From NCBI GenBank assembly GCA_001777665.1, contig MFEQ01000001.1, positions 1 to 35,162 of the forward strand: a stretch of DNA of 35,162 bases, written 5' to 3'. This stretch comes from Candidatus Doudnabacteria bacterium RIFCSPHIGHO2_02_FULL_42_25. GTDB taxonomy: Bacteria > Patescibacteriota > Doudnabacteria > UBA920 > O2-02-FULL-48-8. The translations under genes and the position numbers were made by a program. The notes beneath the pieces are model-generated. The model was given only the letters and a program-made list of their open reading frames with translations. It was not told where the DNA came from and did not search any database. Shown piece by piece: positions 1 to 35,162 of this stretch. Every line of letters starts with the position of its first letter. Within the stretch, counting starts at the first letter, position 1.

Positions 1-507
1 AACTTTTATCCGTTGAGCTTCCACCCTTCCACGAAGGATGGTCGGATCACTAACTTCTACTTTCGTATCTGCGCGGCGTGCCAGCCTTGCAGTTAAGCGA
101 GCTTTTGCGTTTGCGCGTCACACTCCGTTTCCATCGGAGCTAAGCTCACCTTAATAAACGCCTCCGTTACCATTTAGGAGGCAACCGCCCCAGTTAAACT
201 ACCCATGAGCCACTGTCCCTTTGTTGGTTAAATAAAGGTTAGAAACAAAAATCTTTCAGGGTGGTATTTCACTTGTCGCCTCCATACCAGCTAGCGCCAG
301 TACTTCGAAGGCTCCCACCTATGCTAAACAAAAAAATTCTTGCATCAATGACACACTATAGTAAAGCTTCATAGGGTCTTTCCGTCTTGTTGCGGGTAGA
401 CGGCATCTTTACCGTCAATGTAAATTCATCGGGTTAATCCTTAAGACAGTCCCCTACTCGTTATGCCATTCGTGCGGGTCGTAACTTACACGACAAGGAA
501 TTTCGCT

Positions 508-1237
508 CGGGTCTTTCTTAATCTTTTATGATTAAGTGCTGTTAAGCCTGCATATCGCTATGCAGTTGGGACTATATCTTGTCGTCTTTTGGACGACCTT
601 GGCGTATAGTCTCTGAGGATTCTAATTAGTTTATCTCGCGATTTTTTGTGATTCATCTTTTGTGTAAGTCTGGCTATTTTAAGCATTCCGCCAATTGCGA
701 GGTGCTTATTCTGTAGCATTAACTCAACACACTTTGCGAACAACAAAAAATCATTTCGCTTCGAGGTTATCAGTTTATTCCGTTTAAAAAAGGGAATAAT
801 TACTCGTTTCAAATCTTCGCGATTAGTAACTTTATAGCTGTATAAATCTTCTTTATGATTATCATGTCTTCGATTTCGGTAAATTTTACCAATTCCGAAG
901 AAAATCTTAATCACTTCTAAAGACCTTAGACTACGCTGACCTTGCACTACTGCAAAGTTTTGCGAAATTTGATAACCAGTCTTGTAACCTCTCCGGATTC
1001 TAGTGGCTTCCTGACGATCTGGCTGTTTCGTGAAATTAATCGAGAAACAACCTTCTCCATCAACAAACCCTAAAATCCAACCAATTAGCCTTTCCTGCTG
1101 ATTGTCTGCACGAGACGCATTTTTACTTTGTTTCATAAGACAAGGAATAAATATCCATTGTCATTATAACCTAGTAGCGCTCGATACACCAGATATCCCA
1201 GCATTTGGCCAAGTTTTACTATGGCAGCTTTTAGTTC
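508..1237 (-). other. Group I intron in 23S rRNA, inserted after E. coli-equivalent U1931
   Basis: Exons GTCCTATGGT | AGCGAAATT. Intron starts GAACTAAAAGCTGCCATAG; GCTGCCATAG pairs with exon CTATGG-T-AGC (P1 with U.G at the splice site, plus P10). AAATGCTGGGATA resembles a P element, AAGATATAGTCC resembles the S/P7 element, and the last intron nucleotide is G. Confidence 0.93.
558..1136 (-). CDS. LAGLIDADG homing endonuclease encoded in the 23S intron
   Basis: 192 aa with ILGFVDGEGCFSINF (single LAGLIDADG motif), located inside the group I intron. Confidence 0.92.
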   Translation of the reverse strand: MKQSKNASRADNQQERLIGWILGFVDGEGCFSINFTKQPDRQEATRIRRGYKTGYQISQNFAVVQGQRSLRSLEVIKIFFGIGKIYRNRRHDNHKEDLYSYKVTNREDLKRVIIPFFKRNKLITSKRNDFLLFAKCVELMLQNKHLAIGGMLKIARLTQKMNHKKSRDKLIRILRDYTPRSSKRRQDIVPTA

Positions 1238-1754
1238 ACCATAGGACGATTATAGTTATCGCCGGCGTTCATTAGGGCTTGGCTCTTGAGCTTGCGCAAA
1301 AGAGTTTAACCTTCTAACACTGGCCAGGCATCAGCCCGTATACTTCCCCTTGCGGGTTTGCACGGACCTAAGTTTTTGATAAACAGTCGGGAGGGGTCAG
1401 TCGCTGCGACCCAGCTCCACTCATCAAAAACTACTATGTCTTAGAGTGTATTGTCTTAAACTGGAACATTACTCTCAAATTCATCATAGAATCTGAAGAG
1501 TGGGGCTGGGCAAGGCATATTGCTAACTTACGCCTGCTTTTTTGCCGAGTTCCTTAAGGATTATTGTCCCGGTCACCTTAGTATTCTAGCACTCATCCAC
1601 CTGTGTCGGTTTGCGGTACGATCACTTATAACTATTTAGCAAAGTCACCTCTTGCGAGACAACTTCGCTAATCCCTAGCAACGTTTCTTGACACCTTGGT
1701 TCGTCCAAATTGCCCGTTACCGAGCTTCTCTCATGTTTTCACTGTTACAGTAAT

Positions 1755-1835
1755 CCAAGTTCGGAGATCGGAAGTCGGATAATCAGAAGTCGAATTTCTC
1801 CGATCTCTGACATCTGATCTCTGACCTCCGAACTG
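1755..1835. repeat. Palindromic heptad-repeat element, copy A, inside 23S
   Basis: CCAAGTTCGGAGATCGGAAGTCGGATAATCAGAAGTCG...CTCTGACCTCCGAACTGG; arms built from 7-nt units of the type RGTCRGA. Confidence 0.85.
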
Positions 1836-2170
1836 GACACATAGACGCTTGGGGTTTACCTCAAGCACCCAGCTAAGAACACAAGAACACATATAGTCAA
1901 AATATGCTCGGATTACCATGATGTGTAATTGCATCAGTATTATAAGCGGTTACGGAATATCAACCGTATTTGCCATCATCCGCACCCGTTCGGGTACGAA
2001 CTTAGGATCGACTAACCCTGGGATGATTATCATTGCCCAGGAAACCTTGGATTTTCGGTGTGCATGATTCTCACATGCATACATATTACTTATTCCAACA
2101 TTCTCACTTGTATGCAGTCCACAGAGAGTTCCCTCTCTGCTTCAGCCCACATACAACGCTCCTCTACCAC

Positions 2171-2253
2171 CCAAGTTCAGAGATCGGAAGTCGGATAATC
2201 AGAAGTCGGATTTCTCTGACCTCTGACATCTGATTTCTGACCTCCGAACTTGG
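2171..2253. repeat. Palindromic heptad-repeat element, copy B, inside 23S
   Basis: CCAAGTTCAGAGATCGGAAGTCGGATAATCAGAAGTCGGATTTCTCTGACCTCTGACATCTGATTTCTGACCTCCGAACTTGG; nearly identical to copies A and D. Confidence 0.87.
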
Positions 2254-2336
2254 ATCCGCGTCTTCGGTACAAAACTTAGCCCCTATACATTGTCGGCGCA
2301 AGAACGCTTGACCAGTGAGCTGTTACGCTTTCTTTA

Positions 2337-2374
<38 letters not shown>

Positions 2375-2761
2375 AGTGTTCCCACATCCTTTACACTATA
2401 GTTTTGATTTAGGGACCTTAAACGGCGGTGTGGATTCTTCTCCATTAGACAAACGAAGCTTAGACCTCATTGTCTGACTCCATGCCCTTAAGTGTTTGAA
2501 TTCGGAGTTTGGTTCGGTCTACGAGATTGCTCCCGCAGAGCCGATTCAGTGCTCTACCTCAAACACGTGCGGCACAGGCTAGCCCTAAAGCTATTTCGAG
2601 GAGAACCAGCTATTACCCAGTTCGATTGGAATTTCTCCCCTACTCACAGTTCATCGCGGAATTTTGCAACATTCTAGCGTTCGGACCTCCCGTTACTTTT
2701 ACATAACGTTCATCCTGACCATGAGTAGATCACCGGGTTTCGGGTTTAGCGCACGCTACCT

Positions 2762-2813
2762 AAAATCGGAAATCAGAGGTCGGAAAATCTCCGATTATCT
2801 GATATCTGATTTT
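2762..2813. repeat. Palindromic heptad-repeat element, shorter copy C, inside 23S
   Basis: AAATCGGAAATCAGAGGTCGGAAAATCTCCGATTATCTGATATCTGATTTTT. Confidence 0.8.
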
Positions 2814-3003
2814 TACGCCCTATTAAGGCTCGCTTTCACTATACCTTCGCATTTGATAATGCTTAAGTAAGCAACGTACGGCTAACTCGTTGGATCATTC
2901 TTCAATAGGCACGCGGTCACTCACAACACCCTGCGGCGTTGGAGCTCCCACTCGATTGTAAGTGTATGGTTTCAGGTACTATTTCATCGCCCTCACCGGG
3001 CTG

Positions 3004-3040
<37 letters not shown>

Positions 3041-3963
3041 ATCAATTTGAGTATTTAGTCTTATGTCGTAGTCGACACAGATTCCAACTAGATTTCACGT
3101 GTCTAGTTGTACTTAACAAACCATTCGGAAGATATAAGAGGTTTTTCGCGCTACACGGCTATCACGTTCTTTGGCTGGTCTTTCCAGACCATTCGGCTAA
3201 ACAGCTCCAACTGAATCTTCAAGAACTTTACAGAGTTCTAATGAATGATTGTTACAACACTAATCCTTGCAACGCCTGTAAGCTTTAATCCGAGTTTGAA
3301 ATAATCTTGCGATTACTCTTCGACTCGAAGACACAAAGTTAGTTTAGACTCCTCCCCGTTCGCTCGCCACTACTAGGAGAATGAGACAATATTCGATTTG
3401 AACTTCAATATCAAAAGTTCAAATTAAATAATGCCCTTATTTTCTTTTCCACATGCTACTGAGATGTTTCACTTCGCATGGTTCCCGATCTCGTATCCAC
3501 CACGGATACTGATCATCTGTTCTTCAAACAGATAGGTTTCCCCATTCGGACACCTCCGGATCAAAGGTTGCTTACCACCTCACCGAAGCTTTCGCAGGTT
3601 GCTGCGTCCTTCTTAGGCTCAAACTGTCAAGGCATCCACCATACACCCTTATTTGTTTAATTCTCCGCCAGATGGCGGATATTTGACTAGTAATTATTGA
3701 TTACTAGGATTTTACTAAATACTAATTTTTACGAATTTACTAATCTGAGAATTCTCTGATTCGTATATTCGCAGCTATTCGTATTTCGTAAAGTTGCCCC
3801 GCTTTACAAAGACGAGGACTTTGATTCAAGCATGTCACTGATACTTACAAATATATAAGCACAGCGTTCTTAAAAGCGCCTACCAGAATCTCATCAATTC
3901 TATACGCTTAAAAGACTAAAACATACTTCTTAGATGCCGGTTAGTTGTCAAAGGACGCTCCGC

Positions 3964-4030
3964 TTCAGAGATCGGAAATCGGATAATCGGAAGTCGGATT
4001 TCTCTGACCTCTGACATCTGATTCTCCGAA
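3964..4030. repeat. Palindromic heptad-repeat element, copy D, upstream of 23S
   Basis: TTCAGAGATCGGAAATCGGATAATCGGAAGTCGGATTTCTCTGACCTCTGACATCTGATTCTCCGAA. Confidence 0.85.
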
Positions 4031-4033
4031 TTT

Positions 4034-4120
4034 GCCGTAACTTACACAGGTCACTACTTGCTTTCAGACCCTGATTTAAGCAATCAATGCGGGGAAGTAG
4101 TGACCTCTATCTATTACGGC
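4034..4120. repeat. Long hairpin upstream of 23S
   Basis: GCCGTAA...AGGTCACTACTTGC pairs with GGAAGTAGTGACCT...TTACGGC. Confidence 0.75.
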
Positions 4121-4123
4121 TTT

Positions 4124-4201
4124 CTACGAACTTACGAATATCTACGAAAGTACGAACGGGTGTGAAACCTGTTTCGTAATTCGTTTATTTCGTATTTCGT
4201 A
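4124..4201. repeat. Second palindromic short-repeat element (TACGAA units)
   Basis: CTACGAACTTACGAATATCTACGAAAGTACGAAC ... TTTCGTAATTCGTTTATTTCGTATTTCGTAG; related TTCGTA units at about 3761-3790. Confidence 0.75.
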
Positions 4202-4235
4202 GAAATCGCCCATATAAAGAACTCCTATTCGGGCG

Positions 4236-4262
4236 ATTAAAAAACCGCCTTTTGGCGGGTTT
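4236..4262 (-). terminator. Rho-independent terminator-like hairpin, minus strand
   Basis: Minus strand: AACCCGCCAAAAGGCGGTTTTTTAA. Confidence 0.6.
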
Positions 4263-4445
4263 CAGAGTCAGCACACAAAAAATCGTGCTAGTTCTGTAAA
4301 CCGCCTTTCTTTATCGTGTAATGTCCAGTTTTTACCATACTTTATGCCCTTTTTTTAATCTTACGCAAATTATAACTTTTTTAAGGTGTCGTGTCAAGGG
4401 CGGGCTTGGGGATAGGCTGGGGATATAAAGCGGATACAATTCAGT

Positions 4446-4580
4446 ACTCCCCTCTCCTTGAGAGGAGAGGGGTTGGGGGTGAGGTAAATTCTAAGACTTG
4501 CTGGTAATCTACCCCTCCCGCTGATCTGCGGAGAGCAGATCGGCTCCCTCCCCGCTCACGGGGAGGGAAATTCTAATTTG
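4446..4580. repeat. GC-rich MITE-like dispersed repeat, copy 1
   Basis: ACTCCCCTCTCCTTGAGAGGAGAGGGGTTGGGGGTGAGGTA...GGGGAGGGAAATTCTAATTTGA; second copy at 20119. Confidence 0.75.
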
Positions 4581-4768
4581 AAAAATCATTTGAAAAAGAG
4601 TCTACGTATTTTGCGCGATCGCTTACTTTACGTATATTCTAAAAAAAGTTATTAGCAAAAAATGTGTAATTACATCCGAGCTACGATTATTTTTCTATAA
4701 CCTAATAAGTCAAATCAGGCAAAAAGAAAAGCGAAGCAACCACTGGGATCGCAACGCTTATGTCTGAA

Positions 4769-5014
4769 CTACTTCTGCGGGGTTGACCAAGATACGTCTG
4801 GAGCCTGGAGAGGATCTGGTATTCCTTTCTTCTCCTTCAGATACCAGGCGAGAGCCTCTTTAATCAAACGACTTTTCGCTCGACCCTCGTAAAGGGCAAC
4901 TAGTTCAATGTTCATGTCGAGATTGGCGGGCATGACCAGAGTTACCCGTTTTGGTTTTGAACTGTTTGGCAACCGTAACTTGTCATCGACAACTACCTGG
5001 TTTGATCCAGCCAT
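4769..5014 (-). CDS. Small protein resembling a ribbon-helix-helix (CopG-like) regulator
   Basis: 81 aa; KRVTLVMPANLDMNIELVALYEGRAKSRLIKEALAWYLKEK pattern; strong SD GGAGGAGCTATG. Confidence 0.7.
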   Translation of the reverse strand: MAGSNQVVVDDKLRLPNSSKPKRVTLVMPANLDMNIELVALYEGRAKSRLIKEALAWYLKEKKGIPDPLQAPDVSWSTPQK

Positions 5015-5042
5015 AGCTCCTCCGCTTATACGAAGAGTGGTT

Positions 5043-5085
5043 CAAAAAAAGAAAGCGCCGCAACCCTGTTAGGTCGCCGCGCTTT
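5043..5085 (-). terminator. Terminator-like hairpin downstream of the 5101..5346 gene
   Basis: Minus: AAAGCGCGGCGACCTAACAGGGTTGCGGCGCTTTCTTTTTTT. Confidence 0.7.
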
Positions 5086-5100
5086 GAGGTCGAGGCGGGT

Positions 5101-5346
5101 TTAGACGGACACTGCTATCGGCGCTGCGTCGAGCAGCGACTCCGCCATCTGCAAACTACATGGCGGTCTCATGGTCACCGTCAGTAGATTGAGTGCAGCG
5201 TCTCGATCGATCACCTCGTAGTCCTGCATGGTCCCGTCGTAGCGCCTCCATTCACCTGCCAGCCAGATGTCGATGTTACGGCCCTTCTCACGCAGAAGAA
5301 CCGTGCCGCGCGACAAAAACCTCTGACCTGGTATGTTCGTGCTCAT
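5101..5346 (-). CDS. Hypothetical protein, 81 aa
   Basis: ORF with strong SD GGGAGGATCCATG and its own downstream terminator. Confidence 0.6.
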   Translation of the reverse strand: MSTNIPGQRFLSRGTVLLREKGRNIDIWLAGEWRRYDGTMQDYEVIDRDAALNLLTVTMRPPCSLQMAESLLDAAPIAVSV

Positions 5347-5497
5347 GGATCCTCCCGCATGAAATGATAGTCGGCCAATCCGACTGAAATTACAGGAATA
5401 TTAATGTATACAAATAAAAAAAGCAACCTGGGGAAAACTAATATAAAGTTATATAAAATTGCTACCTATTTTATACAAATGTAAAAAATAGGGCACA

Positions 5498-5521
5498 AAA
5501 AAGCAAATGCTGGGCATTTGC
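5498..5521 (-). terminator. Terminator-like hairpin downstream of the 5523..5813 gene
   Basis: Minus: GCAAATGCCCAGCATTTGCTTTTTT. Confidence 0.75.
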
Positions 5522-5522
5522 A

Positions 5523-5813
5523 CTAAGCTGCGGATTCTTTCTGCTTGCTCATTTCCTCCTTGAGTCGCTGTACTTTGTCCTTCGAGATCCTGAATTGATG
5601 ACCCACCAGGTGTGTGGCGTGCTTTACCGCCTCAACCATCGAAATATTCAGCAAACCTGCTGCTTCCCGAACTGAATAAGTCTGGTCCAGGACCGCTTGT
5701 ACTTCTTCCGAGAACAATGTGCTGTTCTCCCGCGCTGTTCTTTCGAGATCCAGCTTGCGATGGAAGGCTTCCGCATCACGGATCTTTCTCGAATTACAAC
5801 TAACTGGTTTCAT
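5523..5813 (-). CDS. Hypothetical protein with a possible helix-turn-helix/excisionase-like segment
   Basis: 96 aa; SVREAAGLLNISMVEAVKHATHLVGHQFRISKDKVQRLKEEM; SD TTAGGAGGCGGCAATG. Confidence 0.65.
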   Translation of the reverse strand: MKPVSCNSRKIRDAEAFHRKLDLERTARENSTLFSEEVQAVLDQTYSVREAAGLLNISMVEAVKHATHLVGHQFRISKDKVQRLKEEMSKQKESAA

Positions 5814-5972
5814 TGCCGCCTCCTAACATAAGCTTAGCAAAAAGAAAAACGCCGCGACAGAGATCGGAGATTGGTAATAATATTTGATTTTAATTAAAAG
5901 AAGTGGATTCCGGATCGCCCTTCGCCTCTGATTAATCCAATGGAACGTAGCGTCCGGGATGGTTATAGAAAG

Positions 5973-7970
5973 TTACCGTCCCAAAAGCTTCAAGAATTCC
6001 TTTTCGTTGAGAATTTTTATGCCCAGATTCTCGGCTTTGTCAGCTTTCGAGCCAGGGCTATCTCCGACAACGATGAAATCAGTATTTTTGGATACCGAGC
6101 TCACCCAATCCCCACCGGCTTCTCTGACAGCTTCTTTCGCTTCTTCTCGGCTCATGGTATCAAGTGATCCTGTAACCACTATTGATTTACCAGTCAATGC
6201 AGTTGTTTTGATTTTCACATTTTCAATTCTTACCCCTGCATCAATCAATCCAGAAACTAAATCTTTATTCGCCGATTTATTAAACCAACTATAAGCCGAC
6301 TCCGCCACGACTTCGCCGATATTGGGAATACTATTAATTTCTTCTTTTGACGCATCCATCACGGCCTTGATCGAACCAAATCTAGAGGCAAGATCAAAGG
6401 CAGTCTCCTCCCCGACGTGCGGAATGCCTAGCGAGTATATAAATTTGGGCAAAGTAATTTTTTTATGGTCTTGAATGGAGTTGACGATATTCTCTGCACT
6501 TTTTTCGCCGAATCGTTCCAGCGATTGGATATCTTCTTTCTTTAGATGGAACAAATCAACGACATCGGAAATCAACCCTTCGTCTTTGAATCGTTTCAAA
6601 ATCTTCGGTCCGACAGTATATATATCAAAGGCGGAAACAAAATGCTCCATGGCCCGGACGTTTTTGGTCGGGCAGTCATCATTGGTACAAAAATAATCCA
6701 CCCCACGTCGTGTGACCAATTCCTTACAAACTGGGCAATACTTCGGCATATTAAACTTTTTCTCTTTGCCCGTGCGAAGTTTCGGGAGCACTTCGACCAC
6801 ATCCGGTATGACGTCCCCTGCCCTCTGGATGACCACTGTGTCGCCAATTCTGACATCTAAGCGTCGAATCTCGTCTTCATTATGTAATGTGGCTCTTGAA
6901 ACAGTTGTCCCCCCTACAAACACAGGTCGTAAAAATGCCACCGGAGTTAGTTTGCCAGTCCGACCGACATTAATGTTAATGTTCTCAACCACTGTCGTGA
7001 CTTGTTCGGGTGCAAATTTAAAGGCCACTATCCCACGCGGTGCCTTCCCTACAACTCCAAAACGTTTGTATAAATCAATTTGATTGACAGAGACTACGAC
7101 CCCATCAATTCCGAATGGTAATTTTTCTCTGGCTTTTTCAATTTGTTTATAAAATTCATGTACACCCTCTAAATTTTTTACGGTCTTTTGATATTCCGAA
7201 ATCCTAAATCCTAAATCTTTAATCTTTTTATGAATTTCCGCATGAGTTTTCAATCCATGATCAGTGACAATGTCATAAGCATAGTACTGCAGGTTTCGAG
7301 AAGCTGTAATTTTTGGATCGAGCTGACGAAGTGAACCAGCAGCAGCATTTCTGGTATTCGCATACAGGACCTTGCCTTCTTTTTCTTGCTGTTTATTTAA
7401 CTTCTTCCAGGCTTCTTTCGGCATCACTATTTCGCCCCGGACTTCGACTTCTTTTCGTTCATCAATTTCCAAAGGGATTGATTGGATGGTCCGGATGTTA
7501 TTGGTAACGTTTTCGCCGACAAACCCATCGCCTCTGGTCGCAGCTATCCCTAACTCCCCTTTTTCATAACGCAAACTGATGGCTAGACCATCAAATTTCA
7601 GCTCCACAAAATAATCCCACCGTTCGTCTGGAAGAATTTTTCGCAGTCGATCTTCCCAGGCTTGAACTTCTTCAAAGCTAAACGCATCGGAGAGTGAAAG
7701 CATCCGTCTTTGATGAGTAACTTTTTCAAACTTATCCAAAGCGACTCCGCCCACACGATTAGTCGGTGAATTTTTCAATTTGAACTGTGGATAATCCTTC
7801 TCTAAACCCACTAACTCTTGGGTTAAAGAGTCATAAATTTGATCAGTTACAGAGGGATCATCGAGTACATGATAACGGTATCTAAGGTCATTTATCTGAT
7901 CCGTAAGCTTCTTTATCCGTTCTTGAATTTTTTGTCCGCCAGCTGGCGGATGAGTTGCTTTGACAGGCAT
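5973..7970 (-). CDS. ligA: NAD-dependent DNA ligase LigA
   Basis: 665 aa; KFDGLAISLRYEKG active-site lysine motif, Zn-finger cysteines (CPVC...CTNDDC), HhH region, C-terminal BRCT. Confidence 0.97.
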   Translation of the reverse strand: MPVKATHPPAGGQKIQERIKKLTDQINDLRYRYHVLDDPSVTDQIYDSLTQELVGLEKDYPQFKLKNSPTNRVGGVALDKFEKVTHQRRMLSLSDAFSFEEVQAWEDRLRKILPDERWDYFVELKFDGLAISLRYEKGELGIAATRGDGFVGENVTNNIRTIQSIPLEIDERKEVEVRGEIVMPKEAWKKLNKQQEKEGKVLYANTRNAAAGSLRQLDPKITASRNLQYYAYDIVTDHGLKTHAEIHKKIKDLGFRISEYQKTVKNLEGVHEFYKQIEKAREKLPFGIDGVVVSVNQIDLYKRFGVVGKAPRGIVAFKFAPEQVTTVVENININVGRTGKLTPVAFLRPVFVGGTTVSRATLHNEDEIRRLDVRIGDTVVIQRAGDVIPDVVEVLPKLRTGKEKKFNMPKYCPVCKELVTRRGVDYFCTNDDCPTKNVRAMEHFVSAFDIYTVGPKILKRFKDEGLISDVVDLFHLKKEDIQSLERFGEKSAENIVNSIQDHKKITLPKFIYSLGIPHVGEETAFDLASRFGSIKAVMDASKEEINSIPNIGEVVAESAYSWFNKSANKDLVSGLIDAGVRIENVKIKTTALTGKSIVVTGSLDTMSREEAKEAVREAGGDWVSSVSKNTDFIVVGDSPGSKADKAENLGIKILNEKEFLKLLGR
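7936..7951. repeat. Short palindrome TCCGCCAGCTGGCGGA-type inside the ligA 5' coding region
   Basis: GTCCGCCAGCTGGCGGAT; related palindromes at about 3662, 8561, 12432 and 30507. Confidence 0.7.
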
Positions 7971-8002
7971 TTTTTAGTAACGTAAAATTTAAATAAAGAG
8001 AG

Positions 8003-8560
8003 ATGAAATATATCAAACCCCATTTATCACCCGAGCTTCGTGCTCAGATTTCTCCGCATTCGCGGAAGGATGTGATGCTTGTCGCAACGGGTGTATTTTT
8101 TTTACTGATATCTGCCGGTTTGGGGTATAACCTCTGGCCGAAATCCGATGCTAGTGTCGCTCCCCGTATTAATAATACTGAAAAACAAGTCTTGGGAGCA
8201 ACTACCCAGCAAACCGTACAGCCCACCCCCGAAGTCGTCCAGTCCGAATTTACAGAATATGTGGTAAAAAATGGCGATACTTTGTTTAATATCAGCCAAA
8301 AATATAACGTCCGCTGGGATTCGATTGCCCAAATCAATAGCTTATCTGAGCCTTATTTGCTTCACGCTGGGATGAGCCTAAAAATTCCCCAAGCGACGAC
8401 CAGTGCCATTCCTAATAAAGTCTATACAATCAAAAATGGAGATACTCTAGTCTCCATCGCCAAACAATTCAATATTACGGTTGATGATATTATCGCTGTC
8501 AACCCCAATCTCCAACAATCCGATCTCATCACCGTAGGTCAAATATTAAAACTCCCCTAA
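8003..8560 (+). CDS. Membrane-anchored protein with two LysM domains
   Basis: N-terminal TM segment, then two LysM repeats (EYVVKNGDTLFNISQKYNV..., VYTIKNGDTLVSIAKQFNI...). Confidence 0.93.
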   Translation: MKYIKPHLSPELRAQISPHSRKDVMLVATGVFFLLISAGLGYNLWPKSDASVAPRINNTEKQVLGATTQQTVQPTPEVVQSEFTEYVVKNGDTLFNISQKYNVRWDSIAQINSLSEPYLLHAGMSLKIPQATTSAIPNKVYTIKNGDTLVSIAKQFNITVDDIIAVNPNLQQSDLITVGQILKLP

Positions 8561-8597
8561 TCCGCCGGCCGGCGGAGCCAGCCGGCGGAAGTTTTTT
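8561..8597. terminator. Palindromic repeat positioned as terminator between convergent genes
   Basis: TCCGCCGGCCGGCGGAGCCAGCCGGCGGAAGTTTTTT immediately after the LysM stop codon. Confidence 0.6.
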
Positions 8598-9330
8598 AGT
8601 TACCGAGATTCACTTCAATTTTACGATTAAATATTTCACTACCCGTATCCACAGCACAACTAGTGGTGGTGAGTTTGGTGTTACAGCCAAGGGAGCTGAT
8701 ACTGACTATGTCTGGCAACCCCTCATTCGTATCCACAAACGCAGTTGAAACTGCAGCTCCACCCAGAGTTGACAACCTGACAATCAGCCGGCCTTCCCTC
8801 CCAACCGCGACAGCGGCGATCGGAAATGGTACTACAGGGTCACCTGGTGCAATTAGGGCTGACGCCACTGGTGTGTCGTCTAACCGTAAAATCTCAACCC
8901 GGATCGACACAGGCCCAGTATTCAGAACATCGACATTGTTATAATAAGTCACCCCAGCTCCATCTAAAAGATCGATATCGCCATTCGGGTCATCTGGATT
9001 ATATAACAAAATATCAATCGGCTGGACTGTAATATCAAAGGTTCCACCACCAAAGGATTTACAATATGTAACTTCAGAAACAGCGTTATAGGCCACGAGC
9101 GGCGGATTGGTTTTGCATGCCGTTACCGCTGAAATATCATCGCGTTTAAGAGTCCACAACCCTTGTTCTATGCCGGCTTCTGCCGCCGCATAACCTGGTT
9201 CCGTCAGCAGAGTGGCTCTGGAACTACGAATCTCCCGCACGACAAATGTCGAAACCGCGGCTGCGACTAAACTCATCGCGGATAAAATCAGAATCGATAA
9301 TAATAATGTGACACCTCGTTGGTTGGTCAT
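8596..9330 (-). CDS. PilX-like pilus assembly/minor pilin protein
   Basis: N-terminus MTNQRGVTLLLSILILSAMSLVAAAVSTFVVREIRSSR; last gene of the pilus operon. Confidence 0.7.
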   Translation of the reverse strand: MTNQRGVTLLLSILILSAMSLVAAAVSTFVVREIRSSRATLLTEPGYAAAEAGIEQGLWTLKRDDISAVTACKTNPPLVAYNAVSEVTYCKSFGGGTFDITVQPIDILLYNPDDPNGDIDLLDGAGVTYYNNVDVLNTGPVSIRVEILRLDDTPVASALIAPGDPVVPFPIAAVAVGREGRLIVRLSTLGGAAVSTAFVDTNEGLPDIVSISSLGCNTKLTTTSCAVDTGSEIFNRKIEVNLGN

Positions 9331-9433
9331 CCCGTTTAGAAATAATGATTAGTTAGATAAATAGATAAAATAAAATTTAAGTTCGAACTGGTACACTGTG
9401 AGACGGTCGCCGATGTAAAATTTCTAACGGGAC

Positions 9434-10054
9434 TCATGGTCGTGATGGATAATATCTCTCAGTAAAGGTACTCTGGAGGTTAACTTTCGCTTGGTCTTCG
9501 GTGCTCCCACCCGTATTACTGGATACTTCCAAAATGATGGTCACTGAAGGTTGGATGTTTGATACGTATGGTGGCAGAAAAGGATCGACTTCTGGAAGAA
9601 CTCGAAACTCAAGATTGGTAATTTTAACTGCGTCACTCGTCAAATCCGCCGGTGGTGACCCATTTTTTTCCATAGTAATCTTACAAACTCCTAAAACACA
9701 CGCGAGCGTAAATGACTCTGAATCTCCGGCCTGGTTGATAATATGCAACTGATCGGGATTGTCAGCCGTGCCGCCATATCCAGGATGAGCATAATCGATT
9801 CTTCCGCTGCGGACTTCTTTGGCCAGAAAGTCCATGATATACCTGGCGTTCTGGACCACAGCGCGTTCGGCTCTCGTTTTCCGGTCTAATCTGATGGCAG
9901 AAATATAAATCGCCACAATGGAGCTGATTACAAAAGCGAAGATCCCTGCGGAAACGACTGCCTCAATTAATGTGAACCCCGTTAGAGATTTATTATTTTT
10001 TTTACCGTTAGATAATTTAACTATCTCTAACGGGGTGAAGCCCTTCTGTCTCAT
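9434..10054 (-). CDS. Minor pilin (PilW/PilJ-like) with prepilin motif
   Basis: LTGFTLIEAVVSAGIFAFVISSIVAIYIS; preceded by a second, partial prepilin-like motif KGFTPLEI. Confidence 0.8.
   Translation of the reverse strand: MRQKGFTPLEIVKLSNGKKNNKSLTGFTLIEAVVSAGIFAFVISSIVAIYISAIRLDRKTRAERAVVQNARYIMDFLAKEVRSGRIDYAHPGYGGTADNPDQLHIINQAGDSESFTLACVLGVCKITMEKNGSPPADLTSDAVKITNLEFRVLPEVDPFLPPYVSNIQPSVTIILEVSSNTGGSTEDQAKVNLQSTFTERYYPSRP
9974..10036. repeat. CCCCGTTAGAGAT palindromic repeat inside the minor pilin gene
   Basis: AACCCCGTTAGAGATTTATT...CCGTTAGATAATTTAACTATCTCTAACGGGGTGAA. Confidence 0.8.
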
Positions 10055-10737
10055 TTGTAATCCTTCCAGTTAGTCATGGTTTCTTCGACTATGGTTTTAC
10101 AGGCAGTAATGAATGCTTGCGGTCCTGCGGTATCAGATAGATTGACATTGGTATTATCATTAGGAACTGCTGTACAATTTCGTCCATCCCAGACCACTAT
10201 TGATTTTACATTCATAGCAGGATTAACAGCCTTGTATGGCGGGTCAGACTCATCAAAAGAAATTATAATCTGCCTCGCGTAATTAGTAATGGTTCCGCTA
10301 CTCTCATGTGAAAAAATTCCTGAGGCATCCGTATAAAGTCTGATTTGAGAAAAATTGTTCCCGCCTTGTATTCGCCAATCGTTAAGTGGCGCATTGAGTT
10401 GGACACGCAAACGCTGATTATCTTCATATGCTCCACTGGCGTCCACAGGATATGGGTTCGCTTGAAAAACACCAGGATAACAATCTCGATCCACATCATC
10501 TGGCGGAGCACACAATCCAAATGTTGCTGTGTTACTTAGCCAATTCGAGTCCCGCATCATCCGAATCACGTCTAGCCCTTCCCGAGCCAGGTTCGACGCC
10601 ACCACTTCCCTTTCCACGATTTGACCTCGGGAAAAAGCATACACAGCCACACCCACCAAAACAGTCAGTCCGGTGACTAATATAAAAATTGCTCCGATGG
10701 TTTCAATCAAACTTTGACCTTTTTGATTTTTTTTCAT
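10051..10737 (-). CDS. Minor pilin (PilV-like)
   Basis: KGQSLIETIGAIFILVTGLTVLVGVAVYAF prepilin-like N-terminus; operon context. Confidence 0.75.
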   Translation of the reverse strand: MKKNQKGQSLIETIGAIFILVTGLTVLVGVAVYAFSRGQIVEREVVASNLAREGLDVIRMMRDSNWLSNTATFGLCAPPDDVDRDCYPGVFQANPYPVDASGAYEDNQRLRVQLNAPLNDWRIQGGNNFSQIRLYTDASGIFSHESSGTITNYARQIIISFDESDPPYKAVNPAMNVKSIVVWDGRNCTAVPNDNTNVNLSDTAGPQAFITACKTIVEETMTNWKDYK

Positions 10738-10772
10738 GACCTGAAAATTATTATCATCTAAATTATACCAAA

Positions 10773-11321
10773 TTATTGGTCGATCCGGCCAGTAACGCTG
10801 TCAACAGTGATGGTTCGGCTCACCGACCCATCCAGAGTCTCCACGACAATATTCAATGTTGGGTTCCCCGGAATAACCCCGAGGTCGGAATCAAAAGTAA
10901 TTTGTCCAAAGGGCAAAGCAAATCTCGTTTCCGTCCAAACATAACTGGTAGCGTCCGCCGTGATTTCTCTAAATCGGACGTTGCCAGGCAGTGAGTAAGT
11001 TTCAATTAGATCATCGCCAGCACAAATATTTCGTGCCTTGACTTCATAAATATTCGTTGAAGTATCAACTCGCAAAAAATAGTATGCGGCTGTCCGACAG
11101 GAAGCATTATTATTCGAAGTTTGTCGACCGGATAAAGTTAAGTTTTGGGTAAAGTTAAACGCCCCGATCACACCATCCGCAGCGATAGCCGCTTGCCGGC
11201 TTCGCTCTCCCTTTCGATAATTAGCAACACTAACCCCGGCAATCAGGGTGATAATGAAAATAGTAACTATCAGTTCAATTAGTGTAAATCCAGCACCACT
11301 TTTCAAAGAAGTTTGTTTCAT
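10773..11321 (-). CDS. GspH/FimT-like minor pseudopilin
   Basis: GAGFTLIELIVTIFIITLIAGVSVANYRKGERSRQ. Confidence 0.85.
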   Translation of the reverse strand: MKQTSLKSGAGFTLIELIVTIFIITLIAGVSVANYRKGERSRQAAIAADGVIGAFNFTQNLTLSGRQTSNNNASCRTAAYYFLRVDTSTNIYEVKARNICAGDDLIETYSLPGNVRFREITADATSYVWTETRFALPFGQITFDSDLGVIPGNPTLNIVVETLDGSVSRTITVDSVTGRIDQ

Positions 11322-12079
11322 AATCCCAATAAATTATAGTACCAGTCAGCCAAATCCTGCCCATAGAGCATTATTAGTATAGCAGAAATCGATAAAAATA
11401 CCCCAAAGGGCAGTTCAGAACTTAGCTTTTTCCGGCCAGTGATTAATAAGCCGACTCCGACAATTGCTCCCATAAAATAAGCAAGTAAAAGCATAACCAG
11501 CCCTAGTTTCAGTCCGAAGATGCTTCCTAACAGTAAGCCCAATTTGACATCACCAAATCCGATCCAACGGCCTTTCGAAACAAAATATTGGGCAGCAAAA
11601 AATCCTGAAATAACCAAAGCTCCGATTATGCCCTCGACAAAAAATCCCGTAGACAAATTATAGATTGTGGCCAAAATCAGTGCTGGATAGATAACAACGT
11701 CCAAAATTAAAAAATGTTTAAAATCAAAAACTGCAATGATAATCAGAAAACAGATAACAGTTAACAGATACCAAAATTCAGAGGTCAGAAGTCGGAAGTC
11801 GGAACTAAGAGCTAATAATACAAAGACTAATCCCGTGACTAGCTCTACCAACGGGTACTGCCAGGAAATTTTCTTATGGCAATATCGGCATTTGCCGCTG
11901 AGGATCATGAAGCTAACGACAGGGATCAGATCCATGGGACTCAATTCATGCTTGCAGTGAACACAGTGTGAACGACCTCTAATTATGGATTCGGATGAGT
12001 GTAAACGAAAAATGACAGCATTGAGAAAGCTGCCGACGATTAAGCCAAATACGAAGACAATTACGATCATGATTGACAA
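11318..12079 (-). CDS. pilD: Prepilin peptidase (A24 family)
   Basis: 253 aa; CVHCKHELSPMDLIPVVSF...CRYCHKKISWQYPLVE, GFGDVKLGLLLG catalytic region. Confidence 0.95.
   Translation of the reverse strand: MSIMIVIVFVFGLIVGSFLNAVIFRLHSSESIIRGRSHCVHCKHELSPMDLIPVVSFMILSGKCRYCHKKISWQYPLVELVTGLVFVLLALSSDFRLLTSEFWYLLTVICFLIIIAVFDFKHFLILDVVIYPALILATIYNLSTGFFVEGIIGALVISGFFAAQYFVSKGRWIGFGDVKLGLLLGSIFGLKLGLVMLLLAYFMGAIVGVGLLITGRKKLSSELPFGVFLSISAILIMLYGQDLADWYYNLLGL
11777..11806. repeat. Heptad-repeat fragment within pilD coding sequence
   Basis: TTCAGAGGTCAGAAGTCGGAAGTCGGAACT. Confidence 0.75.
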
Positions 12080-12384
12080 CGGTTTAATTTGTAATCATTG
12101 CCACCAGCCAATCGCTCATAAGTATACGAGCAATTAGAGTAAGACGGATAAAATTCTAAATAAAGCTCAATGTCTTTCGGCTGGCCATTGTCCGTCTGCG
12201 GATAAAAGCCATTGACCTCAAAATATATTTTTAAGGCTTCTTCTATTTTTTCAACATCAGCAATCCGCTGGCGGGTAGTAGCTTCGGATTTCGCATTCAC
12301 AAATGCCAAAACAATCGTACTAGCTGATAGAACAACAATCAATCCTAGAACGATCAGCTTATAAATGTTTAGATTTTGAACCAT
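12067..12384 (-). CDS. Pilin-like membrane protein lacking a canonical GFTLIE motif
   Basis: N-terminal TM, then ATTRQRIADVEKIEEALKIYFEVNGFYPQ as in pilin alpha1 regions; between pilA-like and pilD genes. Confidence 0.65.
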   Translation of the reverse strand: MVQNLNIYKLIVLGLIVVLSASTIVLAFVNAKSEATTRQRIADVEKIEEALKIYFEVNGFYPQTDNGQPKDIELYLEFYPSYSNCSYTYERLAGGNDYKLNRCQS

Positions 12385-12420
12385 ATACCTAAGGAGCTAA
12401 ATCAAATTCGCTACTTAGGT

Positions 12421-12460
12421 ATATCCCGTAGTCCGCCAGCTGGCGGATATTACGGGATAT
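12421..12460. repeat. Nested palindrome between pilin genes
   Basis: ATATCCCGTAGTCCGCCAGCTGGCGGATATTACGGGATAT. Confidence 0.8.
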
Positions 12461-12466
12461 ATAGAT

Positions 12467-12952
12467 TTATTGCAAACCTTTTTCGGAAGCTGTAACTAGA
12501 CCTGGTCCAAATCCACCAGATGTTCCTTCCAACCCAAACGTGATCGTGTATTCAGTATTACTGGCTGAACTATAGGTGTAAATCAGTGCGGAAGGGTCGG
12601 CTGGAGTCGGATTGCTCGGGATCGTCGCTAAGAAAGTTCCGAAAGTTGTGCCTGCAGAGGTACAAGGGGTACCGTCACTAACCTCGTCCTGCAGAGCAGC
12701 TATTCCAACTGTTGTAATTGGCGCTGGTGGGTTAACATCATCATCAGGATAACCACCACAGTCATTGTAGTAAAGCTCTAACGCGGTCATGATTTGACGC
12801 ACATCTGCTAGACGTCTGGCGTCTCGAGACTTAGCCCTGGCCGAGTTCAGAGAGACCAAAACCACTGCTGCCAAAATTCCAATAATGGCGATAACTACCA
12901 ATAATTCAATCAATGTAAACCCTTTTGACCCTTGAGATTTAAAATTAAACAT
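12467..12952 (-). CDS. pilA: Type IV major pilin-like protein
   Basis: KGFTLIELLVVIAIIGILAAVVLVSLNSARAKSRDARRLADVRQIMTALELYYNDCGGYP. Confidence 0.93.
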   Translation of the reverse strand: MFNFKSQGSKGFTLIELLVVIAIIGILAAVVLVSLNSARAKSRDARRLADVRQIMTALELYYNDCGGYPDDDVNPPAPITTVGIAALQDEVSDGTPCTSAGTTFGTFLATIPSNPTPADPSALIYTYSSASNTEYTITFGLEGTSGGFGPGLVTASEKGLQ

Positions 12953-13076
12953 TTACTTACACCCCCTTCCAATGCTGGAAAAGCATTGCAATACTAAAGA
13001 AAACAAGGCGCCTTTGAAAGCCGTCTCCTTTCGAATTGCTTAGGTTTTCCTTAAATTAATTTTTGTATCCATTCGA

Positions 13077-14279
13077 CTATGCAGCACTAGCTAAATTATA
13101 TATCGGCATTAAAATTCCTGCAACTATGGTTGCCACAGCGACCCCTAACAACAACATGACAATTGGTTCCAGTAAAGTCGTCAAAACCTTTAGGTTCGAA
13201 TCCACTTCTTTCTCATAAAAGCCCGCGAGCTTCTCCAAAATTTCCTGAAGTTGACCTGTACTCTCCCCGATCTGCGTCATTTGCGCCACAATCACGGGAA
13301 ATTCCGGGCTGGCTGTCAGAGCCGAGGCCACACTTTTACCGTTTCGAACTTGGGTTCCGGCTTTCATGACTATATCCCTATAAACCACGTTCCCGATAAT
13401 ATCAGCCACTGAATCTAACGCCTGGACAATTGGAATGCCACCTGCAATTAAGGTCGCAAGGTTTCGGGCAAACCTAGCCATATATATTTTCTCAAACAAA
13501 TTGCCAAAAATAGGTAAATGAATTTTAAACCGATCGATGACATAACGACCGCCTGCCGTTCGAGCATAGAAAATCAGCAAGCCAATTGAGACTACTAAAA
13601 AAGCAAGAACTAAGACCCAATACTTAGAGAAAAATCCCGTAACTACCACTAAAATTTTGGTTGTAATCGGTAATTCAACATTGGATTCCGTCAGCACTGA
13701 AATCATAGGTGGGAGGACATAGACCATCATCAGGAACCCCACGACTATCAAAGCGGCAACCACAAACGCCGGATAAGTCATGGCTGAAATAAATTTCGAA
13801 CGCAAATCATAATCTTTCTCCATCTGATTCGCCAAGTACGACAACGATTCGTCCATTTTTCCTGATAACTCTCCAGCCCGCAACAAATTCACAAACATGT
13901 CGGAAAAAATCTGGGGATGACGAGCAATAGCCGAAGACAGACTTTCGCCGCCCTCGACATGAGAACCGATATCTTTTATTGTCGATTTCAATTTTGCTGA
14001 ACTGACCTGACTTTCCAGAATCCGCAAAGCCTGCACAATTGAAATTTTAGCATCGATCAAAGTTGCCAGCTGCCTCGTAAATAAGACCAACTCTTTGACA
14101 GAGACAGAATCGAAAAGCCGCAACCGCTCCAGCATATCGAGTTTGGTAAACGGGGCGATTTTGATCACGATCAAGCCATGAGCTCGAACAATTTCCGTAG
14201 CTTTCGCCTCATCCACGGCTTCCACTGTTCCTGTCCGAAACCCTCCTTCATTATCTCTGGCATTATATAAAAATTCCAT
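13077..14279 (-). CDS. pilC: Type IV pilus inner-membrane platform protein PilC
   Basis: 400 aa; GspF/PilC repeats (LVLFTRQLATLIDAKISIVQALRIL; FARNLATLIAGGIPIVQALD). Confidence 0.95.
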   Translation of the reverse strand: MEFLYNARDNEGGFRTGTVEAVDEAKATEIVRAHGLIVIKIAPFTKLDMLERLRLFDSVSVKELVLFTRQLATLIDAKISIVQALRILESQVSSAKLKSTIKDIGSHVEGGESLSSAIARHPQIFSDMFVNLLRAGELSGKMDESLSYLANQMEKDYDLRSKFISAMTYPAFVVAALIVVGFLMMVYVLPPMISVLTESNVELPITTKILVVVTGFFSKYWVLVLAFLVVSIGLLIFYARTAGGRYVIDRFKIHLPIFGNLFEKIYMARFARNLATLIAGGIPIVQALDSVADIIGNVVYRDIVMKAGTQVRNGKSVASALTASPEFPVIVAQMTQIGESTGQLQEILEKLAGFYEKEVDSNLKVLTTLLEPIVMLLLGVAVATIVAGILMPIYNLASAA

Positions 14280-14296
14280 AGAATCTCGTTAATATC

Positions 14297-15376
14297 TTAA
14301 TGCTTTAATAAGCCCTGGAATAGATCATGATCTGACACAAACATAATTACGTCTTCCAACCGACAAGTGTTCGTCCGAACCAGTTTGGCTAAGCTGTAGT
14401 CTAATGAAATCATACCATGAGATTGAGAGGTATGGATAATATTCGGCAACTCATAAGTTTTGTTTTCGCGGATAACATTGGCCACAGCGTTGCTGTTTAA
14501 CATAATTTCCACGGCCGGAACGCGGCCCCCACCAATTTTTGGCAACAGCCTTTGTGAGATTACAGCCACCAGAATGTTTGAAAGTTGCGCCCGGATTTGA
14601 TTCTGCTGGTGCGAAGGAAAAACGTCAATGATGCGATCAATGGTTTGAGCTGCATCGTTCGTGTGGACGGTGGCAAACACCAAGTGTCCTGTTTCAGCCA
14701 CAGTAATAGTCGTGGCAATAGATTCCAAGTCACGCATTTCACCAACCAAAATGACGTTGGCGTCTTCGCGAAGAACACTCTTTAGAGCACGGCCAAACGC
14801 TTGGGTATCAGAACCGACCTCGCGCTGGTTGATCAAAGACTTGTCAGGAATATAAACGTATTCAATCGGATCTTCTATGGTCACGATATTCTCTGCTCTC
14901 GTATGATTCACTAAATCAATCAACGAGGCTTGGCTGGTCGATTTCCCGTGTCCAGTAGGACCAACAAACAAAATCAAGCCTTGTTTATGATTAATCAATT
15001 CTTTCAGTTGTGGTGGCAAATTCAATTCTTCGATAGTTTTGACTTTGTTCGAAATCAAACGAAGAGCCGCGGACATAAACCCTTTTTGGAAATAAGCGTT
15101 AACCCGGAAACGAATATTATCTTTGAAAGAAAATGAAAAATCCATTTCGCGTTCAGTCATCAGCTGTTGATTGCGTTCGGGAGTTTCCAGCAACACCGCG
15201 ACCATAGCTGCAATCGCGTTGCCTGAAAGTACTTCGTACTCTTTGAGTTCCACTAACTCGCTGTCGATTCGAAGTGTCGGTGGTTTACCTGCGATCAAGT
15301 GCAAATCAGAGGCATTGCGCTGCAAAACCATGGTCAATAATTTGTTTACTTCGAGTTCTGTTGATTTATACGGCAT
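14297..15376 (-). CDS. pilT: Twitching motility ATPase PilT
   Basis: GPTGHGKSTSQASLIDLVN Walker A, IVTIEDPIEYV, ILVGEMRDLESIATTITVAETGHLVFATVHTNDA. Start at MPYKST preferred over the upstream methionine in the track. Confidence 0.94.
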   Translation of the reverse strand: MPYKSTELEVNKLLTMVLQRNASDLHLIAGKPPTLRIDSELVELKEYEVLSGNAIAAMVAVLLETPERNQQLMTEREMDFSFSFKDNIRFRVNAYFQKGFMSAALRLISNKVKTIEELNLPPQLKELINHKQGLILFVGPTGHGKSTSQASLIDLVNHTRAENIVTIEDPIEYVYIPDKSLINQREVGSDTQAFGRALKSVLREDANVILVGEMRDLESIATTITVAETGHLVFATVHTNDAAQTIDRIIDVFPSHQQNQIRAQLSNILVAVISQRLLPKIGGGRVPAVEIMLNSNAVANVIRENKTYELPNIIHTSQSHGMISLDYSLAKLVRTNTCRLEDVIMFVSDHDLFQGLLKH

Positions 15377-15737
15377 GCATTTGATGAATTTTATGAATAC
15401 GATCAAGTAAGAAATCTGGACTGCAATTCCTGGTATCCAACCAGTCTGAAGCTCCCAAACCTAATGCTTCAGAATTATCATGATAAGTGGTCAAGAAAAT
15501 AAAAGGCACGGCTTGGTGAATTGGATGCTGTCTCACAAAGCGCAGGAACGAAATTCCAGATAACAAAGGTAATTCGTAATCACTGACGACGATCGAAGGC
15601 GGGTTTGCACGAAATCTTCTGATGGCAGTAAGTCCATCATGAGCGCTATCGACATTGAAACGCGTACCCAGATGCTTGGCATAAATTCCCGATAATTTGT
15701 AATCCGGGTGGACAAATAATAATTTTTTTTCGATCAT
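15366..15737 (-). CDS. CheY-like receiver-domain protein, degenerate
   Basis: IVVSDYELPLLSG phospho-acceptor region; located between pilB and pilT, overlapping pilT. Confidence 0.85.
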   Translation of the reverse strand: MIEKKLLFVHPDYKLSGIYAKHLGTRFNVDSAHDGLTAIRRFRANPPSIVVSDYELPLLSGISFLRFVRQHPIHQAVPFIFLTTYHDNSEALGLGASDWLDTRNCSPDFLLDRIHKIHQMHAV

Positions 15738-15738
15738 A

Positions 15739-17511
15739 TTATTCTTTAGTAACTCTGATGACCTCTTCGACAGTCGTGACTCCTGCTAAGGCTTTCAGGA
15801 TCCCGTCTTGCTGCATTGAGATAAATTTTTCATCTTTAACTGCGACTTCTTGAATTTTAATGGCTGGCGTGCGGTCATTAATCAACTCTTGAATTTTTTT
15901 GCTAACAACCAACATTTCGTGGATACCAATTCGGCCTTTATATCCTGAATTACCACAAACTGGACAGCCTCGGCCCATATAAACTTTCGTATTTTTGATA
16001 TCATATCCTTTATATTCTTCCGCATCGACATTGGCTAAATGTTCCGTAATAAATTTCTGGACCGCTTCGCTCGGCTTGGTTTCAGTTCGACATTTATCAC
16101 AAATTCTGCGGACCAACCGCTGGGCACCGACGAGGTTGAGGGATGCGGTAAGCAAGAACGGTTCAATTCCCATGTCCACCAATCGCGGAATAGCGCCAAC
16201 TGCGCTATTCGTGTGCAGGGTCGAAAACACCAAGTGTCCGGTCAAAGCAGAATTAACTGCCAGTTCGGCTGTTTCGCGGTCACGGATTTCACCAACCATG
16301 ATAATATTTGGATCTTGGCGTAAAATTGAACGCAACCCAGAAGCAAACGTCAGCCCAATTTCTGGTCGAACCTGGGCTTGATTCACTCCATCAATGAAGT
16401 ACTCGACCGGGTCCTCTAGAGTCACGATATTCACCCCGGGCTTATTCAGAATGCTTAAAATTGCATAGAGAGTGGTTGATTTACCACTACCGGTCGGCCC
16501 AGTAATCAAAAACATTCCGTGGGGCTTGAGAATCGTGCTTTTCACCGCCTCGAGCCTTCGTCCCATGACGCCGAGTTCTTCCAGGGTCGGAGCGCCCATC
16601 GATTTATCTAAAATTCTCAAAACAACTTTCTCCCCGACCACGGTCGGGAATGTCGAAACACGAAAATCGATAGGTTTACTTTCTAAATTTATATGAAATC
16701 GTCCATCTTGAGGAAGCCTTTGTTCGTCGATTTTCAGGTTCGACAAAATTTTAATCCGGGAAACAATCGCACTGTGGACCGATTTCGGAAGAATTAAAGA
16801 ACTATGCAGCACTCCATCAACCCGGTAACGAACTCTTAAATCTTCTTCAGAGGGTTCAACATGAATATCAGAGGCTCTAGCTTCAATCGCGTGGCGGATA
16901 ACAACATCTACAATTTTTGAAATCGGAGCTTCGTCGGATAACTTCTGCTCACCATTATCTGATTTCGTTGGTCGTTTATATTCGGCTGCAACTTTTTCTC
17001 GGGCTTCTTTCTCGACTACTTCTTTTAAGGCCTGAGAAACTTCTGTGCTGACTGAAGCGACGACTGATGAAGCGGCATGGAAACTGATCAGAGAAGTAAT
17101 ATAGACTTCGAGTCGGAAATTATGCTTTTGGGCTAAAAATTCTAAGGCCTGAATGGCCGCCAGGTCAGTCGGGTCAGTAACAGCAACTTTTAAAATATCA
17201 TCTTCCTTTTCAAACGGCACAACTTTATATGTGCTAATCGTATCTTTCGAAACTATCTCCAGCAGGTCTTTGGCAATGCTTTTTCCTCGAAGATCGATAT
17301 ACGGCAGGTTAAAAAAAAGCCCACGGGCGCGAGTCAGATCTTCTTCAGTTAGGTATTTCTCGCTTACTAAAAAGTCAAAGAGGTTGCGGTTGGAGCTGCT
17401 GGCTTCTGCCCGAGCCTTGATCAGATTTTCCCTGGAGATGAATTTTTTTTCCGACAAGAACTCTTCAAAACTCAAGGTTTTCTCTAGGGTGTTAACTGCT
17501 GCTTCTGCCAT
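15739..17511 (-). CDS. pilB: Type IV pilus extension ATPase PilB
   Basis: 590 aa; GPTGSGKSTTLYAIL, ASDIHVEP, IIMVGEIRDRETAELAVNSALTGHLVFSTLHTN, CDKCR...CPVCGNSGYKGRIGIHE. Confidence 0.97.
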   Translation of the reverse strand: MAEAAVNTLEKTLSFEEFLSEKKFISRENLIKARAEASSSNRNLFDFLVSEKYLTEEDLTRARGLFFNLPYIDLRGKSIAKDLLEIVSKDTISTYKVVPFEKEDDILKVAVTDPTDLAAIQALEFLAQKHNFRLEVYITSLISFHAASSVVASVSTEVSQALKEVVEKEAREKVAAEYKRPTKSDNGEQKLSDEAPISKIVDVVIRHAIEARASDIHVEPSEEDLRVRYRVDGVLHSSLILPKSVHSAIVSRIKILSNLKIDEQRLPQDGRFHINLESKPIDFRVSTFPTVVGEKVVLRILDKSMGAPTLEELGVMGRRLEAVKSTILKPHGMFLITGPTGSGKSTTLYAILSILNKPGVNIVTLEDPVEYFIDGVNQAQVRPEIGLTFASGLRSILRQDPNIIMVGEIRDRETAELAVNSALTGHLVFSTLHTNSAVGAIPRLVDMGIEPFLLTASLNLVGAQRLVRRICDKCRTETKPSEAVQKFITEHLANVDAEEYKGYDIKNTKVYMGRGCPVCGNSGYKGRIGIHEMLVVSKKIQELINDRTPAIKIQEVAVKDEKFISMQQDGILKALAGVTTVEEVIRVTKE

Positions 17512-17512
17512 T

Positions 17513-17821
17513 TTAATAGCGATTAAAAGGATCTGGTCGGCCGAGTTGGTTGGCGATATCTAGTGGAGTGTAGCCGCGAAGTTGAGTGTATTCAGGGTTT
17601 TGCAAAACCCCACTGTCAAAAGTCTTACTAGCTGGAAACACCGGAGGAGCTTGAAAAGAACCGGTAGCATCGTTGTCACGGCCACTGTTTGTAACGGGAG
17701 TTATCAAATCAGCTTCAGGAGATGAACCACCACTAAGATTACTCCAGACTAAGATACCAACACTCAAGAGTATGGTTACGACGATGAGAATAATATAAAT
17801 TTTCCTTTTTTTCGGATCCAT
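17513..17821 (-). CDS. Short membrane-anchored protein, PilP-like by position and C-terminus
   Basis: 102 aa, N-terminal TM, C-terminal LGRPDPFNRY; between the pilO-like and pilB genes. Confidence 0.5.
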   Translation of the reverse strand: MDPKKRKIYIILIVVTILLSVGILVWSNLSGGSSPEADLITPVTNSGRDNDATGSFQAPPVFPASKTFDSGVLQNPEYTQLRGYTPLDIANQLGRPDPFNRY

Positions 17822-18376
17822 TTATTTCTGGTAGTAAGTGTTTAATTTAATTTGATAAATCAAAATCGGAGTGGAGTTACTCTGGTCGCCCAAATTATTA
17901 GCTGCGAGTGTGATATTCGTGACATCCATTAACCGCAGATGGAGCTGAATTTTAGTAATAAAATCTTTAAGTTGAGGATACGTGCCGGAAGCACTAAAGC
18001 TGATTCCGACCGGTTGGACAGCATTAACTGCACTAATTTTAGTCGCACTATCCACAATTTGAATTTCACTTAAAACGATGGCACTTTGTCCGGCTAAACT
18101 TTCGATATTCGCCAAAAGATTCGGGACGTCCGGCTCTTTCGCTGGTAAAAACTGGTCAATGTTCGAGGGATTGGAGGCTTGTTGATTATATTTCTCTATA
18201 AAATCCTTAGTGGAATCTAGGGTATCTTGTAACTGTTGATTTTCGGTTTGAGCCAAATTCAAGGCCATTTGTTGAGACGAATAATTCGGCCAAACTGTAT
18301 TATAAAGATAATAGCCACTTGCTAAACAAGCTAAGGTCAGGATAATCGCGTATAAACTTTTGGATTGAATAGACAT
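17822..18376 (-). CDS. pilO: PilO-like pilus assembly protein
   Basis: N-terminal TM, coiled coil, ferredoxin-like segment GISFSASGTYPQLKDFITKIQLHLRLMDVTNI; operon order. Confidence 0.8.
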   Translation of the reverse strand: MSIQSKSLYAIILTLACLASGYYLYNTVWPNYSSQQMALNLAQTENQQLQDTLDSTKDFIEKYNQQASNPSNIDQFLPAKEPDVPNLLANIESLAGQSAIVLSEIQIVDSATKISAVNAVQPVGISFSASGTYPQLKDFITKIQLHLRLMDVTNITLAANNLGDQSNSTPILIYQIKLNTYYQK

Positions 18377-18949
18377 TTATTTAGTGTATATTTTTGGAAT
18401 CACATTCATATCAATGGAAAAAGAATAAACCTTTCCCGATCCAGCTGCGGCCTTAGCTGATCCATCGCTGACTGACAACAACTTTACGTTCTGAAAATTT
18501 TCAGAAGTCGATAAACCTAAAATCAATTTGCCTAAATCTGTATAAGTTGGAACGTTGCCTTCGAGATGAATTTTGTTATTGTCCTTATTAAAATCGGCTG
18601 CGAAATATCTGGATTTAATAAAAGTATATTTTTCTAATTCTTCAAGTAATGGGGTGGTCAAGGTGTGCTTTTCGAGGAGCATGGAAGCATTGGCCAACTT
18701 CGCTTGCAGGCTTTTTGCAGCATCCAGCTCTTTCGAAACCTTGTTGATGCTTATTTGCAGCTCATTATTCTCTTCCAATACTTCCGCCGTTTGTTTTTCA
18801 GTGGTTTTTGTCAACAAATACAGGAGGACATTACCAGCGACCAGTGCAATGAAAATTATCACAACCAAAGTCACGAACATCGAAGTTCGCTGTGTCGAAG
18901 CGACAGTGGTATCTTTTATCTGGCTTTGTAATAAATTTATATCTGTCAT
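18377..18949 (-). CDS. pilN: PilN-like pilus assembly protein
   Basis: DINLL N-terminus, TM, coiled coil; follows pilM. Start at MTDINLL preferred over the longer track ORF. Confidence 0.82.
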   Translation of the reverse strand: MTDINLLQSQIKDTTVASTQRTSMFVTLVVIIFIALVAGNVLLYLLTKTTEKQTAEVLEENNELQISINKVSKELDAAKSLQAKLANASMLLEKHTLTTPLLEELEKYTFIKSRYFAADFNKDNNKIHLEGNVPTYTDLGKLILGLSTSENFQNVKLLSVSDGSAKAAAGSGKVYSFSIDMNVIPKIYTK

Positions 18950-18953
18950 TTTT

Positions 18954-19997
18954 TTATGAGTGGCGCATAGCCAGACCCATTGCAACCGCTAAATTAAGCC
19001 CCAAAGGTTCAATCACAGCTTTAAGTTTGTCAGGGGCGACGACGTGAGACCATGGATTGGCTGAAACCAGGGGTTTGCCTAATGTACTTAAATATTCTTT
19101 CAAATTCGGAAGTCTCGAACCTCCCCCACTGATGATGACCTTATCAATTGTTCGGCCCCGACTTTCAAACAAGTTAATTAATTGTCCCGCTTCGTTCCGG
19201 ATAATATCTAGGATCGGTCGCATGACTTGAGGCAGTTGAGTGTTTCCAGAGAGCCCGAAATCTTTTTTGAACTGTTCGGCGCGGTTATAGTTGACTGATA
19301 AGCTCTTGGCTAAAGTCAGAGTAATCGAATCGCCACCAATGTTCAAATTTTTCGACAACCGCAGATACCCGTTTTCGACTAAATTAACTGAAGTACTTTT
19401 CGCTCCGATATCTATTAAAATACAATTCACCGAATCTTCGCCCACCAACGACCTTATCAGAGCCAGCGCTTCGATCTCAATGGCCGAAGCTTCTAATCCG
19501 CATAATTTAAAAAGCTGAATGTAATTGTTAATAACGACCGAGGGGACGGCTGTGAGTAAGACTTTAATTTTTTCTGGGAGGTTTGCACCAAGGCCAATAT
19601 CCTTTTTAGTTTTTTTTTCATCAATTACGCTCCAGGATAGAGCAACTTCTGACAGAGGCAAAGGAACGTATTTTTTCGCTTCAAATTCTACAGCTTTTTT
19701 CAATTCGTCATCGGGAATTTTCGGGAGTTCAATCACAGAAGTGAACACCGAGTTATTGGGCAGTGATGCCACAACTTTATTCGTCGTTACTCCAGCTCTG
19801 CGCATCAGTTCTGTTAAAACTTCCGCAACTGGTTTAATGACTGCGGAACTCTCCTTGTTCGCGATCTGGTAAGAGACATTGACTATCCCATAAGTTTCCA
19901 GCACAAATCGATCATTATCAGGTCGCAATTGGACGATTTTGATATTGGAAGAACCAATATCCAATCCTAGCTGGCTTTTAGTTTTACTGAATAGCAT
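18954..19997 (-). CDS. pilM: PilM actin-like pilus assembly ATPase
   Basis: LGLDIGSSNIKIVQL, VKAVEFEAKKYVPLPLSEV-like, IIDIGAKSTSVNLV, VIISGGGSRLPNLKEYL. Confidence 0.93.
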   Translation of the reverse strand: MLFSKTKSQLGLDIGSSNIKIVQLRPDNDRFVLETYGIVNVSYQIANKESSAVIKPVAEVLTELMRRAGVTTNKVVASLPNNSVFTSVIELPKIPDDELKKAVEFEAKKYVPLPLSEVALSWSVIDEKKTKKDIGLGANLPEKIKVLLTAVPSVVINNYIQLFKLCGLEASAIEIEALALIRSLVGEDSVNCILIDIGAKSTSVNLVENGYLRLSKNLNIGGDSITLTLAKSLSVNYNRAEQFKKDFGLSGNTQLPQVMRPILDIIRNEAGQLINLFESRGRTIDKVIISGGGSRLPNLKEYLSTLGKPLVSANPWSHVVAPDKLKAVIEPLGLNLAVAMGLAMRHS

Positions 19998-20118
19998 CTT
20001 TTACTCTATTTTTATTGCCCTCTCTTTTTCTATTTGATTTCTTCTCGAATATCAGTTCGCAAATCAATTATAGTGAAATTTAAGCAATACGTCAAATGAT
20101 AAGTAAATTCAGATTAAA

Positions 20119-20232
20119 ACTCCCCTCTCCTTGAGAGGAGAGGGGTCGGGGGTGAGGTAGATTTCTCAACATATTTGCAATCTACCCCACCCTTAATCCC
20201 TCCCCTTTCAAGGGGGGGAAATTCTAATATGA
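20119..20232. repeat. GC-rich MITE-like dispersed repeat, copy 2
   Basis: ACTCCCCTCTCCTTGAGAGGAGAGGGGTCGGGGGTGAGGTAGATT...GGGGGGGAAATTCTAATATGA. Confidence 0.75.
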
Positions 20233-20298
20233 AGCAAAATCTACCGAACAAAAAAGACTTTTCAACACCCTAGGCTGACATTTCGGGTAAGGGTTAGG

Positions 20299-20736
20299 TT
20301 AATTGCGAAATTCTTCTATAAATTCTTTCGGTTTCATAATGGCCAGGGCTTTTTCTTTCGCTAGATTTATTATTCCGGAATTAAAAAATTCATTATCTAG
20401 TGTTATAAGAAAGTCGCTGTGTTTTAAGGCAGAAGCTAAAATTGGAGCATCGATTTTGGAAATGTATTTTTCTGCTTGTTTTTCTTCTTTTTTAGCCGGA
20501 TTAGGCAATATGGTTATTTGAGCCATGCCTAAAATTAAAAATAACTGATTTTGTAGGTTGGGTTGATCGGCGAACTTATTCTTTAAGGTTTTCTGAATCT
20601 CGCTTAAACCATATTCGTTGGTTTGAAGCTCGAAATCGTCCTTCAACGTATTGATAATATAAAAGCTCCCTCCGGTCGTAGAAAGGAGGGAGGAAATAAT
20701 TACGCTAGAATCTAGAAATATAACTGGCTTAGCCAT
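20299..20736 (-). CDS. PIN-domain putative toxin
   Basis: VIFLDSSVIISSLLS...; KIDAPILASALKHSDFLITLDNEFF. Confidence 0.85.
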   Translation of the reverse strand: MAKPVIFLDSSVIISSLLSTTGGSFYIINTLKDDFELQTNEYGLSEIQKTLKNKFADQPNLQNQLFLILGMAQITILPNPAKKEEKQAEKYISKIDAPILASALKHSDFLITLDNEFFNSGIINLAKEKALAIMKPKEFIEEFRN

Positions 20737-20902
20737 AAACCTCTTTATAAGTCTGGGCTCTGGCTTTTTTGAGTGCTGGCTTTATTTTCTTCCAATTCTG
20801 CTCATCAATTTCAAAATCCGGCCGCTGCGATACGGCACTCTTGAGCAAAGAAATCTCTGCTTCTAGCTTTTGGATTTTCTTCTTAACGGCAATCTTATTC
20901 AT
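20729..20902 (-). CDS. Small 57-aa putative antitoxin overlapping the PIN gene (absent from the supplied track)
   Basis: Read by hand: MNKIAVKKKIQKLEAEISLLKSAVSQRPDFEIDEQNWKKIKPALKKARAQTYKEVYG*; 8-nt overlap ATGGCTAA with the PIN start. Confidence 0.75.
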   Translation of the reverse strand: MNKIAVKKKIQKLEAEISLLKSAVSQRPDFEIDEQNWKKIKPALKKARAQTYKEVYG

Positions 20903-20977
20903 ATTTTTATAGTAACCGATCGTTTAGGTCAAGTCAACGAGCAGACCTGCTCCGTACTAATTTTTGATTGCTTATCT

Positions 20978-21053
20978 TGGTGGACCGCACCGGGCTCGAA
21001 CCGGTCACCTCCGCGTTGCAAACGCGGCGCTCTACCAAATGAGCTAGCGGCCC
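20978..21053 (-). tRNA. tRNA-Ala (anticodon TGC), CCA encoded
   Basis: GGGCCGCTAGCTCATTTGGTAGAGCGCCGCGTTTGCAACGCGGAGGTGACCGGTTCGAGCCCGGTGCGGTCCACCA. Confidence 0.96.
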
Positions 21054-21074
21054 TCAAATCCCTCTAAGCTTACC

Positions 21075-21326
21075 TTATCTGGAGCCGCCGAACAAGTGCC
21101 CAAAGGGGCTGACAATTGCTCCCATAAATCCAAAGATATAGAGTAAGGATAAGATGATGATCAATAACCCGAGCAAGCGATACATTGAGTATGTCCCCGC
21201 ACCAAAGCCGCCTTTAAGATACTTTTCAGCCCAATCCATCGTGCCTAAGTTTTCCGTGAGGCCCACCGAATACCTGATCAGGAGAAATCCTATAATTATC
21301 CAAATAATTCCGTAGAATATACGCAT
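21075..21326 (-). CDS. Hypothetical small membrane protein
   Basis: 83 aa with two predicted TM segments. Confidence 0.65.
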   Translation of the reverse strand: MRIFYGIIWIIIGFLLIRYSVGLTENLGTMDWAEKYLKGGFGAGTYSMYRLLGLLIIILSLLYIFGFMGAIVSPFGHLFGGSR

Positions 21327-21382
21327 ATAGGTATTTTACAGTTCACTCAAAATTTGGTAAAGTATTGGGGCTAATTTCATGA

Positions 21383-21446
21383 GGGCGACTAGCGATGCTA
21401 TCCTTACTAGCATCGACCTGATAATGACCAAGGTCATTTCGTCGCT
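21383..21446 (+). other. tRNA-Ile-like degenerate fragment with two perfect hairpins
   Basis: GGGCGACTAGCGATGCTATCCTTACTAGCATCGACCTGATAATGACCAAGGTCATTTCGTCGC; shares GGGCGACTAGC and CTGATAATGAC with the intact tRNA-Ile. Confidence 0.5.
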
Positions 21447-21476
21447 TTACTTTATTAAAAATAGTCTATGGCTGAT

Positions 21477-21553
21477 GGGCGACTAGCTCAGGTGGTTAGA
21501 GCGCGTCACTGATAATGACGAGGTCGATGGTTCGAGTCCATCGTCGCCCACCA
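21477..21553 (+). tRNA. tRNA-Ile (anticodon GAT), CCA encoded
   Basis: GGGCGACTAGCTCAGGTGGTTAGAGCGCGTCACTGATAATGACGAGGTCGATGGTTCGAGTCCATCGTCGCCCACCA. Confidence 0.96.
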
Positions 21554-21566
21554 GCTTTAGAGTATT

Positions 21567-21603
21567 ACGAGGTCAGAGGTTTCGGTCCAATCGTCGCCCA
21601 CCA
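21567..21603 (+). pseudogene. Duplicated 3' portion of tRNA-Ile
   Basis: ACGAGGTCAGAGGTTTCGGTCCAATCGTCGCCCACCA versus intact ACGAGGTCGATGGTTCGAGTCCATCGTCGCCCACCA. Confidence 0.8.
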
Positions 21604-21636
21604 AAAAACTACGTATCAAACTACGTAGTTTTTGAT
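21604..21636. terminator. Bidirectional terminator hairpin
   Basis: AAAAAACTACGTATCAAACTACGTAGTTTTTGA. Confidence 0.75.
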
Positions 21637-21646
21637 TTATAACGGA

Positions 21647-22552
21647 TTATTGTAATTTGGCCAATTCTTGGTCTAATGAATGAACCGCGATATCCCGATA
21701 TCGTTTAAGCGTAGGATGATCGAGATCTAATAATTTTAAGCTGGCTAATATAGATTCTATTTGTTCGAGATCAAACATTTTTGCCGATGACTTCTTCCCT
21801 TTCTTTTCGGTATAGACGTCTTTGTGTTGATAATGCTTTATGCTTAAAAATAATTTACGCACTGTAGTAACTATATATTGCTCTACCTCCCCATTGATCA
21901 TTTCTAATGCTAATTCTTTCTTATCTGACACCTCGTCTTTTATAATCCCCTCTCCTTTTTCTAAATATCCAGTGAGTATCTTCACATACTGGTCTAATGG
22001 GATATGTCCTTTACGTAGTTCCTGAATAAAATTCTTCAAAATTAAACTAAACTCCGGAGTGGATAACAAAGCCATTTTAATCTGCTCTGGCGGCAGAGTA
22101 TCACGCTTCGCAGGCTTCTTTCTGGATTTTAGGCGCTCCTTTAGCAAATCTTCGCTTTCGGGTGCGTGCAAGGCATGGTGATGTCTTTCCCAATGATTCC
22201 GAAAAATTACCTCATCATCTGTTTCTTGAGGAAAAGAAGAGATGTGTGATGCTTCATAATTTTGAGGTTCTATGACTAGAATAAGGCCTTGAGATTCGCT
22301 AGGTTCTAAATCGTGAACCTTGCCCCGTCCAGACCTCTTCCTCTGATCCATTATTGTTTCGGCTTTGGTCCAGTGTCTTTCAATAAAACTAGGAGAAATT
22401 GATAAAGTCGCTAACCCCTCTCTAAAATGAAAGCCTTCAGTATTTATATGTTCAAAATCTTTAAGAAGAGTACCATGATAAAAATACTTTCGTTCAAGCT
22501 TGGATTGCTCTTTAGATTCATGCCGAAACCCATATTCTCTTTCCATGTCCAA
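21647..22552 (-). CDS. Hypothetical protein; N-terminus weakly resembles an ADP-ribosyltransferase fold
   Basis: 301 aa; YFYHGTLLKDFEHINTEGF, ATLSISPSFIERHWTKAE, GLILVIEP. Confidence 0.55.
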   Translation of the reverse strand: MDMEREYGFRHESKEQSKLERKYFYHGTLLKDFEHINTEGFHFREGLATLSISPSFIERHWTKAETIMDQRKRSGRGKVHDLEPSESQGLILVIEPQNYEASHISSFPQETDDEVIFRNHWERHHHALHAPESEDLLKERLKSRKKPAKRDTLPPEQIKMALLSTPEFSLILKNFIQELRKGHIPLDQYVKILTGYLEKGEGIIKDEVSDKKELALEMINGEVEQYIVTTVRKLFLSIKHYQHKDVYTEKKGKKSSAKMFDLEQIESILASLKLLDLDHPTLKRYRDIAVHSLDQELAKLQ

Positions 22553-22563
22553 ATTATATACAT

Positions 22564-23130
22564 CTATTGCAAAGTTGCATAGACAACCAAATTATCCGAA
22601 TAACGGCCTTTGAGGGCACTATAAGTTCCACTACAAGTTATCAATCGCAAGCCAGGATAGCTTAAACTGCCGTAAACTTTTTCCGTGGGAAACTGATCCT
22701 GCTTATAAGTTTCTATACTCTCAACTTTAAACGTGGTCGTGCTTCCGTCTTCTCGGTCAATAACAATCTCGTCTCCGATTTTAACTTTGTTTAAATCATA
22801 AAACACAGCGCGTCCGGTAATTGCATCTTTGTGTCCGACCATCACTGCTGGTCCGATATAACCCGGGCTTGGAGAGTATTTATACCACCCGACTTCAGAA
22901 ACATTTTTTGGGACTTCGATGGTTTGGTCAGCATTTAGCCCCAGCTCCCCTACCGCAGCATCAACATTGATACTGGGAATTTTTATTTTTATCGGTTTAG
23001 AGAGCGAGGGATCGGTCTCAATAGCTGCCGTCGGAATTCGCGGACTCAAATCCAAAAACTGGCTAAGTAGAACAAAGCCACCGGCAATTATTAGTACTCC
23101 AGAGATTAAATAGATAATTCTTTTGGTCAC
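22564..23130 (-). CDS. Sortase family protein
   Basis: N-terminal TM; VMVGHKDAITG (His), LRLITCSGTYSALKGRYSDNLVV (Cys, Arg). Confidence 0.92.
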   Translation of the reverse strand: MTKRIIYLISGVLIIAGGFVLLSQFLDLSPRIPTAAIETDPSLSKPIKIKIPSINVDAAVGELGLNADQTIEVPKNVSEVGWYKYSPSPGYIGPAVMVGHKDAITGRAVFYDLNKVKIGDEIVIDREDGSTTTFKVESIETYKQDQFPTEKVYGSLSYPGLRLITCSGTYSALKGRYSDNLVVYATLQ

Positions 23131-23134
23131 CCAT

Positions 23135-23746
23135 TTAGTTTACTACAGAAGCATAAACAACTAAATTGTGACTATATCTAGCGGTTTTTGGATCGTATTT
23201 CCCATCACAGGTAATGATGCGGAGGCTCGATGGACCGGTTGTCGCATAGACTTTATCCCAGGGAAAAGTCATATCTTGGGCATAAGATTCTAGTTTGTCG
23301 ACTTGATAAGTTACGATCTTCCCGTCATCTCGTTTGGCATAAATCAAATCCCCGGGGACTAGTTTTTTGAGATTCCAAAACACCCCTGGGCCAGACATCG
23401 AATCGAGGTGTCCCGTGACCAAAGCTGTACCCGCTTCTCCAAACTTCGGCCCTGATTTATACCATGCCGCTTTGTTTGGATTAGCTGGAACCAAGAGTTC
23501 CTGATTTTTTCCCAAAGTAGTTTTGTCTAATGGAATATCGAGATTAATTGCTTCAATGCTAAGACCTCGAACTTCAGCTGCTTTTGGTAGCCGTTCCCTA
23601 ACTGTGACTTCTGGACTAATCACTGTCGTCATCGTCGCTGCTAATTGCGGGATTATTAGTCGATTTTCGGCAAATGATTGCTGTTTATGAGGTGTTGTAA
23701 ATACTCCCAGCACAACTAGTCCAACCAGTATAGTCAATTTGTACAT
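23135..23746 (-). CDS. Sortase family protein
   Basis: LVTGHLDSMSG, LRIITCDGKYDPKTARYSHNLVVYA. Confidence 0.92.
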   Translation of the reverse strand: MYKLTILVGLVVLGVFTTPHKQQSFAENRLIIPQLAATMTTVISPEVTVRERLPKAAEVRGLSIEAINLDIPLDKTTLGKNQELLVPANPNKAAWYKSGPKFGEAGTALVTGHLDSMSGPGVFWNLKKLVPGDLIYAKRDDGKIVTYQVDKLESYAQDMTFPWDKVYATTGPSSLRIITCDGKYDPKTARYSHNLVVYASVVN

Positions 23747-23813
23747 TAAAAATATCCAGGATTAATTCATTCCTGGATATTTTAACTAAGTAGTATTTTT
23801 ATGCAAGCAATCC

Positions 23814-24284
23814 CTAGTTGATTCCAGCACCACTTGCGGTTCTGACACCCGCTGGATATTGATCAACGGCAGCTCCCAGACAAAACGTTAAGGCGTAATC
23901 CTGGCCACCTCCAACTTGCGAATAAGTATACAAATTATTCGTCCCATCACAAACAGGAGCTCCATCTGGAGGCACAGGGGCATTGGGCCAGGTACCCAAA
24001 AAAGTACTCCACGCAGGACTGCCATTGGCTGGATCTGGACCAGTGTCACTAGGTGTGGCTGGAATAGGGGTATCTGGATAGCCACTATTATCATTATAAA
24101 AAATTTCAAGTGCAGTAATAATCTGACGAATATCCGCAAGTCTGCGAGCGTCACGGCTTTTTTGCCGAGCCGAATTCAAATTAACCAGAACAACCGCAGC
24201 CAAAATCCCAATAATGGCAACAGTTACTAACAGCTCGATGAGCGTGAATCCTTTGTTTTTCATTTCAATTAGGCTTATTTTCAC
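23814..24284 (-). CDS. Type IV pilin-like protein (second copy)
   Basis: KGFTLIELLVTVAIIGILAAVVLVNLNSARQKSRDARRLADIRQIITALEIFYNDNSGYP; close relative of 12467..12952. Confidence 0.92.
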   Translation of the reverse strand: MKISLIEMKNKGFTLIELLVTVAIIGILAAVVLVNLNSARQKSRDARRLADIRQIITALEIFYNDNSGYPDTPIPATPSDTGPDPANGSPAWSTFLGTWPNAPVPPDGAPVCDGTNNLYTYSQVGGGQDYALTFCLGAAVDQYPAGVRTASGAGIN

Positions 24285-24343
24285 TTATTATAGCAAAGTA
24301 AAACCGTTCCGATAAATCGGAAACGGTTTTACATCAACTACTA

Positions 24344-24865
24344 CTAGTGCACAGGAGTCTCTCGTTTAGACCCCAGGAGTAATCCTATAATCCCTGCAGA
24401 GACGAGAATTCCAGCAATGATCAAGGTTAAATCTAAACCCGCAACACCCGCAGCCACTCCTCCGACTGGGGTGGTTGAAACCCCTGCGACATCACCACTG
24501 GTAATACTAGAACTAGTGATACTAGCACTCAATATGATAGCAGACATGATCGTGCTTCCATCTGGACAAGTCGCGCTTAGGAAAGCAGGTCCAGGTTGAA
24601 ATCCGGTCGATGGTAATCGAACTGTCGTAAAGAAGCTGCCGTTCGATCCGACTGTTGCCGCGAACCCGACTCGGCTGGCCATACCGATCTGGCTAAGTGT
24701 GATCGGTACCAAACTTGCGTTCGGGACATCGCCACAACTGGCAGAAACACTGACATCCGATCCGATTCTGGTATCACCATTAACCGTCAAGGACGAGCTG
24801 ACTGCAGCAGAACTAGTACTGGCAATGAATAAAGCCAAACTGGCTATGAATATTGATTTTTTCAT
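24344..24865 (-). CDS. Secreted protein with signal peptide and C-terminal TM anchor
   Basis: MKKSIFIASLALFIASTSSAA signal; C-terminal hydrophobic stretch and KRE tail. Confidence 0.7.
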   Translation of the reverse strand: MKKSIFIASLALFIASTSSAAVSSSLTVNGDTRIGSDVSVSASCGDVPNASLVPITLSQIGMASRVGFAATVGSNGSFFTTVRLPSTGFQPGPAFLSATCPDGSTIMSAIILSASITSSSITSGDVAGVSTTPVGGVAAGVAGLDLTLIIAGILVSAGIIGLLLGSKRETPVH

Positions 24866-24877
24866 GTTTTGTCCTTT

Positions 24878-24897
24878 CCTGCCTGCCGGCAGGCAGG
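24878..24897. repeat. Perfect 20-nt palindrome next to the SD of the 24344..24865 gene
   Basis: CCTGCCTGCCGGCAGGCAGG. Confidence 0.85.
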
Positions 24898-24969
24898 CAT
24901 TAATTCTGCGACCTCAACATAATAAAAACAGACCTCTTTGCAGAGGTCAATTGGTGATTACGACAGCTC

Positions 24970-25557
24970 TTATTTTCGTTTGAAAACGAAGATTTTGTAC
25001 CCGATAAAGTCGACAAATATCCCGACAAATGTCGCAACCACATTGCTGATATTTAGCCAAGCACCCGCAGCAATTCCCGAATGACTGACTTGTGAGGTCA
25101 TGACTACTAAAACTGTACTCCGGGCGAGTAAACCTAAGCACGTGACCAGGATAAATTTCGGGACATCCTGGATAGCGGATTGTCGACCCTGAAATACCCA
25201 ATGCTTGTTCCAAAAATAACTGTTGGTGGCAGCAATGATGGTCGCTGGAATGTTGTATTCCCCGACTGAAATCCCAGCCGTAATCCCGCTCCAAAGACTC
25301 AACAGATTTAAAACCGCAAAGTTGATAGCGGTGTTGAGAATTCCCACTGCCGCAAATCTGGATAGCTGGTACATGATCGGCAAAAAATTCGAGAGAAATT
25401 TGCCGAGCCAAACCCCAAACATGATTACCAAGGCAATTATAAATGGTACGGCAAATAGAATGCCGGTTTGTTGATAACCACTATTCCAAGCAGTCGGGAT
25501 CAAACAAATCCCGGTCAAAAATCCGGCCAGGGCCCCTAATTTATAATCTTTCAACAT
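24970..25557 (-). CDS. GtrA-like membrane protein
   Basis: SRFAAVGILNTAINFAVLNLLSLW...YNIPATIIAATNSYFWNKHWVFQG. Confidence 0.88.
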   Translation of the reverse strand: MLKDYKLGALAGFLTGICLIPTAWNSGYQQTGILFAVPFIIALVIMFGVWLGKFLSNFLPIMYQLSRFAAVGILNTAINFAVLNLLSLWSGITAGISVGEYNIPATIIAATNSYFWNKHWVFQGRQSAIQDVPKFILVTCLGLLARSTVLVVMTSQVSHSGIAAGAWLNISNVVATFVGIFVDFIGYKIFVFKRK

Positions 25558-25610
25558 TTCTATATTTGTTTCTTTAAAGTTTAAACTTCCTTTACATTAT
25601 ACCATTGTTT

Positions 25611-25865
25611 TTAAAAGATTTTGCAAATAAGTGGGACGTTGCCAGATAGACGATCGCTGTTGTAAATATACTCAACGATGCGACAGGTGTTGTGCTCCAA
25701 AAATATAGCTCCTAACAATAATAGTAAAATACACACCGCAAAAAAAGTGGTTTTTGGATTATCCCGATAGGTTTTGATTTGCAAATATTTAGAATCCATT
25801 GCGTTTGTCTTGACTACAGATATTAGCATATAACCCCAGCTTTGTAAAGAGTCCTGGGATAACAA
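25611..25865 (-). CDS. Hypothetical small membrane protein (start probably internal, MDSKYLQIK)
   Basis: Single TM segment; ORF only. Confidence 0.4.
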   Translation of the reverse strand: MLSQDSLQSWGYMLISVVKTNAMDSKYLQIKTYRDNPKTTFFAVCILLLLLGAIFLEHNTCRIVEYIYNSDRLSGNVPLICKIF

Positions 25866-25896
25866 AAATAGCTGTTAACACCAGCTATTTTTTGTC
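25863..25896. terminator. Terminator hairpin
   Basis: AAAAATAGCTGTTAACACCAGCTATTTTTTGT. Confidence 0.7.
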
Positions 25897-25903
25897 TATT
25901 TTA

Positions 25904-26275
25904 CTAATCGTGTAGGACTTTTTTGACTTTTTCTAGAACGATTTTTGTATCGACATTGGATTTGACCAGATAGTCATCCACTTGGCTAGCGAATGCTTGG
26001 ATTTTCGAATCTGGCTGTTCGACTGAACTTAGCATAATTACCCGGGCTTTCTTGTCTGGCTCTTCTTGATTTCGCAGTTGCTTCAACATCTCTAATCCAT
26101 CTAATTTGGGCATCATAATATCGAGAATGATCAAATCCGGATGATGTCCGCGGACTGCATCCAATCCTTCCAGGCCGTCCTTGGCTGTAACCACATTGTA
26201 ACCAGCTTTGGTTAACACGTGTCGAAGAATATCTGTAAACATGGTGTCATCCTCGACAACTAGTATAGTTTTCAT
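25904..26275 (-). CDS. Response regulator receiver-domain protein
   Basis: KTILVVEDDTMF, LIILDIMMPKLDGLEML, VIMLSSVEQPD, DDYLVKSNV; canonical residues present. Confidence 0.93.
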   Translation of the reverse strand: MKTILVVEDDTMFTDILRHVLTKAGYNVVTAKDGLEGLDAVRGHHPDLIILDIMMPKLDGLEMLKQLRNQEEPDKKARVIMLSSVEQPDSKIQAFASQVDDYLVKSNVDTKIVLEKVKKVLHD

Positions 26276-26532
26276 CCCGTTAGAGACAGGAAACGCTTGA
26301 ACCGATTTTTTATATATCTTTTACCCATTCCTGTTTTTAAATATTTTTCTCTTACCCGAGCGTCTAGTTCGTTTAAACAAGACTCGTAGTAAATTAAGAT
26401 AAATGGACCCCGGCCTTTTGTTGAATAAACCCTTCTTGAATTATGCTCGCTCAAGCGTTTCCGTAAATCATTCGTTGATCCAGAATATAAGCGCTTATCT
26501 TTCTGACTTTGTAATATATAAACGTAGAACAT
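26272..26532 (-). CDS. GIY-YIG nuclease family protein (free-standing)
   Basis: MFYVYILQSQKDKRLYSGSTNDLRKRLSEHNSRRVYSTKGRGPFILIYYE. Confidence 0.9.
   Translation of the reverse strand: MFYVYILQSQKDKRLYSGSTNDLRKRLSEHNSRRVYSTKGRGPFILIYYESCLNELDARVREKYLKTGMGKRYIKNRFKRFLSLTG
26277..26287. repeat. Inverted repeat arm flanking the GIY-YIG gene (left)
   Basis: CCGTTAGAGAC. Confidence 0.85.
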
Positions 26533-26536
26533 CTAT

Positions 26537-26547
26537 GTCTCTAACGG
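26537..26547. repeat. Inverted repeat arm flanking the GIY-YIG gene (right)
   Basis: GTCTCTAACGG, perfect reverse complement of 26277..26287. Confidence 0.85.
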
Positions 26548-26658
26548 AATTCATAAATATAATATACTCCTCGCTTGAAAAAAGTGCAAAAGACCAGAAA
26601 CATCAGGCCTTGAATTCTATTGTGGTCTAGTGTAATATCTGGATTCAGGAGGAAACCA

Positions 26659-27018
26659 ATGGAAACATTCGTGCGCTGGGGTCTAGTCACCATCGGCTTG
26701 GTAGTCAACGGTATTCTGTCGTCCGCTCACGAAAACAGAAAAAAGCTCGACCAGAATAAGGCACGAAAGCTGTTTGCCCTGTTCTGCCTCGAGGCTCACG
26801 CGACCTTCATTCTGATCTGGCACACGATTTTCGTCTATCACTGGCGCTGGAGCAGTACCATCGGCTGGTCGCTGTTCATCCTGCTAACATTCGTCGGGGT
26901 GATCAATTGCGCACGGGTCATAATCCGCGGCGAAAAAAATAGTAGCGAGACGAAGTCTCGACAAGTTGTCATCGCGACAGAGGAAGAAGCGAAGGCTTCA
27001 AGCCAGAAATCAATTTAG
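26659..27018 (+). CDS. Hypothetical membrane protein
   Basis: METFVRWGLVTIGLVVNGILSSAHENRKK...; SD AGGAGGAAACCAATG. Confidence 0.7.
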   Translation: METFVRWGLVTIGLVVNGILSSAHENRKKLDQNKARKLFALFCLEAHATFILIWHTIFVYHWRWSSTIGWSLFILLTFVGVINCARVIIRGEKNSSETKSRQVVIATEEEAKASSQKSI

Positions 27019-27058
27019 TTAGCGGGAGTCGCAGACGCCCGTTTTTTTTATACATGAA

Positions 27059-27091
27059 ATAAAAAAAGAGCAGATTTGTGGGTCTGCTCCA
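27059..27091 (-). terminator. Terminator downstream of the KDPG aldolase gene
   Basis: Minus: GGAGCAGACCCACAAATCTGCTCTTTTTTT. Confidence 0.75.
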
Positions 27092-27114
27092 AAAGATCAC
27101 TGACGAGTTGCTGG

Positions 27115-27762
27115 TTAGGCGGCGTGAGGCAACGAGATATTCACCGCGGCTTCGTGGATGATCTGATCCGCTGATTCGATCCCGTTCTCGAGGAACTCAG
27201 TGGCACCGAAAGCAACCGCAGCTGCTCCCCGTTTCAACAGCTGACCGGCATTGTGACGAGTCACCCCACCTGCAACGACGAACTGCACGTGTGACAGAGG
27301 TCCGTGGACGAATTCTTCCAGCTCCGCACCGTTGTCAAACCCTCCAGGGTAGAGCTTGATGAACGTCGCACCCGTGTGCCACGCTTCCCGGATCTCTGTC
27401 GGCGTTTTGCATCCTGGGATCACAATGATCTCACGCTTGAGCGCGGCTTCAATGACTTTGTGGTTGTTCCAGTAGGTCACAACGTACGAAGCGCCGGCGT
27501 GGACAGCTTCGTAGACCTGCTCGGGTGTCTCCACAGTCCCCGCACCAATCAATAAATCTTGGTATCGGTCCCAGTATCGGATCGCGCCCATGGCGTGGGG
27601 TGAATCCATGGTAAATTCCCGAATCGTGAACCCTGCCGACGAGAGCTTCTCACCCAGTTCCAAGATGGTCTTCGCGGCGATCTTGCGATGGACGATGAGC
27701 GCTTTCTGCTCGCGGATGCGCGCAGCAGCGGTTGAGTTTCGCAACTTTTCGACGGTAGTCAT
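27115..27762 (-). CDS. KDPG/KHG aldolase family protein
   Basis: LIGAGTVETPEQVYEAVHAGASYVVTYW, VIPGCKTPTEIREAWHTGATFIKLYPG, VVAGGVTRHN; start at MTTVEK with upstream GGAG. Confidence 0.9.
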   Translation of the reverse strand: MTTVEKLRNSTAAARIREQKALIVHRKIAAKTILELGEKLSSAGFTIREFTMDSPHAMGAIRYWDRYQDLLIGAGTVETPEQVYEAVHAGASYVVTYWNNHKVIEAALKREIIVIPGCKTPTEIREAWHTGATFIKLYPGGFDNGAELEEFVHGPLSHVQFVVAGGVTRHNAGQLLKRGAAAVAFGATEFLENGIESADQIIHEAAVNISLPHAA

Positions 27763-27887
27763 AGCCTCAACTCCTATATTAAGTCGTGGGCTTTCCTCTT
27801 TCGATTTCAAGTAATCATAGTACAAAAAAGCTCGGCCGGTCAAAGTAAAAAATCGCCATTGTGGCGACTTTGTGATAAATTTACTAT

Positions 27888-28424
27888 ATGACGTGGAGAA
27901 CACATTTAGCGATAGGAGCCAATGCTGTTTGGCTTACATCATTTACGAAAAACCCAGACCAATCCCTTTTGGTATTTCTACCCGTCGCGATGCTAGCCAG
28001 TCTCCTGCCCGATATTGATGCTGCTGGAGATGGCGCAAAAATCCACTACGTGGGTGGAGGGGTATTGAGTAATTTCAAAGGAATATTTACTGGGAGGTAT
28101 TTTCACCATCGTGGAATCATGCATTCCGTCTTTGTATCACTAATATTTTTCCTGATCGTCTATCTGATCAACTTTTTTTATTTAAATAATATTTATCCAC
28201 TATTACCTTATGTATTTTTCCTAAGCTATATCAGCCATCCGCTGATCGATGGATTCAACACCTCTGTTGGTTATCTCTATCCGTTCAACAGAAAGAAAAT
28301 CGCATTATTTCCCAAACTAATGCTCTCCCCAGTCAAAGGATTTACAGACAAAATTTTATTTGTCATCGGTGCTTTCGGTATTCTGTTGTTTTTCCTAATG
28401 TTCGCTTACTATTATCTATTATAA
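27888..28424 (+). CDS. Membrane-bound metal-dependent hydrolase (YdjM/DUF457-like)
   Basis: MTWRTHLAIGANAVW, LPDIDAAG, RGIMHSVF, YISHPLIDGFNTSV. Confidence 0.85.
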   Translation: MTWRTHLAIGANAVWLTSFTKNPDQSLLVFLPVAMLASLLPDIDAAGDGAKIHYVGGGVLSNFKGIFTGRYFHHRGIMHSVFVSLIFFLIVYLINFFYLNNIYPLLPYVFFLSYISHPLIDGFNTSVGYLYPFNRKKIALFPKLMLSPVKGFTDKILFVIGAFGILLFFLMFAYYYLL

Positions 28425-28433
28425 TCGTCTATC

Positions 28434-28455
28434 TTTTTGCACGGCCGTGCAAAAA
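28434..28455. terminator. Perfect 22-nt palindrome, bidirectional terminator-like
   Basis: TTTTTGCACGGCCGTGCAAAAA. Confidence 0.65.
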
Positions 28456-28533
28456 TTGACACTGGTGATCGAAAAAAAAATCGCCTTTTGGGCAAAAAAC
28501 AAATCATGTCAACCAAAAGTGCTCTAACATTTC

Positions 28534-28860
28534 TCACCCACCGAAACCTTTATAAAGAGAGTAGAACATTGATACTGCAAAAAGCATAGCAAGAACTATA
28601 ATAATAATTCCGATTGCTCTCATAATCTTAAGAGATTTAGGCTCAATCTCTCTCGGATGATTTGTTCTATATAACCAAGAAAAAAGGTAAACTAAAAGGA
28701 ACACAAGAATCCATATAGGATAAAAAACATCATTAAAGAAGTGGGCACTATCTCCTACCAAAATAAGCCATGAAAAGATAAAAGCACATGGCACTAATGC
28801 TATTAAAACGAAAAACAATATTGAAAATACTTTCATGTATAAATCATATACCCCAAGCAA
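28534..28860 (-). CDS. Hypothetical membrane protein
   Basis: Three predicted TM segments. Confidence 0.65.
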   Translation of the reverse strand: MLGVYDLYMKVFSILFFVLIALVPCAFIFSWLILVGDSAHFFNDVFYPIWILVFLLVYLFSWLYRTNHPREIEPKSLKIMRAIGIIIIVLAMLFAVSMFYSLYKGFGG

Positions 28861-28894
28861 TAAAATGGCAAAAAGAAAAACCGCTCACGTTTTT

Positions 28895-29686
28895 TTATGG
28901 TTGAAATATTTCTTCGGGCAAAAATTTTACTGTCTTGACTTCAGAAAATTGTTTGGCAGTCTTTGTAATTGAAGCCGTCATCAATCTAATTCTTGCCGAC
29001 CCACCCATAGTAAACCCTGGAACTTCCGTAAATTCCAAAGTCAGTACACCGGCTTTCAAATTTGCTCCCAGTAGTTTAAAGTCCTCATTTGGAAATTCAG
29101 TCATAAATCCCTCATCTCTTTCTTCACTCGATAATTCTCCTCGGATCAACAACCTGATCGCATCTTGAATCGGCGTCATGGTAGTGGGAATTTGTCGTTC
29201 TACAGGGATCACGGCTTCAGGATCTAAGCTCAGCCACTCCCCGCCCGATATTTCCCGATCCCTGTCTTCGTTGTAATAGTAAAGTTTAATTTGTAATAAT
29301 TTTGCTGGTTCCACATCTTCCAGGACTATCATTTGTCTGATCAGAACTATGTTATCTTTCTCAACACCTTCAACATGGATGGCTTGACCAACAGTAAAGG
29401 TGTACTCACTGCAAAAAATGGACTGATCATTTACAAAACAGAAGCTTTTTTCATCGAATTTGAGCTCAACATTCAATGCTGGCTGTCCTGGCTTTTCATA
29501 AATCAAATACCAGGTGTCAGGTTTCAATCCGGGATTATTTCTGACTATATGTCCGGTAAAATCGAAGTTTGTTTCTTGAGGAATTGGTGGGGGCGATTCT
29601 CTACGAATCGCGAAGCGCTCGACCGCCAACCCAATCAGAATCAATACGACTACGGCGGCTATATTTTTAAGCAGATTGAGTGTCAT
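28895..29686 (-). CDS. GerMN-domain-like lipoprotein/membrane protein
   Basis: IKLYYYNEDRD...VIPVERQIPTTMTPIQDAIRLLIRGELSSEERDEGFMTEFP...GVLTLEFTE. Confidence 0.75.
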   Translation of the reverse strand: MTLNLLKNIAAVVVLILIGLAVERFAIRRESPPPIPQETNFDFTGHIVRNNPGLKPDTWYLIYEKPGQPALNVELKFDEKSFCFVNDQSIFCSEYTFTVGQAIHVEGVEKDNIVLIRQMIVLEDVEPAKLLQIKLYYYNEDRDREISGGEWLSLDPEAVIPVERQIPTTMTPIQDAIRLLIRGELSSEERDEGFMTEFPNEDFKLLGANLKAGVLTLEFTEVPGFTMGGSARIRLMTASITKTAKQFSEVKTVKFLPEEIFQP

Positions 29687-29687
29687 A

Positions 29688-30062
29688 TTACTCTTTGTTA
29701 ATCATCATTCCTCTTAGCGTCTTCGTGCTCAAGTAGATGGCGAGGAGAAACAACGTGGCTAAAAATTGATTGACAACAAAGAAGAAGGCACGAGAATCAT
29801 TAAACGATTTAACTGCTGCGTATTCGAATACGACCAGGGCAATCGAAGCCACCAGAATATTGACCCAATTGACCCACATCTGCCTCGGATTAGTCAGGCC
29901 GGCTAAAAAATCTAAAACAAGAATCGCGAAGATGGAAATAAATACTGGCAAGGTGACGAGTGGACCGACAAAGGGCAAGCCAATCAGCATGATTGCAGCC
30001 GCAACGAAAAATAGTTGCCTCACGCGATCTCCATAATAATGTTGTGTTGGAATCTCATTCAT
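29688..30062 (-). CDS. Hypothetical membrane protein
   Basis: Multiple hydrophobic segments; overlapped by no better ORF. Confidence 0.65.
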   Translation of the reverse strand: MNEIPTQHYYGDRVRQLFFVAAAIMLIGLPFVGPLVTLPVFISIFAILVLDFLAGLTNPRQMWVNWVNILVASIALVVFEYAAVKSFNDSRAFFFVVNQFLATLFLLAIYLSTKTLRGMMINKE

Positions 30063-30113
30063 AAATTTACTAATTAAATAACACTATTTGATTTCGGCTA
30101 CGCCCTCATTATC

Positions 30114-30485
30114 TTATCGCTGAACAGAAACATTGGTGCTGCGAAATCCCAGCTCTACCTGTGGAGCAAATAACACTAGCGCATAGCCTAGATAATATGT
30201 CCACATCGTAAACAATCCAGAAACAAACTGTTGGCTAACTATTAGATCTAGGATAACCCCAACTACCACAAACACAGCGCCATAACCGAAGGCTGACATT
30301 GGTGCTGGGGCTCGAATATTTATAGCAAGCAAGTATGCAGCGATTCCACCGACAATTGCCAATGTAATTTCTGCCCAGAGGTTAATCGTGATCCCAAATC
30401 CCACGAAGATGGAAGCTGCTATAAACATGATTGCCCAAACCAGAGCACCGAAACCCACTGCCTTGAACCAATTAAATTTGTTCAT
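30114..30485 (-). CDS. Hypothetical membrane protein, four TM segments
   Basis: 123 aa ORF, hydrophobic profile. Confidence 0.7.
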   Translation of the reverse strand: MNKFNWFKAVGFGALVWAIMFIAASIFVGFGITINLWAEITLAIVGGIAAYLLAINIRAPAPMSAFGYGAVFVVVGVILDLIVSQQFVSGLFTMWTYYLGYALVLFAPQVELGFRSTNVSVQR

Positions 30486-30686
30486 ATATTTTACTCCTAC
30501 TTGTCCGCCATAGCTTTAGCGACGGCGGATTGAATTCGACCTTTAACCACTTCCTAAATGAGGGCGTAGCTATACCCTCTTTTTTTATACCATTCCTGCA
30601 TAAAATAACAATTCAACTAATGAATAAGCCAACAAACTGCCAAATTTATCAATAAAAAACCTAAATAAATGACGGCCAATTCGCCG

Positions 30687-31430
30687 TCATTTGTCAGTAC
30701 TTTGGTTCCACAAACTTTCGAAAAAAATCGACATGGTATGAGCTGTATCCGGATCCTCGATCACGATACCGGTCGGTTCTTTGCGGTTGAAAGAAATCAT
30801 CGCGACTTTGTTACCGTAAATAAAATTCGCGGTCCGGCGTAACTCGAAATTATCAGGTAAAAATCTGGTCCGTCGTAATTGATCTGAGTCCCTCGCCTGC
30901 AACTCCAAAGCGGCAGGTGTTTTTTCTACAATTAAACGAATTTTCAAAAAATGCTCATATCGACGCTGGACGAAGGAATTCATAAAATCCATGCCCAAAA
31001 TTTCGCGCCCATCACGAAAAGCGTCAACGCCTAGAATTGGATGTTTGGTCGCTATCATATCATCATAAATTTGGCGGATCTCTGATAAACCAAAAAAAGT
31101 TCTGATAATTGGTTTTTGTATTCCGCTTTTTTCTCTGATCGCTTCCAGTTCGGGAAGAATTGAACTGAGTGCAACTTCTTTTGCTTGTTCGTGAGCCAGG
31201 AGGCGGCTAGGTTCAACCGCTATCAAAATCGTTCGACCATGTTTTTCGAATTGATTCAAAAGACCTTTCTGTAGCATCTCGTCTATGTGTTCCCGAACAG
31301 TGGTGCGAGGAATGCTGACTTTGGCTGACAATTCCGTTATATTTGCCTGGCCCAATTCCAAAGCAGCCAGATAAATCTTAACTTCGTTTGGGTGGAGCCC
31401 TAATTGTTCTAAGGTTTCAGTAATCTTCAT
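30687..31430 (-). CDS. TrmB-like winged-helix transcriptional regulator
   Basis: MKITETLEQLGLHPNEVKIYLAALELGQANITELSAKVSIPRTTVREHIDEMLQKGLL. Confidence 0.88.
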   Translation of the reverse strand: MKITETLEQLGLHPNEVKIYLAALELGQANITELSAKVSIPRTTVREHIDEMLQKGLLNQFEKHGRTILIAVEPSRLLAHEQAKEVALSSILPELEAIREKSGIQKPIIRTFFGLSEIRQIYDDMIATKHPILGVDAFRDGREILGMDFMNSFVQRRYEHFLKIRLIVEKTPAALELQARDSDQLRRTRFLPDNFELRRTANFIYGNKVAMISFNRKEPTGIVIEDPDTAHTMSIFFESLWNQSTDK

Positions 31431-31686
31431 ACTTGTATCATAGCACTCGCCCACTGACGACGAAAGCGCCGTCAGGATTTGTCCAGGTTTTTATAGATTA
31501 TTTTAAATCTTGTAGGTTTTCTACTTTACTTTACATCTAGCTGTCATATACTTAATTTGAAAGGAGAGATGAATGAAGCAAAACGAAAGTTACGCACGTG
31601 ATGTTTCCAAATATTGTTAACTCCGGGCAGTTCGCCCAATATAGTAAAAATCAACAATACAAACACATGGAAACACCCAACGTTTG

Positions 31687-31722
31687 CTAAAAGCCGGAAG
31701 TTATTTAACATCCGGCTTTTAG
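31687..31722 (+). terminator. Terminator of a short transcript
   Basis: AAAAGCCGGAAGTTATTTAACATCCGGCTTTTAGG. Confidence 0.65.
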
Positions 31723-31723
31723 G

Positions 31724-32614
31724 TTATAATCTAAAACTCTCCCCAATCTTCCAAACACCTTTTTCTCTAAATGCTGGAATATTTTGTCTTCTCGCAGCGT
31801 TTAGGACAGCTGGGGTAGATTTTTTATGCTTCTTAGCATAATCAGCAAGTATGACAACATTGTCCCCTTTAAGATAAGTAATCCTTTTATGCAGTGATTC
31901 AATCAAACCCAGACCTACAATCTTTTCCATTATCTTTCCATTCTTATTTTTACTATCTCGATATTCTTTGAAGGCATCATAATATTCTTTTTTCTCTTTA
32001 TCCCTAATAATAATAATTGGGAAACCAAGTTTAAGCAGCTGCAAATTAGTAAGCACACGCCCGATGCGACCATTACCATCACAGAATGGATGTACAGTTT
32101 CAAAATCCAAATGGAACTTTGCAACCTTATCCACAAAATACGATTCCAAATTGCTTGAATACTCATTTAGTATTTCTTCAATCATTCTCTCTACATGTTC
32201 CGGAGCTGGTGCTATATGAGTACCGACTCGGACATATTCCCCTTTCTTCCTGAATCGGCCAGCAATACTATCATCAATGCCCCCAATCAACATCTGATGC
32301 AGAAGCAATATAGTTTCTTTATTTATTTCAAGAGTTTGAACTTTATTACGAATATAATCTATAACTCTGGCAAGGTTTTTTGCTTCATAAACTTCGCGCA
32401 AAGAAATATCTCGTGAGACCTCCTGCTCCAATAAAATCTTTTCAGTTTCCTTAAGAGTCAAGGTTGAATTTTCTATAGCATTAGAGTTATAGACACTCTC
32501 TGGAATTTCAGCATCATCAATCATATTTAAAAGAGATTCTTTACCTTGTCGCATAGTATCAAATTCGCTCTTAAGAGCTTGGATTCTATTTCTAATAGGT
32601 TTAGTTATAGCCAT
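31724..32614 (-). CDS. Fic family protein
   Basis: HPFCDGNGRIGRVL Fic motif; SVYNSNAIENSTLTLKET inhibitory-helix-like segment. Confidence 0.95.
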   Translation of the reverse strand: MAITKPIRNRIQALKSEFDTMRQGKESLLNMIDDAEIPESVYNSNAIENSTLTLKETEKILLEQEVSRDISLREVYEAKNLARVIDYIRNKVQTLEINKETILLLHQMLIGGIDDSIAGRFRKKGEYVRVGTHIAPAPEHVERMIEEILNEYSSNLESYFVDKVAKFHLDFETVHPFCDGNGRIGRVLTNLQLLKLGFPIIIIRDKEKKEYYDAFKEYRDSKNKNGKIMEKIVGLGLIESLHKRITYLKGDNVVILADYAKKHKKSTPAVLNAARRQNIPAFREKGVWKIGESFRL

Positions 32615-32705
32615 ATTTATAGTTAATTCCTATAACTATTATAGTCGATTAACGAATAATTGTCAAATATTAGTGAATTTAGCTTAGAAACAACAGATAT
32701 TCACT

Positions 32706-32733
32706 AAAAAATAAAAAGCCTCATGCAAGGCTT
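32706..32733 (-). terminator. Terminator downstream of 16S
   Basis: Minus: AAGCCTTGCATGAGGCTTTTTATTTTTTAG. Confidence 0.75.
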
Positions 32734-33010
32734 CTATTTCTTTGTACGTAAATTATTGGGAATAAGGCTTATATATCGTCGTTTTTGATGTATCACTCTG
32801 ACTTGCGTCAGAGCAATCGACCATCCTTCCCGCTTGCCAGAAACATCGAAATGTTGTCTGGTAGAGACGGAATTCTCCTTAGAAAGGAGGTGATCCATCG
32901 ACAGCTTCCGCTACCGATGCCTTGTTACGACTTCACCCCAGTCATGATTCTTACCTTAGTTCTCTAACGAGACTTTTGGGTACTAACCACTTCCATGGTG
33001 TGACGGGCGG

Positions 33011-33827
33011 ATTGCGATAACTGATAGTTTCGCATTCCCACGTAGTGTGCGGCGTTACCGCGCTACGCGAGTCCGAAGGTTCATTTGAGATTTTAGTAAT
33101 CGAATTCGATCTAGACCAAATTTAGAATGATGCTTTCCCATTTCTACAAGCTTAGCTATTTTGCAAAACAACTCAAAGCTTTTCTTCTTTGAATAACTCT
33201 GCAATTGATGCTTGCGAAAAAACGGGATAATTACATCTAGGATTGCTCTATGTGTGTTTACTGTATAACGGTAACATTGACTATGATTTTCTCGACTTTC
33301 TGGTTGAAAGTATACTGCTCCGCAACCTAAAGAGTTACGAACTTTATCGAGCATAGCCTTATCTTGTTCCTGAACTTTTATAAAAAAGTTCAAAGTAACA
33401 CGTCCGCCACCGCCCTTATTTAAGGGTGACTTTATTAGAACATAGAAACATCCTTCTCCATCTGTTAGACCGACGATATAATCATCAGAAACCATCGGTT
33501 TTGTCCTTCGGCTTGATTTTAAACCAAGCTTACTATGACGCAGCTGACTTCTCAAAACTTTTAAATTTTCCATAAGTTTATGAGATCTCCCTGGGTAACC
33601 ATTAATACTATTCCAAACATCATGATCGAGATTTTTTGTGATACTTCCCTATTACACACCGCACTAAAAATAGGTCGTATCTCTCTTTTTATGATCACGC
33701 TGCCCTTTGCTACTAGGATCCTTCAGTCTATCCCTCGCGGAAGTAGACCTACCCGTTCGCTACACTCGAAAATCGAGCGAGTGGACTTAAACCACTTAGC
33801 TTTAATAGCCGCCAGGCGCCTTTAATT
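33011..33827 (-). other. Intron in 16S rRNA between E. coli-equivalent A1398 and C1399
   Basis: Exons TTTTGTACACA | CCGCCCGTCACACC; intron begins AATTAAAGGCGCC and ends CGCAAT; internal GCGGTGTGTA complements the ligated exon TACACACCGC. Confidence 0.85.
33055..33573 (-). CDS. LAGLIDADG homing endonuclease encoded in the 16S intron
   Basis: 172 aa; YIVGLTDGEGCFYVLI. Confidence 0.92.
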   Translation of the reverse strand: MENLKVLRSQLRHSKLGLKSSRRTKPMVSDDYIVGLTDGEGCFYVLIKSPLNKGGGGRVTLNFFIKVQEQDKAMLDKVRNSLGCGAVYFQPESRENHSQCYRYTVNTHRAILDVIIPFFRKHQLQSYSKKKSFELFCKIAKLVEMGKHHSKFGLDRIRLLKSQMNLRTRVAR

Positions 33828-34246
33828 TGTGTACAAAACCCGAGAACGTATTCACCGTAGCGAGGCTGATCTACGGTTACTAGCGATTCCAGCTTCATGA
33901 GGGCGAGTTGCAGCCCTCAATCCGAACTGAGGGTAGTTTTTGAGAGGATTTGCTCCACCTTACGGTATTGCGTCCCTTTGTTCCTACCCATTGTAGCACG
34001 TGTGTCGCCCAGGGTGTAAAAACCACGCTGATTTGACGTCATCCCCGCCTTCCTCCAGCTTAAACGCCGGCAGTCTGTTATGAAAATCAACATAACATGG
34101 GGGTTGCGCTCGTTCTCCCACTTAAGGGAACATCTCACGACACGAGCTGACGACAACCGTGCAGCACCTGTGTATCACTCTCGAAGATCACACGTTTCCG
34201 TGCGCTTGAAGATACATGTCAAACCCTGGTAAGGTTCCTCGCTTAT

Positions 34247-34300
<54 letters not shown>

Positions 34301-34736
34301 ATGTTTTAGCCTTGCGGCCGTACTACACAGGCGGGATATTTAACGCGTTAGCTACGGCTCGCACGAGGGTCGATACTCGCGCATGCCTAATATCCATCGT
34401 TTACAGCGTGGACTACTGGGGTATCTAATCCCATTCGCTCCCCACGCTTTCGTCCTAGCAGTGTCAGGTGGCACCCAGAGACCTGCCTTCGCTTTCGGTG
34501 TTCCGAACGATATCAACGCATTTCACTACTACACCGTTCGTTCCAGTCTCCTCTTTGCCCCTCTAGTTTTGCAGTATTTTGAGCAAACTCAGAAGTTGAG
34601 CTTCTGGCTTTTACCCAAAACTTTCAAAACCACCTATCGGTACGCTTTACGCCCAATGATTCCGGATAACGCTTGAGGTCTCTGTATTACCGCTGCTGCT
34701 GGCACAGAGTTAGCAACCTCTTATCTATGGGTACCA

Positions 34737-35036
34737 TCAGTCCCGCACCTTTTTGGCATCGTTGATGCTAGATTCTAATCTTTTCTTAAGTTCATGAAAC
34801 CCTTTGCCATGATGCTTTAACTGTCGCTCTCGACGACCAGCATCTACTGGCGATAGATAAGCTTCAAAATAGATTAACCTCCAGGGACCAAATTTACTTG
34901 TCCACTGACTTAATCCATGATTATGCTGATCTACTCTTGTCGTTACTTTATCAGTAACTCCAATGTAGAACTTACGAGCAGATTTCTCGTCTAGATTTAA
35001 AAGTATATAAACGTAATACATACGCGTATTATACAT
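34737..35036 (-). CDS. GIY-YIG nuclease family protein encoded within the 16S h17/V3 hairpin
   Basis: MYYVYILLNLDEKSARKFYIGVTDKVTTRVDQHNHGLSQWTSKFGPWRLIYFEAYLSPVDAGRRERQLK; C-terminal AKKVRD* is read from the rRNA stem. Confidence 0.88.
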   Translation of the reverse strand: MYNTRMYYVYILLNLDEKSARKFYIGVTDKVTTRVDQHNHGLSQWTSKFGPWRLIYFEAYLSPVDAGRRERQLKHHGKGFHELKKRLESSINDAKKVRD

Positions 35037-35162
35037 TCAAACCCCAACCAGACCAAAAAGGTGCGGGATTTTTCCCCATCAAAAGCACTTTACAACCCGA
35101 AGGCCGTCTTCGTGCACGCGGCGTCGCTGGATCAGGCTTTCGCCCATTGTCCAAAATTCCAA

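What the first reader, a model, noticed from the sequence alone, without database searches (positions are those of the whole stretch)
26270..26550. GIY-YIG gene bounded by perfect 11-bp inverted repeats that match a dispersed palindrome
CCGTTAGAGAC (26277-26287) and GTCTCTAACGG (26537-26547) bracket a 261-bp GIY-YIG gene almost exactly; the left arm lies inside its 3' coding end (SLTG*). The same CCGTTAGAGA core is the arm of the palindrome inside the minor pilin gene at 9974-10036. The arrangement looks like an autonomous unit (IR-nuclease-IR) and a non-autonomous unit (IR-IR), comparable in logic to RAYT/REP but with a GIY-YIG nuclease.
Basis: partly seen in the sequence, partly recalled or inferred. 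Interest (0 to 1): 0.72.

Follow-up and report, generated by a model that had tools for sequence, protein, structure and literature searches.

The report
Tiny transposon-like element carrying a nuclease
A 275-base mobile unit made only of two mirror-image ends and one small GIY-YIG nuclease gene has spread through ultra-small CPR bacteria, landing mostly on gene start codons and sometimes inside the removable leader of pilin proteins, and no known class of bacterial transposon is built this way.

Summary
The window unit (26275-26549) has inverted repeats YCCCGTTAGAG...CTCTAACGGGR around one GIY-YIG gene, and a perfect 4-bp target duplication (TTCA) on both sides. Across 213 distinct related units, 112 have an exact duplication of at least 4 bp, 94 of them TNNA. 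The unselected terminal base is complementary in all 112. Same-genus genomes show two clean empty sites and two stubs. Related nucleases have different inverted repeats, and repeat type follows nuclease phylogeny (Mantel r 0.57, 0 of 2000 shuffles). Short units with the same ends are non-autonomous copies. The 61% landing exactly on a downstream start codon (1.1% expected) leave genes intact. Pilin insertions at GFTLIE keep frame in 5 of 6 cases, so prepilin peptidase should remove the insert with the leader. Best reading: a terminal-repeat mobile element whose only protein is a GIY-YIG nuclease. Mobility is well supported. That the nuclease catalyses movement is inferred, without biochemical data. 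The RAYT/REP analogy holds only loosely.

The parts
26275..26549 (-). Full-size mobile unit (275 bp): terminal inverted repeats around one GIY-YIG gene
   Evidence: same architecture in 116 of 117 units from the genome scan
26275..26288 (+). Terminal inverted repeat, arm 1 (TCCCGTTAGAGACA)
26536..26549 (-). Terminal inverted repeat, arm 2 (TTCCGTTAGAGACA on the minus strand; 1 mismatch to arm 1)
26271..26274 (.). 4-bp target-site duplication TTCA, copy 1 (TGAA of the response-regulator start region)
26550..26553 (.). 4-bp target-site duplication TTCA, copy 2
26272..26532 (-). GIY-YIG nuclease gene (86 aa, P0001); its last codons SLTG are read from the repeat and its stop TGA is completed by the target duplication
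   Evidence: catalytic Y3, Y5, Y16, G18, R26, H30, E62 conserved in at least 95% of relatives
25904..26275 (-). Response regulator gene next to the unit; its ATG is formed by the unit's terminal base plus the duplicated TGAA
9977..10035 (.). Short non-autonomous unit (59 bp) inside the prepilin leader codons; unit + TSD = 63 bp, frame kept
9973..9976 (.). Target duplication TGAA (TTCA of GGC-TTC-AC on the coding strand), copy 1
10036..10039 (.). Target duplication TGAA, copy 2
9434..10054 (-). Minor pilin gene carrying the short unit: MRQKGFT-PLEIVKLSNGKKNNKSLT-GFTLIEA; joining the flanks gives MRQKGFTLIEAVVSAGIF
   Evidence: N_methyl motif at residues 26-46
9330..9432 (-). Third unit (103 bp, CCCGTTAGAAAT subfamily), slightly decayed, between two pilin-operon genes; right end at the next gene's ATG, left arm supplies the TAG stop of the pilin gene; flanks GTCA/CTCA match 3 of 4

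Best explanation
This is a minimal autonomous mobile element: terminal inverted repeats YCCCGTTAGAG...CTCTAACGGGR around a single small GIY-YIG nuclease gene. SHOWN by sequence: the unit moves as a block, inserts at TNNA with a 4-bp duplication, carries essentially only this gene, shares its ends with short gene-less copies, and nuclease and repeat types are inherited together. INFERRED: the nuclease, probably as a dimer, recognises the inverted repeats and cuts TNNA targets with a 4-nt stagger; joining, by the nuclease or host repair, followed by gap filling gives the duplication; gene-less copies are moved in trans. INFERRED: survivors sit where insertion does no harm. At ATG start codons the unit's terminal A plus duplicated TGAA rebuilds the downstream start and the TGA ends the nuclease gene. 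At GGN-TTY-AC codons of prepilins an in-frame insert only lengthens the leader, which prepilin peptidase should cut away at the restored G|FTLIE.
For: TSD: 4 bp or more in 35 of 56 units vs 9.8% with mispaired flanks; 112 of 213 units with at least 4 bp, 94 of 112 TNNA, terminal base complementary 112 of 112; non-ATGAA start-codon units share at least 5 bp in 11 of 24 vs 3.0% control. Cargo: 116 of 117 full-size units have GIY-YIG homology; no facing pair of ends 500-3000 bp apart among the places listed. Empty sites: single TCCA and single TTCA in same-genus G220; stubs keeping part of the unit in G118 and G131. Co-inheritance: repeat score at least 12 in 24 of 53 protein-selected loci vs 0.76% null; Mantel r 0.57, and 0.48 without this repeat family, 0 of 2000 shuffles each. 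Targeting: 63 of 103 right ends exactly at a start codon of an ORF of 60 aa or more vs 1.1% at random positions. Pilin insertions in four further genomes. Active-site residues conserved.
Against: No biochemistry, and GIY-YIG enzymes are hydrolytic nucleases with no established strand-transfer activity (general knowledge), so another enzyme or host repair must be involved at some step, or the nuclease is a passenger. G069 holds 25 repeat copies but only one distant relative of the nuclease. Only about half of units keep an exact duplication. Loci of the genome scan were selected by their ends and size, so they cannot by themselves prove the association; the protein-selected set can.
Confidence: 0.7

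Rival explanations
1. The units are MITEs moved by an ordinary (DDE) transposase; the GIY-YIG gene is a passenger caught in one of them.
For: 4-bp duplications and terminal inverted repeats are typical of DDE elements; GIY-YIG enzymes have no known transposase activity; G069 has many units without a close nuclease.
Against: IS4/IS5-type DDE domain found in 1 of 16 element-bearing genomes and rve in 3 of 16; no larger element with these ends among listed places; the only gene in 116 of 117 units is the nuclease; nuclease and repeat types are inherited together, including in other repeat families.
Confidence: 0.2
2. A free-standing homing endonuclease gene: it cuts one allele-specific site and spreads by recombination; the repeats are the cut site or a by-product.
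For: GIY-YIG is a homing nuclease fold; insertion at the starts of the same genes in different species (read as topA, tsaD, pyrG from the translated starts) could be homing.
Against: Insertion sites are unrelated apart from TNNA; target duplications and gene-less copies are not expected from homing by homologous repair; no intron or intein.
Confidence: 0.06
3. The repeats are ordinary terminators or regulatory hairpins, not ends of a mobile element.
For: Short units can form hairpins and often lie between genes; an infA-upstream copy is shared by three related genomes.
Against: Arms of full-size units are about 250 bp apart around a gene; duplications, empty sites and in-frame insertions in coding sequence.
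Confidence: 0.02

Closest known systems
REP/RAYT and REPIN elements
   Same: Small palindromic non-autonomous units plus a single-copy enzyme gene flanked by the same palindrome
   Different: RAYTs are HUH Y1 tyrosine transposases and REP insertion is not known for target duplications (own knowledge); here GIY-YIG, true TIRs, 4-bp TNNA duplication; Y1 domain in only 6 of 16 genomes
MITEs and their parent DDE insertion sequences
   Same: Terminal inverted repeats, short target duplications, gene-less deletion derivatives
   Different: No DDE gene found between these ends; the 275-bp autonomous unit is far smaller than any IS known to me
GIY-YIG homing endonucleases and CPR rRNA insertion sequences
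   Same: Same nuclease fold; PMC11270868 reports GIY-YIG genes in CPR rRNA genes in insertions unlike group I or II introns
   Different: Not intron-borne here; multiple unrelated targets, TIRs and duplications
Rickettsia palindromic elements (RPE)
   Same: Palindromic units inserted in frame into protein genes (reviewed in PMC10969869)
   Different: RPEs have no described autonomous partner as far as I know; here one is present and insertion falls in a leader that is cut off
Penelope-like retroelements
   Same: GIY-YIG endonuclease used by a mobile element (own knowledge)
   Different: They need a reverse transcriptase; none here
UPF0213 proteins (PDB 1zg2, 1ywl)
   Same: Closest solved structures by sequence, E 3.6e-5 and 0.0055
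   Different: Not described there as parts of mobile elements

Membership tests
TIR DNA transposon (general) | Terminal inverted repeats | tested here: met
TIR DNA transposon (general) | Short target-site duplication of fixed length | tested here: met
   4 bp, TNNA; repeats of 3 or 5 bp in some full-size units
TIR DNA transposon (general) | Empty sites in relatives | tested here: met
   two clean empty sites
TIR DNA transposon (general) | DDE transposase encoded between the ends | tested here: not met
   only GIY-YIG found; DDE_Tnp_1 in 1 of 16 and rve in 3 of 16 genomes
REP/RAYT | Y1 (HUH) transposase flanked by REPs | tested here: not met
   the flanked gene is PF01541, not PF01797
REP/RAYT | No target duplication | tested here: not met
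   4-bp duplication present
GIY-YIG nuclease superfamily | GIY-YIG domain with catalytic Tyr, Arg, Glu | tested here: met
   PF01541 6.3e-15; Y3, Y5, Y16, G18, R26, E62 conserved
GIY-YIG nuclease superfamily | DNA cleavage activity | not testable with these tools
   no assay
Homing endonuclease gene | Homologous insertion site in all copies, no target duplication | tested here: not met
   unrelated TNNA sites with duplication
Rickettsia palindromic elements | Palindromic unit inserted in frame in coding genes | tested here: inconclusive
   true for 5 of 6 pilin insertions, but most full-size units are at gene starts; sequence relation to RPEs not tested

The most novel reading that the evidence does not exclude
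A new class of bacterial transposon in which a minimal, roughly 86-aa GIY-YIG nuclease is the only transposition protein: it recognises its own inverted repeats and inserts at TNNA, with many subfamilies of nuclease and cognate repeat. Its insertions in prepilin genes are erased at the protein level by prepilin peptidase.
Probability: 0.6. Interest if true: 0.93.

Novelty: categorically new. Interest (0 to 1): 0.86.

Why it matters
Transposition proteins known to me are DDE, HUH, serine, tyrosine or Cas1 enzymes, or reverse-transcriptase systems. An element of under 300 bp run by a lone GIY-YIG nuclease would add a class and perhaps the smallest autonomous mobile element. It would also help explain why streamlined CPR genomes carry so many small GIY-YIG genes and where the unexplained GIY-YIG insertions in their rRNA genes come from, and it makes in-frame palindromic elements testable with a named enzyme and target. 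Insertion at a leader-peptide cleavage site is a way to sit inside a protein gene without intron or intein. The caveat is that only open-access papers could be searched, and none of my searches found a prior description.

Tried and rejected
Terminator or regulatory hairpin: rejected by duplications and empty sites. RAYT/REP membership: rejected by the gene and the duplication. Homing intron for the window unit: rejected. Viral contigs: no short unit with these ends in the one scan made. First null model for the inverted repeats was contaminated by units sharing the same repeat; redone with different families only. Empty-site comparisons with the more distant G183, G254 and G374, and for L249 at 560, were uninterpretable. 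Duplications were not tested systematically for the other repeat families. No structure prediction was run, because the fold is already clear from Pfam.

Full report
OBSERVATION. The two 11-bp arms, the GIY-YIG ORF and the dispersed palindrome are all present at the stated places. Four matches with at most one mismatch were found where 0.30 are expected, and no shuffle reached four. Looked at closely, the unit is 26275-26549: TTCA | TCCCGTTAGAGACA ... TGTCTCTAACGGAA | TTCA. The palindrome in the pilin gene is TGAA | CCCCGTTAGAGATT ... TATCTCTAACGGGG | TGAA at 9977-10035. A third unit of the CCCGTTAGAAAT kind lies at 9330-9432 between two pilin-operon genes. The host genome is small (849 kb) with eight GIY-YIG loci, and the records that share the element are mostly CPR.

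THE UNIT IS WIDESPREAD AND PAIRED. The 11-mer CCCGTTAGAGA occurs in 7 of 14 family genomes and 67 of 380 genomes drawn evenly from the phylum, mostly as facing pairs. Pair lengths fall into short (26-199 bp), about 275 bp, and 370-420 bp (in the cases read, a full unit with another unit nested in it); among the places listed no facing pair is 500-3000 bp apart (my reading, whose list is truncated for high-copy genomes). Of the 80 titles shown, 52 name CPR lineages, 17 name other groups (Omnitrophota, Planctomycetota, Elusimicrobia, Syntrophaceae and others) and 11 are unnamed (my count). Non-CPR records are metagenome bins and may include misbinned contigs. Of 117 units, 116 show GIY-YIG homology.

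IT MOVES. Among 56 mostly short units an exact duplication of at least 4 bp is found in 35 (34 of them exactly 4), against 9.8% with mispaired flanks. Among 213 distinct units, 112 have at least 4 bp; 94 of these are TNNA (TGAA, TTCA, TTTA, TAAA, TCCA and others), and the profile read on both strands is T at the first and A at the fourth place in 91%. The base outside the core repeat is complementary on the two sides in 106 of 109 full-size units and 112 of 112 units with duplications, though it was not part of any search. Where the start codon region is not ATGAA, the left flank still repeats the unit's own right flank by at least 5 bp in 11 of 24 cases, versus 3.0% for other units. Joined flanks matched continuously in same-genus genomes: G220 has a single TCCA where G358 has a unit, and a single TTCA at another site. 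G118 keeps TTTCA-TCCCGTTA-ATTCA where G131 has a unit, and G131 keeps TTTTATCCCGTTAGAAATTAGAG where G118 has one.

THE NUCLEASE BELONGS TO THE UNIT. In loci chosen only by protein similarity to the window nuclease or to the GIY-YIG family, an inverted repeat with score at least 12 brackets the gene in 24 of 53 cases, against 0.76% for left and right sides taken from different families. Other nuclease clades have other repeats: CCCTGTTAAATA (L085, L087; close variants in L084, L086), CCCCGTAGAGAA (L079, L277), CCGGGTAGTGAAA (L284, L285), TAATACAAC (L274, L276), CCCCGTTAGAAACCC (L077, L081). Protein identity over the first 72 residues, leaving out the part encoded by the repeat, correlates with repeat similarity (r 0.57; 0.48 without the CGTTAGA family; 0 of 2000 shuffles each). 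This shows inheritance as one block and fits recognition of its own ends, but does not prove it. Some GIY-YIG clades, often next to tRNA genes, show no such repeat. Residues matching the GIY-YIG active site are at least 95% conserved, so the protein is under selection. In the Nomurabacteria group the ORF reads the right repeat in another frame (GASYL*), so the repeat is kept as DNA, not for the SLTG peptide.

WHERE IT LANDS. In 63 of 103 full-size units with enough flank, the end behind the nuclease gene falls exactly on the start codon of an ORF of 60 aa or more; the rate at random positions is 1.1%, and at the other end on the opposite strand 1 of 103. The terminal A of the unit plus the duplicated TGAA rebuilds ATGAA, while TGA closes the nuclease gene, so both reading frames survive. 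Whether this is target choice or survival of harmless insertions cannot be separated; TNNA is the sequence preference, and the rest is probably selection.

PILIN INSERTIONS. The window pilin reads MRQKGFT-PLEIVKLSNGKKNNKSLT-GFTLIEAVVSAGIF; removing the unit and one duplication gives MRQKGFTLIEAVVSAGIF. Full nuclease units sit in frame at the same codons in an Omnitrophota MAG (L144) and a Yanofskybacterium (L096). In a Ratteibacteria operon (L115) four neighbouring pilin genes carry a unit or what look like its remnants at this site, and L219 has a short one. Unit plus duplication is a multiple of three in 5 of 6 cases measured from the unit lengths; in the sixth the pilin is read from the nuclease's own ATG. 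Prepilin peptidase cuts after G of GFTLIE (established knowledge), so the mature pilin should be unchanged. That processing is inferred.

MECHANISM. Shown: insertion as a block, TNNA target, 4-bp duplication, gene-less copies, an internal-deletion copy that keeps a nuclease remnant (own genome C4:85699), and stubs after loss. Inferred: the nuclease cuts at the ends and/or target with a 4-nt stagger; joining is by the nuclease or by host repair; short copies are moved in trans. The main rival is a DDE transposase acting on MITEs with the nuclease as passenger. It is weakened by finding no IS4/IS5-type DDE gene in 15 of 16 and no rve in 13 of 16 bearing genomes, by the absence of any larger element with these ends, and by co-inheritance. 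It is not excluded, since other DDE families were not searched and G069 has many copies but only a distant nuclease.

NOVELTY. Eight literature searches found no description of a TIR/TSD element with a GIY-YIG gene; the library lacks preprints and most subscription papers. PMC11270868 reports GIY-YIG genes in CPR rRNA insertions unlike both intron types. The window's own example (34737-35036 in the 16S gene) has 16-bp inverted repeats and may be a cousin. By architecture this is not a member of any transposon class known to me; by behaviour it works like a TIR transposon with MITEs.

Noticed in passing
window 34737-35036 (-), repeats at 34741-34756 and 35053-35068: A second, distant GIY-YIG gene lies inside the 16S rRNA gene (SSU model 33780-35162) bracketed by perfect 16-bp inverted repeats TCCCGCACCTTTTTGG; the repeats could close the insert as a stem so that splicing is not needed.
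   Followed up: partly
L008, L009, L011, L013 (own genome), L088, L092, L093: Other GIY-YIG genes sit directly beside tRNA genes; in several, part of the tRNA gene appears duplicated on the far side of the nuclease gene, suggesting a tRNA-targeting relative.
   Followed up: partly
window 33503-33575 (-): Match to a group II intron D1-D4 RNA model just downstream of the 16S gene.
   Followed up: no
L036 (G013), L035 (G000 C4), L234 (G040): Units of the CCCGTTAGAA kind are nested near the same place at the 3' end of GIY-YIG units in three genomes, in one with TSD CCTG: possible hot spot for element-into-element insertion.
   Followed up: no
L020 (G011), L032 (G013), L005 (G000 C4:25419): A short unit upstream of a gene read as infA is shared by three related genomes, so at least some units are old and may have been kept for a function.
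   Followed up: partly
L009, L011, L088: REP-like G+C-rich repeats (CCCGCCCGC..CAAGCCTG, GCCTGCC..GGCAGGC) surround tRNA-linked GIY-YIG genes.
   Followed up: no
L012 (own genome C2): GIY-YIG gene flanked by direct repeats CACGCAATCCTGATG.CAATCAGGATCTC on both sides.
   Followed up: no
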